Part shown: piece by piece, positions 1 to 58,695 of the stretch
Layout: each line of letters opens with the position of its first letter
Numbering within the stretch: position 1 is the first letter of the stretch
NCBI GenBank assembly: GCA_030447595.1
Contig: JAUJON010000004.1
Span: 1 to 58,695, forward strand
Source of the DNA: Thermosynechococcaceae cyanobacterium YX3bin19
Lineage (GTDB): Bacteria > Cyanobacteriota > Cyanobacteriia > Thermosynechococcales > Thermosynechococcaceae
DNA length: 58,695 nucleotides
Direction of reading: 5' to 3'
Program-made: the position numbers and the translations under genes
Notes under the pieces: generated by a model
The model's database searches: none
Told to the model about the DNA's origin: nothing
The model's input: the letters and a program-made list of their open reading frames with translations, nothing else

Positions 1-144
1 CTTAAACTTCCAAATGTAACCCTCTTGACTATGATTGACTCCAGCGTTGTCGTACTGATCTAGGCTAGAGATAACGGTTTCGATAGCATCCACATGGCTT
101 TCTGTAGTTGCGTCAGTATCGCCGGTAAGGTTGTAGGTGTTCAT
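1..144 (-). CDS. Hypothetical protein, N-terminal part (runs off the window)
   Basis: An open minus-strand frame starts at an ATG (complement of 142-144), preceded by a purine-rich GAGGG ribosome site, and runs off the left edge after 48 codons. The visible protein begins MNTYNLTGDTDATTESHVDA and continues with an acidic, amphipathic region ending YIWKFK. No signal peptide or membrane segment is visible. The family is not recognised; a small soluble cyanobacterial protein is the most that can be said. The missing C-terminus prevents domain assignment. Confidence 0.55.
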   Translation of the reverse strand, partial: MNTYNLTGDTDATTESHVDAIETVISSLDQYDNAGVNHSQEGYIWKFK

Positions 145-261
145 AGGAGTTTCCCTCTATTCGCAGTGTATTCTATAACCTTTCAACTGTATCGTTACGA
201 TTGGCTAGTAGGGGCATGAGTCTGAGAGCCGTCACTTGAGAAAGCTGGGCAGAGGAAGAAA

Positions 262-618
262 ATGCTGACAATTATCGTGGTCTGCAACGTCACCATCGCT
301 CTGTTGCTAGGAATGATTACCTGGTACATCTGGTGCTGGCGGTCTACGTTAGGGCAGATTGCTAATACCCTGGCTGCGCTAGAAAAAAGTACCTATGCAG
401 TGCTCCTAGATGCACCGGATGTAATTTATAGAACCCAGATGGGGATTTATCAACTGCAAGAATTATCAAATTACCAGCAGCTCGAATTGCAGCTGCAACA
501 ATTGAAACAGGCGTTGAGACTATTAAGGTGGGGTCAAAGAGCTTGGCTAAAACATCTCAGCCCGTTGTCTAGGCAGTCTAGAAAGAATCTGCCGCGTCAG
601 CGCCGCCGGGGTTCGTAG
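262..618 (+). CDS. Hypothetical membrane-anchored protein with coiled coil
   Basis: 118 aa starting at ATG 262, with GAGGAAG just upstream as ribosome site. One N-terminal membrane segment (about residues 3-25) is followed by a short alpha-helical region, a Gln/Leu-rich coiled-coil stretch (about residues 64-90) and a strongly basic Arg/Lys tail. No enzyme motif is seen. It lies in the same direction as the YtxH and DUF948 genes that follow, and all three share a membrane anchor plus amphipathic-helix plan, which suggests a small envelope-associated set. Function unknown. Confidence 0.6.
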   Translation: MLTIIVVCNVTIALLLGMITWYIWCWRSTLGQIANTLAALEKSTYAVLLDAPDVIYRTQMGIYQLQELSNYQQLELQLQQLKQALRLLRWGQRAWLKHLSPLSRQSRKNLPRQRRRGS

Positions 619-738
619 CATTTCGATAAGCTAAAGATCTAGGCAGTTCTGGTGCTCAAGTCGGTAGAATAGCGAGGTAGCCGTAGAAGAACCCTGAACC
701 GACCGTTAAAGCTGAGTGTGACAGGCTTGTTTTGAGCA

Positions 739-1200
739 TTGAGTACAGGAAACATCAAGAGGACAAATCGCTCCAGCTCATTTTTAGGAGGGCTGCTGGT
801 AGGGGCAACCTTAGGTACAGTGGCCGGATTGCTGGCTGCACCTCGCTCTGGCCGGGAAACTCGGTATCTGTTAAAGAAGTCTGCTGACGCTCTGCCTGAG
901 TTAGCAGAAGACCTATCAGCCAGTTTGCAGATCCAAGCGGATCGACTGTCAGAATCTGCCCTTCGAAGTTGGGATGGTACCCTCCTGCGGCTGCGAGAAG
1001 CGATCGCTGCAGGGTTAGAGGCCAGCCATCAAACCCACCAGCAGCTGAGTCAAGGGAAGGCTGCAGAAAACAATCAACCTTCTGCCCCACGCCAGTCCAG
1101 GGAAAGAGCCGGTTATCCTGTTGAAGAGCCCCTCGATTCTTCTGAGCGGGGACCCTTGAGACAGCCGGGCCGCAGGCAGGGCCGCAGTACCTCCCCATAA
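739..1200 (+). CDS. YtxH-domain (gas-vesicle/general-stress-like) protein
   Basis: 153 aa read from a TTG start at 739. Residues about 13-50 carry the YtxH signature: a Gly/Ala-rich hydrophobic segment (FLGGLLVGATLGTVAGLLAA) followed by PRSGRETR and a long amphipathic helix. The C-terminal 45 residues are polar and probably disordered. YtxH proteins are small membrane-anchored helical proteins of poorly defined stress-related role. It sits 12 bp before the DUF948 gene, so the two are probably cotranscribed. The start is uncertain because no ATG fits better. Confidence 0.75.
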   Translation: MSTGNIKRTNRSSSFLGGLLVGATLGTVAGLLAAPRSGRETRYLLKKSADALPELAEDLSASLQIQADRLSESALRSWDGTLLRLREAIAAGLEASHQTHQQLSQGKAAENNQPSAPRQSRERAGYPVEEPLDSSERGPLRQPGRRQGRSTSP

Positions 1201-1212
1201 CTTAGGAAGCTT

Positions 1213-1794
1213 GTGACTGAACCTATTTTCTGGCTAGGATTATCAATTCTGCTGGTTGCGGTCAGTCTCACCGCTGTTCTTGTCGTTGCCATACCTGTCT
1301 TGCAGGAACTCGCGAGGGCCGCCCGCAGCGCCGAAAAACTATTTGATACTCTCAGGCAGGAGCTACCGCCAACTTTAGAAGCAATCCGGCTAACTGGCCT
1401 GGAAATTAGTGACCTGACTGATGAGGTTAATGAAGGGGTGCAGCGAGCCAGCAATGTTGCTAAACAAGTCGACGAGGGAGTTGCGGGAGCTAAGCAACAG
1501 GTGCAGACAGTCAACACTAAAACCCGCAGCGTTTTTACAGGGGTTAAAGTTGCTTGGAAAACACTGACCAAGAAGCCAAAGCGGAACCCTGACAAAGGAG
1601 ATTCTCAGCTCCCTCGCTTGCCGTCTAATGAACAAGAAGTAGTGGGCCTCGCCCAGCCCAAGCGTGAGCGTCAGAACAATCGTTACAGGCAATTTTCTCC
1701 AGTCAACTCCTTAGAGCAGGCAGGACTAGACGATGCCTTGGAAAACCCTGCAAACTCAGCCCAGCAAACCGATGAGGAATTCCGCTCTGGATAA
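1213..1794 (+). CDS. DUF948-type membrane protein
   Basis: 193 aa from a GTG start at 1213. A single N-terminal membrane helix (about residues 7-30) is followed by a helical domain with TGLEISDLTDEVNEG, typical of the DUF948 family, which resembles a receptor-like coiled coil. The C-terminal half is Gln/Arg/Pro-rich and low complexity. It follows the YtxH gene in the same direction; paired YtxH/DUF948 genes are common in bacteria. It ends 23 bp before the convergent LCP gene. Role unknown. Confidence 0.75.
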   Translation: MTEPIFWLGLSILLVAVSLTAVLVVAIPVLQELARAARSAEKLFDTLRQELPPTLEAIRLTGLEISDLTDEVNEGVQRASNVAKQVDEGVAGAKQQVQTVNTKTRSVFTGVKVAWKTLTKKPKRNPDKGDSQLPRLPSNEQEVVGLAQPKRERQNNRYRQFSPVNSLEQAGLDDALENPANSAQQTDEEFRSG

Positions 1795-1816
1795 TCTTCT
1801 TCATGAACACAGAGGG

Positions 1817-3177
1817 TCAGTTGGACCGCGAAAGTTCTGGCCTATGACTGATCCAGTCTTGACCAAGCTGAATGGTCACATCAGAGCCGAGTATGCCAGT
1901 ATTCTCCACGTGAACTTCTCCTAACCCAAGCTGTTGATGCAAAGCTTTAGCACTGGCCATATCGCCTTGCTGAGCGACAATACGAGTGACCGGCAGCGGT
2001 TCCCCCCAGGGAGGCGCTAGATACACATTTTCATACCCAGCTTGGTTTAAGGTATCAACCAGATTCTTGACGGTGTTAGGCTGAGCTGTACGGTGGTGAA
2101 TGGCCACCCGAAGCGGGGCCGGATTGGCGGTTTTTCGGTTTTTAGCTCAGGTGCCGGCTGGCCAAAGCCGAAATACCGGGCTGTCATGGTTTGGATGCGA
2201 TCGCGATCAGGTAGCCAGTAGCTGGCCTTGTACTCTTCTGGGCTACTAAAGCGGCCTGGCACCATCAACATTTGCACATTCGAGCGCTTCGCTTTTCCGG
2301 CAAACCCAGCTAAGGACATCAGTTCTTCTACCGTTAAATTAGTATCGAGGTGAGCCTGCAAGACCGCCAGGAGTTCCGGCAATCGAGTCACCGTAGTGGG
2401 GTTTAAAGTTTGCTCCACTAGGGCACGCATGAGCAGCTGCTGGCGCTGAATCCGGCCAATATCTCCCCAGGCGTCGTAACGAAAACGCAAAAACTGGAGC
2501 ACCTGCTCGCCATTTAGGTGCTGCTTGCCAGCCTTCAAATCGATATACAGGTGTTGGCTATCGTCACGGTACTTCATATCCTTGGGCACATAAACCGTGA
2601 CTCCGCCCAGAGCATCAATTAATTTTTCAATCCCTTGTACATTAACCCGGACATAACGATCAATAGCAACGCCACCGAGAAGCCCACTGGTTGACTGAGC
2701 ACTCAGCGCAGGTCCTCCTACAGCGTTTGCTTCATTGATCTTTGTTTCACCATAGCCCTCGACCCAAGTGCGGGTGTCTCGCGGAATTGAAAGCGCCGTC
2801 ACCTGCCCAGTTTCTGGATCAAACCGCAGCAACAGCATCGTATCAGAAAGCCCATCTAAGGAGTTGACCAAGGCCTGGTAGCCTGGATCTGCCCCAACAG
2901 GTTCGCCTGGTACGTCTGAGGTTAACACTTTCATCCCCAACACCAAGACGTGGACAGGTCGAGTTAACCTGGGCAAGGGTCCAATACCTAACCCGGTAAA
3001 AATGCGGCTTCGGGAACCAAACACAGCGGCCTCGGCAGCACTCAATTGGCGCTGCAGCAGAGGTGTACTGCTAAGTGACACAGCTAAAAAAGCTCCGGCA
3101 CTCGCTGAGAGTAAGCCAATGCCTAATAAGCCCAGTAACCAACGAAGTTTATTTTTGGATGAAGTAAGTTTTAGCAA
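1817..3177 (-). pseudogene. LytR-CpsA-Psr (LCP) family protein with LytR_C domain, frameshifted
   Basis: Two minus-strand frames make one LCP protein. The upstream frame (3177 to about 2130) has a membrane anchor at residues 12-34 and an LCP domain containing SIPRDTRTW, GETKINEA, LIDALGGVTVYV and LRFRYDAWGDIGRIQRQ, including the conserved Arg/Asp residues that bind polyprenyl pyrophosphate. The downstream frame (from about 2143 to 1817) encodes a LytR_C domain (VKNLVDTLNQAGYENVYLAP). They join at roughly 2125-2145, where two AAAAACC-type runs occur, so a single-base indel separates them. LCP enzymes transfer glycopolymers to the cell envelope at the outer face of the membrane. The catalytic domain is complete; only the tail is out of frame, so this may be a sequencing indel rather than a dead gene. 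Confidence 0.85.
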
Positions 3178-3187
3178 GGAATACTAG

Positions 3188-3756
3188 CAAGGAAGATTCT
3201 ATTGGGTACAAGCTTTACCAAGCCGCCAGAAACAAGCGTAGTGACTAAAGTTGAGGATAGGGAATAACCAGCTACAAATAGCTTTTCTTATGCTGGAATG
3301 GGTCTATTGAATTACTTTATTGAGCAAAATTGTTCAAGTCAGAACCTGGCCTAGATGTACCTTATGCAATGAGCGGTTTTTTATGCTGGATTAACCCAAC
3401 AAGTTTAAAGATCCTTCGTTTGAAATAAGTAATTCAAAAATAGTTCAGCGGCTAAGAGTTCTAGTTCAAGTGCTGAAGACTTGGCCTTGAGTTGGCTAAG
3501 ATGCTTAGACAGGCCCAAGAAATTATGCCATGCAAGAGCTATACAAGGTTTGGGAATCTAAATAAATTGTGTCAAAGGTTAAAGAATAATGAAACGGCTA
3601 GCCTGTATACACAACTACCCGCATTACTTTACGTGATTTTACGTAATTCAGTACTATTACGGTTTCTGAATCAATTCAGGCAATGCCACTGTTTAAAGAC
3701 GCTTTATCTGCCTTGCTATATCAATCTAAGCTTAAGACTAAGGTTAAAATTAGATT
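3188..3756. other. AT-rich intergenic region
   Basis: About 570 bp between the divergently oriented LCP gene (minus) and the DUF1830 gene (plus). It is clearly AT-richer than its surroundings. Short frames in it have no recognisable protein character. It must hold the promoters of both flanking genes, but no convincing operator or RNA motif was identified. Confidence 0.4.
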
Positions 3757-4038
3757 ATGGCCTCAACACTCTCTCCTCTCAAGTCAAACGAATCTGAGCA
3801 AATTCTCTGTGGCTACATTAATGCTACTAATCACATTCAAGTTGCTCGGATTAGTAATATTTCCAATTGGTACTTTGAACGAGTACTGTTTCCTGGACAG
3901 CGGCTTATGTTTGAAGCACCTCAAGACGCTCAGTTAGAAATTCATACAGGCAACATTGCTAGCGCCATTCTGTCTGATACGATCCCTTGCGATCGCCTGC
4001 AGGTTATGAAGAGAGGCGTTCCCTCCAAATTTGCTTAA
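3757..4038 (+). CDS. DUF1830 domain protein
   Basis: 93 aa from ATG 3757. The sequence CGYINATNHIQVARI, then NWYFERVLFPGQRLMFEAP and LEIHTGNIASAILSDTIPCD, is the pattern of the cyanobacterial DUF1830 family, close to its usual length of about 90-100 aa. It is soluble with no signal peptide. The function of the family is unknown; it is nearly restricted to cyanobacteria. It converges on gatB, with a shared hairpin between them. No clear Shine-Dalgarno precedes the start. Confidence 0.85.
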   Translation: MASTLSPLKSNESEQILCGYINATNHIQVARISNISNWYFERVLFPGQRLMFEAPQDAQLEIHTGNIASAILSDTIPCDRLQVMKRGVPSKFA

Positions 4039-4065
4039 GCTGCAGGCAATCTTAGGAGTTCAAAT

Positions 4066-4095
4066 GATAGGGATTCAAGATCCTGAATCCCTATC
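4066..4095. terminator. 12-bp perfect hairpin between DUF1830 gene and gatB
   Basis: GATAGGGATTCA at 4066-4077 and TGAATCCCTATC at 4084-4095 are perfect inverted repeats with a 6-nt loop. The right arm includes the gatB stop codon (complement of 4091-4093). It lies between convergent genes and can form on either transcript, so it is a plausible bidirectional terminator or 3'-end stabiliser, although no strong U-run follows. Confidence 0.6.
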
Positions 4096-5575
4096 CTTGA
4101 CCTAGCTTTTGCTCCAGTAGCTGATTAGTTGACTTAGGGTCAGCACGACCATTAGTTTTCTTCATCACTTGACCGACAAAAAAGCCTTTGAGTTTTGTTT
4201 TACCGCTACGGTACTGCTCTAGCTCCTGTGGATGAGCTTGCAAGACTTCGTCAATCATTACCTCTATAGCTGCCGGATCAGAAATCTGCGTTAAACCTTT
4301 GCCTTCCACCAGTTGTTTAACAGAACCGCCCTGACTAAGCAACTCTGGCAGTAAGTCTTTGGCAATCTTGTTGCTAATCGTACCGTCTTCGATCAGCGAG
4401 ATTAACTTTGCCAACTCGATCGCCTGGAAGGGAATCTGATCAATGCTGCACTTGCGAGTATTCAGGTAGCCAGTAATGTCTCCCATAATCCAGTTGGCTG
4501 CCTGTTTCGGATTTGCTTGAGCAGCAACAGTTGCTTCAAAGTACTTAGCGACCCTTGGATCATCCGTGAGAACCCGGGCATCGTAGGTAGACAACCCGAA
4601 ATCCGTTTCGTAGCGGTGTCGCTTCTGTGCCGGTAATTCCGGTAACTCTGCTTGCCATTGCGCTAGCTGCTGCGCAGACAATTCAATAGCAGATAAATCA
4701 GGTTCTGGAAAGTAGCGATAGTCACTAGAACCCTCTTTCACCCGCATACTAATAGTTTTTTGTGTCCCCTCCTCCCACAGGCGGGTCTCCTGGATAATTT
4801 GATTCCCGGCTGTCAACATTGCAGTTTGCCGCTCAATCTCGTAGTCAATCGCCCGTTGGATGGCATTGAAGGAGTTCATGTTTTTGATCTCTACCTTGGT
4901 ACCAAACTGAGTTTGACCCACAGGACGCACAGAGATATTCACATCACACCGCAGGGAACCTTCCTGCATGTTGCCATCACAGACATCGAGATATCGTAAA
5001 ATCCGCCGTAGCTCTTGCGCATACTCTGCCGCTTCTGCACCAGAACGTAGATCCGGTTCAGAGACAATCTCGCATAAGGGAACACCCGCTCGGTTGAAGT
5101 CAGCTAAGGAATAAGTCGAGCCAGAAAGACGCTCACTCCCCCCGTGCACTAACTTACCAGCATCTTCTTCCATATGCAGCCGCGTGATCCCTACACGCTT
5201 GCGTGAGTTACCCTTAGCATTCACCAGCTCAATTTCTAGCCAACCTTGCTGGGCAATTGGCAAATCATACTGGGAAATTTGGTAGTCTTTCGGCAAATCT
5301 GGATAGAAGTATTGCTTGCGGTCAAACTTGCTGTAGTCAGCGATCTGGCAATTCAAGGCTAGCCCTGCTTTAACCGCATACTCCAGGACCCTCTGATTCA
5401 AAACAGGCAATACTCCCGGCATACCCATACACACGGGGCACACCTGATGATTGGGTGATGCACCAAACTCTGTAGAACAGTTACAGAAGATTTTAGTATT
5501 AGTCTTAAGTTGACAGTGAGTTTCAAGACCAATAATTGCTTCGTACTGAGTCTTGACAGGTACAGCAGTAGTCAT
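4091..5575 (-). CDS. gatB: Asp-tRNA(Asn)/Glu-tRNA(Gln) amidotransferase subunit B
   Basis: 494 aa, the usual length for cyanobacterial GatB. With GatA and GatC it amidates Glu-tRNA(Gln) or Asp-tRNA(Asn) in the cytoplasm. Hallmarks are [17 protein letters not shown] near the N-terminus, the zinc cysteines (FCNCS and CPVCMGMPG), [41 protein letters not shown], and the C-terminal YqeY-like tail with [11 protein letters not shown]. The start [20 protein letters not shown] fits family alignments. It is not in an operon with gatA or gatC here, as is common in cyanobacteria. Confidence 0.97.
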
Positions 5576-5630
5576 GGTATGCAGCTCGTGAGCTTCTATC
5601 GGTTGGCCAATCTCTATTTTAGCTTTGGCG

Positions 5631-5801
5631 GAACTTCCTATTAGATCTACAAAGTTTTAATCTGGGCTCAGGACTTATGACTAGTAGGACGTGAGCGATT
5701 GGACTTGGTAGCTTGGCGATTGACCGATGGCAAGTCTCGCTTAACGATTGGCTCTGGTTGTGAAATTGTAGGACAGCTTTGGTCGAAAGCTAGCTGCAGA
5801 G
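5631..5801. repeat. Tandem duplication, copy 1 (of helicase 3' end)
   Basis: This segment is a diverged copy of 5805-5970, offset by 174 bp at its left end and 169 bp after a 5-bp length difference near 5651. It corresponds to the last ~45 codons and 3' flank of the DEAD-box helicase gene on the minus strand, and still ends in the same in-frame RPTSHKS-stop. It lies downstream of the true stop codon and is not translated as part of the gene. Differences include synonymous and at least three replacement changes. Confidence 0.9.
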
Positions 5802-5804
5802 GCA

Positions 5805-5970
5805 GAACTTCCTATTAGATCTACTTTAATCCGGGCTCAGGACTTGTGACTGGTAGGACGTGAGCGATTGGACTTGGTAGCTTGGCGATTGACCAATGGC
5901 AAGTCTCGCTTAACGATTGGCTCTGGTTGTGAATTTGCAGGACAGCTTTGGTCGAAAGCTAGCTGCAGAG
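5805..5970. repeat. Tandem duplication, copy 2 (functional helicase 3' end)
   Basis: The partner of 5631-5801. This copy contains the stop codon used by the helicase gene (complement of 5837-5839) and its last ~45 codons. The two copies are separated by only 3 bp and share most bases by eye. The right boundary is sharp: after AGCTGCAGAG copy 2 continues into helicase coding sequence, while copy 1 runs into copy 2. Confidence 0.9.
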
Positions 5971-7228
5971 CTGCCGCCGCGATCGCATGAAGATCGTACT
6001 CCTGATTCAATTGAGCTACCATTGGCAGAAAAGAGGCCAATCGCTCTCCAGTTAATGCTTCCTGCACATGCTGCTGCAGCCGTTCGAAGTGGCGGGCCTC
6101 GATTTGCCTGCGGGTGGGAGCAGACTGGACCATTAGCTTTTGCTGAATATAACGCTCAATGCCACGAAGCTTGTGATGATCAAGGGGTTGAATCAAAGAA
6201 ATTGCTGTACCAGATTGGCCCGCTCGTCCTGTCCTGCCAATCCGGTGCACGTAGCTCTCAGCACTATCGGGTAGGTCGTAGTTGATGACGTGAGTCATAT
6301 GCTCGACATGTAGGCCCCGAGCAGCAACGTCGGTAGCAACTACCCAACGAACTTGTTTTTTCTGAAAACGGTTCATCAACCGCTCCCGCTGCGCTTGATT
6401 AAGGTCTCCATGATACTCATCGACACTATACCCAGAGGCTTGGAGCTGACTCGTTAATTCAGCCGCTGTCCGGCGGGTGCGCACAAAAATTAGGGCGGAT
6501 TCAGGATCTTCCAACTCTAAAATTGGCTGTAGCGCTTCAATTTTAGAACGGCCCGGTGGTACCTTGTAGGCCATTTGGCGAATCTGCGTAGGAGCTGCTT
6601 TGGGTTGTTCTACAGTAATGGTCACAGGCGATCGCAAAAACTGACGGGTAAGCTGGCGAATCTCCGACGCCATAGTAGCTGAGAAAAAAGCAGTCTGACG
6701 TTCACTCGGTGCTTGACTAAGAATTTCCTTGACGTCTTTGATAAATCCCATATTCAGCATCTCATCCGCTTCATCTAGAACTAACCAGCGGAGTTGAGCC
6801 AAATTGAGATTGCCCCGACCTAGCAAATCCAAAATACGTCCTGGAGTTCCCACCAGTATCTGCACTCCTCGCTCAAGTTGAGAAATTTGGCGGTGAATGG
6901 CTTGACCACCATAAACTGCCAGCATTCGTAAACGAGAACTGTAGCTCAGGCGGTGGATGGCTTGACTAACCTGCATTGCCAACTCTCGGGTAGGCGTCAG
7001 TATTAGAGCTTGAACACTTGTACAATCATTGTCGATTTGCTCTAGAATCGGTAGCGCAAAGGCAGCTGTTTTGCCAGTACCCGTTTGAGCCTGGCCCACC
7101 ACATCTTGGCCTGATAAAAGTGGGGGAATCGCTTGAACCTGAATTGCTGTAGGTGTACTAAACCCCTGTGCTTCAAGATGATGCACACAAGCTGAAGAAA
7201 GACCAAGATCACTGAAAGAAAGGGACAT
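5837..7228 (-). CDS. DEAD-box ATP-dependent RNA helicase
   Basis: 463 aa. The order of motifs is canonical: Q motif (FSDLGLSSACVHHLEAQGF...PTAIQ), Walker A AQTGTGKT (residues 47-54), PTRELAMQ, TPGR, DEAD (152-155), SAT (183-185), then in the second RecA domain ALIFVRTRR, ATDVAARGLHV and HRIGRTGRAG. The tail is basic, as in cold-inducible cyanobacterial CrhR-like helicases, which rearrange RNA structure in the cytoplasm. A good AGGAG ribosome site lies a few bases before the start. The last ~45 codons have been duplicated just downstream (5631-5801). Assignment to a particular paralogue such as CrhR is not claimed. Confidence 0.95.
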   Translation of the reverse strand: MSLSFSDLGLSSACVHHLEAQGFSTPTAIQVQAIPPLLSGQDVVGQAQTGTGKTAAFALPILEQIDNDCTSVQALILTPTRELAMQVSQAIHRLSYSSRLRMLAVYGGQAIHRQISQLERGVQILVGTPGRILDLLGRGNLNLAQLRWLVLDEADEMLNMGFIKDVKEILSQAPSERQTAFFSATMASEIRQLTRQFLRSPVTITVEQPKAAPTQIRQMAYKVPPGRSKIEALQPILELEDPESALIFVRTRRTAAELTSQLQASGYSVDEYHGDLNQAQRERLMNRFQKKQVRWVVATDVAARGLHVEHMTHVINYDLPDSAESYVHRIGRTGRAGQSGTAISLIQPLDHHKLRGIERYIQQKLMVQSAPTRRQIEARHFERLQQHVQEALTGERLASFLPMVAQLNQEYDLHAIAAAALQLAFDQSCPANSQPEPIVKRDLPLVNRQATKSNRSRPTSHKS

Positions 7229-7375
7229 CCAATCTCCTAAAATATACGGAATAGTTAAGTTTCGCTGCTGTTCAAAGTTCCAGCTTTTGAAACTACTTAA
7301 AGTTAAGTAGTATTCACAAACCTAGCACTACTTGACAGAATACGGTTGGTTCCTGCGTCAAGCCAGTACTTTCGC

Positions 7376-7888
7376 TCAAGGTGACTCCCTTGGGGCAAAA
7401 AGCTTAATCAAAGTACTTTCAATTGCTGGCGGCAGCCGACGCAGAACTTTACCTTGCTGAGAATCCACGGCAACCAAAGTCACCTGGGCAGTCACATAGG
7501 ACACCTGCCCATCAAGGGATTGAATTTGGTGATCCCAGTGCATGCGTACACCTGTTTGAGCGTTGATACGAGTCCTGACCACTGCCCGCATCCCCATCCA
7601 GAGAGACTGATGGTATTTGATAGCCAGTTCGACAACAGGCAGGTTACACCCCATAGCAACAAGGTCGGCAAAACTAACCCCAACAGAATCCAAGCACTCC
7701 ACCCGTGCTTCTTCCATCCAAGCAATATAAGAACCATGCCAGACTACACCTGAATAGTCCGTGTGGTGAGGCTGAGCTCGCACTGGATACTCAAACGAGT
7801 CTCCTGCCTGCCAGGAAGCATTGACTATTGCTTCTCTTGAGTTAAGGCTCGGAGCGATTTCAAAGTAAGGTTGGGATTCAGGTGACAT
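7376..7888 (-). CDS. Acyl-CoA thioesterase (4HBT/hotdog family)
   Basis: 170 aa from the ATG at complement of 7886-7888; an upstream extension of the frame overlaps the AI-2E gene and is unlikely to be coding. The hotdog-fold signature HHTDYSGVVWHGSYIAWMEE contains the catalytic-type Asp of the 4-hydroxybenzoyl-CoA thioesterase family. In cyanobacteria one such enzyme hydrolyses 1,4-dihydroxy-2-naphthoyl-CoA in phylloquinone synthesis; this gene is a candidate for that or a general acyl-CoA thioesterase, which sequence alone does not settle. It starts 13 bp after the AI-2E permease stop, so the two are probably cotranscribed. Confidence 0.85.
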   Translation of the reverse strand: MSPESQPYFEIAPSLNSREAIVNASWQAGDSFEYPVRAQPHHTDYSGVVWHGSYIAWMEEARVECLDSVGVSFADLVAMGCNLPVVELAIKYHQSLWMGMRAVVRTRINAQTGVRMHWDHQIQSLDGQVSYVTAQVTLVAVDSQQGKVLRRLPPAIESTLIKLFAPRESP

Positions 7889-7901
7889 ATCAGAATCGGG
7901 C

Positions 7902-9050
7902 TTAAACCTTCGATAGCTCTTCTGAGGAAACGTCCTTAGGAGAGCTAGTGGATAGAGTCTGGACAGCAGGGGCCGGAGTGATAATGCGTGATCGGACTGC
8001 CACGAGTGCTGTCTTAACCACAACTGCCGTGGGAAGAGCAACAACCACCCCAAGCAGACCGCCGACCTTTGCCCCTGTCAGAATTGCGATAAAGGCCCAG
8101 ACTGGGTTTAAGCCAGTAACACTACCAAAGACTCGGGGAGCAACGAGGTTATCTACAACCTGCTGCACAATTAGCGCCCCAATTAAAACTTTAAGCCCTA
8201 ACCAGGCGTTTTGCAACGCTACCAGTAGGGTGACTAGGGCAATCCCCACAGTACCCCCAAGGGGAATAACAGCCATTGTACCAATAGTTAAGCCAAATAA
8301 TAACCCAAATGGCACTCTGAGCAATAAGAAGGTGGGAATTAAGGCTGCGGCCCAGCAAGTTCCGACAATCAGTTGACCGATGAAGTAGTTTTGAAAGCTT
8401 AGCCGCAGAGTTCGAGAAAACGGCTGCTGGATGCCGTCAGGCAGCCACTCGATTAGGCTCCCCCAAATTTCATCGCCATGCAAGAGGAGGTAGAAAGTCA
8501 AGACGACGGTAATGACGACACTGACAAGCACGTCTAGCACACTGCTGACAGTCCCCACAGCTAAACCAATCACTTGCCGGGTTAAAGCTTGCAATTGCCC
8601 CTTCAAGCGATCAATCACTTGAGCTGTTATGGCGTCTAGGTCTAAGGGAAAACCTCTGTCGTTTGCCTGCTGGCTCAAAACGATTAACTGTTGCCGTGCA
8701 GATTCAATCCAGTCTGGTAGTCGGACCCCTAACTGTTGAGCCTGGGCGATCGCGTTAGGAATTAAAGTAATGCCTAGGGCAAGTAAAAGCGATAGTGCTA
8801 GCAAAAAGACCACAATTGAGGCAACCCCTCTCTTGGCACCATGCTCCTCTGCCCAGCTCACAGGATAATTCAGCAAGAAAGCTAACAGGGACGCTACGAC
8901 AAGAATGGAGACCAGTACCCCAAAGTAGCGAAAAATTGAAGAAAAGGCCCAAAAGTTAAGTACTAGGAGTGGAGCTGCTAGTCCAATAATCAACAGCCTG
9001 GTAAAGGGGGAAAGGGTATCCCACCACTTAAAATATTTCAACTCATTCAT
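7902..9050 (-). CDS. AI-2E family transporter (YdiK/PerM-like permease)
   Basis: 382 aa integral membrane protein. Two N-terminal hydrophobic segments, a periplasmic helical region (about residues 95-160, ending DRLKGQLQALTRQVIG) and a cluster of C-terminal membrane helices match the AI-2E_transport (DUF20) family, including the conserved IPLGGTVG region and the VAPRVFG motif. Family members are proposed exporters of small molecules or Na+/H+ antiporters; the substrate here is unknown. The soluble tail is Ser/Thr-rich. Probably the first gene of a two-gene unit with the thioesterase. Confidence 0.9.
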   Translation of the reverse strand: MNELKYFKWWDTLSPFTRLLIIGLAAPLLVLNFWAFSSIFRYFGVLVSILVVASLLAFLLNYPVSWAEEHGAKRGVASIVVFLLALSLLLALGITLIPNAIAQAQQLGVRLPDWIESARQQLIVLSQQANDRGFPLDLDAITAQVIDRLKGQLQALTRQVIGLAVGTVSSVLDVLVSVVITVVLTFYLLLHGDEIWGSLIEWLPDGIQQPFSRTLRLSFQNYFIGQLIVGTCWAAALIPTFLLLRVPFGLLFGLTIGTMAVIPLGGTVGIALVTLLVALQNAWLGLKVLIGALIVQQVVDNLVAPRVFGSVTGLNPVWAFIAILTGAKVGGLLGVVVALPTAVVVKTALVAVRSRIITPAPAVQTLSTSSPKDVSSEELSKV

Positions 9051-9302
9051 GTACCAGCTCCGGCACAGAACCTACCTTAATTAAGAACACACACTACTAT
9101 TTCTAGATTATTTAACGGCTCTTTTGTTTATCTAAACTTTGTAGACACCACTGTACCCTACGTTACTAATAGTCATTTGATATTCAGCTTACGCTGCCGG
9201 GGCTAATTTCAACAGAGCGCTAGGGAACACTACTGTTTTAGTTTGAGCAGAGCAGTCACTAAAACCCTCAGCCTTAGGTATTGAATTCGTAAAATTTGTC
9301 CT

Positions 9303-9674
9303 ATGGAACGTAATGCCTTCGAGAATACTCACCTCAATCGCCTGTTGCTTTTTCTCTACCTTGTACCCGTGTTTGGTTTTTTTCCGGCTTGCTGGACCCT
9401 CTATCGGCGGCGAGGCAGTGATCAACAGCGAGTTGCTAGTCGTTTAGCAATTACCCTTAGCCTTGCTTGGATCTTGGGCTATAGCCTGCTTAAGGTGGGG
9501 GGAGAGGTAATGATTGAAGGTAATGTAGAGTTTTTAGGGGTGTCGCTACTGGTAACCGACAGTTTGCTCTCTTCTAGTTATTTTCTCGTGAACCTTTGGC
9601 TAATGGTGCAGCTATGGCAACACAAGCCCTTGAAGCTACCTGGGGTCAGCCAAGTTGCCAAGCACCTACCTTAA
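9303..9674 (+). CDS. Hypothetical small membrane protein
   Basis: 123 aa from ATG 9303. Three hydrophobic segments are visible at about residues 12-33, 48-66 and 80-105, with a basic YRRRGSDQQR loop after the first. The composition and the clean frame argue for a real gene. It is oriented away from the AI-2E gene and precedes the GTPase gene by about 85 bp. No family is recognised with confidence. Confidence 0.65.
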   Translation: MERNAFENTHLNRLLLFLYLVPVFGFFPACWTLYRRRGSDQQRVASRLAITLSLAWILGYSLLKVGGEVMIEGNVEFLGVSLLVTDSLLSSSYFLVNLWLMVQLWQHKPLKLPGVSQVAKHLP

Positions 9675-9758
9675 TCATACAGGCTTAGGGCTAGTTAGCA
9701 GCTGAGCGCAACTAGAGTTTAGACCCACTAAGATTAGAACCAGAACTCAACTGCTTTC

Positions 9759-11159
9759 ATGCCTTTATCGCGCTTACTGCCGCTGCTGCTGGGTCTCATC
9801 CTAGTTCTGGGGCTGATGATCTGGCTTGTCTATACCATCTCCCGTCTTTACACATGGGTTTCATTTTCCTCACCGCTGCTGGCTAACGTTCTGCTCATCC
9901 TGCTGGCTGCCCTTCTCGTCATTTTAATTGGGGCTGTAATCTACTACTTGCTTCTGTTTCAGGGGACACGACGGCGGTCACCACAACGGAAGAAACAACG
10001 GCCCAAAGTTTCAACGCTCAAACCCGAGGCGGCGGAAGAAACCCTGCAAGCGGTACGCCAGCAGGTGGATCAAATTCAGGACCAAGTCGCACGGCAGGCC
10101 CTAATAGCCCGTTCTCAGGAAATCGCCGAGAATCTCGCCCGACGGGAACTGCGAGTGGTTGTATTTGGTACCGGATCAGCGGGTAAAACTTCAATTGTGA
10201 ACGCGCTGATGGGTCGCATGGTGGGTCAAATCGGTGCGCCAATGGGGACTACTGAGGTAGGAGAAACTTATAGTCTCAAACTCAAGGGCCTAGAGCGAGA
10301 GATCTGGATCACTGACACCCCTGGCATCTTGGAAGCCGGAGTAGCGGGTACCGAACGCGAACAAGTAGCCCGCCAGTTGGCAACCGAAGCAGATTTACTC
10401 TTGTTTGTGCTGGATGATGACTTGCGCCAGTCGGAGTTTAAGCCCTTACGAGCTTTAGCCAAAATTGGCAAGCGATCGCTGCTAGTGCTCAACAAAATTG
10501 ACCGCTACACCGAAGCGGATCGCGAAGTAATCTTGGGCCGTTTACGGGACCGAGTGCAGGAGTTTATTGCACCTGGAGATGTGGTGGCGATCGCAGCTCG
10601 GCCCCAGGCTGTCCGGCTGGAAACCGGCGAGATCCTTGAACCTGATCCTCAGATCATGCCGTTGATTCGGCGGATAGCAGCCGTACTGCGGGCGGAAGGA
10701 GAGGAGCTAGTAGCCGACAACATCTTGCTACAGTCACAACGGCTGGGAGAAGAAGCCCGGCAGCTCATCGATGTTCAGCGGATCTCCTTGGCTAAAACTC
10801 TCGCTGGGCTAGGCATTGTCCGAGGCGTAGTTCAAATTGTTACTTCAGCATTACGACTCAGCATTAGTGGCTTTTTAGTGGGGACAGCCATTCAAAGCGT
10901 GAGTGCCGCTTATCTAACTCGCATTGCCGGTAAAAGCTTCATCGAGTACTTCCGCAATAACCAAGATTGGGGAGACGGGGGTATTACAGAAGTGGTCCAG
11001 CAGCAGTTTCAACTCAACCGCCGAGATGAATTTATCAAAACTTTTGTCCAGGAAGCACTGTCTCAGCTTCCTAAAAAACTAGGGCGAGATGTTGAATTTC
11101 CTCCATCAGATCAACCAGGTCGTCCCTTCTCTCAAGGATACGACAGCGAACAAAAATGA
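9759..11159 (+). CDS. Membrane-anchored Era-like GTPase with DUF697 C-terminus
   Basis: 466 aa. Two N-terminal membrane helices (about residues 5-28 and 40-68) precede a basic linker and a TRAFAC GTPase domain: G1 GTGSAGKTS (137-145), G2 Thr in MGTTEVGE, G3 DTPG (186-189), G4 NKID (245-248) and a G5-like IAARP. The C-terminal part from about residue 310, with VRGVVQIVTSALRLSISGF, resembles DUF697 found in YcjF-type proteins. Such proteins are membrane GTPases of unknown process. The gene stands alone on the plus strand, with no obvious operon partner. Confidence 0.88.
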   Translation: MPLSRLLPLLLGLILVLGLMIWLVYTISRLYTWVSFSSPLLANVLLILLAALLVILIGAVIYYLLLFQGTRRRSPQRKKQRPKVSTLKPEAAEETLQAVRQQVDQIQDQVARQALIARSQEIAENLARRELRVVVFGTGSAGKTSIVNALMGRMVGQIGAPMGTTEVGETYSLKLKGLEREIWITDTPGILEAGVAGTEREQVARQLATEADLLLFVLDDDLRQSEFKPLRALAKIGKRSLLVLNKIDRYTEADREVILGRLRDRVQEFIAPGDVVAIAARPQAVRLETGEILEPDPQIMPLIRRIAAVLRAEGEELVADNILLQSQRLGEEARQLIDVQRISLAKTLAGLGIVRGVVQIVTSALRLSISGFLVGTAIQSVSAAYLTRIAGKSFIEYFRNNQDWGDGGITEVVQQQFQLNRRDEFIKTFVQEALSQLPKKLGRDVEFPPSDQPGRPFSQGYDSEQK

Positions 11160-11707
11160 TCAGGCATGAAGCAAGTTCTGTTCGTTTACTCGTTTAAAAG
11201 ACAAAACCCTGGGTAATGTAAATAACCCAAGGTCAAATTTCAACCTAAGAAACTAGCCAAGACCTGTAAACGATGACACCTAAGACCGCTCTGATGAAGG
11301 ATTGCGCCTTCCCTCGGTAGCCACGAAATGGAGGAAGCGACAAAAACTCCATACCGCCCAGGTCAAACTAGCCGTTATTCTATTTGCATTTCATCTACAC
11401 TGTCTACACATCTGGCGTCGCTCTCCTTCGATGTATAGCAATGGGCCACAGCGGTATAACACCCAGCCAGTGCATCAATGCTTTCTATACCTATTGAGTT
11501 TACCAGTAGAAAACCTAGTTTTTATCAGCCTTTGGTGAGAAAGAAGACCAGTGTCTAATCAGTCTGTGGGTATAGATTCAGCAAGCTGGTCCCGAACCAA
11601 CTCACAGTTCATTGCGCCTAAACCACTCCCTATGTGCTAAAAATGCTGAAGCCAGTTGAAGCCGAAGCTTGTACCCCTCATTGACCCTACCCAACGAATC
11701 CACCTTG
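11160..11707. other. Intergenic region upstream of the GH116 gene
   Basis: About 550 bp between the GTPase gene and the glycosidase, both on the plus strand. The short frames present do not look like protein (biased composition, no homology recognised). No tRNA cloverleaf or convincing terminator was seen. It should contain the promoter of the GH116 gene. Confidence 0.35.
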
Positions 11708-14149
11708 ATGAAATCTGAAGCTCAGCGTCGGTCTGCTGAAATTCCTACTTGTGCTTGGCAGCGACCCATTGGGCTGGGGTGGAATAAACCTTACACGGTT
11801 CGCTACGTCAGTAACCTAGACGATGGCCCCTGGCATGGTATGCCTTTAGGTGGGTTTGGGGCAGGCTGTATCGGTCGTTCCTCAAGGGGAGATTTTAACC
11901 TGTGGCACCTTGATGGCGGTGAACACACATTTGGGGCAATTCCAGCTTGTCAGTTTAGTGTGTTTGAGTCAGCAGCATTGACTCAAGCCTATGCCCTCTG
12001 TACTGAACCTACAGCGGATGGTGCTTTAAGCCAGTGGCAGTGGTATCCGGCTAGCTCAGCTACACGCTCTACAGGCAGCTACCATGCTCTTTATCCTCGC
12101 AGTTGGTTTGTCTATACAGGGGTACTGCAAGCACAGCTAACCTGTGAACAGTTTTCTCCCATCTGGGCTGAGAACTATCAAGAGACCAGCTACCCTGTCG
12201 CTGTATTCCAGTGGACAGCTTACAATCCGACTGAGCGACCCCTTACCCTCAGCCTGATGCTGAGCTGGCAGAACGTTGTCGGTTGGTTTACCAATGCGAT
12301 CGCCAATCCGCAGGTTTATGTTCGCGATGATGGTAGTCCTGAATACAACTATCAACCCCGGCTTGGAGAAAGCACTGGTAATTTTAACCAGCTGATGCAG
12401 GACCAGGATATCGTGGGTTGCATCATGGACCGGGCTGGCCTAGGCTCTCAGCACCCCCAGGAAGGCCAAGGACAGTGGGCCATCGCCACAATGGGTAAGG
12501 GGTTAGAAGTCTTCTATCACAGCCGCTGGAATCCGGTTGGTGATGGCGCAGACCTTTGGCAAAGCTTTGCCCAGGACGGATCTTTAACGAACCAGGAGGG
12601 TACAACCCCTGCAGTTGAGAAGGAACAGGTGGCGGCAGCGATCGCGGTTCGCTTTACCCTAGCTCCAGGAGAGGCCCGGGAAATCCCGTTTGTACTGGCC
12701 TGGGACTTTCCAGTTACAGAATTTGCTAAGGGTATTGAGAATTACCGCCGCTATGCCGACTTTTTTGACCGCAGTGGTAAAAATGCCTGGGCAATCGCTT
12801 GCACAGCTCTAGAAAACCACACAAACTGGCGACACCAGATTCAAGCCTGGCAACAGCCCATTTTAGATCGGCAGGACTTGCCAGACTGGTTCAAGATGGC
12901 ATTGTTCAACGAACTTTATGACCTCACCAGCGGCGGCACCCTCTGGAGTACAGCAGATGAGCAAAACCCTGTGGGCCAGTTTGCCGTGCTGGAATGCCTC
13001 GACTACCGCTGGTATGAGAGTTTAGACGTGCGGCTCTATGGTTCCTTTGGCCTGCTGATGCTCTGGCCGGAGCTAGAAAAATCTGTAATGCGGGCGTTTA
13101 GTAAGGCAATTCCCACGGCTGATGATACCTCGCGGCAGATTGGCTATAACCAGTCTTGGGCACCGCGTAAGGTTGCAGATGCAGTACCCCATGATTTGGG
13201 TGCCCCCAACGAGCATCCTTGGGAGAAAACCAACTACACTAGCTACCAAGACTGCAACTTGTGGAAAGACCTACCCTCTGACTTTGTGCTGCTCGTATAC
13301 CGGGACTTTCTGTTAACAGGTGCAGTGGATTACGATTTCTTAGCAGATTGTTGGCCTTCAATTCAGTTAGCCCTAAATCACCTCAAAACCTTTGACCTCA
13401 ATGGTGACGGTATTCCTGAAAATTCTGGTGCTCCCGACCAGACCTTCGATGACTGGCGGCTACAGGGGATCAGCGCCTACTGCGGCGGACTCTGGATTGC
13501 TGCCTTAGAAGCTGCGATCGCCATTGGCAAAATTCTGATTGAGCAGCCGCAGCAAGAGGCATGGCACGAAAAGCCCTTACAAGATACCCTAACCACCTAC
13601 CAAACCTGGCTTGGTCAATCCCGTGGTGTTTACCAGGAAACGCTCTGGAACGGACAGTACTACCGCCTCGACAGCAACAGTGGCTCTGATGTTGTGATGG
13701 CTGACCAACTTTGTGGGCAGTTCTATGCCCGATTGCTGGAACTCCCAGACGTAGTCCCAGAGGATCGGGCTCAGTCCGCCCTGAATACAATCTATGAAAC
13801 CTGCTTCTTAAAGTTCCAAAACGGTCGACTTGGAGCCGCTAATGGGCTGCGGCCTGAGGGTATACCAGAGAAACCAGATGCTACTCATCCTTTAGAGGTC
13901 TGGACCGGAATTAACTTCGGCTTAGCTGCCTTTCTGCTACAGATGGGAATGAACTCAAAAGCATTCCGATTAGCAGAAGCAGTTGTGCATCAGATTTATG
14001 AGAATGGCCTCCAGTTCCGTACCCCAGAAGCAATTACCGCCCAAAGAACGTTCAGGGCCTGCATGTACCTCAGACCCGCAGCTATCTGGGCAATCTATGG
14101 AACGCTAAATGGGTTTACTAAGACCAAGCAGATAAACTCAAGGCGATAG
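11708..14149 (+). CDS. GH116 family glycoside hydrolase (GBA2-type beta-glucosidase/glucosylceramidase-like)
   Basis: About 813 aa from ATG 11708; a TTG 39 bp upstream (11669) is an alternative start. The N-terminal beta-sandwich begins with GMPLGGFGAGCIGRSSRGDF, typical of GBA2-type GH116 enzymes. The catalytic (alpha/alpha)6 domain carries FAVLECLDYRWYESLDVRLYG, holding the expected nucleophile Glu, and NGDGIPENSGAPDQTFDDW, holding the acid/base Asp. No signal peptide is evident, so a cytoplasmic enzyme is likely. The family cleaves beta-glucosides or beta-xylosides and glucosylceramide; the natural substrate in cyanobacteria is not established. It stands alone between unrelated genes. Confidence 0.92.
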   Translation: MKSEAQRRSAEIPTCAWQRPIGLGWNKPYTVRYVSNLDDGPWHGMPLGGFGAGCIGRSSRGDFNLWHLDGGEHTFGAIPACQFSVFESAALTQAYALCTEPTADGALSQWQWYPASSATRSTGSYHALYPRSWFVYTGVLQAQLTCEQFSPIWAENYQETSYPVAVFQWTAYNPTERPLTLSLMLSWQNVVGWFTNAIANPQVYVRDDGSPEYNYQPRLGESTGNFNQLMQDQDIVGCIMDRAGLGSQHPQEGQGQWAIATMGKGLEVFYHSRWNPVGDGADLWQSFAQDGSLTNQEGTTPAVEKEQVAAAIAVRFTLAPGEAREIPFVLAWDFPVTEFAKGIENYRRYADFFDRSGKNAWAIACTALENHTNWRHQIQAWQQPILDRQDLPDWFKMALFNELYDLTSGGTLWSTADEQNPVGQFAVLECLDYRWYESLDVRLYGSFGLLMLWPELEKSVMRAFSKAIPTADDTSRQIGYNQSWAPRKVADAVPHDLGAPNEHPWEKTNYTSYQDCNLWKDLPSDFVLLVYRDFLLTGAVDYDFLADCWPSIQLALNHLKTFDLNGDGIPENSGAPDQTFDDWRLQGISAYCGGLWIAALEAAIAIGKILIEQPQQEAWHEKPLQDTLTTYQTWLGQSRGVYQETLWNGQYYRLDSNSGSDVVMADQLCGQFYARLLELPDVVPEDRAQSALNTIYETCFLKFQNGRLGAANGLRPEGIPEKPDATHPLEVWTGINFGLAAFLLQMGMNSKAFRLAEAVVHQIYENGLQFRTPEAITAQRTFRACMYLRPAAIWAIYGTLNGFTKTKQINSRR

Positions 14150-14327
14150 GTGATCGGCAGCTAAGGTTTGAACTTAGGTGGCGACACAATCTATACAGCC
14201 TCTTGATTATTCCAAGAGCTGAGAATTTGCTAAGACTTGCTCCGCAGACGCTAGAACTAGGTTAATCGCCTTACCACTGCTTTTATCTTGCTAAGCGGTC
14301 AGGGAAGCCGATTGCTTTAAAGGCACT

Positions 14328-14570
14328 CTAGTTATTAGCCGATTGCACACCCTCATTATGAGCAAAAGGAGATTTTACTTTCCAGTGCCACTGGCCATCC
14401 TCACCTTGTTCATAGTCATTTTTCACCGTGTTCCAGGCAACGCTGTGGGCTTCATCACTGTTGCCACTGTTTTCTTCAAAGGTATTAAAGGCAGCCATGA
14501 AAACCTGCTGCGCAGCCGCAGGCAGTTGTCTGACATCTTCTGGTAATTCTTCAAGCTGCTTGAAAGCCAT
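14328..14570 (-). CDS. chaB: ChaB family protein
   Basis: 80 aa. ELPEDVRQLPAAAQQVFMAAFN followed by AHSVAWNTVKNDYEQGEDGQW is the ChaB signature and the length is typical. ChaB was named as a regulator of the ChaA cation/proton antiporter in E. coli, but that role is weakly supported; in cyanobacteria small ChaB proteins are often stress-associated. A ribosome site AGGAG lies before the start. It is followed downstream by a gap and the convergent GH116 gene. Confidence 0.85.
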   Translation of the reverse strand: MAFKQLEELPEDVRQLPAAAQQVFMAAFNTFEENSGNSDEAHSVAWNTVKNDYEQGEDGQWHWKVKSPFAHNEGVQSANN

Positions 14571-14686
14571 AAGTTAACTCCTGGTAATACTATTTTTTCA
14601 GGCTTTTACCTGCTTAGCTCTATACTAAGCAGTAGCAAGTGTCAGCTCATCTTTCTAATGGGGTAGCAACGATAATAAAAACGTTG

Positions 14687-15433
14687 CTAAATGATCGAAG
14701 GAAGCGCTCCCGTAGGAATACCTAGCACCGGACAGGGAAAATCACAGTTCAATTGTTGGACAACTAAATCTGCCGCTGAATAACAGCCTAAACAGAGCAA
14801 AGCCGCTGCTTCTGTCTCAACAATTTTCCTCAGTTCCGTTGCAACTAGTCCGAAGCGGAGATGGGCTTTGAGCGAACCCCGCCATTCATCAGCGAGGCAG
14901 CGAGCTTGCCATAAAATTCTGGTTCGCTCAAATGGGTCACCCTGGAAAAGCTGGGTTTCCCTTTGGAAGAGCTGGGTTTCCGTGGATGGCATTAGCAGGC
15001 TAGCTGTCGAAGCTGAGGGCTGGCAAGTTAAAACAGGTCCACTCGGTCTATTTCCAGGCTGCAGCGACTCTTTGAGTTCTTGATAAGACAGCTGAACGGG
15101 GCTGATACTGGTGAGGCCAAAGCAATCAGGGCTACAGCTACTTTGACTGTTGTCTACAACATAGACAACTTGAACAATCACCTGCTTACGAGTTACTAAC
15201 CGGGTTTGATGGGCAATCCACAAGGTCAAATCTAAGGCAGCATGACTTTTAGGAGAGCCGTTGTAGCCAACTACTAAATTGATAACTTGTTTAGACTGAG
15301 TCCAATCTGTAGGTGTGGTATCTGGACCCGGCAGTAACACCACTTCCTCAGTTAAATCAGGGCAATCCGACGTACCCTGCAGGCGTAGCAACATCGACTT
15401 AATGCTCACAATTTTGCCTCTCAATAGACCCAT
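14687..15433 (-). CDS. Universal-stress-protein-like protein under a c-di-AMP riboswitch
   Basis: 248 aa if read from ATG 15433. After a 50-residue lead, KQVINLVVGYNGSPKSHAALDLTLWIA starts a UspA-like Rossmann fold; the second half (ARCLADEWRGSLKAHLRFG ... AAALLCLGCYSAADLVVQQL) matches the remainder, with an insert of about 60 residues between. The usual G-2x-G-9x-G(S/T) ATP loop is not clear, so nucleotide binding is uncertain. The leader contains a canonical ydaO element at 15535-15655, and the start codon itself falls in a 7-bp hairpin (15427-15451), suggesting translational or transcriptional control by c-di-AMP. An internal ATG at 15394 is an alternative start. Confidence 0.7.
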   Translation of the reverse strand: MGLLRGKIVSIKSMLLRLQGTSDCPDLTEEVVLLPGPDTTPTDWTQSKQVINLVVGYNGSPKSHAALDLTLWIAHQTRLVTRKQVIVQVVYVVDNSQSSCSPDCFGLTSISPVQLSYQELKESLQPGNRPSGPVLTCQPSASTASLLMPSTETQLFQRETQLFQGDPFERTRILWQARCLADEWRGSLKAHLRFGLVATELRKIVETEAAALLCLGCYSAADLVVQQLNCDFPCPVLGIPTGALPSII

Positions 15434-15451
15434 TTAGATGAGAGATGGGTC
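15427..15451 (-). promoter_or_regulatory. Hairpin sequestering the USP start codon
   Basis: On the minus strand GACCCAT (15451-15445) can pair perfectly with ATGGGTC (15433-15427), with an 11-nt loop. The second arm begins with the start codon of the stress-protein gene. It lies about 85 nt downstream of the c-di-AMP riboswitch, in the position expected of an expression platform. This is a sequence observation; its use is inferred. Confidence 0.45.
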
Positions 15452-15534
15452 AAGAACGAACAGCCACTGTTCCTGATACTTACAGTGAAATCCGCAAGGA
15501 GACTCAAGCAAATGCTATAGAAAAGCTGGAAGCT

Positions 15535-15655
15535 TGGGACTCCTTCCAACGCCGACGGAGTTAGCTGACGGGCTAAGACTGGAAGGTGTCTTTCTCATGA
15601 TTGAGATTAGCCCCATTAATTGGTTCCTCCGCTTCAAAACCAGTTGTGCAAGGAT
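15535..15655 (-). ncRNA. c-di-AMP riboswitch (ydaO/yuaA), canonical copy, ahead of USP-like gene
   Basis: Read on the minus strand, the conserved blocks appear in order: GCGGAGGAACCAA, GGGGCTAATCTC, GACACCTTCC, AGCCCGTCAGCTAACTCCG, and GGAAGGAG. These match the ydaO/yuaA (Rfam RF00379 type) core as known from Bacillus and Thermoanaerobacter examples, including the CGGAG/CTCCG and CCTTCC/GGAAGG pairings. This class binds c-di-AMP and usually switches gene expression off. It lies in the ~320-bp gap upstream of the USP-like gene on the same strand. Confidence 0.88.
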
Positions 15656-15753
15656 ACAGTTATCAATACCGGCTTTGGATTAGGCTACCCACTAGTAACC
15701 GCTAAATAATTGTACTGGATTTCTTTGAACGGTATTACAGTTTGTATTTTTTT

Positions 15754-16578
15754 TTAATCAAAATAGTGGTCTAGGAAATTCATTGACTGGTTGCGAAGTT
15801 CCTGATACTCAGGAAGCTCACGCAGTGAAGCGCGATCGGGGTGAGGAAACGGGACCTCTAGTATTTCGCCAATGGTTGCATTAGGACCATTAGTCATCAT
15901 GACAATCCGGTCTGACATATAAAGCGCTTCATCCACGTCGTGAGTAATCATCATCACCGCATGACGATGGTGCTCCCAGATATCTAGTACTTGTTGCTGT
16001 AGTCGACCACGGGTCAGGGCGTCTAAGGCTCCAAAGGGCTCATCCATCAGCAACATCTTCGGCCGGACTGCCAGGGCACGGGCAATTCCTACCCGCTGTT
16101 TCATGCCGCCAGAGAGTTCATCGGGGTACTTATTTGCTGCTTCGGTTAAGTTCACCATTGCTAGGTGTTCATTGACAATCCGTTTTCTGTCACTTGCAGA
16201 GGCATGGATCAGCACTTCATCCACAGCCAGCCGCACGTTCTCGCGCACCGTCAGCCAGGGCAACAACGAGTAGTGTTGAAATACCACCATCCGCTCGGCT
16301 CCAGGCTTGCGGATCTTCCGTCCCTCTAGCTGCACAGAGCCGGAAGTCGCTGGTTCCAGACCGGCCACAATTTTAAGTAGGGTTGACTTACCGCAACCAG
16401 AGTGACCAATGACGGAAATATATTCATCTGCTGCGATAGCCAGATTAATATCTTTGAGAACAACAAACTCACTACCATCCGCAGCAGGATAGGACTTGCT
16501 GAGGTTTTCAATGACGAGGAAATCAGATGAGCTAGACCTTTTAGGGACATTGGTGGAACGTCGGGTAAATTGAGCCAT
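15754..16578 (-). CDS. NrtD/CynD-like ABC transporter ATPase
   Basis: 274 aa. Walker A GHSGCGKST (residues 58-66), the family phrase FQHYSLLPWLTVRENV, signature LSGGMKQRVGIARAL, Walker B LLMDEP and the H-loop ITHDVDEAL are all intact. It is the short, single-domain form (NrtD/CynD type), not the NrtC form with a fused substrate-binding domain. It is the last gene of a permease, binding-protein, ATPase operon. The clade imports nitrate, nitrite, cyanate or bicarbonate; no cynS or nitrate reductase gene is adjacent to decide the substrate. Confidence 0.9.
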   Translation of the reverse strand: MAQFTRRSTNVPKRSSSSDFLVIENLSKSYPAADGSEFVVLKDINLAIAADEYISVIGHSGCGKSTLLKIVAGLEPATSGSVQLEGRKIRKPGAERMVVFQHYSLLPWLTVRENVRLAVDEVLIHASASDRKRIVNEHLAMVNLTEAANKYPDELSGGMKQRVGIARALAVRPKMLLMDEPFGALDALTRGRLQQQVLDIWEHHRHAVMMITHDVDEALYMSDRIVMMTNGPNATIGEILEVPFPHPDRASLRELPEYQELRNQSMNFLDHYFD

Positions 16579-16616
16579 GGTTAACGCCTGTAAAAATAGA
16601 AGATGAAATGCACCAG

Positions 16617-18026
16617 TTAAGACATAAAAAAGCGACTGGGGCGATTTGCCCGGATTTCAAAGCTGTTAAGGTAACCAACTGGATCGCTGGGGTCAAAAGC
16701 CTTGTGGTCAATAAAAACTTCTGCAGGTTCGACGACAAAATCTTCTTTAGGGCATTCAATTCCCATTTCCGCAGCGATTTCTCGATAGAGGCCAGTTCGC
16801 CAGCCTTTACGGGCCAACTCCTCAGCATTTTTGGGAATTTCCGGAATCTGTCCCCAACGTGCTGCTTGCGTCATTAACCAAATACTGTGAGACTGCCGGA
16901 GAAACGTGGAGTGGTTACCAGGTTCTTTGGCAAGATCAGGTGGCAAATCAAAGAAAATTGTGGTTTCCAGCGCCTTAGAGATGCGATCTTTACCATCAAA
17001 TCCCCCATAGTTGTATTCACCCACAATTGCTGGCCGGGTTAACTGGGGTTTTGCCCCAGTAAAAGATTTAGCTGCAATGATTTTGGCAACCTCTTCCCGG
17101 TTTTCTGGTTTACTGCAGTACTGGCAGGCTTCAATCATGGCTTTAACCAGAGAACGATAGGTTTTAGGGTTCTCATTGATGAAAGATTCCATCACCCCTA
17201 ATAGGCGATCCGGGTGCCCACGCCAGATTTCTCTGCCTTGGGCAAACGTAAAACCAATGCCCTCATTACCGCTGATAGCCCGTGTATTCCACGGTTCTGC
17301 CACCATGTAAGCTTGCATAGCGCCAATTCGCATATTGGTTACCATCTGAGGTGGCGGGATAATAATGACCCGGAACTCTTTAATCGGATCAACTCCAGCC
17401 GCAGCAGATAAGTAGCGCACAAAGTATTCATAGATAGCGGAGCTGAGGACGACAGCCCAGATACGCTGCTCAGATGGGAGTCCATCAAAATAACGTCGGA
17501 AGTCGCGGCCAAACGCCTCTAGATCTCCGTTGTACTCTCGCCAGGGACGCAGACCGGCCTCCCACATCGCCCGGTTCATCGTCATAGCGTTACCGTGGCG
17601 GTGGATGGTCATTGCTGCACACAGAGGGGCATGGGGAGCTCCCTCTGCGCCTGCACGAGCATTCGTAACCGAACCGGAGACAACTGGAGAAGCATCTAGG
17701 CGGCCAAAAATGATGCCATCGCGAGAGGTGGCCCAACTCGCTTCCCGACTGAGCTTGACGTTCAGGCCGTACTTGCGGAAAAACCCTTTCTCCCAGGCGA
17801 TCGCAAAGGGAGCACAGTCATTTACCGGCACATATCCAACGATAAGATTGGGCTTCTCCAAGGTCTTAGGGTTAACGACAGGCTCCACTGCCAGAGCAGC
17901 CTCAGATAGTTCTTTAGGGGCCTTACTCGTATTGATCGCACAGGAAGAGAGGGCAATCCCAGCGGCTGTCCCTCCCAGCCCTTGAAGAAAAGTACGGCGG
18001 GTGTAACGTTGTGAAGCGTTGCTCAT
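16617..18026 (-). CDS. NrtA/CmpA-like Tat-exported substrate-binding lipoprotein
   Basis: 469 aa. The N-terminus has a twin-arginine motif (YTRRTFLQGLGG) followed by a hydrophobic core and a lipobox LSSC, so it is predicted to be exported folded and lipid-anchored. The mature domain matches the NrtA/CmpA/SsuA-like periplasmic family (LIVGYVPVNDCAPFAIAWEKGFF ... ASWATSRDGIIFGRLDAS ... AYMVAEPWNTRAI). Length is close to NrtA. Residues fixing nitrate against bicarbonate or cyanate specificity cannot be assigned by eye; the loop after GRLDAS differs from typical NrtA. It lies between the permease and ATPase genes. Confidence 0.9.
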   Translation of the reverse strand: MSNASQRYTRRTFLQGLGGTAAGIALSSCAINTSKAPKELSEAALAVEPVVNPKTLEKPNLIVGYVPVNDCAPFAIAWEKGFFRKYGLNVKLSREASWATSRDGIIFGRLDASPVVSGSVTNARAGAEGAPHAPLCAAMTIHRHGNAMTMNRAMWEAGLRPWREYNGDLEAFGRDFRRYFDGLPSEQRIWAVVLSSAIYEYFVRYLSAAAGVDPIKEFRVIIIPPPQMVTNMRIGAMQAYMVAEPWNTRAISGNEGIGFTFAQGREIWRGHPDRLLGVMESFINENPKTYRSLVKAMIEACQYCSKPENREEVAKIIAAKSFTGAKPQLTRPAIVGEYNYGGFDGKDRISKALETTIFFDLPPDLAKEPGNHSTFLRQSHSIWLMTQAARWGQIPEIPKNAEELARKGWRTGLYREIAAEMGIECPKEDFVVEPAEVFIDHKAFDPSDPVGYLNSFEIRANRPSRFFMS

Positions 18027-18146
18027 GGATTTATCCCACTTAAACTCTTATAGCTAGACTCTCGAAGTCAGCCAATTTTCCTCGCCTTGTTGGACAGAAG
18101 CATAAAATCCCTACTGGCTAGCTCGTTAAGCTTGAAGAGATTAGGG

Positions 18147-19001
18147 TTAGACCTTGATGGAGCGGGCTGGCCGGTGCGTGACCCACTCTTGAACTTTACC
18201 GACAGCGTAGTCCAGCACCAGCCCCGTCAGGCCAATCACAAAAATAGCTAGGAAAACAGAACTCAAGTTGAGGCGGCTCCATTCATCCCAAACAAAAAAG
18301 CCAATGCCAACGCCACCCGTTAACATTTCTACTGCCACAATTACAAGCCAGGCAATCCCTAGGCTAATTCGTAAGCCCGTAAAGATATAGGGTAAACTGG
18401 CAGGCCAGATAACTTTGGTGATTTGACGCCAGCGAGGCATTTCTAGCACTCGTGCCACGTCTAAGTAGTCCTGGGAGACACTGGAAACACCTAGGGCTGT
18501 ATTAATGATCGTGGGCCACAAAGACGTAATAAAGATGACAAAAATTGCTGAAGGGTCTGCCAAGTTGAAGATTGCCAGCGCGACGGGAAGCCACGCTAGT
18601 GGAGATACAGGTTTAAATATCTGGACGAGCGGGTTGAGTATCATCAGAGCTTTTCTGGACATGCCAATCAGGAACCCAACTGGAATTGCCACCAGTGCAC
18701 CCAGTAAAAACCCAATCAACACCCGGCGAATACTTGATAAGAGCAACCAGCCAATTCCCAGGTCCCCCGGCCCCCGCCGATAGAACGGGTGGAGAATATA
18801 GTCTAAGTTCTCTCCCAGTGCTTGCATCGGAGTTGGCATCAGTTCGGTAAAAAACGTTGCAACAATCCACCACAGCAAGACAACGCCGATAAATCCAAGT
18901 GCAGGAAGTAAGACAGTATCCCTAATCAGGATAGGTCGGGCACGCTTCCAGGTTGCCTGTCCAGCCACAGCAATTATGTTAAGACTTGACCTATATGCCA
19001 T
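18147..19001 (-). CDS. NrtB-like ABC transporter permease
   Basis: 284 aa with about six membrane helices. The binding-protein-dependent transport motif is present as LDVARVLEMPRWRQITKVIWPASLPYIFTGLRISLGIAWL (EAA loop region, here read in two overlapping parts). The family is NrtB/CynB/SsuC-like. It is the first gene of the operon, ahead of the binding protein, which differs from the binding-protein-first order of classical nrtABCD and cynABD. Its leader holds a degenerate c-di-AMP riboswitch at about 19100-19245. Confidence 0.9.
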   Translation of the reverse strand: MAYRSSLNIIAVAGQATWKRARPILIRDTVLLPALGFIGVVLLWWIVATFFTELMPTPMQALGENLDYILHPFYRRGPGDLGIGWLLLSSIRRVLIGFLLGALVAIPVGFLIGMSRKALMILNPLVQIFKPVSPLAWLPVALAIFNLADPSAIFVIFITSLWPTIINTALGVSSVSQDYLDVARVLEMPRWRQITKVIWPASLPYIFTGLRISLGIAWLVIVAVEMLTGGVGIGFFVWDEWSRLNLSSVFLAIFVIGLTGLVLDYAVGKVQEWVTHRPARSIKV

Positions 19002-19099
19002 TTCAATTTCCTCAGAATCTACTTAGGTACAGCAAAAGAAGCTGTAGCGAAACAGCTGAGGAGACCGATGAAATCAGAACACTAAAAAACGTTAGATCT

Positions 19100-19245
19100 T
19101 CAGTCTCCTCTCAACACCAACGCAGTTAGCTAACGGGCTAGGGCTGAGGGATACCCTTCTCTACTTCTCTGCTAACCATAGATAAAGCTAGAAAGAAGCC
19201 CCAAAACCTGATTCTCCCACTCCAGCTGCACCTCCAGGCCAGGAT
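19100..19245 (-). ncRNA. Degenerate c-di-AMP riboswitch ahead of NrtABD-like operon
   Basis: The minus strand carries AGCCCGTTAGCTAACTGCG and GAGAGGAGACTGAAG, which clearly derive from the ydaO element upstream of the GT4 gene (both share GTAGAGAAGG and GAGAGGAGACTGAAG). However, the ligand-core blocks have changed: GCGGAGGAACC reads GTGGGAGAATC, the GGGGCTTATC block reads GGGGCTTCTT, and CTCCG reads CTGCG, so the CGGAG/CTCCG pairing is lost. It is either a dead relict or has altered ligand binding. Confidence 0.7.
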
Positions 19246-19340
19246 TTTCCTGAGGTTACACACTGACATTAGTCAGAGGTTTTAACTAATAGAGAGGACT
19301 AGCACAATCAGATGTTTAAGCCAGTAATCCTCTAGAGAGT

Positions 19341-19793
19341 TCAGTCATGGGTTGTCCCATCAGGCATTGTCGCCCCGCTGAGGTCCGCCTCGTGAAGATT
19401 AGCGCCACTCAAGTCCGTTTCTCCTAGATACGCACTCCGTAAATTGGCCTCATTAAGATCTGCTTGACTCAGGTCTGCATCGCCCAAGTAGGTTGCACTC
19501 AGGTCAGCCTCACTTAAATTAGCTCCACTGAGATCGGCCTCACTCAGGTTAGCTCCAAAGAGCTTAGCTCCGCTCAAGTCTGCCTCGCGGAGGTCTGCCT
19601 CACTTAAGTTAGCTGCAAATAAGTTAGCTCCCCTAAGGTCTGCCCCGCGAAGGTTAGCTTCAATGAGTTCAGTCTCGCTTAGGTCCGCCCCTCGCAAATC
19701 TGCCTGGTTCAAATCGGCTTTGCTTAGGTCTGCCTGGCTCAAATTGGCACCACTCAAGTCTTCGCCTTGTAGATTGAACTTACTTGCTTCCAT
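19341..19793 (-). CDS. Pentapeptide-repeat protein
   Basis: 150 aa consisting almost entirely of A(D/N)LxX pentapeptides (LSGANLSQADLSKADLNQAD and similar), about 26 consecutive repeats, predicted to form a right-handed quadrilateral beta-helix. A short MEASKFNLQGE cap precedes and a polar MPDGTTHD tail follows. No signal peptide, kinase or DnaJ domain is attached. Functions in this family vary from DNA mimicry to unknown. It lies between the GT4 gene and the ABC operon, all on the same strand, but has ample spacing on both sides. Confidence 0.92.
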   Translation of the reverse strand: MEASKFNLQGEDLSGANLSQADLSKADLNQADLRGADLSETELIEANLRGADLRGANLFAANLSEADLREADLSGAKLFGANLSEADLSGANLSEADLSATYLGDADLSQADLNEANLRSAYLGETDLSGANLHEADLSGATMPDGTTHD

Positions 19794-19908
19794 CTAAGTT
19801 GCCTCTATACTGTCGTCAAGAGTCGTCGATCTGTTGAGAATCGCGGTTCGCTTAGTCTAAAATTTTCTTGCTAGCCTTTCTGGTGTCTAAACTTACTCAG
19901 CAGAAATC

Positions 19909-21204
19909 TTAAGTTGTAAGAATTTCAAGCGGCTGGCTGGACTTCTGAGGTATTGAAGTGTTTTGGGAAAGAAGCTGGGCATAAAGCTCACTTAATCTCG
20001 CAGCAACGCCAGTCCAGCTAAACATTGCTTTTACCCGACGTCGCCCCAGCTCACCCAGATGATCCCGCCAGGCGGGAAGAGCCAAAATCCGGTCAATGGC
20101 TGTCGCAAAGGCAACTTCATCTTGAGGCGGCACCAAAAATCCGGTTACCCCTGGCACAACGGTATACCGGAGCCCTCCCACCTGACTTGCTACAACCGGA
20201 GTACGACTTGCCATCGCCTCAATTGCAACTAAACCAAATGGCTCGTAGTGACTGGGTACGACACAGACATCAGCCGCAGCGTAGTAGAGCGGTAAATCTG
20301 CATGCTCAATTCGGCCTGGAAAAGTTGTCAGATCAGCCAGATCTAAATCTGCGACAAGCTGTTCAATTCGCTCTCGCTCAATGCCATCGCTCTTGCCGGG
20401 ACGACTGCCACCGCCAATAATTAGCCTTAAGTCATCTCCCCTCCGCCCTCGGTGCTCAGACAGGGCAACGGCTCGCACTAAAGTTTCAATTCCCTTCCGT
20501 TGATCAAAGCGACCGACGTAGAAAACAACTTTTGTCTCTGGGGCAATCCCTAGCTGTTGCCGTGCTGCTAACCGGCGCACGGTACCAAATTGCTCGATAT
20601 CAGTACCACAGGGAATCATCTCAATTGCACCCTGGCTAGAAACTAGGGTTCGCATATGCTCTGCTTCTTGCGGGCTGGTTGCTACAATACGCTCCGCCGT
20701 TTCTAAGCAAGCTTTTTCAACAGCCAGTCGCTTCGTTGCAATGATTGGAACATCCGGAACAGTCTGATACTTAACAGCTCCCAGTGAATGATAAGTATGC
20801 ACCTGAACCAGGGGTTGGCGCTGCTTAAGCTCCATTCCCACCCAAGCGGACAGCCAGTAGTTGGTGTGAACTAAAGGATATTGGCAGCCCTCTCGCTGCT
20901 GGAAGTCCTGGAAGGCACAAACAAATTCTGGTAGATGCTCGAAAAGCTGATTGCGAGGCATAAATTCCAATGGTCCTGCTTCTAGCCGAATCGTTCGACA
21001 GCAGGGGTTATGTTGAACGATGGTAGGCTGCTCAACACTACTGCGGCGAGTGAACATATCAACCTGCCAGCCTAGATTAGCGAGTGCTTCACCCACTTGC
21101 CGGACGTAGACATTCTGACCACCTGCTTCCTCTTGACCAATGGCAATAGCAGGGTCCCCATCTATAGAAATTAGGGCAATCCGGTTCTCTGGAGTTACAA
21201 ACAT
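19909..21204 (-). CDS. GT4-family glycosyltransferase (SPS/MshA-like) under a c-di-AMP riboswitch
   Basis: 431 aa GT-B enzyme. The N-terminal EEAGGQNVYVRQVGEALA loop is the donor/acceptor glycine-rich loop of the sucrose-phosphate-synthase/MshA-like branch. VVFYVGRFDQRKGIETL and the E-x7-E motif in HYEPFGLVAIEAMASRTPVV mark the C-terminal nucleotide-sugar domain. The acceptor is unknown; compatible-solute synthesis (sucrose-type) is possible and would suit c-di-AMP control, but the sucrose-phosphatase domain is absent and this is inference. A GAGG ribosome site lies 13 nt before the ATG. A canonical ydaO riboswitch sits at 21357-21500 in its leader. Confidence 0.88.
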   Translation of the reverse strand: MFVTPENRIALISIDGDPAIAIGQEEAGGQNVYVRQVGEALANLGWQVDMFTRRSSVEQPTIVQHNPCCRTIRLEAGPLEFMPRNQLFEHLPEFVCAFQDFQQREGCQYPLVHTNYWLSAWVGMELKQRQPLVQVHTYHSLGAVKYQTVPDVPIIATKRLAVEKACLETAERIVATSPQEAEHMRTLVSSQGAIEMIPCGTDIEQFGTVRRLAARQQLGIAPETKVVFYVGRFDQRKGIETLVRAVALSEHRGRRGDDLRLIIGGGSRPGKSDGIERERIEQLVADLDLADLTTFPGRIEHADLPLYYAAADVCVVPSHYEPFGLVAIEAMASRTPVVASQVGGLRYTVVPGVTGFLVPPQDEVAFATAIDRILALPAWRDHLGELGRRRVKAMFSWTGVAARLSELYAQLLSQNTSIPQKSSQPLEILTT

Positions 21205-21356
21205 CGGTTAATTTTTACCTCATGGTTAACTTGACTGCCTCCGGCTCCATGAGGAAACTATCGAGTTATCACTCATCAGAGCCAGGAGCGGGATTAACGA
21301 AGCGTACCCTAGCCAAGGACACTGACGAGATCAAACCATTACGTAAAATGGTCACC

Positions 21357-21500
21357 CTTCAGTCTCCTCTCAATGCCGACGGAGTTAGCTGACGGGCTAG
21401 GACTGAGAGATGTCCTTCTCTACTTAATCTCCCCACAAACGGAATGGAGACGTCAGTTAGAGATAAGCCCCACAAATTGGTTCCTCCGCTCCAGCTCTAC
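21357..21500 (-). ncRNA. c-di-AMP riboswitch (ydaO/yuaA), canonical copy, ahead of GT4 gene
   Basis: On the minus strand the blocks GCGGAGGAACCAA, GGGGCTTATCTC, GACATCTCTCAGTCC, AGCCCGTCAGCTAACTCCG and GAGAGGAG occur in the right order and spacing for the ydaO class; CGGAG/CTCCG pairing is preserved. Downstream, ACCATT and AATGGT (around 21335-21354) can form a short hairpin followed by TTTGATC, a possible expression platform. The next gene on this strand is the glycosyltransferase, about 150 nt further on. Confidence 0.88.
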
Positions 21501-21664
21501 CTTAAAAGGGAGTAATACTGGATTAGGCTGACTTATATTTTTGTTTCCAAATATCCTAGCAGCAGACTTTGAATTCAGCAAATACCTCTTAAGGTATACA
21601 ACTTTAGCGAGCAACTCAGCCCTCGTCTTTCAAAGTGCTTGGGGAAAGCATAAGAGTCATGGCT

Positions 21665-22066
21665 TTAACCTTGCCTAGCTTTACGCTCCTTTAGCTTCAA
21701 CAAGATTCTGGCATGGACCTCGCGGGTAATAGGATAGAAGTAGGCTAGGACAATTCCAGCAATTAGCACTAAGGTTGGCAAAGGACCAATTGCTAGGCGG
21801 ATTGCCAAGAGCGCCGACGGGGGTTGAATCGGCGCTGTGCGATCGCTTAGTACCCCAACGATAGGATCGTTTACCGCATCCCAAATCTTGCCAATCAGCA
21901 AAATCGTACCCGCCAGCCCTGCATTTAAGCCCGCCACACTGGTGAAAAAGAACAGCAGGAAAAAGGCCATGACGTTTGCAGTGATTGCAGGCCCTAAATC
22001 TCCGGCTCCGTAAGCCAACTTGGTACTGAAGCTCAGTTTTTTAGCAGCAGGCGGTGATTCAGTCAT
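21665..22066 (-). pseudogene. GPH/MelB-type sugar symporter with large in-frame internal deletion
   Basis: The 133-residue frame from ATG 22066 starts exactly like a full sodium:sugar symporter (STKLAYGAGDLGPAITANV ... GKIWDAVNDPIVGVLSDRT) and then jumps to the C-terminal end of the same family (PPSALLAIRLAIGPLPTL ... AYFYPITREVHARI). The normal protein is about 450-500 aa with 12 helices, so roughly 1 kb is missing. The junction coincides with an inverted repeat, AGCGCCGA (21810-21817) and TCGGCGCT (21829-21836). It cannot transport as it stands. It follows xseB on the same strand. Confidence 0.85.
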
Positions 22067-22148
22067 GGCAATGCAATCATACAGGGACTCTGTGATTGTC
22101 CCTCTCTTGGTGCAATCATTCCCTACTGTTGTAAAAAAACTCTGCTTT

Positions 22149-22412
22149 TTAAAAAGTCGAATCGTCTGCCAGACTCTCAATCAGCAGCTCCACCTGTTGC
22201 TGTCGTTGCCTGAGGAATGCTTCACAGTGACGCAAATGCTCAACCGCGGCGGCAAACTGGTCAAATACTGCCGCTAAATCCAATTCACCAGCCTCAATTT
22301 CCGCAATCATGGCTTCCACTTCCGCCACGGCTGCTTCATAATTCCACTCTGGGGGGAGGCTGAGGGAGGCGGGAGTAAACTCTTGACTATTTCCCTCACT
22401 TGCACTCATCAA
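22149..22412 (-). CDS. xseB: Exodeoxyribonuclease VII small subunit
   Basis: 87 aa. [24 protein letters not shown] followed by [18 protein letters not shown] is the XseB helical-hairpin signature. The subunit caps XseA in the nuclease complex that degrades single-stranded DNA. The start overlaps the xseA stop by 4 bp, indicating translational coupling. A second ATG directly follows the first. Confidence 0.93.
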
Positions 22413-23716
22413 TCTACTTTAGTTGTACCAGTATTATCGAGGATTTCCGTTACCTTGACTTTGATACGACCCTCACTCAGTTGAATCGTCAGATCCTGCT
22501 CAAGGCGAAGGGTATTGGACGAGCGAACAATATTATCATTATTCTGGCGCACCACAGCGTAACCCCGTTTGAGCACAGCCTGCGGATCAAGGGCTACGAG
22601 TTTCTCGGCAAGAAACTGCTGTTTTAGCAGGGCCTGCTGCACTCGACCTTGAGTCACTTGGCTCAACTGTTGCTGTAACCGAGCGAGCGCCCCTTGTTCC
22701 TGTTCGAGTTGTCGATTGAGTTGCAGCCGCTGCAGCCGCAGTTTTAGTTGCTGGAGTTGAGCCTGGACAGTTTCCAAATGCTGGCTCATGGCAACCTGGA
22801 GGGCTGCCACGCGCTCCTGATGTTCCTCCCAAAGCTGCATGAACAGCGGTACGACCTGTGCGGCAGCAGCAGTGGGGGTGTGCGCACAGGCATCAGCTAC
22901 CAGATCGGCGAGGGATTCGTCCCGCTGGTGACCAATCCCACTAATCACCGGCATCGAGCACTCCGCGATCGCTCGCACCACGCGCTCGTCATTAAAGCAG
23001 GCGAGGTCTTCTGTGGCTCCCCCGCCTCGCGCCAGGATCAGGACTTCAGCGCGACCGTCCCGTTCCACGCGCTGCATCGCTGTCACAATCGACTCAGGGG
23101 CTTGCTCCCCCTGAACGATAGCCGGAGAAAAGAGCACCTGCAGTCCGGGATAGCGCTGCTTTAAGGTGCGTTGGATGTCTCCCCAGGCAGCAGCCTGGGC
23201 AGAAGTGACTACGGCAATCGTTTGCGGATGGGGAGGCAGGGCTCGCTTGCGCTCCCCGTCAAACAATCCTTCTGCTTCTAGGCGATCGCGAAGCTGGCGA
23301 TAGCGGAGTGCCCGTAAGCCTTCCCCCGCTGGTAAAGTTTGCCAAACCATCAACTGGTACTGCCCCCGCTGGGGATACAGTCGCAGGCGGCCCAGTACAA
23401 TTACTTTTTCCCCGGTTGCGGGCAGTTGTGCGAGTGCCTTTAGTTGAGCGCTCCAAACCACGCAGCTAATTGCTGCTGAAGCATCTGGATCTTGCAAGGT
23501 AAAGAAGAGACCGCTGCAATGGGCCTGGGTGCTGGTCACCTCACCCGTGACCCAAACCTGCGTCAGTTGTTCGTCGTACTCCAGCAGAGTTTGGATGTAG
23601 TTGGTTAATCCTGCTACTGATAAAACAGTTGTGGAGGTGAAGCGATCGCTGAGGTTAGTAGACCTCTTGCGTGAATCAGGAAGAGAGCGCAAGTTCGAAG
23701 TTGATAATTGCAGCAA
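22409..23716 (-). CDS. xseA: Exodeoxyribonuclease VII large subunit, copy A with IS-derived start
   Basis: The protein from [21 protein letters not shown] to the end is a complete XseA: an OB-fold (VWVTGEVTS...), the catalytic tudor-like region ([50 protein letters not shown]) and the C-terminal coiled coil and tail. The native ATG is gone: homology with copy B stops at about 23658, where the IS5-type element begins, and the frame continues into the IS, giving a TTG start at 23716 and an extra 19 residues ([19 protein letters not shown]). Expression would rely on IS sequence. It is coupled to xseB, so this is the copy likely to be functional. Confidence 0.88.
22653..23658. repeat. Duplicated xseA segment, copy A
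   Basis: About 1 kb that matches 24557-25557 closely, with scattered substitutions and small indels. It covers xseA from codon 2 to the Ser-Gln-Val-Thr codons in the C-terminal coiled coil. Both outer ends of the shared segment meet the IS5-type element in one copy or the other, which defines the duplication unit. Confidence 0.9.
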
Positions 23717-24556
23717 TCAAATTGAACCGCAAGCCAAAGCGCCTACGCCGGTTCCGATAACGCTCACTCAATATCCGAAATATCTTCAACTTGCGGTTGA
23801 CATGCTCAGCTACTACTCGCAATCGTGCTAAGTTTCGGTTGTGCTGCCGCTCCCCTTTGTCTAGCTGACACTTGCGCCGCTTCTTGGTTGGAGTACAACT
23901 GCTGGGATGGAGCTTGACAATGCCCTGATAACCTTTGTCCGCTAAACACAACTGCTCTGGTAGCAGCGGGACTCGATGCACCTTGAACAAGCCAAAGTCA
24001 TGGACGCGGCCTTTACTAAAGGCAGTGCAGATGATCGACTTGATTGACCACTACTTGTGCTTTTAAGGTGTGCCGCCTTTTCGCCACTATAGTAGCCTCG
24101 TTGGTTTTTTTGGGGCGCTCAATTCGGTGACGACGACCAGCACACTAGTCCATCAGCAACTTTTCAACCTTATAATCAATCGACGACCGCAAACAAAGCT
24201 GCTTTTGCTGCCAGAGTCCATCAGCAACTTTTCAACCTTTTGAATCAATCGACACACTGCTGACTCACTCAATCCCCAACTGGTAGCAATGTGGAACTGA
24301 GTGCGATATTCCCGCCAGTATTCGAGTACCAAGAGCAATTGGTCTTCGACGCTTAGTTTGCATTGTCCACCGCGTTTGCCACTCCGGTCGAGATGAGGCT
24401 GAAGGGTCTGCACCATCTGCTCAAAGGTTTCAGGGTGAACACCGCACCTGCGTTTGAAAGCACCGGACTTTAGATGTTTGAGTTGTTTGTAGGTCATAGG
24501 TGTTTCCTCCTTGACCCACTTGTACTTGCCCTTACACTATTCATGCAAGAGATCTA
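23659..24556 (-). mobile_element. IS5-family-like insertion sequence, degenerate
   Basis: About 0.9 kb bounded by imperfect terminal inverted repeats: TAGACCTCTTGCGTGAAT at the left and the complement of ATTCATGCAAGAGATCTA at the right. It contains a broken transposase on the minus strand. Its left flank is xseA codon 2 and its right flank is the middle of xseA, so the flanks are from two different target sites. An internal tandem duplication of about 67 bp (24147 and 24214) adds to the decay. Confidence 0.85.
23676..24497 (-). pseudogene. IS5-type transposase, broken into fragments
   Basis: The N-terminal frame (24497-24153) begins MTYKQLKHLKSGAFKRRCG and has the helix-turn-helix TSWGLSESAVCRLIQKVEKLL of cyanobacterial IS5-like transposases. 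The C-terminal frame (23990-23676) has LCLADKGYQGI, PTKKRRKCQLDKGERQHNR and RVVAEHVNRKLKIFRIL of the DDE_Tnp_4 fold. Between them the frame is lost around 23990-24153, including a 67-bp duplication, so the catalytic core is incomplete. Not expected to be active. Confidence 0.85.
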
Positions 24557-25560
24557 GTCACTTGGCTCAACTGTTGCTGTAACCGAGCGAGCGCCCCTTG
24601 TTCCTGATCGATTTGTCGATTGAATTGCAGCCGCTGCAGCCGCAGTTTTAGTTGCTGGAGTTGAGCCTGGGCAGTTTCCAAATGCTGGCTCATGGCAAAC
24701 TGGAGGGCTGCCAGGCGCTCCTGATGTTCCTCCCAAAGCTGCATGAACAGCGGTACGACCTGTGCGGCAGCAGCAGTGGGAGTGTGCGCACAGGCATCCG
24801 CTACCAGATCGGCGAGGGATTCGTCCCGCTGGTGACCAATCCCACTAATCACCGGCATCGAGCACTCCGCAATCGCTCGCACCACGCGCTCGTCATTGAA
24901 GCAGGCGAGGTCTTCTGTAGCTCCCCCGCCCCGCGCTAGAATCAGGACTTCAGCGCGACCGTCCCGTTCCACGCGCTGCATCGCTGTCACAATCGACTCA
25001 GGGGCTTGCTCCCCCTGAACGATAGCCGGAGAAAAGAGCACCTGCAGTCCGGGATAACGCTGCTTCAAGGTCCGTTGGATGTCTCCCCAGGCAGCAGCCT
25101 GGGCAGAGGTAACTACGGCAATCGTTTGCGGATGGGGAGGCAGGGCTCGCTTGCGCTCCACGTCAAACAATCCTTCTGCTTCTAGGCGATCGCGAAGCTG
25201 GCGATAGCGGAGTGCCCGTAAGCCTTCCCCCGCTGGTAAAGTCTGCCAAACCATCAACTGGTACTGCCCCCGCTGGGGATACAGTCGCAGGCGGCCCAGT
25301 ACAATTACTTGTTCTCCGGTTGCGGGCAGTTGTGCGAGTGCTTTTAGTTGAGCGCTCCAAACCACGCAGCTAATCGCTGCTGGGGCATCTGGGTCTTGCA
25401 AGGTAAAGAACAGGCCGCTGCGATGGGACTGGGTGCTGGTCACCTCGCCAGTGACCCAAACCTGCATCAGTTGTTCGTCGTACTCCAGCAGAGTTTGGAT
25501 GTAGCTGGTTAATCCTGCCACTGATAAGACTGTTGTGGGGTGAAGCCACTGAGGTTAGTC
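24541..25560 (-). pseudogene. xseA: xseA copy B, 3'-truncated by the IS and frameshifted at its start
   Basis: This copy keeps the native 5' context (ATG at complement of 25558-25560, reading MTNLSG, directly after the GST gene) but has a single-base deletion near 25527 (ACCTCC in copy A, ACCCC here) that takes the native start out of frame. A GTG at 25521 could restart translation. At the other end it stops after LSQVT, where IS sequence adds RSLA and a stop, removing the last third of the coiled coil and the C-terminus. It is probably nonfunctional. Confidence 0.88.
24557..25557. repeat. Duplicated xseA segment, copy B
   Basis: Partner of 22653-23658. The copies differ by scattered substitutions (for example TTCGAGTTG against ATCGATTTG near the coiled coil) and the small 5' indels, so the duplication is not brand new. 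Confidence 0.9.
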
Positions 25561-25573
25561 ATGGTTGGTCCCG

Positions 25574-26347
25574 TTAACTGGGCCGATGGCGTTCTTCCCG
25601 GTAAAGACGCATTGCATGGGCTCCCGCAGGTGTTTGCCGCAGTTGCTTGACTTGGGCCAGCATATCCTGGGGCAGTTCATGAGACTGCAAGGCTTTGACA
25701 CCATAATTCTCCGGCCGCAGAGCCGGCGCAGCCAGAGCCGCAAAGGTCAGGTCTGCTGCTGAGAAGCAGTCTCCCACCAGGTACGGACATCCTGCAAGCA
25801 GTCCGTTTACTGTCTCAAAGACACGCTGAATGTCCTTGTAGGCAGCTACTCCCGAAGTGGCTGAAATCCTATAGCGCTGACGCAGGAGTTGGCGAAGCAA
25901 GGGAAAGACAATCGGCAGCAAGGCCTGTTCAACGGGCGGGGCACCTTGTCGCCAGAGTTTCAAGAGCAGGGTACGGTCATCCGGTAGGCAAGAGTAAGCC
26001 CATTGCCGGGTAGCTGGACCCAACTGGGTATCAAATAACTCTTCCAGTTGCTCAACTTGTTGCCGCAGCGCTGGTTCAGTTGGATAAAGCTGTTTGTTGT
26101 TCTGAGCTAAACCATCTAGGTAGTGCAGGATATCCGTTGAATCACTGAGCGTTCCAGCGGGAGTGACTAGAACCGGAACTGCATTTTTACCGCCTCTGCT
26201 ACGAGTGGCAATCCGGTGAAATAGAGGTGCATGGGATTCCTCAATGTAGGCTACCTCGAGCCTGTCCAAAGCCCAGCGGGCCTTTTCACAATAATGGCTG
26301 ATCGAGATGGTAATCAGGCGTAAGGGTTCTGTTTTTAGATTCTGCAT
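25574..26347 (-). CDS. Glutathione S-transferase family protein
   Basis: 257 aa. The N-terminal thioredoxin-like domain has SHYCEKARWALDRLEVAY with a CEKARW-type motif and VPVLVTPAGTLSDSTDIL, the cis-Pro and Ser-Asp glutathione-binding pair. The C-terminal all-helical domain has YLVGDCFSAADLTFAALAAP, including the conserved N-capping-type Ser-Ala-Ala-Asp. Substrate unknown. It lies 13 bp upstream of the xseA copy B start and 34 bp after a small gene, in one minus-strand run. Confidence 0.9.
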   Translation of the reverse strand: MQNLKTEPLRLITISISHYCEKARWALDRLEVAYIEESHAPLFHRIATRSRGGKNAVPVLVTPAGTLSDSTDILHYLDGLAQNNKQLYPTEPALRQQVEQLEELFDTQLGPATRQWAYSCLPDDRTLLLKLWRQGAPPVEQALLPIVFPLLRQLLRQRYRISATSGVAAYKDIQRVFETVNGLLAGCPYLVGDCFSAADLTFAALAAPALRPENYGVKALQSHELPQDMLAQVKQLRQTPAGAHAMRLYREERHRPS

Positions 26348-26381
26348 CAGTTATCGGCAGCTCCAAACCTTCTAGGGAGGC

Positions 26382-26594
26382 TCATCCCGATTGTTCAACC
26401 AACCGCTTGAGCTGGTGGTAGGCTTCTTCTGGAGTTAGGGGATCTGCTTGCTCATTTGGCACATAGAATTCCCAAACATCTGGAAAATAACGGATCACAA
26501 AGCTAGGAATCAGTCCCAGTTCCATCGCCTTTTTACCGAATTCTTCTGCTCTTTCTTCTAAGCTGAGCTGGTCGTGGTAAGGGTGTTCACTCAT
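26382..26594 (-). CDS. Small conserved hypothetical protein
   Basis: 70 aa from the ATG at 26594 (MSEHPYHDQLSLEERAEEFG); an ATG three codons upstream is too close to the AGGAGG ribosome site. The protein is acidic and soluble, with FVIRYFPDVWEFYVP in the middle and LTPEEAYHQLKRLVEQ at the end. It probably belongs to an operon with the GST and xse genes. No function is recognised. Confidence 0.65.
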   Translation of the reverse strand: MSEHPYHDQLSLEERAEEFGKKAMELGLIPSFVIRYFPDVWEFYVPNEQADPLTPEEAYHQLKRLVEQSG

Positions 26595-26874
26595 GGATCG
26601 CATTGCCTCCTAAAGTTAGATGTTAGTTGCTTAACGTCTCAGGCCCTTGAAGGTATGTTTTGATTGAGAATGACACATTACTTAGATTGCTGCCACTTCC
26701 TAAGAGAATTTTGTCAACCCCCTAGACTAAAGTTCAACAAATTCTTCCGACTGTGCTGACCCCAAAAAGTTAGGAGAAAACCCTTAAATCATAGTCTGGC
26801 GGGATTGACCTGTCTAGTCGATTCGGAGTTTGATTGCCCGCTCAACCTAACCTTTATACAGAACCAACCCTGAG

Positions 26875-28456
26875 ATGGCTAATGTTGTCAAACAGCCCTG
26901 TGATGAGGGAGTGATCCGGTCAGCACCCTGCACAGATCCCTGCCCTAGGGATGACAGGCCGTGGATTCTGGCAGCAACAATTATTGGCTCCAGCATGGTG
27001 TTTATTGATAGCACTGTGGTCAATGTTGCCCTGCCGGTACTGCAACGGGAGCTCCAGGCAACGGTTGCTGAGGTCCAATGGATTGTGGAAGCCTACGCGC
27101 TACTGCTTGCGGCTTTGATCCTGGTCGGTGGGTCCTTGGGCGATCGCCGGGCGGCGGCGCATCTTTGCCTATGGAGTGGTGCTTTTTGCCTTAGCTTCCA
27201 TCTGGTGTGGTCTAGCAGCAAACGTGAATCAATTGATTTTGGCACGGGCGGCTCAAGGGTTAGGCGGCGCACTCCTGACTCCAGGTAGCCTGGCGATTAT
27301 CAGTGCCTCCTTCAGTCAGCAGCAGCGGGGGCAAGCCATTGGCACCTGGTCAGGCTTTACCGGCATCACCTCAGCCTTAGGCCCGGTACTGGGGGTTGGC
27401 TGGTGGAGCAGGCTTCCTGGCGCTGGATCTTCTTTCTCTCAACCTACCGTTAGCAGTGTTGGTCTTGGGAATTTGCTTCTGGCGAGTGCCGGAGAGCCGC
27501 GACGAAGGTGCACAGCGACTGGACTTGTGGGGGCACTGTTTGCTACTCTCGGGTTGGGAGCTCTGGTGTATGGTCTTGTTGAATCATCCACCTTGAGCCT
27601 AAGTCATCCCAGGGTCTTAAGTACCTTAATGATTGGCCTGATTGGGCTCAGCGCCTTTATCTTTGTCGAAGGCCACAGCTGCTCGCCGATGATGCCCCTG
27701 ACCCTGTTCCGCTCCCGGACCTTCAGCGGGGCAAATTTGTTAACGCTGCTGTTGTACGCCGCCTTGGGCGGCGCGCTGTTCTTCTTCCCGTTTAACCTCA
27801 TTCAAGTGCAGGGTTATTCGGCAACCGCTGCCGGGGCTGCCTTTTTGCCGCTTATCCTCATAATGTTTTTGCTCTCACGCTGGGCGGGGGGGTTAGTCAG
27901 CCAATACGGGGCCAAACGTCCCCTGGTTGTTGGACCGGCGATCGCGGCCATCGGTTTTGCCCTATTTGCGGTTCCAGGAATTGGCGGCAGCTACTGGACC
28001 ACGTTTTTCCCGGCAGTGTTGGTGCTGGGGCTGGGGATGGCAATCAGTGTCGCACCCCTGACCACGACCGTGATGGGTGCTGTGAAGGAGCGCCAGGCCG
28101 GAATTGCTTCCGGAATAAACAACGCGGCATCCCGGGTAGCCGGACTGCTCTCGATTGCAATACTGAGTATTGTTGTCTCGAACGTTTTTAACAACGGCCT
28201 GGATCAGCGTCTAGCTACTCTGGGGCTTTCGCCTCAGGTGCAACAAGCACTGAATCAGCAGCGCGTCAAGCTGGCTGCTGCAGAGGTGCCTCCCGGCCTT
28301 GGCAATACCCTCAGTGCTGCTTTAGACCAAGCGATCGCGGAATCCTTTGTGGATGGGTTTCGCTGGGTGATGCTAATTGCCGCTGGACTAGCCCTGGCCA
28401 GTGCCCTGGTGGCATTCTTAATGATTCAGGGTCAGCGAGCGCAGCCTCAACGTTGA
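26875..28456 (+). pseudogene. DHA2-type MFS drug/proton antiporter, frameshifted
   Basis: The parts of a 14-helix MFS pump lie in changing frames. Frame 1 (26875 to about 27140) has SSMVFIDSTVVNVALPVLQ and VGGSLGDR. Frame 2 carries GRRRIFAYGVVLFALASIW and AQGLGGALLTPGSLAII. From about 27395 to 27530 a third frame has NLPLAVLVLGICFWRVPES. Then frame 2 resumes through LFRSRTFSGANLLTLLLYAA to the end. Breaks fall at G-runs (27140s, 27388, 27525) and at TTTCTCTC near 27435. If corrected, the protein would be of normal length. It leads a plus-strand cluster with the Kir channel and CPA2 antiporter. Confidence 0.85.
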
Positions 28457-28578
28457 ATCAGGTAATGCTTGGGCGTCAAGCTCGTCCTTCGTTCATCGTC
28501 CACTACAGTATTCTCTTGAATCAAGAGGCCAATCAATCACCACCACAGATCTTTTTTGTTGCTGAGCCTGGAGGGATA

Positions 28579-29490
28579 ATGTTACGCAAAAGGCTACCGT
28601 TAAGAAGCAGAATCCGTCGTCGCTTCGCACCTATTCGCCTCATTCTTGACCGGAATGGCCAGATTCAGGGGATGGGGGCATGGCATTCATACTGGCGTGA
28701 CCCCTACCATTTGCTGTTGACGATTCCCTGGTCGGGATTCCTGTTGCTACTCATTTTATCCTATGTCGCGGCTAACGCCGTGTTTGCCCTGGCCTATATG
28801 GTGGGCGGAGGTGTTGAGAATGCCCGCCCTGGCTCCTTCGCTGATGCTTTTTTCTTCAGCGTTCAAACGATGGCCTCTATCGGCTATGGCTTCATGCATC
28901 CGAGCACAACCTACGCTAACATCGTCGTCACCATCGAATCATTGAGCGGTCTCCTAGGGCTTGCCATTACTACTGGGCTATGCTTTGCCCGCTTTGCTAA
29001 ACCCACCGCACGGGTACTCTTCAGCCGGGTGGCGATCATCATGCCCTCGAATGGCGTACCCACCTTGATGTTCCGAGCAGCCAACAAGCGCGGCAACCAG
29101 ATCTTGGAAGCGCAGCTTCAGGTCACGCTGCTGCGTGATGAAATCACTGCTGAGGGAGAATTCATGCGCCGGTTCTACGATCTCAACCTCATTCGCAGCC
29201 GCACCTCATTCTTTGCCCTATCCTGGACGGTCATGCATGCCATTGACGAAACTAGTCCCCTGTACGGAGCGACAACGGACTCCCTGGAGGAGGAGGAAGC
29301 GATCATTACCGTCTCGCTCACGGGGCTGGATGAAACTGTCTCTCAGCCTATCCACGCCCGCTATACCTATACAGCAAGGGAGATTCTCTGGAACATGCGG
29401 TTTGTGGATATTGTGAAGTGGACTCCGGACGGGCAGCGCTACATTGACTACACGCACATTCACGATGTTATGCCTTGTGGTAGGCAGTAG
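28579..29490 (+). CDS. Inward-rectifier (KirBac-type) potassium channel
   Basis: 303 aa from ATG 28579, chosen because GGAGGG precedes it; the frame extends 42 codons further upstream without support. After a basic N-terminus and slide helix (HSYWRDPYHLLLTIPWSGF) come TM1, a pore helix with the filter MASIGYGFMHP (SIGYG in place of the usual TIGYG), TM2 (YANIVVTIESLSGLLGLAITTGL), and the C-terminal immunoglobulin-like cytoplasmic domain (FRAANKRGNQILEAQLQVTLL). It forms a tetrameric K+ channel in the plasma membrane. It is flanked by a broken MFS pump and a CPA2 antiporter. Confidence 0.93.
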   Translation: MLRKRLPLRSRIRRRFAPIRLILDRNGQIQGMGAWHSYWRDPYHLLLTIPWSGFLLLLILSYVAANAVFALAYMVGGGVENARPGSFADAFFFSVQTMASIGYGFMHPSTTYANIVVTIESLSGLLGLAITTGLCFARFAKPTARVLFSRVAIIMPSNGVPTLMFRAANKRGNQILEAQLQVTLLRDEITAEGEFMRRFYDLNLIRSRTSFFALSWTVMHAIDETSPLYGATTDSLEEEEAIITVSLTGLDETVSQPIHARYTYTAREILWNMRFVDIVKWTPDGQRYIDYTHIHDVMPCGRQ

Positions 29491-29584
29491 TACTTCCTGC
29501 ATCCCCCATGCTTAGATTTGCCGAGACAATTTAGGGAAGGGAAGCTGTATACGCTGCTAGACCCAAATCGGTGAGGGAACCTAG

Positions 29585-31843
29585 ATGTCTACGGAATTAA
29601 CGCTCATTGTCGAGTTGGTGACCGTCCTTGGCGCTGCTGCCACCGGAGGCTATCTAGTTAGCCGCCTGGGCCAGCCAGTGCTGCTGGGTTACTTGTTCAG
29701 TGGGTTGGTTGTTGGCCCAGCCGGGTTCGGGCTTGTCAATGTCGAGGGCGATATTAAAGTCCTGACCGAGATTGGTGTTGCCCTACTCTTGTTTGCCCTA
29801 GGGATTGAATTTTCACTTAAAGAGCTGCTAAAGGTTCGAATCATTGCCTTGGGTGGTGGTACCCTGCAAATTCTGTTGACGACCCTGTTGGGAGGAGGGT
29901 TAGCTTTACGCCACTGGCTGGGTGGATACCCTGCCTAAGGCGATTTTTTCTGGGAGCGGTTCTGTCGCTTTCTTCCACAGCAGTTGTCCTCAAGAGTTTG
30001 ATTGAACGCAACGAGGTCCAGACGGCTCATGGTCAGATCATGCTAGCGATCCTGATTGTTCAGGATATTGGCTTGGGAGTGATGCTAGCAGTGCTGCCTG
30101 CTTTGATCCAGCCTCCGGAGGTCATGGGTGGAGTCTTCCTGGGATCTGTCCTCAAGGCGTTTCTCTTCTTTATGGGGCGGGGGTGGCAGGGTGTGGGTGA
30201 TACCTCCCCTGATGCAGCGGGTCGCCCGGACGGGGTCCCAAGAACTGTTTGTTCTCAGCGTCTTCGCCCTTTGTTTAGGGGTGGCGTTACTCACCGCAAC
30301 GGTTGGCCTGGGTATTGAGATGGGGGCGTTTGTCGCCGGACTGATGATCTCGGAAGTTGAATATGCTGACCAGGCCCTCCACAGTGTCCTACCGATGCGG
30401 GACGTGTTTGCCACGCTATTTTTTGCTTCAATTGGCATGCTCATTGATCCTGGTTTTCTCCAGGGGAATCTCGGGATACTGGTGGGGCTGGTCGCCATTG
30501 TGATGCTTGGCAAAGCTCTCATCGTCACACCCCTTGTGACCCTCTTTGGTTACCCCCTCAAAACGGCCCTAATTGTTGGTCTGGGAATTAACCAGATTGG
30601 GGAGTTCTCTTTTGTCTTAGCAGGAGCAGCCCAAGAATTAGAGCTTTTTTCTCCCCAATTGTATGGACTGACAACGGGAACAACGGCAGTCACTCTGGTG
30701 ATCACTCCGTTTCTCTTGAAGGCATCACCCCAGATTTTCAGTAGGTTGGAAAGATTGCCCTGGGTGGGATCAATACTGAGGGCAAGTCAGGCTCCCCGCA
30801 CTATCGCAGTTGAAGAAAGTATTTCCGGGCACATTGTCGTAGCAGGTTTTGGACGAGTAGGCCAGACGCTCGTGCGCCTGCTGCGCTCCCAAGGTCACAA
30901 GGTCCTGGTGATTGACAACAACGAAGCCACGATGCAGACGTTGAGGGAGCAAAAAATTTCTTACCTGTATGGGGACGCATCGAGCGAACTGGTCCTCCAG
31001 AAAGCCTACCTGTCAAGAGCAAAGGCCCTCGCCATTGCCCTACCAGACCCGTCAGCGACCCGCCTGACTCTGAAGCGAGCCCTCAGCCTGGCTCCCGAAC
31101 TGGATGTCACGGTACGAGCCCATGTCAATCAAGAAATTGATACACTCTACCACCTGGGAGCTCAAGAAGTGGTTCAACCGGAGTTCGAGGCGTCTCTGGA
31201 GATGGGAGCCCATATGTTGTTAAGTCTGGGAGGAGCAACCTCCCAAGTCCAGCAGCTAGTGAAGACTTACCGAGCTGGACGGTACCGGGCGATCTTGCCT
31301 GAAGGTCAGGATCATCTAGCGCCTGCCCAACTAGAGACCGCAGTGGAAGGACTAGAGGGGGAATGGTTCAACCTGAAGGCTAACTCGCCGCTCGTAGGAC
31401 TCACCCTCGCCCAGGCAGACATTCGCCGCCTGACCGGGGGAACCGTCATGGCGAATCGTCGCAGCAAACGGGTCAACCGCTATCCAAGCCCTCAGACGGT
31501 GCTTGAGGCTGGCGATCAGCTCCTTTTAATTGGTAACGTAGCAGAACGTAATGCTTTCAGAGAGTTGCTGATGGGTAAAGCTCAGCCGAGTGCTGGAAGA
31601 CCGGAGCACTGGTTGGAAGTCAGGGAAGGCTCACCCATTGCTGGCCAAACTCTGGCTCAGGCAAATCTCCTTCACCAGTATGGGGTTATGGTACAGGCAA
31701 TAGAGCACAACAAGCACCTGAGCCGCTTTCCTGACGCTGATTCTGTTATGCAGGTTGGCGATCGCCTGCTAGTCTGCGGCAAGGCTGAGGATATTAAACA
31801 GGTTAGGAAGCTACTGGAGCCAATTGATCAGTCAAAGCAGTAG
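29585..31843 (+). pseudogene. CPA2 (KefB/C-like) K+ or Na+/H+ antiporter with TrkA_N and two RCK_C domains, frameshifted
   Basis: The N-terminal transport domain begins MSTELTLIVELVTVLGAAA and has the family phrase LFALGIEFSLKEL. The frame breaks near 29930, again at the T-run 29944-29949, and again in the G-rich stretch around 30175, then is continuous to the end. The soluble part has a Rossmann TrkA_N domain (VVAGFGRVGQTLVRLLRSQG) and two successive RCK_C domains, starting about GEWFNLKANSPLVGLTLAQA and HWLEVREGSPIAGQTLAQ. RCK_C domains bind c-di-AMP in several K+ transport proteins. Three indels in one gene suggest either decay or local sequence error. Confidence 0.85.
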
Positions 31844-31895
31844 TGTTTTGAGGAAGGACAGCCACCGTTAGCAACAAAGATGGGCCATAGCAAGG

Positions 31896-31913
31896 TAGGC
31901 TCCAACGAGCCTA
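31896..31913. terminator. Hairpin between convergent CPA2 antiporter and nth genes
   Basis: TAGGCTC (31896-31902) and GAGCCTA (31907-31913) form a perfect 7-bp stem with a CAAC loop, in the 107-bp gap between convergent genes. No U-run follows, so termination is plausible but unproven. Confidence 0.4.
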
Positions 31914-31950
31914 TAGCAAGGAAGAGGCGTAACTACACCCTGGACCCTAG

Positions 31951-32625
31951 TTAATGATGGGCCTGCACACCTACCTGTTGACACATGTCCAGTACTGGGC
32001 AGGTGGAGCAGCGCGGTAGATTGCCGGTACAGATATGCTTGCCAAAGGGAACCAACAGGCGGTTAATTTCTACCCAGTAATGTTGGGGCAGCTTGGCCTC
32101 TAGAGCTGCCATTGTCTTCTCCGGTGTGCGGGCGAGTACATAGCCCCAGCGATTTGTCACCCGGTGAACGTGAATATCGACGCCAATGCGAGGCTGGTTA
32201 CCAGTAATGCCCAAGACAAGATTGGCACATTTAGGGCCTACACCTGCAAAAGAAAGCAGTACCTCTGCGTCGCAAGGCAGTTTGCCTTCGTACTCGTTAA
32301 CGATGCGGCGGGCGATCGCATGAATCTGTCGTGCCTTTGCTTCGTGGAAGGTGCAGGCGTTAATTAAATTGTCAATATTATCTGGGGCTAGGCAGCTGAC
32401 TGCAGCAGGTGTGCGAGCCTGGGCGAACAGACGCTGGGCAACGGGAGTTGTGGTTTCATCGCGGGTGCGAATCGAAATGATACAGGCGACCAGTACCTCG
32501 AAGGATGAATTGTACCCCGCATCGGCTAGCTCAAACAAGGCTGCTTTGGGAAAGGGCTGTACTGCAGTACGAAGGCGCTGCATTGCTACATCAATATCAA
32601 AATCCCGCTTTGTGGTCGCTTCCAT
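31951..32625 (-). CDS. nth: Endonuclease III (DNA glycosylase/AP lyase)
   Basis: 224 aa. The helix-hairpin-helix LLSFAGVGPKCANLVLG carries the catalytic Lys, and IGVDIHVHRVTNRWG the catalytic Asp. The C-terminal [4Fe-4S] cluster motif is complete: C-x6-C-x2-C-x5-C in CTGNLPRCSTCPVLDMC. It excises oxidised pyrimidines in base-excision repair. It is a standalone minus-strand gene converging on the CPA2 antiporter. Confidence 0.95.
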   Translation of the reverse strand: MEATTKRDFDIDVAMQRLRTAVQPFPKAALFELADAGYNSSFEVLVACIISIRTRDETTTPVAQRLFAQARTPAAVSCLAPDNIDNLINACTFHEAKARQIHAIARRIVNEYEGKLPCDAEVLLSFAGVGPKCANLVLGITGNQPRIGVDIHVHRVTNRWGYVLARTPEKTMAALEAKLPQHYWVEINRLLVPFGKHICTGNLPRCSTCPVLDMCQQVGVQAHH

Positions 32626-32930
32626 TTCCTACAACTGTCTTAACCCTCTGGCATTGCTTAACACCAATTACAACCTCGCTAATAGAGCTGTATTCACTGG
32701 CTTAGTGCGCTGGCAGCAGCTAGTCGGCACTCAATGCTTTTTGACTCAGCAGGTGGGCAACAGGTACCAGCCATCCGGTACACCAGATATCTCAGTTGAT
32801 AGTTCTAGAAATATTTCATTACTTAATTGACCTCGGGTGATCGCACCTAATACATCATGATCCCACGGTCATGTAAGCTTTTGATCATGAAAAGTTTTTT
32901 TAATTCCCAGTTCCACCAGCACGAGGAGGG
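32626..32930. other. Divergent promoter region of nth and sbtA
   Basis: About 305 bp between divergent nth and the bicarbonate-transporter gene. Short reading frames here lack protein character. GATCATGA...TCATGATC-like sequence (around 32855-32890) is dyad-rich and could be an operator for the carbon-uptake operon, but no known CmpR/NdhR site was identified. Confidence 0.3.
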
Positions 32931-33905
32931 ATGGACTTGAATGCTAGCTTGATCATATCCAATATCCTGAATCCGCCAGTCCTGTTTTTCTTTCTAGGGA
33001 TGACTGCTGTTTTTGTCAGGTCTGATCTGGAAATTCCGGCACCGGTGCCCAAACTCCTCTCGCTGTATCTGCTGTTTGCGATCGGATTTAAAGGTGGAGT
33101 AGAACTCATTAAAAGTGGGATCACTCAAGAGGTCGTCCTGACGCTCTTAGCGGCAATCTCAATGGCGTGTATTGTGCCAATCTATACCTTCTTCATTCTG
33201 AAGCTGAAGCTGGATAATTACGACGCAGCGGCGATCGCTGCCACCTACGGCTCGATTAGTGCGGTTACCTTTATTACAGCGAGTGCCTTTCTAACTGAGC
33301 TGGGCATTGATTTTGATGGCTACATGGTCGCAGCACTGGCGCTGATGGAATCTCCGGCCATCATTGTCGGTCTGATCTTGGTGAATCTCTTCACAACGGA
33401 TGGCAAGCGGGACTTCTCCTGGTCCGAAGTGTTGCAAGAAGCGTTTCTCAACAGTTCAGTTTTTCTACTGGTCGGTAGTCTGCTGATTGGCGTCTTGACT
33501 GGGGAACATGGCTGGCAGGTGATGGAACCCTTTGCTCAGGGGATGTTCTATGGTGTTCTCACCTTCTTTTTGCTGGATATGGGCCTAGTTGCCGCCCGAA
33601 GAATTAAAGACTTGCAAAAAACCGGAATTTTCCTGATTGCATTTGCCATACTAATTCCTATATTCAATGCAGGTATTGGGTTATTGATCGCCAGATTTAT
33701 TGGTATGCCTCAAGGCAATGCACTTCTGTTCGCTGTGCTGTGTGCCAGTGCCTCTTACATCGCTGTTCCGGCGGCGATGCGGATGACCGTTCCAGAAGCC
33801 AACCCCAGCCTGTACGTTTCTACTGCTCTAGCAGTGACATTCCCATTCAATATTATCGTGGGAATTCCGCTCTATCTATACGGAATTGAGCTGTTGTGGA
33901 GATGA
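32931..33905 (+). CDS. sbtA: Sodium-dependent bicarbonate transporter SbtA family permease
   Basis: 324 aa, with a strong GAGGAGGG just before ATG 32931. About ten membrane helices in two inverted halves match the Sbt_1 family, with FFFLGMTAVFVRSDLEIPAP near the N-terminus and ATYGSISAVTFITASAFL and CASASYIAVPAAMRMTVP, the paired substrate regions. It imports bicarbonate with Na+ across the plasma membrane for the CO2-concentrating mechanism. The stop is 4 bp before a PII-like gene, as in sbtAB operons, and a carbonic anhydrase follows. Confidence 0.93.
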   Translation: MDLNASLIISNILNPPVLFFFLGMTAVFVRSDLEIPAPVPKLLSLYLLFAIGFKGGVELIKSGITQEVVLTLLAAISMACIVPIYTFFILKLKLDNYDAAAIAATYGSISAVTFITASAFLTELGIDFDGYMVAALALMESPAIIVGLILVNLFTTDGKRDFSWSEVLQEAFLNSSVFLLVGSLLIGVLTGEHGWQVMEPFAQGMFYGVLTFFLLDMGLVAARRIKDLQKTGIFLIAFAILIPIFNAGIGLLIARFIGMPQGNALLFAVLCASASYIAVPAAMRMTVPEANPSLYVSTALAVTFPFNIIVGIPLYLYGIELLWR

Positions 33906-33909
33906 TGGT

Positions 33910-34212
33910 ATGCATATCGTTAAAAGGATAGAAATTATTGCTAACTCAATTGAGTTGGGCAAAATTTTAGATGGTTTAGATAAAGCAGGCGTCCACAGCC
34001 ACGCGGTGATTCGCAACGTCGCTGGCAAAGGTTTGAGAGAAGACTTAGACATGACGATGTTGGACAACGTTTACATCATTGCTTTCTGTATGCCAGAGCT
34101 ACTCAAGACGGTTGTGGAGAATATCAGACCCCTGTTGAACAAGTTTGGGGGTGCCTGTTATATCTCGGATTCGATGGAAATTCGCTCTGTCAGGTGTGTA
34201 GCGTCGCTCTAA
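33910..34212 (+). CDS. sbtB: PII-like (SbtB-type) regulatory protein
   Basis: 100 aa from ATG 33910, 4 bp after the sbtA stop; an in-frame extension into sbtA is not needed. The ferredoxin-like fold of PII is visible (VKRIEIIANSIELGKILDGL, AVIRNVAGKG, VYIIAFCMPELL, ACYISDSMEIRSVRC). The T-loop is shorter than in the best-studied SbtB and the C-terminal Cys-Gly-Pro-x-Gly-Cys redox tail is missing. SbtB proteins bind adenine nucleotides including cAMP and c-di-AMP and regulate SbtA; whether this short-loop form does the same is inferred from position. Confidence 0.85.
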   Translation: MHIVKRIEIIANSIELGKILDGLDKAGVHSHAVIRNVAGKGLREDLDMTMLDNVYIIAFCMPELLKTVVENIRPLLNKFGGACYISDSMEIRSVRCVASL

Positions 34213-34237
34213 GAGAACTATAAACCCAGTACAACCT

Positions 34238-34939
34238 ATGGAACGTCGTCACTTTCTGAAATTGGGAGCGACTGGAGCAGTGGGTTTGACGGTAACTGCC
34301 GGCAATTTATGGTGGGCTGAACGGGCCCAAGCTGCCGAATTACCACCCTCAACGGCTCTTCACGCCCTTAGCCCCGATGCAGCGCTGCAAACGCTGATGG
34401 CGGGAAACCAGCGATTTGTCCAGCATCAACCCCAATATCCCGATCAATCCCAGGCACGAGTGCAAGAAGTCGCTCAAGCTCAATATCCATTTGCCACCAT
34501 TCTGAGCTGTGCGGATTCACGAGTGCCTGCAGAACTTATTTTTGATCAGGGTATTGGCGACATCTTTGATGTCCGAATTGCCGGAAATATTGCTACGCCT
34601 GAGGCGATCGGCAGTATTGAGTATGCGGTTGTCCTGTTAGGCACACCGCTACTGATGGTGCTAGGGCATGAGCGATGCGGCGCAGTCACCGCCGCTGTCC
34701 AAAACAAATCGCTGCCCGGTGAGATTAGTACCTTCGTCCAGGCAATTCAGCCGGCGGTGGAACGAGTCAAGGATCAGCCAGGGGATGCCGTGGATAACGC
34801 GGTGATTGCCAATGTGCAATATCAAATTGAGAAATTGAAGCGATCGCCACTCTTATCAGAGCGGCTGCAGTCTGGCAAATTCAACATTGTTGGCGGTCGT
34901 TATGACCTCGATACAGGGAGAGTAACTCTGACCAGCTAA
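34238..34939 (+). CDS. Beta-carbonic anhydrase with Tat signal (EcaB-like)
   Basis: 233 aa. The N-terminus MERRHFLKLGATGAVGL is a twin-arginine signal ending near ERAQAAEL, so the enzyme is exported. The beta-CA core is complete: ILSCADSRVPAELIFDQG with the zinc Cys and the Asp/Arg dyad, and LGHERCGAVTAAV with the zinc His and Cys. It interconverts CO2 and bicarbonate in the periplasm or at the outer membrane face, which would supply SbtA. It starts 26 bp after the PII-like gene, so a three-gene bicarbonate-uptake operon is likely. Confidence 0.93.
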   Translation: MERRHFLKLGATGAVGLTVTAGNLWWAERAQAAELPPSTALHALSPDAALQTLMAGNQRFVQHQPQYPDQSQARVQEVAQAQYPFATILSCADSRVPAELIFDQGIGDIFDVRIAGNIATPEAIGSIEYAVVLLGTPLLMVLGHERCGAVTAAVQNKSLPGEISTFVQAIQPAVERVKDQPGDAVDNAVIANVQYQIEKLKRSPLLSERLQSGKFNIVGGRYDLDTGRVTLTS

Positions 34940-35021
34940 TTGGGCAAGCGTCCTGAGATATTCAAGGCTTCCAAACCCTTCCTTTCTCTCAAGACAGACG
35001 CTAGATGAGGCAGGTCCTTTT

Positions 35022-35837
35022 ATGGTGGGTTTGGCGTTTAATCTCAACAAGCTGCTATACGATCGCGCCCAGCCCTGAATCCTGCTCTCATTGATTGTTC
35101 TGGTTAGTTTCCTGGCCTATCGGATCGAGATTGCCTTACCGGGAACACCAGATATCAACAACACTCTGACACCGCTGACCCAACCGGCACCCTCGGGAAT
35201 TGGCTTCTATAACGTGTTAGGTCATCCGGTTAGCTCGGCAGAGGCAGAAAGGTTACTGCGGACTGAAGCAGGGCGGCAATTATCCCCGGACAATGGCGCG
35301 ATCGTTATCACCGAGGACCTGCTGAGTTTAGGTCGTAAAGCATTTTACTCAGGAAACTTTCAAAGACGAAATTTTTCAGACTGAGGTGGCGGGCGCCCTC
35401 AACGGCCCCCTGAATCCAGTTAGCCTGACAAAGGCGATCGCCCGACTCGGGGGCAAGCCTACGACAAATCTTCAGGTGCCGCTGGATCAGGATGTCACGC
35501 TTGCTGGACGGACCTTCAGGGCAGACGACTTGTTGAATACGGTTTCTACACTGTCGTCAAGTCTGCTCAGCTGGGTATGACTGGAACCTTGTTACAAAAC
35601 GTTTTACCGGATGCTAACGCCAGTCTGCGGGTGCTGCTAGACCGCAACCGGCGTCAACCGACAGTCGCGTCCAATCGCAATAATTCCAGCTTGCAACAGG
35701 CCAATGTAGATGGCAGTGGTCACGTCTACTGGGTGGATGAAGCGGCTGGTTTTACAGCTCAAGATCAAAATGACCTGATCCAATTTCTGCTCTCATTAGA
35801 CGACGCTCCAGCGGTACTCCCGTCTCCAGGCTCCTAG
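35022..35837 (+). pseudogene. Decayed membrane-anchored protein, possibly of a cytochrome c-containing family
   Basis: Pieces in changing frames form one protein: MVGLAFNLNKLLYDRAQP, then a membrane helix (VLVSFLAYRIEIALPGTPD), then TEDLLSLGRKAF, TEVAGALNGPLNPVSLTKAI and DQDVTLAGRTFRADDLLNT, and finally YWVDEAAGFTAQDQNDLIQF. There are at least three frame changes (about 35075, 35345, 35575), and the expected middle part seems missing between about 35540 and 35580. The tail resembles the end of cyanobacterial cytochrome-c-domain proteins, but no CxxCH heme site remains. The family assignment is tentative; the brokenness is clear. It overlaps the convergent PP2C stop. Confidence 0.6.
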
Positions 35838-36559
35838 AAAGGCTCTGCCGCTACAATAACGACGGTAATATTATCGTGCCCACCGTGATCGTTGGCTGCC
35901 TTGACCAGAGCCGCCGCCGCCTTATCGCAGGTTTTGCTAGATTCCAAATAAGCAGCGATTAAGGAATCCGAGAGTTCTTCCGTCAGGCCATCGCTACAAA
36001 GCAGTAAGCGATCGCCAGCCTGTACCTCTATCGGTCGGATTTCTATTTTTTCTAAGTCCCCACGCCCCAAGCACTGAGACAGGATATGTCGCCAAGGATG
36101 AACCCGTGCTTGTTCTAGGTCCAGGCGGCCTGTCCTGACTGCTTGCGCCACCCAAGTATGGTCTACCGTGACCTGTTCTAGTCCGGAGCCTTGCAGCCGG
36201 TAGAGACGGGAATCACCAACATGAGCGCACCAAGGCTGTTCTCGGAAAATTACAGTAACAGCAGTGGTCCCCATTTCCGCACACTCTGGATGAGCCTGCT
36301 GGCCTTGTAAGATTGCTTGATTCGCTTCTGAGAACGCGACTTGCAGGAGTGCCTGATTCGTTAAGGTAGAATCCCAGTGGTCATTCAAGTAAGCCTGAAT
36401 TGCTTGAGTGGCAATTTGGCTCGCTTCCTGACCCCCAGTATGACCCCCCATGCCGTCAGCGACTATAACAAAGCGACCGCTGGGGTCAATCAAGTACGCA
36501 TCTTGATTTGCAGAGCGGTGCAGCCCTTGATCAGACAGACCGGCATAAAAGTATTTCAT
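35834..36559 (-). CDS. PP2C-family Ser/Thr protein phosphatase
   Basis: 241 aa, the minimal catalytic domain. All metal-binding motifs are present: GLHRSANQDAY, VIVADGMGGHTGG, AHVGDSRLYRL, LLLCSDGLTEEL and GGHDNITVVIV. It reverses phosphorylation by Hanks-type kinases; one such kinase gene lies about 2.3 kb upstream on the same strand. The start is 19 bp after the ABC1-kinase stop, suggesting cotranscription with it. Confidence 0.95.
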   Translation of the reverse strand: MKYFYAGLSDQGLHRSANQDAYLIDPSGRFVIVADGMGGHTGGQEASQIATQAIQAYLNDHWDSTLTNQALLQVAFSEANQAILQGQQAHPECAEMGTTAVTVIFREQPWCAHVGDSRLYRLQGSGLEQVTVDHTWVAQAVRTGRLDLEQARVHPWRHILSQCLGRGDLEKIEIRPIEVQAGDRLLLCSDGLTEELSDSLIAAYLESSKTCDKAAAALVKAANDHGGHDNITVVIVAAEPF

Positions 36560-36577
36560 ATCAGAGCTACAAGAGCG

Positions 36578-38293
36578 TCAGAGCATGCGCTCGTGACGAT
36601 CCAGCCGGATCAGAACCCGGATGAAAGCACTGGCTAGGACCACTGCGGGAATTGCAGTTACAATCGCCAGCCAGACGTACTCATTCACGAGCAGAATCGT
36701 AGCCGAGATGATAAAAGCACCTGCGAGCAACGCATAGTTCGTTCCGAGATTTACGCTGCTCAGTCGCCGGAGGACGCGCTCAGTTTCAATCGAGCGCACC
36801 CGCACCCGCACATCCCCTCGTTCTAACTGATCCAGAGTATGCTCAATCCGGCGAGGCAGGCTTAGGGCAGTACCACCCACTTGAGCAGCTTGGCGGCCAA
36901 GCTCACCTAATATACTGCCATTTTCTTTATTTGAAGCGTTTCCATTGGTCATAAGCTCTGTTGCATAAGGTCTTGCAACCTCCATAAAGTTGAACTCTGG
37001 ATCTAGCCCCTTACCTACCCCTTCAAGCGTGGAAAAGGCTCTCATCACAAACGTAAAGGTTGCTGGAAAGCGAAAGGGCTGATTGTAACTAATTTCATAC
37101 AAGTCTTCACTGATTTGAGCGATCGACTGGTTCTCAAAGGGCTGGTCCATAAAGTGATCCAGCATGTACTGAATAGAACGCCGCACAGGTCCCATATCGT
37201 CAGCCGGAGCAAGTGCTCCTAGATCCACCAGGGAGCTGACAACCTGGTCAGCATCTTTTTGAGCAATTCCAAAAAAGGTCTGGAGCAGCTTCTGACGAGT
37301 CAGAGGTTGCACCTGCCCCATCATGCCAAAGTCATAGAAGATCAATGCCCCAGAGGGACTCACCGCGATGTTGCCAGGGTGGGGGTCTGCATGGAAAAAA
37401 CCACTTTCAAGTAGTTGGTGCAGGTAAGCTTTAGCCCCTAAACGGGCTAAAGCTTTACGGTCCAGTCCTGCTGCCTCTAGAGCCTCATAGTGACTAATCT
37501 TGATGCCGGGAACATACTCTAGGGTCAAAACTCGCGGGGAGGCAAACCGCCAGTAAACTCGAGGCGTATACACCCAGTCGTGGTCGCGAAAGTTACGCCG
37601 GAAGGTGTCGGCGTTACGACCCTCATGCAGGTAGTCAATCTCCTCGTACAGTGTCCGACAGCACTCTTCGTAAATCCCTGCCCAGTCGCGACCGCGGCCC
37701 CAATCTGGGTGGCTCTGAAAGTAGCGAGTAATGCCCTTGAGAATATCTAAATCGATCGCAAACAGCTTCTTTAAAGCGGGCCGTTGCACCTTGACCACCA
37801 CCGACTCCCCAGTGTGGAGCTGAGCCCGATGGACTTGCCCTAAACTGGCTGCAGCCAGCGGAATCGGGTCAAAGCTGCGAAAAAGCTCAGGAATTGGTTT
37901 GCCAAAATCCTGTTTAATAATCGCTTCTACCTTGGCGTAGCTAAAAGCCGGTACTTTATCTTGAAGTTTAGAGAATTCTTCTACGTATTCACTGGGAAAC
38001 AGATCAGCACGGGTAGAGAAGAATTGTCCAACTTTAATAAAGGTTGGGCCCAAATTCAGTAAAGTCTCACGAATCCAAATTGCTTGAGATCTGTGCCTAC
38101 GAGATTTCTTAGTTTCAGTTAAGCCCCCTCGATAGCTCCACGCTTGCTTATTCAACCAAGTCGATGCTAAAAACTTTAAAACAAAGCTCCAAATATCTAG
38201 GAACCGCCGATTGTGGGAGTAGTTTTCCCGGCTCCAGCGATAAGCTTTCTTTGTTTGTTGCTGTACAACCGAGTCAGTAGAAGGGGCAGACAC
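36578..38293 (-). CDS. ABC1/UbiB/ADCK-family atypical kinase
   Basis: 571 aa. Signature motifs are in order: the KxGQ motif (GPTFIKVGQFFSTRADLFP), the Ala-rich loop LAAASLGQVHRAQLH in place of a Gly-rich loop, EIDYLHEGRNADTF, HADPHPGNI as catalytic loop and FYDFGMMGQ as the DFG equivalent. Two C-terminal hydrophobic helices (about residues 515-560) anchor it to membrane. Such proteins in cyanobacteria and plastids influence prenylquinone metabolism. It is followed by PP2C and preceded by a small coiled-coil gene on the same strand. Confidence 0.95.
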   Translation of the reverse strand: MSAPSTDSVVQQQTKKAYRWSRENYSHNRRFLDIWSFVLKFLASTWLNKQAWSYRGGLTETKKSRRHRSQAIWIRETLLNLGPTFIKVGQFFSTRADLFPSEYVEEFSKLQDKVPAFSYAKVEAIIKQDFGKPIPELFRSFDPIPLAAASLGQVHRAQLHTGESVVVKVQRPALKKLFAIDLDILKGITRYFQSHPDWGRGRDWAGIYEECCRTLYEEIDYLHEGRNADTFRRNFRDHDWVYTPRVYWRFASPRVLTLEYVPGIKISHYEALEAAGLDRKALARLGAKAYLHQLLESGFFHADPHPGNIAVSPSGALIFYDFGMMGQVQPLTRQKLLQTFFGIAQKDADQVVSSLVDLGALAPADDMGPVRRSIQYMLDHFMDQPFENQSIAQISEDLYEISYNQPFRFPATFTFVMRAFSTLEGVGKGLDPEFNFMEVARPYATELMTNGNASNKENGSILGELGRQAAQVGGTALSLPRRIEHTLDQLERGDVRVRVRSIETERVLRRLSSVNLGTNYALLAGAFIISATILLVNEYVWLAIVTAIPAVVLASAFIRVLIRLDRHERML

Positions 38294-38363
38294 TCGCGTT
38301 CCTAGATCAATTTTCTTTTAGTTATTTCTTCCATTATTATCTAATTTGGGAAGAGTCAAAAAT

Positions 38364-38690
38364 TTAAGTGGAACGGCTTCGGTAGGTTTGCAGCTCCGAG
38401 CGGAGTTGGGCAATTTCTGCTCTGAGTTCGTCAATATTTGCCTGTAAGTCGGTCGGCTGTGAGTCTATAGGAACAATAGCAGTGGAGGTCCGCCCTTGAG
38501 CAGCCATTTCCTCAGCTCTTTTTGCCCGCTCATTAACTTGCTCTGTAAACTGGCGTAAGCGCTCCCGTTGTTCGGCGTCAAACTTGCCTAACTCACTCAT
38601 CGCATCTGTTAAGGCAGCCTCTAACTCTTCATAGAGTTTTTCAGCTGTGGCTCTACCTAGAAAGAATGCATGGATTAGGGGGTCACTCAT
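38364..38690 (-). CDS. Small coiled-coil cyanobacterial protein
   Basis: 108 aa. HAFFLGRATAEKLYEELEAALTD at the N-terminus is followed by two long charged helices with heptad pattern (residues 25-65 and 80-103) separated by a Thr/Pro linker. No membrane segment or enzyme motif. It resembles a conserved cyanobacterial/plastid thylakoid-associated family of unknown function, but I cannot name it with certainty. It precedes the ABC1 kinase gene by 70 bp on the same strand. Confidence 0.7.
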   Translation of the reverse strand: MSDPLIHAFFLGRATAEKLYEELEAALTDAMSELGKFDAEQRERLRQFTEQVNERAKRAEEMAAQGRTSTAIVPIDSQPTDLQANIDELRAEIAQLRSELQTYRSRST

Positions 38691-38891
38691 CAGACTAAAA
38701 CCTTTATAGTATCCGCAAAAATTATAACTTGCTTCCAGAAGTTTGTACGAAGACTACGGCTTGGGGCACCCATTGGTGCCTCTAGAATTGGCTGTCGTGG
38801 CTGGAAGATCGCTTCAGCGTCAGTGTAAAGAGTCCAGGAGAATGCTATCACCCCTGACTGCAGCAGTGTAGACCCAGACTTGTCAAGGGAT

Positions 38892-40547
38892 CTACGGGGA
38901 TAAAGGCTGGGAAGGAGCCGGTTCAGAGCCGGCAGGTACCTCAGGCACCAGCGGTAGATCAGGAGTCTGTGCAGGCGCGGGAGCGTTTGCCGGAAGTTCC
39001 GCCGCCGGAGGGACAGGCTCTACCTTGGGGCTGGTAGACGGTGAGGCTTTAGGGGGTAAGGGAATGACTGATGGTTGCACAGACGGGTTAGTGGGGCTAT
39101 CCTGCGGCACGGCATCCTCGCTGGGGAGGGCTAAGTCGGGGGCTGGTTCAACTGCAGGAGCATTGGTTTGCTCCACTGGTTCCTCAGGTGCTTGCTCCTC
39201 AACCGGGTAGGAGCCTGAATTGCCAGTAGGGAGAGGGGAAGAACCGCCAGAAGACTTACCCAATGCATCTTCAGTGTCTCCTGGTGCTGGAGTGATGAGG
39301 TTTGGCTCAGGAGCTTGTCGAGCTGCTTGCTGCGAACGGATACTCAAGCCAAGACCAACCCCAGCGATCGCAGCAATGATTGAAGTAGCCAATAAGGCCC
39401 GCAGGAGTAGGGGTTGCTGGGAGGCCCGTCCTTGTACTTTTGCTGGGTTACGCTGCTGGTAGGGGGGAGTAGCAATGGAATTCAATGCGCCACTGGCGTG
39501 GGCTCTCCGCCGTTCGGATAAAGGCTGGCTAGCGGGATAAGCAGGCTGCGTCCGTTGAGTTGAGTGGTCAGACGACATCACTGGTTCACACCAGGGTGCC
39601 GCCGGGGTTGGACTGGCTGAAACTGCTGCCGAGGGCCAGGACGGATGATGCGAGGGCCGCACGGGTATCGTCGCACTAGTCAGAGTTGCTGCTGAGGCTG
39701 CAGCCCCAGTAGCATCACTTTCAGGGATGAGCGCTAGCCAGTCTGTAACCGTTTGCGGACGCTGGTGGGCTTCTAGCGCCATTCCCCTGAGGATTGCCTG
39801 TTCAACTGTTGGATTCAGGTGAGGTTGCAGTTGGCGGAGTAGCCGAAACGAGGCGTGCGGGTTTCCAGCCAGTCTGGGGCTGTCTCGCAGGATTGATGCG
39901 ATCGGAGGTTGACCCGTTAAGAGGGCATAGAGTGTTGCGGCTAGGGCATAGACATCGGTCGCTGGAGTCCAGCTATATTTGGGTAAGTACTGTTCTATAG
40001 GAGCATAGCCAGCCGATAGTAGGCCTGTATTAGTTTGCGTTACTCCTGCGGTGAACTCTCTGGCAATCCCGAAGTCGATCAGCACCACAGAGTGAGTTCC
40101 TTGGCGGAGAATAATGTTCTCAGGTTTAACGTCTCGGTGAAGGAGATTGTTCGCGTGCATCACACTCAGCGCTGCTCCGACCTGACGGATATAGTGAATA
40201 GCTTCAGACTCATTGAGTGGACCGTGCATCAGCTCAGCGAGAGTTTGTCCCGGCACATAGTCCATGACAATAAAAGGCAGGCCTGATTCCTCAAAGCAGT
40301 CGCTAACCCGAACAATGTGAGGGTGCTGAAATCTGGCAAGACGACGCGCTTCGTTGATAAACCGCTGCTGAAACTGGTGAAAGTCTGCCCGACGGCGTAG
40401 CTCCTCATTCAGGGTTTTCACTACAACCACCTGATTTAAGTAGGTATGGGTTGCCCGATAGGTAATCCCAAATCCTCCTTGGCTCAAAGCGGCGTCCAGA
40501 CTATACTTACCGTTTTGTAAAGTTTTACCCACTGTCAGCTTCATCAT
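38892..40547 (-). CDS. Hanks-type Ser/Thr protein kinase, membrane anchored
   Basis: 551 aa. The kinase domain (residues about 10-275) has the Gly-rich loop [12 protein letters not shown], the catalytic Lys in [20 protein letters not shown] and IDFGIAREF, so it should be active. A Ser/Pro linker follows, then one membrane helix ([22 protein letters not shown], about 383-404) and a Pro/Glu-rich outer tail of about 145 residues with no recognised sensor domain. The activation loop has [16 protein letters not shown], typical of cyanobacterial SpkB-like kinases. The substrate is unknown; the PP2C gene nearby is a possible partner. Confidence 0.95.
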
Positions 40548-40617
40548 ACTTATCCCTGCCAGGATCTAAACTATCCTAGCCCAGTGAGTGAGATTACTTA
40601 GATGCCGGTGCACTTGA

Positions 40618-41220
40618 TTAAGGCGGTGAAAACAGGGCTGGGGGCCGTTCTAAATTGGGGGAGGTTGGTGTGACTGGACTACTGCGAACTTTCGTTAGGG
40701 TCATTACCACCAAAGAGTAGCCCAAGTAAGCAGGAAGAACCAGCGCGGCCACGAAGGTAAGTCCGCCTAGCCAAACGATCAGATTGAAGCTAGAGCCGTA
40801 ATGACAGCGGTAGGGGTCAATTTTTAGCGTCTCGGGCTTCATCAGTTCCCGGAGGACCATTGGCCGCTTAAATCTTAGCCGGCGCTCGTCTAGCTTTTCC
40901 AACAAAATCCAGCCTGCTTTCGCCTCTTCATCGCACACTCGCTGTAAAACAGCTGAATTTTTAAATAGGTTTCGGTTCGCTCGTACAATCTTAAACTCCC
41001 AACCGAGTTGACGGGGGTCCCGGCGGAACTCAGTCTTTGAGCTTGGGGGTACAGGTTCGTCGGGGAAGGCCTTTTCTTTTGATTCGTACGGAGTCAAAAC
41101 CTCTTCTTCCTCTTGCTGTTGCTCTAAAGAATCTTGTTGCCAACCTATCCATGACGCTGTGGTAAGCGCTAAGAAGCCTAGACTGCCTGTGAGTAGGCTC
41201 AGTACTGTAATTTCTAGCAT
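40618..41220 (-). CDS. Hypothetical membrane protein
   Basis: 200 aa. One N-terminal membrane segment (about residues 5-27), a Glu/Gln-rich linker, a soluble middle region (QLGWEFKIVRANRNLFKNSA ... EEAKAGWILLEKLDERRLRF) and a second membrane helix (about residues 147-172). The middle part is reminiscent of small DUF4177-like folds, but this is only a resemblance. It starts 4 bp after the ribD stop, implying cotranscription. Function unknown. Confidence 0.75.
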   Translation of the reverse strand: MLEITVLSLLTGSLGFLALTTASWIGWQQDSLEQQQEEEEVLTPYESKEKAFPDEPVPPSSKTEFRRDPRQLGWEFKIVRANRNLFKNSAVLQRVCDEEAKAGWILLEKLDERRLRFKRPMVLRELMKPETLKIDPYRCHYGSSFNLIVWLGGLTFVAALVLPAYLGYSLVVMTLTKVRSSPVTPTSPNLERPPALFSPP

Positions 41221-41224
41221 GTCG

Positions 41225-42466
41225 TTACAGCCTCGTAGGCTCCCAAAGCCTGCGGGGTAAATAACCTTCTATCAAGCAATCTGCGCCAATGGTGTGCCAT
41301 TGAACCTGCTCTAAGCTCAAGGCGTTAGTCATTGTCGTTAATCCTAACTCGCCAACTGGAGTTGGAGCGGTATCTCCGCCAACAATTTTTGGGGCAATAA
41401 AAGCCATAACCTTTTGCACTGCCCCTTGCGCGATCGCCGGGGCTGCTAGGGTACCCCCACACTCCCACAGCACAGAGAGCAATCCTCGCTCGTACAGGTA
41501 AGACATGACGACTGCTGGGGTTAAAGCCTCAAAGTTGATCACTTCAATCCCTTGTTGAATCAGGTACTGCTGAAATTCCGGGTTTCTGCTTTCGGTTAGC
41601 ACTAAAGTAGGGGCCTCTACGGTTTGCCAAAGACGGGCCTGTAGCGGCAACTGGAGCGATCGACTCATGATAATCCGCAAGGGATTGCGGGCTGGCTTCT
41701 CTGCTGGCAAGTCACGGTGTAGGGTTAATCGAGGATTATCGCGCCGGACTGTATTCCCACCCACAATAATGGCGTCACAAACTGCCCGCAGACGATGAAC
41801 TGTTGCTAGCGAAGCTGGGTCGGTCACCCAAGCACTGTGCCCACTCGTTGTAGCGATTTTGCCATCTAAAGTCATGGCGTACTTCAGGATGCCAAAAGGA
41901 CGTCGATAGCGCACCCGATGGATAAATGCTTCATTCAGCCGTTGGCAAGCTGCTTCCTCAATCCCTACCACAACCTCAACCCCAGCCGAACGGAGTTGGG
42001 CAATTCCCCTACCAGATACGCGGGGATCAGGGTCAACCATACCGACGACAACCTGAACAATTCCAGCTTTGATCAGGGCCTCAGAACAAGGAGGCGTACG
42101 TCCGTAATGATTGCATGGCTCCAGGTTAACGTAGAGCGTTGCCCCTCTAGCCAACTCCCCTGCGGCTCGGAGGGCAAAAACTTCTGCATGAGGCTCCCCT
42201 GCCTTTGGATGAAAACCTTCCCCGACAATCTGCCCATCTTGAACAATGACACAACCTACTAAAGGGTTTGGTGCAGTTGCTCCTAAGGCGCGGCGAGCTA
42301 AAGCTATACACCGCTGCATCATCGACTGATGCTGTACCTCCTGAAAGTTTGGCCCGCTAGGTGAGCTGGGAACAGTGTCAGAAGCCATCGTATTCTTTTG
42401 ATCAAATCCCCCTAACTCTGAAGGCACCGGCTCAGATGCTCCCCCTGGGTTATGCTGCATACCCAT
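41225..42466 (-). CDS. ribD: Bifunctional riboflavin deaminase/reductase RibD
   Basis: 413 aa if read from ATG 42466; the first ~47 residues are polar and weakly conserved, and MMQRCIALARRALG may be nearer the true start. The deaminase domain has the zinc His and catalytic Glu in GEPHAEVFAL and the Cys pair in EPCNHYGRTPPCSEAL. The reductase domain has GILKYAMTLDGKIAT and DAIIVGGNTVRRDNP. It performs the second and third steps of riboflavin synthesis. No FMN riboswitch was recognised upstream. It is likely cotranscribed with the downstream membrane-protein gene. Confidence 0.93.
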   Translation of the reverse strand: MGMQHNPGGASEPVPSELGGFDQKNTMASDTVPSSPSGPNFQEVQHQSMMQRCIALARRALGATAPNPLVGCVIVQDGQIVGEGFHPKAGEPHAEVFALRAAGELARGATLYVNLEPCNHYGRTPPCSEALIKAGIVQVVVGMVDPDPRVSGRGIAQLRSAGVEVVVGIEEAACQRLNEAFIHRVRYRRPFGILKYAMTLDGKIATTSGHSAWVTDPASLATVHRLRAVCDAIIVGGNTVRRDNPRLTLHRDLPAEKPARNPLRIIMSRSLQLPLQARLWQTVEAPTLVLTESRNPEFQQYLIQQGIEVINFEALTPAVVMSYLYERGLLSVLWECGGTLAAPAIAQGAVQKVMAFIAPKIVGGDTAPTPVGELGLTTMTNALSLEQVQWHTIGADCLIEGYLPRRLWEPTRL

Positions 42467-42580
42467 GGCAAGATATTCTTTTAGATTTGGACAGTGTCGG
42501 ATCTACCCTTTAGTGTACTGGGCTCTGCTAGAGTAGCCACCCCTGGCAATATCAGGCTTGGGATAGCTACAAATCTTGAC

Positions 42581-42625
42581 TAGATAGGGTAGCTGGGATA
42601 ATCGAAGGTTAGCAAACCCTATCTA
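42581..42625. promoter_or_regulatory. 10-bp perfect inverted repeat in the ribD / membrane-gene divergent region
   Basis: TAGATAGGGT (42581-42590) and ACCCTATCTA (42616-42625) are perfect inverted repeats separated by 25 bp. They lie about 40 bp before the start of the plus-strand gene at 42667. The arms could be a dimeric operator or a hairpin in the leader; the sequence does not match a regulator I recognise. Confidence 0.4.
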
Positions 42626-42666
42626 TAGTGCTACCGAGGCAACGTCAACCATGAGATCAAGACTTT

Positions 42667-43137
42667 ATGAAAGCTGAATTTTTAAATAAAATTCCCTGGC
42701 TCTCTCTGGGACTAGTTGGGTTGACCTATGTCCTGCTCGGATGGCATCTATCTGCCTACCACTATCTATGGTCAGTTTGTCTTTTAATTGGGTCGGTTGC
42801 CTTAACTTTGATTTTGCTGAGGGGTGGCAGTTTAGTTGTATGGTTTAATCGGATTCGGGCTCAAGGCTACTTTTTTCTTCTGACCTTCACTGCAATAGCC
42901 TGCTTAGCAGCTACTTGGTCGAGTCTGTTCGCTTTGCTTTTAATCGGCGTTGCTGCTGAGTTTTTGGGGAGAGTTGAACTGCGAGCAGCTAACTTCAGCA
43001 AAGTAGAGATTTTCTGGATCCGAACGATAATTGCTAGTTGCGGCTTGGGCTTAGGTTGGGCCTTAGGAACTGTGCTGCTACCCAGCAGCAAGTATTGGTT
43101 AAGTTTTGCTCTAGAATTTGCTTTCGGGCTAGGCTAA
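42667..43137 (+). CDS. Hypothetical polytopic membrane protein
   Basis: 156 aa from ATG 42667 with about five hydrophobic segments (residues about 10-30, 36-51, 68-82, 84-97, 115-140). The few polar residues lie in short loops (GWHLSAYHYLW, VELRAANFSKVEIFW). The family is cyanobacterial but of unknown function and no transporter motif is seen. It converges on psbK, with the psbK terminator hairpin directly after its stop. Confidence 0.7.
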   Translation: MKAEFLNKIPWLSLGLVGLTYVLLGWHLSAYHYLWSVCLLIGSVALTLILLRGGSLVVWFNRIRAQGYFFLLTFTAIACLAATWSSLFALLLIGVAAEFLGRVELRAANFSKVEIFWIRTIIASCGLGLGWALGTVLLPSSKYWLSFALEFAFGLG

Positions 43138-43145
43138 AGCTCCAT

Positions 43146-43178
43146 AAAAAGGGCAGCCGGTTCAAGCGACGGCTACCC
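43146..43178 (-). terminator. Rho-independent terminator of psbK
   Basis: On the minus strand GGGTAGCCG (43178-43170) pairs with CGGCTGCCC (43159-43151), one mismatch, followed by TTTTT (43150-43146). This is a classic intrinsic terminator about 60 bp downstream of the psbK stop. It could also slow plus-strand readthrough from the convergent gene. Confidence 0.75.
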
Positions 43179-43233
43179 TCTCTGTTAATGACCTAGGTAA
43201 TAGTTGTCACCAGTCTTGAAAAAATGCCCTAGC

Positions 43234-43371
43234 TTACTTGAAACCGACTGCTGCTTGCCAGACAAAGGCAAGCAGCAAGAAAAAGACTGGAATTACCGGC
43301 AGAACGTCTACAAGCGGGTCAAAAACGGAATACGCCTCAGGTAGTTTTGCGAACAGCATGGCTGCTTCCAT
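43234..43371 (-). CDS. psbK: Photosystem II reaction centre protein PsbK
   Basis: 45 aa, read from the ATG at complement of 43369-43371 with AAGGAA about 7 nt upstream. After a short leader the mature sequence [20 protein letters not shown] followed by [17 protein letters not shown] is unmistakable PsbK: one transmembrane helix ending with the conserved Trp-Gln-Ala. Cyanobacterial PsbK is made with a short precursor of a few residues (here MEAAMLFA) that is removed before KLPEA. It is a small subunit of the PSII core near CP43. The tgt gene lies immediately upstream on the same strand, a neighbour pairing seen in other cyanobacteria. Confidence 0.96.
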
Positions 43372-43474
43372 GAACAATTCCTTTTTAAAGCGGCATTTAG
43401 AATCGCCATTGATTCTATCACAATTTGGAGGCTAGCTGAACCCTGATAGAACTTGCAGCTTAGGCGCATCAGCC

Positions 43475-44626
<1,152 letters not shown>

Positions 44627-44710
44627 CTATTGTAGGGAAACCAAAGGGGCAAAAATGGCACGGTAAGCTATCCAGGCAGGCTAGGATATTAGCTGAAATG
44701 GTTATAGCCC

Positions 44711-45499
44711 GTGCTTCAACTCTGGCAGCAAACATACCGATTGGCCTGTCAGCTTGGCGGGGCGATCGCCTTTTACACCTGTTTACCGATCCCGCTGTCT
44801 TGGCCGCTGGAGTTTACCCGCATTGCTCGCTGGGCACCTTTGATCGGTTTGGCGATTGGGGCAGGACTGGGACTTGGGGATGGGTTGCTCCAGTTTCTCG
44901 GATGCCCAAATTTAACTCGTAGTGCCTTGGTCGTCGGCCTTTGGATTGCTGTTACAGGGGGGCTTCACTTTGACGGAGCAATGGATACCGCTGATGGTTT
45001 AGCTGTAACCGAGCCGCAGCGGCGGCTGACAGTGATGGCAGATAGTCATGCTGGTGCCTTTGGAATCATGTGCGCGATCGCTCTATTTACCTTGAAGACC
45101 AGTGCTCTCAGCGAACTGGCATCCCATCAAACCATTGCTCTAATGACTGCAGCAGGTTGGGGGCGTTGGGGACAGCTGCTGGCGATCGCCTGCTACCCCT
45201 ATCTCAAGCCAGTGGGGAAAGGTGCTTTTCACAAGGCAACGATTGTGGTTCCTGGGGATCCGCTTTTTGGACTTCTATTTCTGCTGGGCTTCAGCGGACT
45301 TCAACTAGTGTTGGGATTTCCCGGTCTCTTGGTTGTTAGAATGATAGCCAGCGGCGGTGTGATTGCCTGGATAATGGGTGCTTGGCTGAACTTTAAACTG
45401 GGTGGTCATACCGGGGATACCTATGGGGCGATCGTGGAGTGGACTGAAACCCTAATCTTATGTGGCTTAGTATTGGTTCACCCCTTTAAAGCCGCATAA
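44711..45499 (+). CDS. cobS: Adenosylcobinamide-GDP ribazoletransferase (cobalamin synthase)
   Basis: 262 aa from a GTG at 44711. Hallmarks are TGGLHFDGAMDTADGL with the Asp-rich metal site, DSHAGAFG and GGHTGDTYGA. Several hydrophobic helices fit the integral membrane enzyme that joins adenosylcobinamide-GDP and alpha-ribazole in the last steps of B12 (pseudocobalamin in cyanobacteria). It diverges from tgt with a 110-bp gap. No cobalamin riboswitch is seen there. Confidence 0.95.
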   Translation: MLQLWQQTYRLACQLGGAIAFYTCLPIPLSWPLEFTRIARWAPLIGLAIGAGLGLGDGLLQFLGCPNLTRSALVVGLWIAVTGGLHFDGAMDTADGLAVTEPQRRLTVMADSHAGAFGIMCAIALFTLKTSALSELASHQTIALMTAAGWGRWGQLLAIACYPYLKPVGKGAFHKATIVVPGDPLFGLLFLLGFSGLQLVLGFPGLLVVRMIASGGVIAWIMGAWLNFKLGGHTGDTYGAIVEWTETLILCGLVLVHPFKAA

Positions 45500-45967
45500 A
45501 GATTACTGAGATTTCGGGATGGCAGAATTGATACTCCGCGCTATAATGCTTCTCAATAGAAGCGGTTGTAGATGAGAGACTCTTAGGGTTACCGCTAAGT
45601 AAACCAGTTAAGACGTGTTGAGTGCAGCTTGCTTCTGCTAGACTTTCTGCCGATCTATAAATTAACGATTTAGCTTGAATAAACGCTCAAAGCCTTAACT
45701 CTTGACGAGCAGAAGCTGTTGGTTTAACCCCTACAGCTATTCCCAGACTTATCCATAGTCGTGAAATACTTGAGGTTCTTATAGCGCAAGACAACCCATA
45801 GTTCTTCCCAAGAGAATATTTGTGGTACTTGCAACTCAAGAAATTGCTTCAAATCGCTACAAAAGTTTTAGAAAGGCAGAACGCTCCGTCACGGTTTACC
45901 GAAATCAGCTTCAGCACAAGCAGCAGATTCTCGCGCTTCTATTGCTGAAAAATCTTGAGGAAACTGA
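45500..45967 (+). other. Long 5' leader region of rne
   Basis: About 470 bp between cobS and rne. A good -10 box TATAAT lies at 45542-45547, which would give a leader of roughly 410 nt. Long, regulated rne leaders are known in cyanobacteria and other bacteria, where RNase E cleaves its own mRNA. The short frame at 45822-46085 overlaps the rne start and lacks protein character. A ribosome site GAGGAAA precedes the rne ATG. Confidence 0.45.
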
Positions 45968-47497
45968 ATGCCAAAGCAAATTATTATTGCCGAGCAGCAT
46001 CGAATTGCTGCAGTCTTTTCAGAGGATCAGATTCAAGAACTTATTGTGGCGACTGGTAGCCATCAAGTCGGTGACATCTATTTAGGGGTGGTTGAAAACG
46101 TGCTCCCTGGAATTGATGCTGCCTTCGTCAATATTGGCGATACCGAGCGAAATGGCTTTATTCATGTTACCGACCTAGGTCCTTTACGGTTGAAGCGTGC
46201 AGCCGGAGCCATTACCGAATTGCTAGCTCCCCAGCAGAAGGTCCTGATTCAAATCATGAAGGAGCCAACTGGCAACAAAGGACCCCGACTCACAGGTAAT
46301 ATTACACTGCCAGGCCGGTATTTGGTTTTGATGCCGTTTGGGCGAGGGGTGAACCTATCCCGGCGCATTAAAAATGAAGATGAACGCAGTCGCTTAAGGG
46401 CACTAGCCATCTTAATTAAACCCGCAGGTATGGGTCTGCTGGTTCGCACGGAAGCGGAAGACGTTGCGGAGGAAGCAATTATTGAAGATCTTGAGGTGCT
46501 GCAAAAACAGTGGGAGGCAATTCAACAGAAAGCTAGCTCAACCCGGGCTCCCGCTCTTCTGAACCGGGATGATGACTTTATTCAACGGGTTCTCCGAGAC
46601 GTTTATACAGCAGACGTAAACAGAATTGTTGCAGATTCTCAGCATGGATTAAAGCGAGTCAGGCAACAGCTAATCAACTGGACTGGTGGCAAACTACCTC
46701 AAGGGGTTTTGCTAGACCACCACACGGAGCCAACCTCAATCCTAAACTACTTCCGAGTCAACGCTGCGATTCGAGAAGCGCTGAAGCCCAGAGTCGATTT
46801 ACCCTCCGGTGGTTACATCATCATTGAACGCACTGAAGCGTTAACGGTTATCGATGTTAACTCTGGCTCTTTCACCCGCTCGGCAACTGCTCGGGAGACG
46901 GTACTGTGGACCAACTCTGAGGCAGCAACTGAAATTGCTCGGCAACTGCGGTTCCGTAATATAGCGGGAGTCATTATTATTGATTTTATTGACATGGACT
47001 CGCGGCGAGATCAGCTGCAGGTTCTGGAGCATTTTAATAAAGCGCTTAAGGCAGATAAGGCGAGACCTCAGATTGCCCAACTGTCTGAACTAGGACTGGT
47101 AGAACTTACCCGGAAGCGGCAAGGACAAAAACATTTACGAATTATTCGGGCGTACTTGTTCCACCTGTGGTGGATTAGGACACCTGGTTCATCTCCTGGA
47201 GAGTCCTTTGACTCTGAAGGAGAAATTGTTGGGCGTTCTGCAATTCCTAAAACCCAAAGTTATCTCAACAGCATTGAGGCTCGTAGTTCAGAGCGCCGGG
47301 AAGCTCTAGAAACCGTTGCAGAAGAGTTTAGCCTAGACTCTCCAGATGATCTTGCAACCTTAGATTTAACTAACCATCCCAGCTATCAAGGACGGGAGAA
47401 GTACCTGCTAGCCGCCGTCGTCGCCGTCGGATTGGTGAAATGCCAAAGGCCCAATTATCACGAAGTCTCTAGAAGAACCAGCGCCCTTACCATTTAA
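45968..47497 (+). CDS. rne: Ribonuclease E/G, catalytic part (with compensating frameshifts over the zinc link)
   Basis: 509 aa in one frame. The S1 domain (VGDIYLGVVENVLPGIDAAF), the 5'-sensor/RNase H-like fold and the Mg2+ aspartates in VIDVNSGSFT and IDFIDMDSRRDQ are clear. But between about 47130 and 47195 the frame reads a nonsense stretch (HLRIIRAYLFHLWWIRTP). The neighbouring frame gives NIYELFGRTCSTCGGLGHLV, which is the normal zinc-link CxxC. An extra A in the A-run 47127-47131 and a missing C near 47192 compensate each other. The frame is lost again near 47400, giving a premature end at 47497. RNase E is an essential RNA-decay enzyme, so sequence error is likely. Confidence 0.9.
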   Translation: MPKQIIIAEQHRIAAVFSEDQIQELIVATGSHQVGDIYLGVVENVLPGIDAAFVNIGDTERNGFIHVTDLGPLRLKRAAGAITELLAPQQKVLIQIMKEPTGNKGPRLTGNITLPGRYLVLMPFGRGVNLSRRIKNEDERSRLRALAILIKPAGMGLLVRTEAEDVAEEAIIEDLEVLQKQWEAIQQKASSTRAPALLNRDDDFIQRVLRDVYTADVNRIVADSQHGLKRVRQQLINWTGGKLPQGVLLDHHTEPTSILNYFRVNAAIREALKPRVDLPSGGYIIIERTEALTVIDVNSGSFTRSATARETVLWTNSEAATEIARQLRFRNIAGVIIIDFIDMDSRRDQLQVLEHFNKALKADKARPQIAQLSELGLVELTRKRQGQKHLRIIRAYLFHLWWIRTPGSSPGESFDSEGEIVGRSAIPKTQSYLNSIEARSSERREALETVAEEFSLDSPDDLATLDLTNHPSYQGREKYLLAAVVAVGLVKCQRPNYHEVSRRTSALTI

Positions 47498-47982
47498 TGT
47501 TAGGGATCCCAAATCTGCAGTTTTTGAAGAATCTAACCCAACTGCTAACGAAGAGAGGCCAGAGCTAGGGCAGCGGACTAAACCAGTTCAGCGGGAAGTT
47601 CTAAACCAACTCAGGAACCGCCAGAGGTAATTACGGTAGAAATGACTCCTGCGGAGCAGAAATGTATGCGCTAATGGGAATTTCTCCTCTAGTACTCTTC
47701 AATGGCACAGTAAAAAAATCCTAAGTCTGCTGCCATTATTTCAGTGACAGCTCCTAATGGCTCTATTCGTTCAACCAATTTACCCGTAGAGGAACCTGCC
47801 CAAATTGACATTTCACCAGTAGAACTCCTGGTCCTGAGATACCCAGTGAACCTGTGGAGGTCTCTATTACAGATTCAGCAGAAGTCCAGGAAGAACCAAA
47901 GAACCCTAGGTCTGCAACCCGGCGGCGGCGGCGACGTTCCTCTACTGCAGAAACGCAGCTTTCCCTAGAGGCCGAGACTTAG
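47400..47982 (+). pseudogene. rne: Out-of-frame C-terminal tail of rne with PNPase-binding arginine motif
   Basis: The noncatalytic tail is present but spread over several frames: RRRRRRIGEMPKAQLSRSL after 47415, EEPAPLPFNVRDPKSAVFEE near 47470, and at the end EVQEEPKNPRSATRRRRRRSS... terminating in LSLEAET-stop at 47980-47982. The RRRRRRSS element is the short arginine-rich motif by which cyanobacterial RNase E is known to bind polynucleotide phosphorylase. At least three indels separate it from the catalytic frame. Total span 45968-47982 gives the usual length of about 670 aa. Confidence 0.8.
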
Positions 47983-48019
47983 TGAACAAGCAGAGCTACG
48001 GGGTATCTCCGAGGTATCA

Positions 48020-48173
48020 CTGCGCTTCAAATTGATCTTTAGTTGCTCCCACAAAACTGGACAAACCCAATCTTCGGGTATGTCCTCGAAGGTACGTACT
48101 GTCTAATCCCAGAATCTGGGTCCCCTGCCTCTGGATCGTATACATAGTCGCAGACTGTGCAAAGATATTGCAT
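48020..48173 (-). pseudogene. Rubredoxin-like gene, frameshifted
   Basis: From ATG 48173 the minus strand reads MQYLCTVCDYVYDPEAGDPD, the first CxxC half of a rubredoxin. After about codon 24 the frame must shift to give TFEDIPEDWVCPV and again to give GATKDQFEA, the second half with the remaining iron ligands. At least two indels therefore break a normal ~54-aa rubredoxin. As read, the second Cys pair is lost. It lies just after rne, converging on it. Confidence 0.75.
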
Positions 48174-48320
48174 ACTGGCTTACTCCATGGGTAGGCTACC
48201 TGCGCTGTACTAGCCATCAGAACAAAAGTTCAGCTGTCTATCTGCAGTGGCAAATGTTATCTAACATAATGTTCGAGCCACTTCTGCCCGGGGAATGGTT
48301 CAGGCTAGGAGTGATGTTCA

Positions 48321-48736
48321 TCAGAGCGCCGAGGAGCCGTCAAAGGCATCCCAAGCGGCTTTGCGGGCATCCAGCCAGGCGATCGCCAATCACTAAAACC
48401 TCATCTAAAACGGACTGCCAATTCCTTTCTGCTTCCTTCTGAACCAGCCAGAATGAGTATTCGAGCCGCTCTGGGTCAAATAGTTTATTTTGCTCAATTG
48501 CTTCCCTGGCTTGGCGGACAGCATTGAGATAGGCATCACGGGTCAGATCGCCTGCACCCTTAGCCTCCGCCTGAGCCCGCTTTTTTGATGGCATCAACCA
48601 ATGCTTTCGTTTCCTGCTTCAGATCGGCATCAGCGTCCGGCATTTCGCCTTCAACTAGAGCGTTGGTTTCGGGGCTAACCTCAACACGATCGCGGATGCA
48701 TTCGGTGCGTTTGGGGAGTTGTTGGCTCTGTCATGG
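48321..48736 (-). pseudogene. Conserved hypothetical soluble helical protein, frameshifted
   Basis: A strong AGGAGG precedes ATG 48736. The protein reads MTEPTTPQ, then in a second frame KRTECIRDRVEVSPETNALV and QETKALVDAIKK, then in a third frame RAQAEAKGAGDLTRDAYLNA ... EYSFWLVQKEAERNWQSVLDEV, and in a fourth AWLDARKAAWDAFDGSSAL before the stop at 48321. Three indels thus split a ~138-aa protein. Its family is not recognised. The largest intact piece is 48340-48597. Confidence 0.65.
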
Positions 48737-48923
48737 CTATCCTCCTGTCTTCTAATCAGATTTAGGTAAGTCTTGGTGCGTAACACTTATAGTCTAGTCT
48801 TTCTATTCCTGAGCCGCCCTTGGGGAGAGACGCGGAGTTGCTGATAAATTTCCAGTTCTGCCTACCCGAGCAGTGTATCGACCAGCTTCGTTGATTTCTG
48901 TTTATCCCTGCAGCAGGGTCAAC

Positions 48924-49133
48924 TTAATCCATAGCCATCATGACGTTGCTGGACTTAATGACGGCATAGGCTTCTTTTCCCTCAGCTAAGCCTAGCTGCT
49001 CTGCGGACGCTCTCGTAATGATTGAAGTAATTTCGATTCCAGGCGCAATCTCTAGGGTAACCTCTGTATTGACGGCTCCCGTTACCAATTGCTTAACGGT
49101 TCCCTTGAGAATATTGCGGGCACTCAGTTTCAT
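48924..49133 (-). CDS. Molbindin-like Mop-domain protein
   Basis: 69 aa from the ATG at complement of 49131-49133; the frame extends upstream but the Mop domain starts exactly at MKLSARNILKGTVKQLVTGA. VNTEVTLEIAPGIEITSIIT and LGLAEGKEAYAVIKSSNVMM complete one TOBE/Mop domain. Such proteins assemble into oligomers that bind molybdate or tungstate in the cytoplasm. It fits with modA and modBC 1.4 kb away, from which it is now separated by an IS630-type element. Confidence 0.92.
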   Translation of the reverse strand: MKLSARNILKGTVKQLVTGAVNTEVTLEIAPGIEITSIITRASAEQLGLAEGKEAYAVIKSSNVMMAMD

Positions 49134-49189
49134 CGGTTTATCCTTTAGTGGCTGGCTTAAAAGTTCCATTTCAAGAGGATCTAAGTAGG

Positions 49190-50290
49190 TGCGCAGAATT
49201 AATGACACATAACAGAGGGAGGGGGGTAGCTAGACTCAAAAGCAGAAGCATCGTTGTGAGAGCTTTGATGAGATTTATTCAAGACCTCAGTCCAGAAACC
49301 ATCTGCTTACTCGAACGGATTTATCGACAAAGTCGCCATCATCAAGTCCGACAACGCGCTCATTGTATTGTGCTAAGTTTTCAGGTTTTACGCTGGCTCA
49401 ATTAATGAGCATCTTTGGGGTCAGTCGCAAGACCCTTCATAACTGGTTGAGGGCATGGGAAACGGAGAAATTCGTCGGTTTGTATGATCAACCGGGCCGA
49501 GGCAGAAAGCCGACGTTCACGGTAAAGCAAAAGGAGCAGATTCAAGAGTGGGTGAAACAAGACCCCAAGAATCTCAAGCAAGTGTTAGCGAAAGTGAAAA
49601 AAGCGTGGGGCATCAGCGTGAGTAAAGACACGATTAAGCGAGTCTTGAAAGCGTTGAATATGAGTTGGCATCGGATGAGACGAGTTGTGAATCGACAACC
49701 GAGTGCACAAGACGATCAACAAAAGCAGCAGCACAGCTTGAACAGTTGAAACGACTGAATGAACAGGGCGAAATTGATTTGAGATATTTCGACGAGACCG
49801 GCTTTTGTTTAACGCCCTATGTCCCTTATGCGTGGCAGGACAAAGGCACAACGACTTGCTTAAACAGTGCTCAAAGCAAACGATTAAATATCTTGGGATT
49901 GATGAACCGCAGCAATGATTTATCGCCTTACCTCTTTGAAGGCAAGAAGTCACCAGTGAGGTCGTCATTGCTTGCTTAGATCACTTTCGTCAAACATTAG
50001 CTAAACGAACGGTCGTGGTGATGGATCAAGCGTCAATTCATACCAGTATGCCATGTCTCAAAAGCTGGCTGAGTGGCAGGAGAAGCAGTTAAGATTTTCT
50101 GGCTGCCGACCTATTCTCCGCACCTGAATCTCATTGAGATCCTCTGGCGCTTTATGAAATATGAGTGGATGGAAGTTGAGGCCTACGCGGACTGGACGAG
50201 CCTGGTCAAATACGTCGAAAAAGTGCTAGTTAATTTTGGCAGCAAATACGTAATTAATTTTGTAGGTACTTACAGGATCTTGAACCCTCT
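49190..50290 (+). mobile_element. IS630-type insertion sequence, degenerate
   Basis: About 1.1 kb with a broken IS630-family transposase on the plus strand, inserted between the mop gene and a ribbon-helix-helix gene whose 3' end it replaces. The right boundary is near 50275-50290, where RHH coding sequence begins to make sense. Clear terminal inverted repeats or a TA duplication could not be fixed by eye, so the ends are approximate. Confidence 0.75.
49250..50276 (+). pseudogene. IS630-family transposase, frameshifted
   Basis: Fragments in order: FIQDLSPETICLLERIYRQS, GFTLAQLMSIFGVSRKTLHNW (helix-turn-helix), KQDPKNLKQVLAKVKKAWGI, DLRYFDETGFCLTPYVPYAW (first Asp of the DDE), VVVMDQASIHTS (second Asp) and LPTYSPHLNLIEILWRFMKY (Glu). 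All three catalytic positions survive, but frame changes at about 49375, 49745, 49950 and 50080 prevent a single product. Not expected to be active as it stands. Confidence 0.85.
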
Positions 50291-50459
50291 GTTGGCTTGG
50301 GGGTTTGAATGAACTGGGTAGTGGTTGACTAAGGCTCCGCACTAGCTCCCTCAGAACCTCAGTTTTAGAGCGTTGAGATTGCTGACAGTGCTGCTCTAGC
50401 ATTTGTCGTTCTTCTTCTGAAGACTGAAAGGTAATCCATCCTTGCTGTTTTCTCGGCAT
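50226..50459 (-). CDS. Ribbon-helix-helix DNA-binding protein with IS-derived tail
   Basis: 77 aa. MPRKQQGWITFQSSEEERQM at the N-terminus and CQQSQRSKTEVLRELVRSL form a small CopG/ribbon-helix-helix fold. The last ~15 residues (VSTYKINYVFAAKIN) are encoded by IS630 sequence, so the native C-terminus was replaced, but the DNA-binding part is complete. Such proteins act as repressors or antitoxins; no toxin gene is adjacent. It is divergent from modA, leaving open a role in molybdate regulation. Confidence 0.7.
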   Translation of the reverse strand: MPRKQQGWITFQSSEEERQMLEQHCQQSQRSKTEVLRELVRSLSQPLPSSFKPPSQQRVQDPVSTYKINYVFAAKIN

Positions 50460-50580
50460 TAAAATATACCAACCTTGTTGGTAATCCGATTCGTTCTTGG
50501 TACGATTCTAACAACCGATTGCAGCCTCAACGGAAGTGAGTGCCCCAGCCAAAGGTTCGAAAAATTTCAAGATAGTTCCA

Positions 50581-51393
50581 ATGAATAGAAGGCTTGCTCT
50601 TACCTGGATGTTTACTGCCCTTTTGGTAGCAGTTGGCTGCGATCGCTCCACAATCCCAGCTGCCTCTCCACCTGCCGCCTCAACTGTCCAGGTAGAGCCT
50701 GTGGCCCTGACGATATCGGCCGCTGCCAGCCTGCAAGATGCGATGCAAGAAATTCAATCCCTGTACCGTCGGGAACAGCCCAACGCTACCTTGACCTACA
50801 ATTTTGGCAGTTCCGGCTCTCTGCAGCAGCAGATTGAACAGGGAGCCCCTGTGGATATTTTCATCTCAGCAGCCCCGAAACAGATGGATGCTTTAGAGAA
50901 GAAGAACCTTTTACTCTCAGATACTCGACAGGACATCTTGAGCAATGAGGTTGTCTTGATCACGTCCAAAAATGCGGCAAACATCTCCGGCTTCAAAGAC
51001 TTAACCAGCGATACCGTGAATCAAGTCTCTATTGGCAACCCGGAAAGCGTCCCTGCCGGACAGTACGGGCAGGAAGTCTTAACCGCTCTGAAGCTGTTTG
51101 ACCCGCTCAAACGAAAGCTTGTCTTGGCCAAAGATGTCCGCCAGGTTCTCAGCTATGTGGAAACAGGCAACGTCGATGCAGGTATTGTCTATGCTTCAGA
51201 CAGCAAGGCATCGGAGCAAATTAGGATTGCGGCAACTGCACCAGCAGGTTCCCATTCCCCGATTATCTATCCAGTAGCTGTATTGAAAGACAGCAAGAAT
51301 GCTGATGCTGCTCGGGAGTTTGTCCAATTTTTGTCCGCTGACCAGGCCAAGGCCACTTTTAAGAGATACGGCTTTATTCCCGTTGCCCAGTAG
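50581..51393 (+). CDS. modA: Molybdate ABC transporter periplasmic binding protein
   Basis: 270 aa from ATG 50581, chosen because MNRRLALTWMFTALLVAVGC forms a lipoprotein signal with a Cys at the cleavage site; the frame extends 15 codons further upstream. The ModA core is present: LTISAAASLQDAMQEI, TYNFGSSGSLQQQIEQGAP, DIFISAAPKQMDAL, and later GNPESVPAGQYGQEVL and VETGNVDAGIVYASD, with the Ser/Ala oxyanion-binding residues. It binds molybdate or tungstate outside the membrane. modBC follows 30 bp later. Confidence 0.95.
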   Translation: MNRRLALTWMFTALLVAVGCDRSTIPAASPPAASTVQVEPVALTISAAASLQDAMQEIQSLYRREQPNATLTYNFGSSGSLQQQIEQGAPVDIFISAAPKQMDALEKKNLLLSDTRQDILSNEVVLITSKNAANISGFKDLTSDTVNQVSIGNPESVPAGQYGQEVLTALKLFDPLKRKLVLAKDVRQVLSYVETGNVDAGIVYASDSKASEQIRIAATAPAGSHSPIIYPVAVLKDSKNADAAREFVQFLSADQAKATFKRYGFIPVAQ

Positions 51394-51423
51394 TTTACAG
51401 GCTTGTGCTCGGATCAGTATCCT

Positions 51424-52512
51424 ATGGATTTTGATGGCTCTCCCCTATGGATCTCGCTCAAAACTGCTTTTGCGGCCACTTTCTTGACGTTTTTCACGGG
51501 GATCGCGGTAGCTCACTGGATGTTTAGGTATCAAGGTAAGGGGAAAGGTTGGCTCGATGGCATCTTCACCCTGCCCCTGGTGCTGCCGCCAACCGTGGTT
51601 GGCTTCCTACTGCTGCTGCTATTGGGGAGAAATAGTCCGATTGGACAGTTGTTACTGCAATTAGGAATTGCGATCATCTTCTCCTGGCCTGCTACGGTGA
51701 TTGCAGCTACAGTCGTTGCCTTTCCTTTGATGTATAAGACAGTCTTTGGGGCCTTTCAACAGGTCGATGCCAACCTTCTCCAGGCTGCTCGAACCTTGGG
51801 TGCTGCTGAAGGACGGATCTTTTGGCAAATTCTGCTGCCCTTGGCCTGGCCTGGAGTGGTAGCTGGAACCATTCTGGCCTTTGCTAGAGCCTTGGGGGAG
51901 TTTGGAGCGACGCTGATGCTGGCAGGTAGTATTCCGGGCAGAACCCAAACTATTCCGATCGCCATCTTCTTTGCAGCGGAAGCGGGGCAAATGGGGCAAG
52001 CCTTTAACTGGGTAATTATCATGGTCGCGATCGCCCTGGCTGTGATTGCGGCACTGAACTATTGGTCGAGTTCCCAACGGCCCTCGCCAGCCGGGGGTAG
52101 AACCAGTAGTTTGATCAAAGGACTGTTTGACTGGCTGCTGCTGGGACATGGGGGTATAGTTCCTTCAGGTAATACGTCACTGGGACCCCCCTCTGTCCCT
52201 TTTAATCAGGTCAATGGGCGGAGTTTCCCCGGTCGAAAAGCACTTTTTATTAACCTGCAAAAGCATCTTCCCGGCTTTACTCTCGAGGAAAACTTTACCG
52301 TAGGCCGTGACCCTTTAGGACTACTAGGAGCTTCCGGGAGTGGCAAGAGTATGACCCTACGCTGCATTGCAGGGCTAGAATCTCCAAACCAGGGTCGGAT
52401 CATCCTGAATGGACGAGTCCTCTTCGATTCAAAACAAGGCATCAGTATTCCCAGTTGCCAGCGGCGGATTTGGCTTTTGTCTTTCAAAACTACGCCCTCT
52501 TTCCCCACCTGA
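51424..52512 (+). CDS. modB: ModB permease domain of a fused ModBC (frame ends early in ModC)
   Basis: The first ~220 residues from ATG 51424 are a complete ModB permease: FDGSPLWISLKTAFAATFLT, GIFTLPLVLPPTVVGFLLLL, EAA-loop region QAARTLGAAEGRIFWQILLP and LGEFGATLMLAGSIPGRTQT. A linker then leads into an ABC ATPase with Walker A GASGSGKSM and RCIAGLESPNQGRIILNG. The frame is lost at about 52465-52475, where two T-runs each seem one base too long, and stops at 52512. Fused modBC genes are known in cyanobacteria. The permease itself is intact. Confidence 0.9.
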   Translation: MDFDGSPLWISLKTAFAATFLTFFTGIAVAHWMFRYQGKGKGWLDGIFTLPLVLPPTVVGFLLLLLLGRNSPIGQLLLQLGIAIIFSWPATVIAATVVAFPLMYKTVFGAFQQVDANLLQAARTLGAAEGRIFWQILLPLAWPGVVAGTILAFARALGEFGATLMLAGSIPGRTQTIPIAIFFAAEAGQMGQAFNWVIIMVAIALAVIAALNYWSSSQRPSPAGGRTSSLIKGLFDWLLLGHGGIVPSGNTSLGPPSVPFNQVNGRSFPGRKALFINLQKHLPGFTLEENFTVGRDPLGLLGASGSGKSMTLRCIAGLESPNQGRIILNGRVLFDSKQGISIPSCQRRIWLLSFKTTPSFPT

Positions 52513-53298
52513 GCGTGGTTCAAAATATCGCCTTTGGTCTCCAGGGCATGCCTCAAATTGAACGGACCCAGCAGGTAGCAAAGTACCTGGCACTGATGCA
52601 ATTGCAGGGTCTAGAAAACCGTTATCCCCACCAGCTTTCGGGCGGCCAGCAGCAGCGCGTTGCCTTGGCGAGAGCTTTAGCGATTGAACCAGAAGCATTA
52701 CTCCTAGATGAACCTCTTTCAGCGTTAGATACCTATTTACGGAGCCAAATTGAACAATTGCTCACTGAGGTTCTCGCTACCTACCAGGGTGTGACACTAT
52801 TCATCACCCACAAATTAGAAGCCTACCGAGTCTGTAGCAATCTCTTGATTCTTGCAGAAGGAAAGGTGATTGCCTACGGTCCCAAAGCAGAGATCTTTGA
52901 GCGACCTACCTTTAAGTTGCTCAACTGACAGAATGCAAGAACTTTTCCCAGGCCCAAGTGGTTGAACCGGGACGAGTGGAGGCAGCTGATTGGCACTGCA
53001 CTCTCAGCGTTCTTGAACCTATTCCCCCATCGCTAGCCTGCGTGGGATTCGTGCCCATCACCTGGCCTTCACTCAAGACTTAAACCAAGAGAATGTATTT
53101 CCCTGCTGGCTGGCTCGAACAAGCGAAACCCAACACCCGAATGACCCTATATCTCAAGCTTCACACACCGCCTACCCATTCCCAGGACTATCACCTGCAG
53201 GCAGAAGTTTTGCAGGAAAAATGGGCAGAGTTGAAAGAGCACCCTTTCCGTGGGCTGTCCACTTAGCACCGCTGCGGCTAATCTTGATGGAGATCTAA
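52455..53298 (+). pseudogene. modC: ModC ATPase 3' part of modBC, frameshifted
   Basis: After the frameshift the ATPase resumes: FVFQNYALFPHLSVVQNIAF (Q-loop), LSGGQQQRVALARALA (signature), LLLDEPLSALD (Walker B and D-loop), LFITHKLEAYRV (H-loop). The frame ends at 52928, but the C-terminal regulatory region continues in other frames: CKNFSQAQVVEPGRVEAADW, IRAHHLAFTQDLNQENVFP and WAVHLAPLRLILMEI, stopping at 53296-53298. At least four indels affect the fused gene; corrected, it would be about 625 aa, normal for cyanobacterial ModBC. Confidence 0.85.
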
Positions 53299-53399
53299 GT
53301 CTATCCAAGCTATTGAGATCTTGACTTTTCCGAGATCAGAATTTCTGCTTACGGGCTTAGGGGTTTAAGTTAAAGATAAAGCTGTCCCAGAGGTGAGCA

Positions 53400-54484
53400 A
53401 TGGAAGTTGGGGTTCCTAAAAGAGCCAAGGATCAGGAGTTTCGTGTGGGCTTGAGCCCTAGTAGCGTTCAAACTTTGCAGAACGGTCATCAGGTTTTTGT
53501 AGAAATGAGTGCGGGAGTAGGGGCTGGCTTTACGGATCAAGACTATCTACAAACGGGGGCCAAGATTGTCCCCCAACCCCAAGATGGCAGGAATCAGACT
53601 TAGTCATTAAAGTCAAAGAACCTTTACCCTCAGAGTACAGTTTTCTCCAGAAGGGCCAACTGCTGTTCACCTACCTTCACCTAGCAGCGAGTCGTGATCT
53701 GACCGAGCATTTGATGGGTTCGGGGGTGTGCGCGATCGCCTACGAAACCGTTGAACTGCCGGACGGCAGACTGCCCTTACTGATGCCGATGAGTATCATT
53801 GCGGGTCGATTGTCCGTACAGTTTGGCGCCCACTTTCTCGAACGCCAGCAGGGAGGGCGCGGCATCCTGCTAGGGGGAATTCCCGGAGTGTACCCAGGAA
53901 ACGTCGTTGTTCTAGGCGGTGGCGTCGTCGGTACAGAAGCAGCCCGGATGGCAATTGGCATGGGAGCCCAAGTGGCAATCCTAGATGTTAATGTAGACCG
54001 TTTAGCGTACCTAGAAACACTCTTTGGGTCGAGGGTTATCCTGCTTTACAGCAATTCCCAGCATATTGCCGAAGTTGTTGCAGCGGCAGACTTGGTCATT
54101 GGTGCTGTGTTAATTCCGGGTCGCAGAGCTCCAGTCCTGGTGCCACGTTCACTAGTCCAACGTATGAACCCAGGCTCTGTAATTGTAGATGTTGCTGTCG
54201 ATCAGGGGGGCTGTATAGAAACATTACGCTCGACTTCTCACTCCCATCCGACCTACATGGAGGAGGGAGTGGTTCATTATGGAGTGCCTAACATGCCAGG
54301 AGCCGTACCCTGGACTGCAACTCAGGCACTCAACAACAGTACCTTGCCCTATGTACTCAAACTTGCTGATCACGGGATCAAGGCGCTGGACGCAGATTTT
54401 GCTTTAGCTAAGGGCCTGAATATTCAAGACCATTGCCTGGTCCACCCAGCCGTACAAGCGGTTTTTCCTGATTTAGCTCACTAA
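53400..54484 (+). pseudogene. ald: Alanine dehydrogenase, single frameshift
   Basis: From ATG 53400 the frame gives MEVGVPKRAKDQEFRVGLSP, then loses phase near 53582. The shifted frame begins WQESDLVIKVKEPLPSEYSF and continues to the stop at 54484, with the catalytic His in YLHLAASRDLTEH, the NAD site VVLGGGVVGTEAARMAIGMG and VPNMPGAVPWTATQAL. One base is missing. The product would be about 361 aa, normal for Ald, which oxidatively deaminates alanine to pyruvate. Whether the indel is real is undecided. Confidence 0.88.
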
Positions 54485-54488
54485 AACG

Positions 54489-57164
54489 CTACGCTTTGCG
54501 ACTGCGGGAGCTGGATGAAGTGCCTTTCTTTGTGCTGCGACTAGAGCTTTTAGTCGCACGACTGGTTGACTGGCTAGCGCGTTTAGTTGTCTGGGTTGAG
54601 CTCCCCCCAGATTTCTTGGTGGACTCTTTTGTCGCCAGTAACTCTAAGGCAGCCTCAAGGGTTAAATCTTCAGCCGGCTGGCCTTCCGGTAAGGAGACAT
54701 TCGTCTTACCGTGCTTAACGTAGGGGCCATAAGGACCATCGTAAATGTTGACAGGCTCGGCATCTTGGGGATGGGCTCCCAGTTCCCGCAGGGGCTGCTT
54801 CGATTTGCTTGCCCTGCCCCGGCGACTTTTGGGTTCAGCCAACAATTCCAACGCTCGTTCTAGGGAAACAGTAAACAGATCATCGCTAGCCTTGAGCGAT
54901 CGGTAGTCCTTACCGGCCTGCCCTTGGTTGTGAACCACATAGGGACCAAAGCGACCTAGACCGACTTGAACCTTGCTACCTGTTTCCGGATGTACCCCTA
55001 GTAGACGCGGTAGTGAGAGCAGGCTAACCGCCATATCCAGAGTAACGTTCTCGATCGCCACTCCCTTCGGTAAGGAGGTGCGTTTGGGCTTCGGATTGTC
55101 ATCTGAAACATCACCGAGCTGGACGTAAGGGCCGTAGGTACCGATTAGTAGGTAAATTGGCTCCCCAGTTTCTGGGTGGAGGCCCAGCTTTTCGGGTCCT
55201 TCCGTTTTCTGCCGCAGCAGGATTTCAATCTGTTCTGGATCTAGATCGCCAGGGTTAACGTCTTTGGGAAGTGAGGCCGTAACTGGACCCGCTTCGTCTT
55301 CCGCTTCAATATAGGGGCCAAAGCGACCAATGCGAACTCTCGCGGTTAAGTTTGCCAGTTCTACCGTCCGGGCTTCACCAGGATCGATCTGACTGTCTTG
55401 TTCCCTCACCTGAGTTTCTAAGCCCGATTCTCCCAGGTAGAAATCCCGCAAGTAGGGCAACCAGTTAACCTCCCCGGTCGAGATTTCGTCCAGGGTCTGT
55501 TCCATGCGAGCGGTGAAGCCAGTATCCACCAAGTCAGGAAAATGTTTTTCCAGCAAGGTTGTGACGGCAAAGGCTGTAAATGTTGGTGCTAGGGCGTTGC
55601 CAACCATCTGGGCGTACCCTCGGTCGATGATGGTGCCAATAATGCTGGCGTAGGTACTGGGACGACCAATGCCTTCACTTTCTAAGGTTTTAACTAAAGA
55701 GGCTTCTGTGTAGCGAGCCGGTGGTTGCGTCTCATGACCGATTGCCTCTAGCGCCCGGCAGGTCGGTGTGTCCCCTACTTTCAAAGGCGGTAGAATCACT
55801 TCCTGGTTCTCAATTGCGGCTTCTGGGTCGTCCGATCCTTCTACATAGGCACGGAAAAACCCAGCAAAATCAATGCGCTTGCCCGTGGCGCGGAAGCCAG
55901 CATCTTCCACTTGGAGCTGCACCGTGATTTGGGTCTGCCGTGCTTCTGCCATTTGGGTGGCAACAGTTCGCTTCCAGATCAAGTCATAAAGGGCAAGTTC
56001 TCGCCCCTGGAGCCCAGTATGTTGCGGGGTGCGAAAGGTACTGCCCGCTGGACGAATGGCTTCGTGAGCCTCCTGTGCTCCTTTGCTTTTAGTTGTGTAC
56101 TGGCGTGGCTGGGGGCTGAGGTAGTCTTTGCCATACTTCTGCTCCACGCAGGTACGTGCCGCTGTGATCGCCTGCTGGGACAGGTGTACAGAATCTGTCC
56201 GCATGTAGGTAATAAAGCCCTGCTCATATAGATTCTGCGCGGTTCGCATGGTTTCTCGCGCCGAGAGCCGCAGCTTGCGATTGGCCTCCTGCTGTAGGGT
56301 TGAGGTAGTAAAAGGCGCTGAAGGTTTACGCGTTACAGGCCGCTCATCCAAAGCGGTGACATTCCAGGGTTTATCCGTCAGCCGGTTCTGCAGCTCCCGA
56401 GCTTCAGCCTCGTTTAAGAGAACCAGATTTCGACCGGCGATGATTTGGCCTGTGGCTTCATCAAAGTCACTACCAGTAGCAAGCCGCTTTTCGGCCAAAC
56501 TCACCAGCCGCGCCTCAAAGGGATGCTGAGCCTGTTCTAAGGCTGCTTTGAGATCCCAGTAGGAGCCTTTACGAAAGGCCCGTCGCTGCCGTTCTCGACT
56601 GACTAGGAGCCTTACTGCCACTGACTGCACTCGGCCCGCGGACAGCCCAAAGGCAATTTTCTTCCACAGCAGCGGGGAGAGGGTGTAGCCCACTAGGCGG
56701 TCGAGAATTCGGCGAGTTTCCTGGGCCCGTACGAGCTGTTGATCAACGTCTCGGCGCTGGTGCAATGCCTCCTGGATTGCTTCTTTGGTAATTTCATGAA
56801 ACACCATTCGCTTAGCGGGTACCTTTGGGTCCAAAACCTGCAGGAGATGCCAGCTGATGCTTTCTCCCTCGCGGTCCTCGTCTGTAGCCAAAACTAGCTC
56901 ACTAGCCTGCTTGAGTGCAGCTTTTAGGTCTTTGACGACTTTTTTCTTGTCCTTGGGTACCACGTAGAGTGGCTCAAAGTTAGCCTCGACGTTAACCCCA
57001 AGTTGAGACCATTTTTCTCCTTTAACCTGAGCCGGGATTTCACTGGCTGATTGAGGCAGGTCCCGAATGTGCCCCATTGACGCCTCGACCTGATAGTCCG
57101 CAGGTAAGTAGTTGCGAATGGTGCGTGCTTTGGTAGGAGATTCAACAATAACCAGGGTTGGCAT
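54489..57164 (-). CDS. topA: DNA topoisomerase I
   Basis: 891 aa. The Toprim domain has [17 protein letters not shown] with the catalytic Glu and ATDEDREGE with the acidic triad. The active-site Tyr lies in [11 protein letters not shown]. In place of zinc fingers the C-terminal region has four GxxGPYV-type repeats ([44 protein letters not shown]), as is typical for cyanobacterial TopA, and ends in a Lys/Ser/Arg tail. It relaxes negative supercoils. The gene converges closely on ald (4-bp gap) and is divergent from ndhB. Confidence 0.97.
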
Positions 57165-57482
57165 AATGGCGGATCGCTATTGACTAAGATGACAGGACAA
57201 AAGCTATTTCGAGGGGTCACTCGGACAAAATCCCAGTGTTGCTAGAGCGAATTGGTACTTATTTTTTCCCTATAGCCTGTAATTAAATTTTGCAAACTGC
57301 TCCCTGTGAACAAATTCGACAGGTTGATTGGGTTCATCCCTGCCTTTTTGAGTGGTACGATGACCGCTGAAAGCTGGAGGAATGCGCGGTAAGATCCACG
57401 CTAGAGTCTCTATTTGTAGCAGTCTTGCTCAAGCAGTTTATCTTGTCCGCTCTCAAGTCACTTACATATTTAACTTAACGCT
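57165..57482. other. Divergent promoter region of topA and ndhB
   Basis: About 320 bp between the two divergent genes. It must hold both promoters. The short frame at 57382-57573 overlaps ndhB in another phase and is not protein-like. No regulatory site was identified. Confidence 0.35.
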
Positions 57483-58695
57483 ATGGACTTTGCCAATCTT
57501 GCTGCTCAACTCAACGCGGGTAAAATCCTGCCAGAAGGAATTATTATTTCCACCTTACTCGCAGTCCTGGTAGGGGACTTAATTGAGGGTCGAACTTCTT
57601 CTCGTTGGACCCCCTATCTTGCGATCGCTGGCTTGCTATCAGCAGTGGCCGCCCTCTCCTTCCAGTGGGACCAGACAAATCCAGTTGCGTTCTTGGGTAG
57701 TTTTAATAGTGACAACCTCAGTCTAGTCTTTCGAGGCATTATTGCCCTGTCTAGCGCAGTCACCATCCTAATGTCAATCCGTTACATTGAGCAGTCCGGA
57801 ACTTCTTTGGCAGAGTTCATTACCATCCTACTCACAGCAACGGTTGGCGGCATGTTTCTGTCTGGGTCGCAGGAGTTAGTGATGATCTTTGTCTCACTGG
57901 AGACGCTCAATATCGCTTCCTATCTCATGACCGGCTATACCAAGCGGGATCCCCGCTCGAATGAGGCGGCTCTGAAATATTTACTGATTGGCGCAGCCAA
58001 CTCAGCAATTTTCCTCTACGGTATGTCTTTGCTGTATGGTTTGTCGGGCGGACAGACCCAGTTGAGCGAGATCGCAGCAACCCTAACGAGTGGCAAACAG
58101 TCCTTCGTTCTCGTGATTGCTCTAGTGTTCGTGATTGCGGAACTTGCTTTTAAGGTGGCGGCGGTACCCTTCCACCAGTGGACTCCCGATGTCTATGAAG
58201 GTTCCCCAACACCAGTCATTGCTTTTTTATCGGTTGGTTCCAAAGCTGCCGGGTTTGCCTTAGCAATTCGCTTCCTCGCTGTAGCTTTTCCAGTTTTGGC
58301 ACCTCAGTGGCAGTTTATCTTCACAGCCCTAGCGGCGCTTAGCATGGTCTTGGGTAATGCTGTCGCGATCGCCCAAACGAGCATGAAGCGAATGCTGGCC
58401 TACTCCTCCATTGGTCAAGTAGGCTTTGTCTTAATTGGCTTAATTGTGGGCACCGATGCCGGCTATGCCAGTTTAGTGTTTTACCTACTGGCTTACCTGT
58501 TTATGAACCTGGGAGCCTTTACCTGTGTCATTATCTTTTCCCTAAGAACGGGCACAGATCAGATTAGTGAGTATTCAGGTCTGTATCAAAAAGATCCCCT
58601 GTTAACTCTAGGGCTGAGTATCTGCCTTCTGTCTCTAGGCGGGATCCCGCCACTGGTTGGTTTTTTTGGTAAGCTCTACCTGTTCTGGGCAGGCT
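57483..58695 (+). CDS. ndhB: NAD(P)H-quinone oxidoreductase subunit 2 (NdhB), 5' part
   Basis: 404 codons are visible from ATG 57483 before the window ends; the full protein is about 520 aa. The proton-pumping signature is present: [20 protein letters not shown] with the conserved Glu, [20 protein letters not shown] with the key Lys, and [19 protein letters not shown]. About ten membrane helices are visible. It is a membrane-arm subunit of the NDH-1 complex used in cyclic electron flow, respiration and CO2 uptake. Confidence 0.97.

Follow-up and report, generated by a model that had tools for sequence, protein, structure and literature searches.

A degenerate c-di-AMP riboswitch in front of an NrtB/A/D-like transporter operon in a cyanobacterium of the Thermosynechococcaceae

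RESULTS

The transporter operon and the three riboswitch copies

The DNA analysed here, referred to as the window, is a contig of 58.7 kb (C422) from a genome assembly of 3.87 Mb, which is 74% complete and comprises 446 contigs. An operon for an NrtABD-like ABC transporter was found at 15754–19001 on the minus strand. The first gene encodes an NrtB-like permease (18147–19001, –; TIGR01183, 233 bits over cut-off), followed by the genes of an NrtA/CmpA-like substrate-binding protein (16617–18026, –; NMT1_2, PF13379) and an NrtD-like ATP-binding protein (15754–16578, –; TIGR01184, over cut-off). The nearest relative in our genome set was G008, 'uncultured Synechococcales cyanobacterium AVDCRST_MAG81' (locus L060). 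Comparison with this genome showed that the operon genes were under purifying selection, with dN/dS values of 0.04–0.07 (∼0.07 for the permease and ∼0.04 for the binding protein). The permease shares its strand with an upstream GT4 glycosyltransferase gene (19909–21204), the two being separated by a pentapeptide-repeat gene, and the gene of a Usp-like protein is located at 14687–15433.

The GT4 and Usp genes each lie downstream of an intact ydaO/yuaA c-di-AMP riboswitch (RF00379). The GT4 copy (21359–21539, –) scored 72.4 bits and showed no departure at 52 near-invariant columns, as defined below; the Usp copy (15535–15660, –) scored 66.8 bits, and its departures were confined to the P6/pseudoknot-loop block and the tail. 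Every ligand-core column was kept in both, which provided a local control. In the pseudoknot of the Usp copy, CCUUCC/GGAAGG replaces UCUCUC/GAGAGG, a compensatory change observed in the window and in L060 (near 8430).

The original prediction had placed a third, diverged ydaO copy at 19100–19245, ahead of the transporter operon. This was borne out: the segment 19100–19250 (–) matched RF00379 over its full length (model 1–134) with 24.3 bits, and the E value was 0.0013 when 451 bases were searched and 0.0026 when the genome was searched. The curated gathering score of the family is 38 bits, so that the third copy falls below the score of at least 38 bits expected of a functional member. It was the lowest RF00379 match among 146 cyanobacterial genomes, in which only one other match was below the cut-off (36.0 bits, in G148). 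The latter sits before a permease of a type that is also preceded by a riboswitch in L061. Riboswitches before ion permeases of one type were seen in two cyanobacteria (L061:2738–2871 and L190:2820–2951), the copy in G148 being weak. These permeases are perhaps of the slr0753 type, which in Synechocystis is a reported riboswitch target (PMC10117731).

Several other features of the window were observed. A CyVA-1 RNA (RF02965) with 82.6 bits is located at 11397–11473 (–). A GPH/MFS_2 symporter gene at 21665–22180 (–) carries an internal deletion with its ends joined in frame, leaving ∼133 aa of the 473 aa in the AVDCRST_MAG81 orthologue (L060:1632–3053). Two near-identical xseA-like frames (22409–23716 and 24541–25521; region 22409–25521, –) flank transposase-like fragments (23676–24497), which suggests a duplication or insertion event.

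Orthology of the third copy

The 80 closest relatives of the NrtB-like permease were taken as the orthologous loci. A search for the same copy in relatives, as the original prediction had proposed, revealed the exact core CCCGTCAGCTAAC in 78 of these 80 loci, at no more than 420 nt from the permease on its upstream side; of the remaining two, L110 reads Ns at this place and L060 is the AVDCRST_MAG81 locus. In 13 sampled orthologous loci the riboswitch was found at that place with RF00379 scores of 53.6–80.2 bits. The distance of the third copy to the permease and its downstream leader were as in the orthologues (leader alignment A1). This equal distance and the homologous leader indicated orthology of the third copy with the ancient riboswitch of the operon; its position before an orthologous permease and its conserved platform helix (row L030, with one pair gained) agreed with descent from it. 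Among cyanobacteria, the riboswitch before the NrtABD-like transporter is old and broadly distributed, and it often has a Usp copy and sometimes a GT4 copy as a neighbour.

The third copy had been regarded as a paralogue of the GT4 copy on account of a shared flank. This did not hold, because the flank (UUGAGAGGAGACUGAAG) is the usual tail of cyanobacterial copies in general, and the third copy was identical to the GT4 copy at 80/99 positions versus up to 81/99 for transporter copies of other orders. A recent duplication of the GT4 copy was therefore rejected. The presence of three copies close together had also been called unusual, but at least two copies were found in 41 of the 73 orthologous loci with a length of at least 8.5 kb, and in L107 (LEGE 11386) all three occur, each before the counterpart of its gene in the window (GT4, nrtB-like and Usp), the GT4 gene being divergent there. 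Rather than being recent duplicates, the GT4 and Usp copies are old and separate, and each has a gene partner of its own.

Damage to the ligand core

The third copy was compared with 84 orthologous copies, among which 52 aligned columns were conserved to at least 97% and were regarded as near-invariant; ligand-core positions were judged by this conservation among orthologues. The third copy departed at seven of the 52 columns and kept 45 (∼87%). Among the 84 orthologues, 74 had no departure and six had one, and the most divergent had five. The seven departures were 19219 C>T, 19215 G>A, 19211 C>T, 19195 A>C, 19149 T>C, 19132 C>T and 19116 C>T. Six of them fall in the ligand-core blocks or the adjoining P1 strand. 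Four are located in the 5′ core segment (19195–19219, –; columns A5, A9, A13 and C7 for 19219, 19215, 19211 and 19195), which also carries a change at the less conserved position 19216 (A>G). The 3′ core segment (19116–19132, –) is changed at 19132 (GUCAGC to GUUAGC), 19123 and 19116.

As had been predicted, the ligand-core blocks were indeed altered. Bases that are invariant among members (GCGGAGGAACC, GGGGC..A, GUCAGCUAAC and UAAUC) were not all present: changes were seen at the conserved A in GGGGC..A, at the C in GUCAGC and in the UAAUC block on the 5′ side. The A at 19195 and the C at 19132 are unpaired core bases that were fixed in 84/84 orthologues. When the register is chosen to preserve P1, the 5′ block is UGGAG, and the register that keeps AAUC loses P1, so that UAAUC and P1 were jointly kept in neither register tried.

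The predicted damage to the CGGAG/CTCCG helix (P3 in the Rfam layout) was real as well. GCGGAG/CUCCGU in intact copies has become GUGGGA/CUGCGU. Of the six pairs, the two that involve 19215 and 19123 are broken, and G.U pairs make up three of the four that are left; the damage is made worse by the changes at 19216 and 19123, which are less conserved positions. The compensatory-change analysis suggested in the original prediction yielded no compensatory pair for the two broken pairs of this helix. Folding of the isolated aptamer was of no use as a test of P3, since even the intact GT4 copy reached only 0.03 without ligand and pseudoknot. Several changes in the third copy convert C-G or A-U pairs to U.G or G.U instead of breaking them; counted by hand, ∼5/7 of the changes at paired positions were wobble-compatible, an excess that was not significant.

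The 3′ part was well kept, as had been noted, matching the GT4 copy at 58/71 positions. The pseudoknot between the P6 loop and the 3′ tail, which belongs to the solved crystal structure (PMC5393176), retained six of its seven pairs (alignment A1): one pair was lost in the loop strand AUCCCUCA (19145–19152, –) through 19149 T>C, and the tail strand UGAGAGG (19107–19113, –) was intact. Taken together, decay of the aptamer in the third copy is well supported.

The expression platform

Across 49 aligned leaders, pairing is possible between the aptamer tail GGAGACUGAAGAG and a downstream strand CUCAUCAGUGUCC. Standard pairs made up 82.7% of the cells of this helix versus at most 47% for slid versions. 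Four pairs changed on both sides, a number reached by 4/500 shuffles, and 14 such cells were counted, a number reached by 0/500. The corresponding hairpin in the window (19058–19110, –), formed by the aptamer tail GAGAGGAGACUGAAGAUC with ...UCAUCGGUCUCCUC, has a predicted fold of –40.4 kcal/mol; its helix was fully retained and one pair was gained (G59-C115, alignment A1). The tail strand pairs alternatively with the aptamer loop in the ligand-binding pseudoknot.

A putative anti-RBS strand, UCCUCAG (19056–19062, –), is common to the platform hairpin and to a pairing with the ribosome-binding site of the permease, CUGAGGA (19009–19015, –), to which it is complementary at 7/7 positions. The anti-RBS pairing was better than in shuffled sequences at p ≤ 0.05 in 25 of the 49 rows, the window among them; since this was so in 25 rows and the RBS register differs between orders, the support for this pairing was regarded as only moderate. 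The RBS of the window was predicted to be unpaired with a value of 0.43 when the tail was free and 0.01 when the tail was blocked. In 72 orthologue leaders, mean predicted RBS accessibility fell from 0.37 to 0.20 upon blocking of the tail, with a clear drop in 40 and a rise in seven. In the whole-leader fold of the window, the RBS paired with a 5′ segment, which made the open state of the RBS uncertain.

Binding of c-di-AMP lowers expression in this riboswitch family via termination or translation, and one c-di-AMP riboswitch is reported to act on translation (PMC9960051). The natural reading of the folding models is that the platform may act as a translational OFF switch, in which the ligand would keep the tail in the pseudoknot and the anti-RBS strand would be free to cover the RBS.

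Loss of the aptamer in the nearest relative

The permease of AVDCRST_MAG81 is directly preceded, on its own strand, by the GT4 gene with an intact riboswitch, and the sequence between the two genes yielded no aptamer. Comparison of this intergenic region with the leader of L069 revealed a platform remnant of 42 columns, CAGC...TTGATCTTC-TCAGAATCCTTGGCT, with a local score of 33 versus at most 28 in 200 dinucleotide shuffles. This remnant implied that the ancestor had a riboswitch and that the sister genome lost the aptamer. A long near-perfect hairpin (CAATTAGGCTCAGCTA...TAGCTAAGCCTAATTG) with no T run after it was observed at the former aptamer site in the gap between the two genes (L060:4850–4893). 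Two genomes of the same family, G012 and G014, keep the transporter riboswitch; their GT4 gene is on another contig.

Synonymous differences between the window and AVDCRST_MAG81 were near saturation (pS of 0.62–0.71). Nonetheless, 45 of the 52 near-invariant positions were kept, far more than expected of a sequence free of constraint for that long. Unhindered drift of the element after its divergence from the sister genus was therefore rejected, and as a rough estimate the decay in the window is either recent or part of the element is still constrained. The same retention suggested that the aptamer losses in the two lineages were likely independent.

DISCUSSION

The third copy occupies the position of the ancient riboswitch of the transporter operon; its decay was found in no other searched genome, and in the sister genome the aptamer is gone but part of the platform persists. 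We consider it probable (roughly 0.7) that the element is a relict of a c-di-AMP riboswitch that once controlled the NrtB/A/D-like operon, and that sensing was lost, leaving the platform in a ligand-free form and the operon independent of c-di-AMP. Decay of the ligand core and of the CGGAG/CTCCG helix would have abolished the response to c-di-AMP. The surviving platform would then be held in the ligand-free state, with the aptamer tail paired to the anti-RBS strand; the permease RBS would be more open and the operon presumably constitutively ON. With sensing lost and the platform left in this state, the operon would be deaf to c-di-AMP. The loss might have been tolerated since the GT4 gene with its intact riboswitch is now upstream on the same strand. 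Judging from two genomes, the window and AVDCRST_MAG81, the arrival of the GT4 gene may have made the internal switch of the transporter dispensable.

A wholly dead sequence, in which aptamer and platform are both functionless and the 3′ part has been kept through recent decay alone, shares the dead aptamer with the relict reading and differs from it only on the platform. The decayed form is carried by one sequence in one genome, the aptamer and most of the leader are gone in the sister, and the difference between the halves was modest (private changes at 4/28 positions in the 5′ half versus 5/71 in the 3′ half), all of which would suit a dead element. Nevertheless, the fully retained platform helix with its gained pair and the RBS/anti-RBS complementarity, which is still 7/7, speak against it, and we regard it as a possible but less convincing account.

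It is unlikely that the third copy is a weakened but working riboswitch, responding possibly at higher c-di-AMP. The persistence of P4, P5, P6, the platform and six of the seven pseudoknot pairs would allow for such a switch, as would the wobble-compatible nature of many core changes and the near-invariant positions kept in the face of near-saturated synonymous sites. However, the unpaired bases at 19195 and 19132, which no orthologue lacks, were changed, UAAUC is lost when the register preserves P1, the central helix has two broken pairs, and the aptamer is gone from the sister genome.

The original prediction had left the choice between a relict and an altered ligand sensor. The changed fixed positions, the unique core and the loss in the sister genome favoured the relict, and an altered sensor found no support. 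It seems very improbable that the changed core was selected, whether the ydaO scaffold and platform serve another nucleotide or a leader fixed in the ON state; if the latter were true, the retained 3′ half would be needed for keeping the RBS open. Still less credible is a shift of the core to another nucleotide with architecture and platform kept. The changes do sit in the ligand core, with the 3′ half and the platform preserved, and rare variants of known riboswitch classes have switched ligand before, as from SAM-I to spermidine (PMC10853860). Known variant classes, however, recur with shared changes and move their gene association, so that the same core changes would be expected across several genomes. 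Two patterns were searched in 390 cyanobacterial genomes. The pattern CCCGTTAGCTAACNNCGNNGG was found only in the genome of the window itself, and GTGGGAGAATCA followed by GGGG was found there and in three other places, which equals the number in the reversed control. The altered core thus recurred in no other of the 390 genomes, leaving a variant-ligand class unsupported; in addition, the downstream operon is ancestral and the broken pairs are uncompensated.

An assembly or sequencing artefact, which the fragmented genome (74% complete) and the truncated MFS gene and duplicated xseA on the same contig might suggest, can be dismissed as most improbable, because the third copy differs by numerous isolated substitutions, transitions for the most part, which are confined to a single element flanked by intact genes on a contig of 58.7 kb, and the neighbouring riboswitch copies are clean.

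The element thus appears to be a riboswitch caught mid-decay, with selection still acting on its target operon. Intact sister copies within a few kilobases serve as internal controls and a near relative shows complete loss, which makes this natural riboswitch loss of moderate interest; the candidate translation-control platform is open to direct testing. No report of this decayed copy was found in our literature searches. The riboswitch class itself is already known, and as a new kind of sensor the element is ordinary.

The closest known counterparts are the intact RF00379 copies before cyanobacterial NrtB-like permeases, with which the third copy shares position, orientation, block order, pseudoknot tail, platform and operon. 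It differs from them in its sub-threshold score, in the change of bases that are invariant in 84 orthologues and in its partly unpaired central helix. The GT4 and Usp copies of the window are like the third copy in family, neighbourhood and strand, but their ligand-core columns are kept. The c-di-AMP riboswitch of Corynebacterium glutamicum nlpC (PMC9960051) is of the same class and acts on translation, and the anti-RBS pairing found here, without a terminator, suggests likewise; that riboswitch is functional and actinobacterial, and the likeness is one of class and suggested control mode. The spermidine variants of SAM-I (PMC10853860) resemble the third copy in carrying ligand-core changes in a known aptamer, but those variants are shared by several genomes and have acquired a new gene association. 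Neither is true of the third copy, which keeps its place in front of the ancestral transporter operon.
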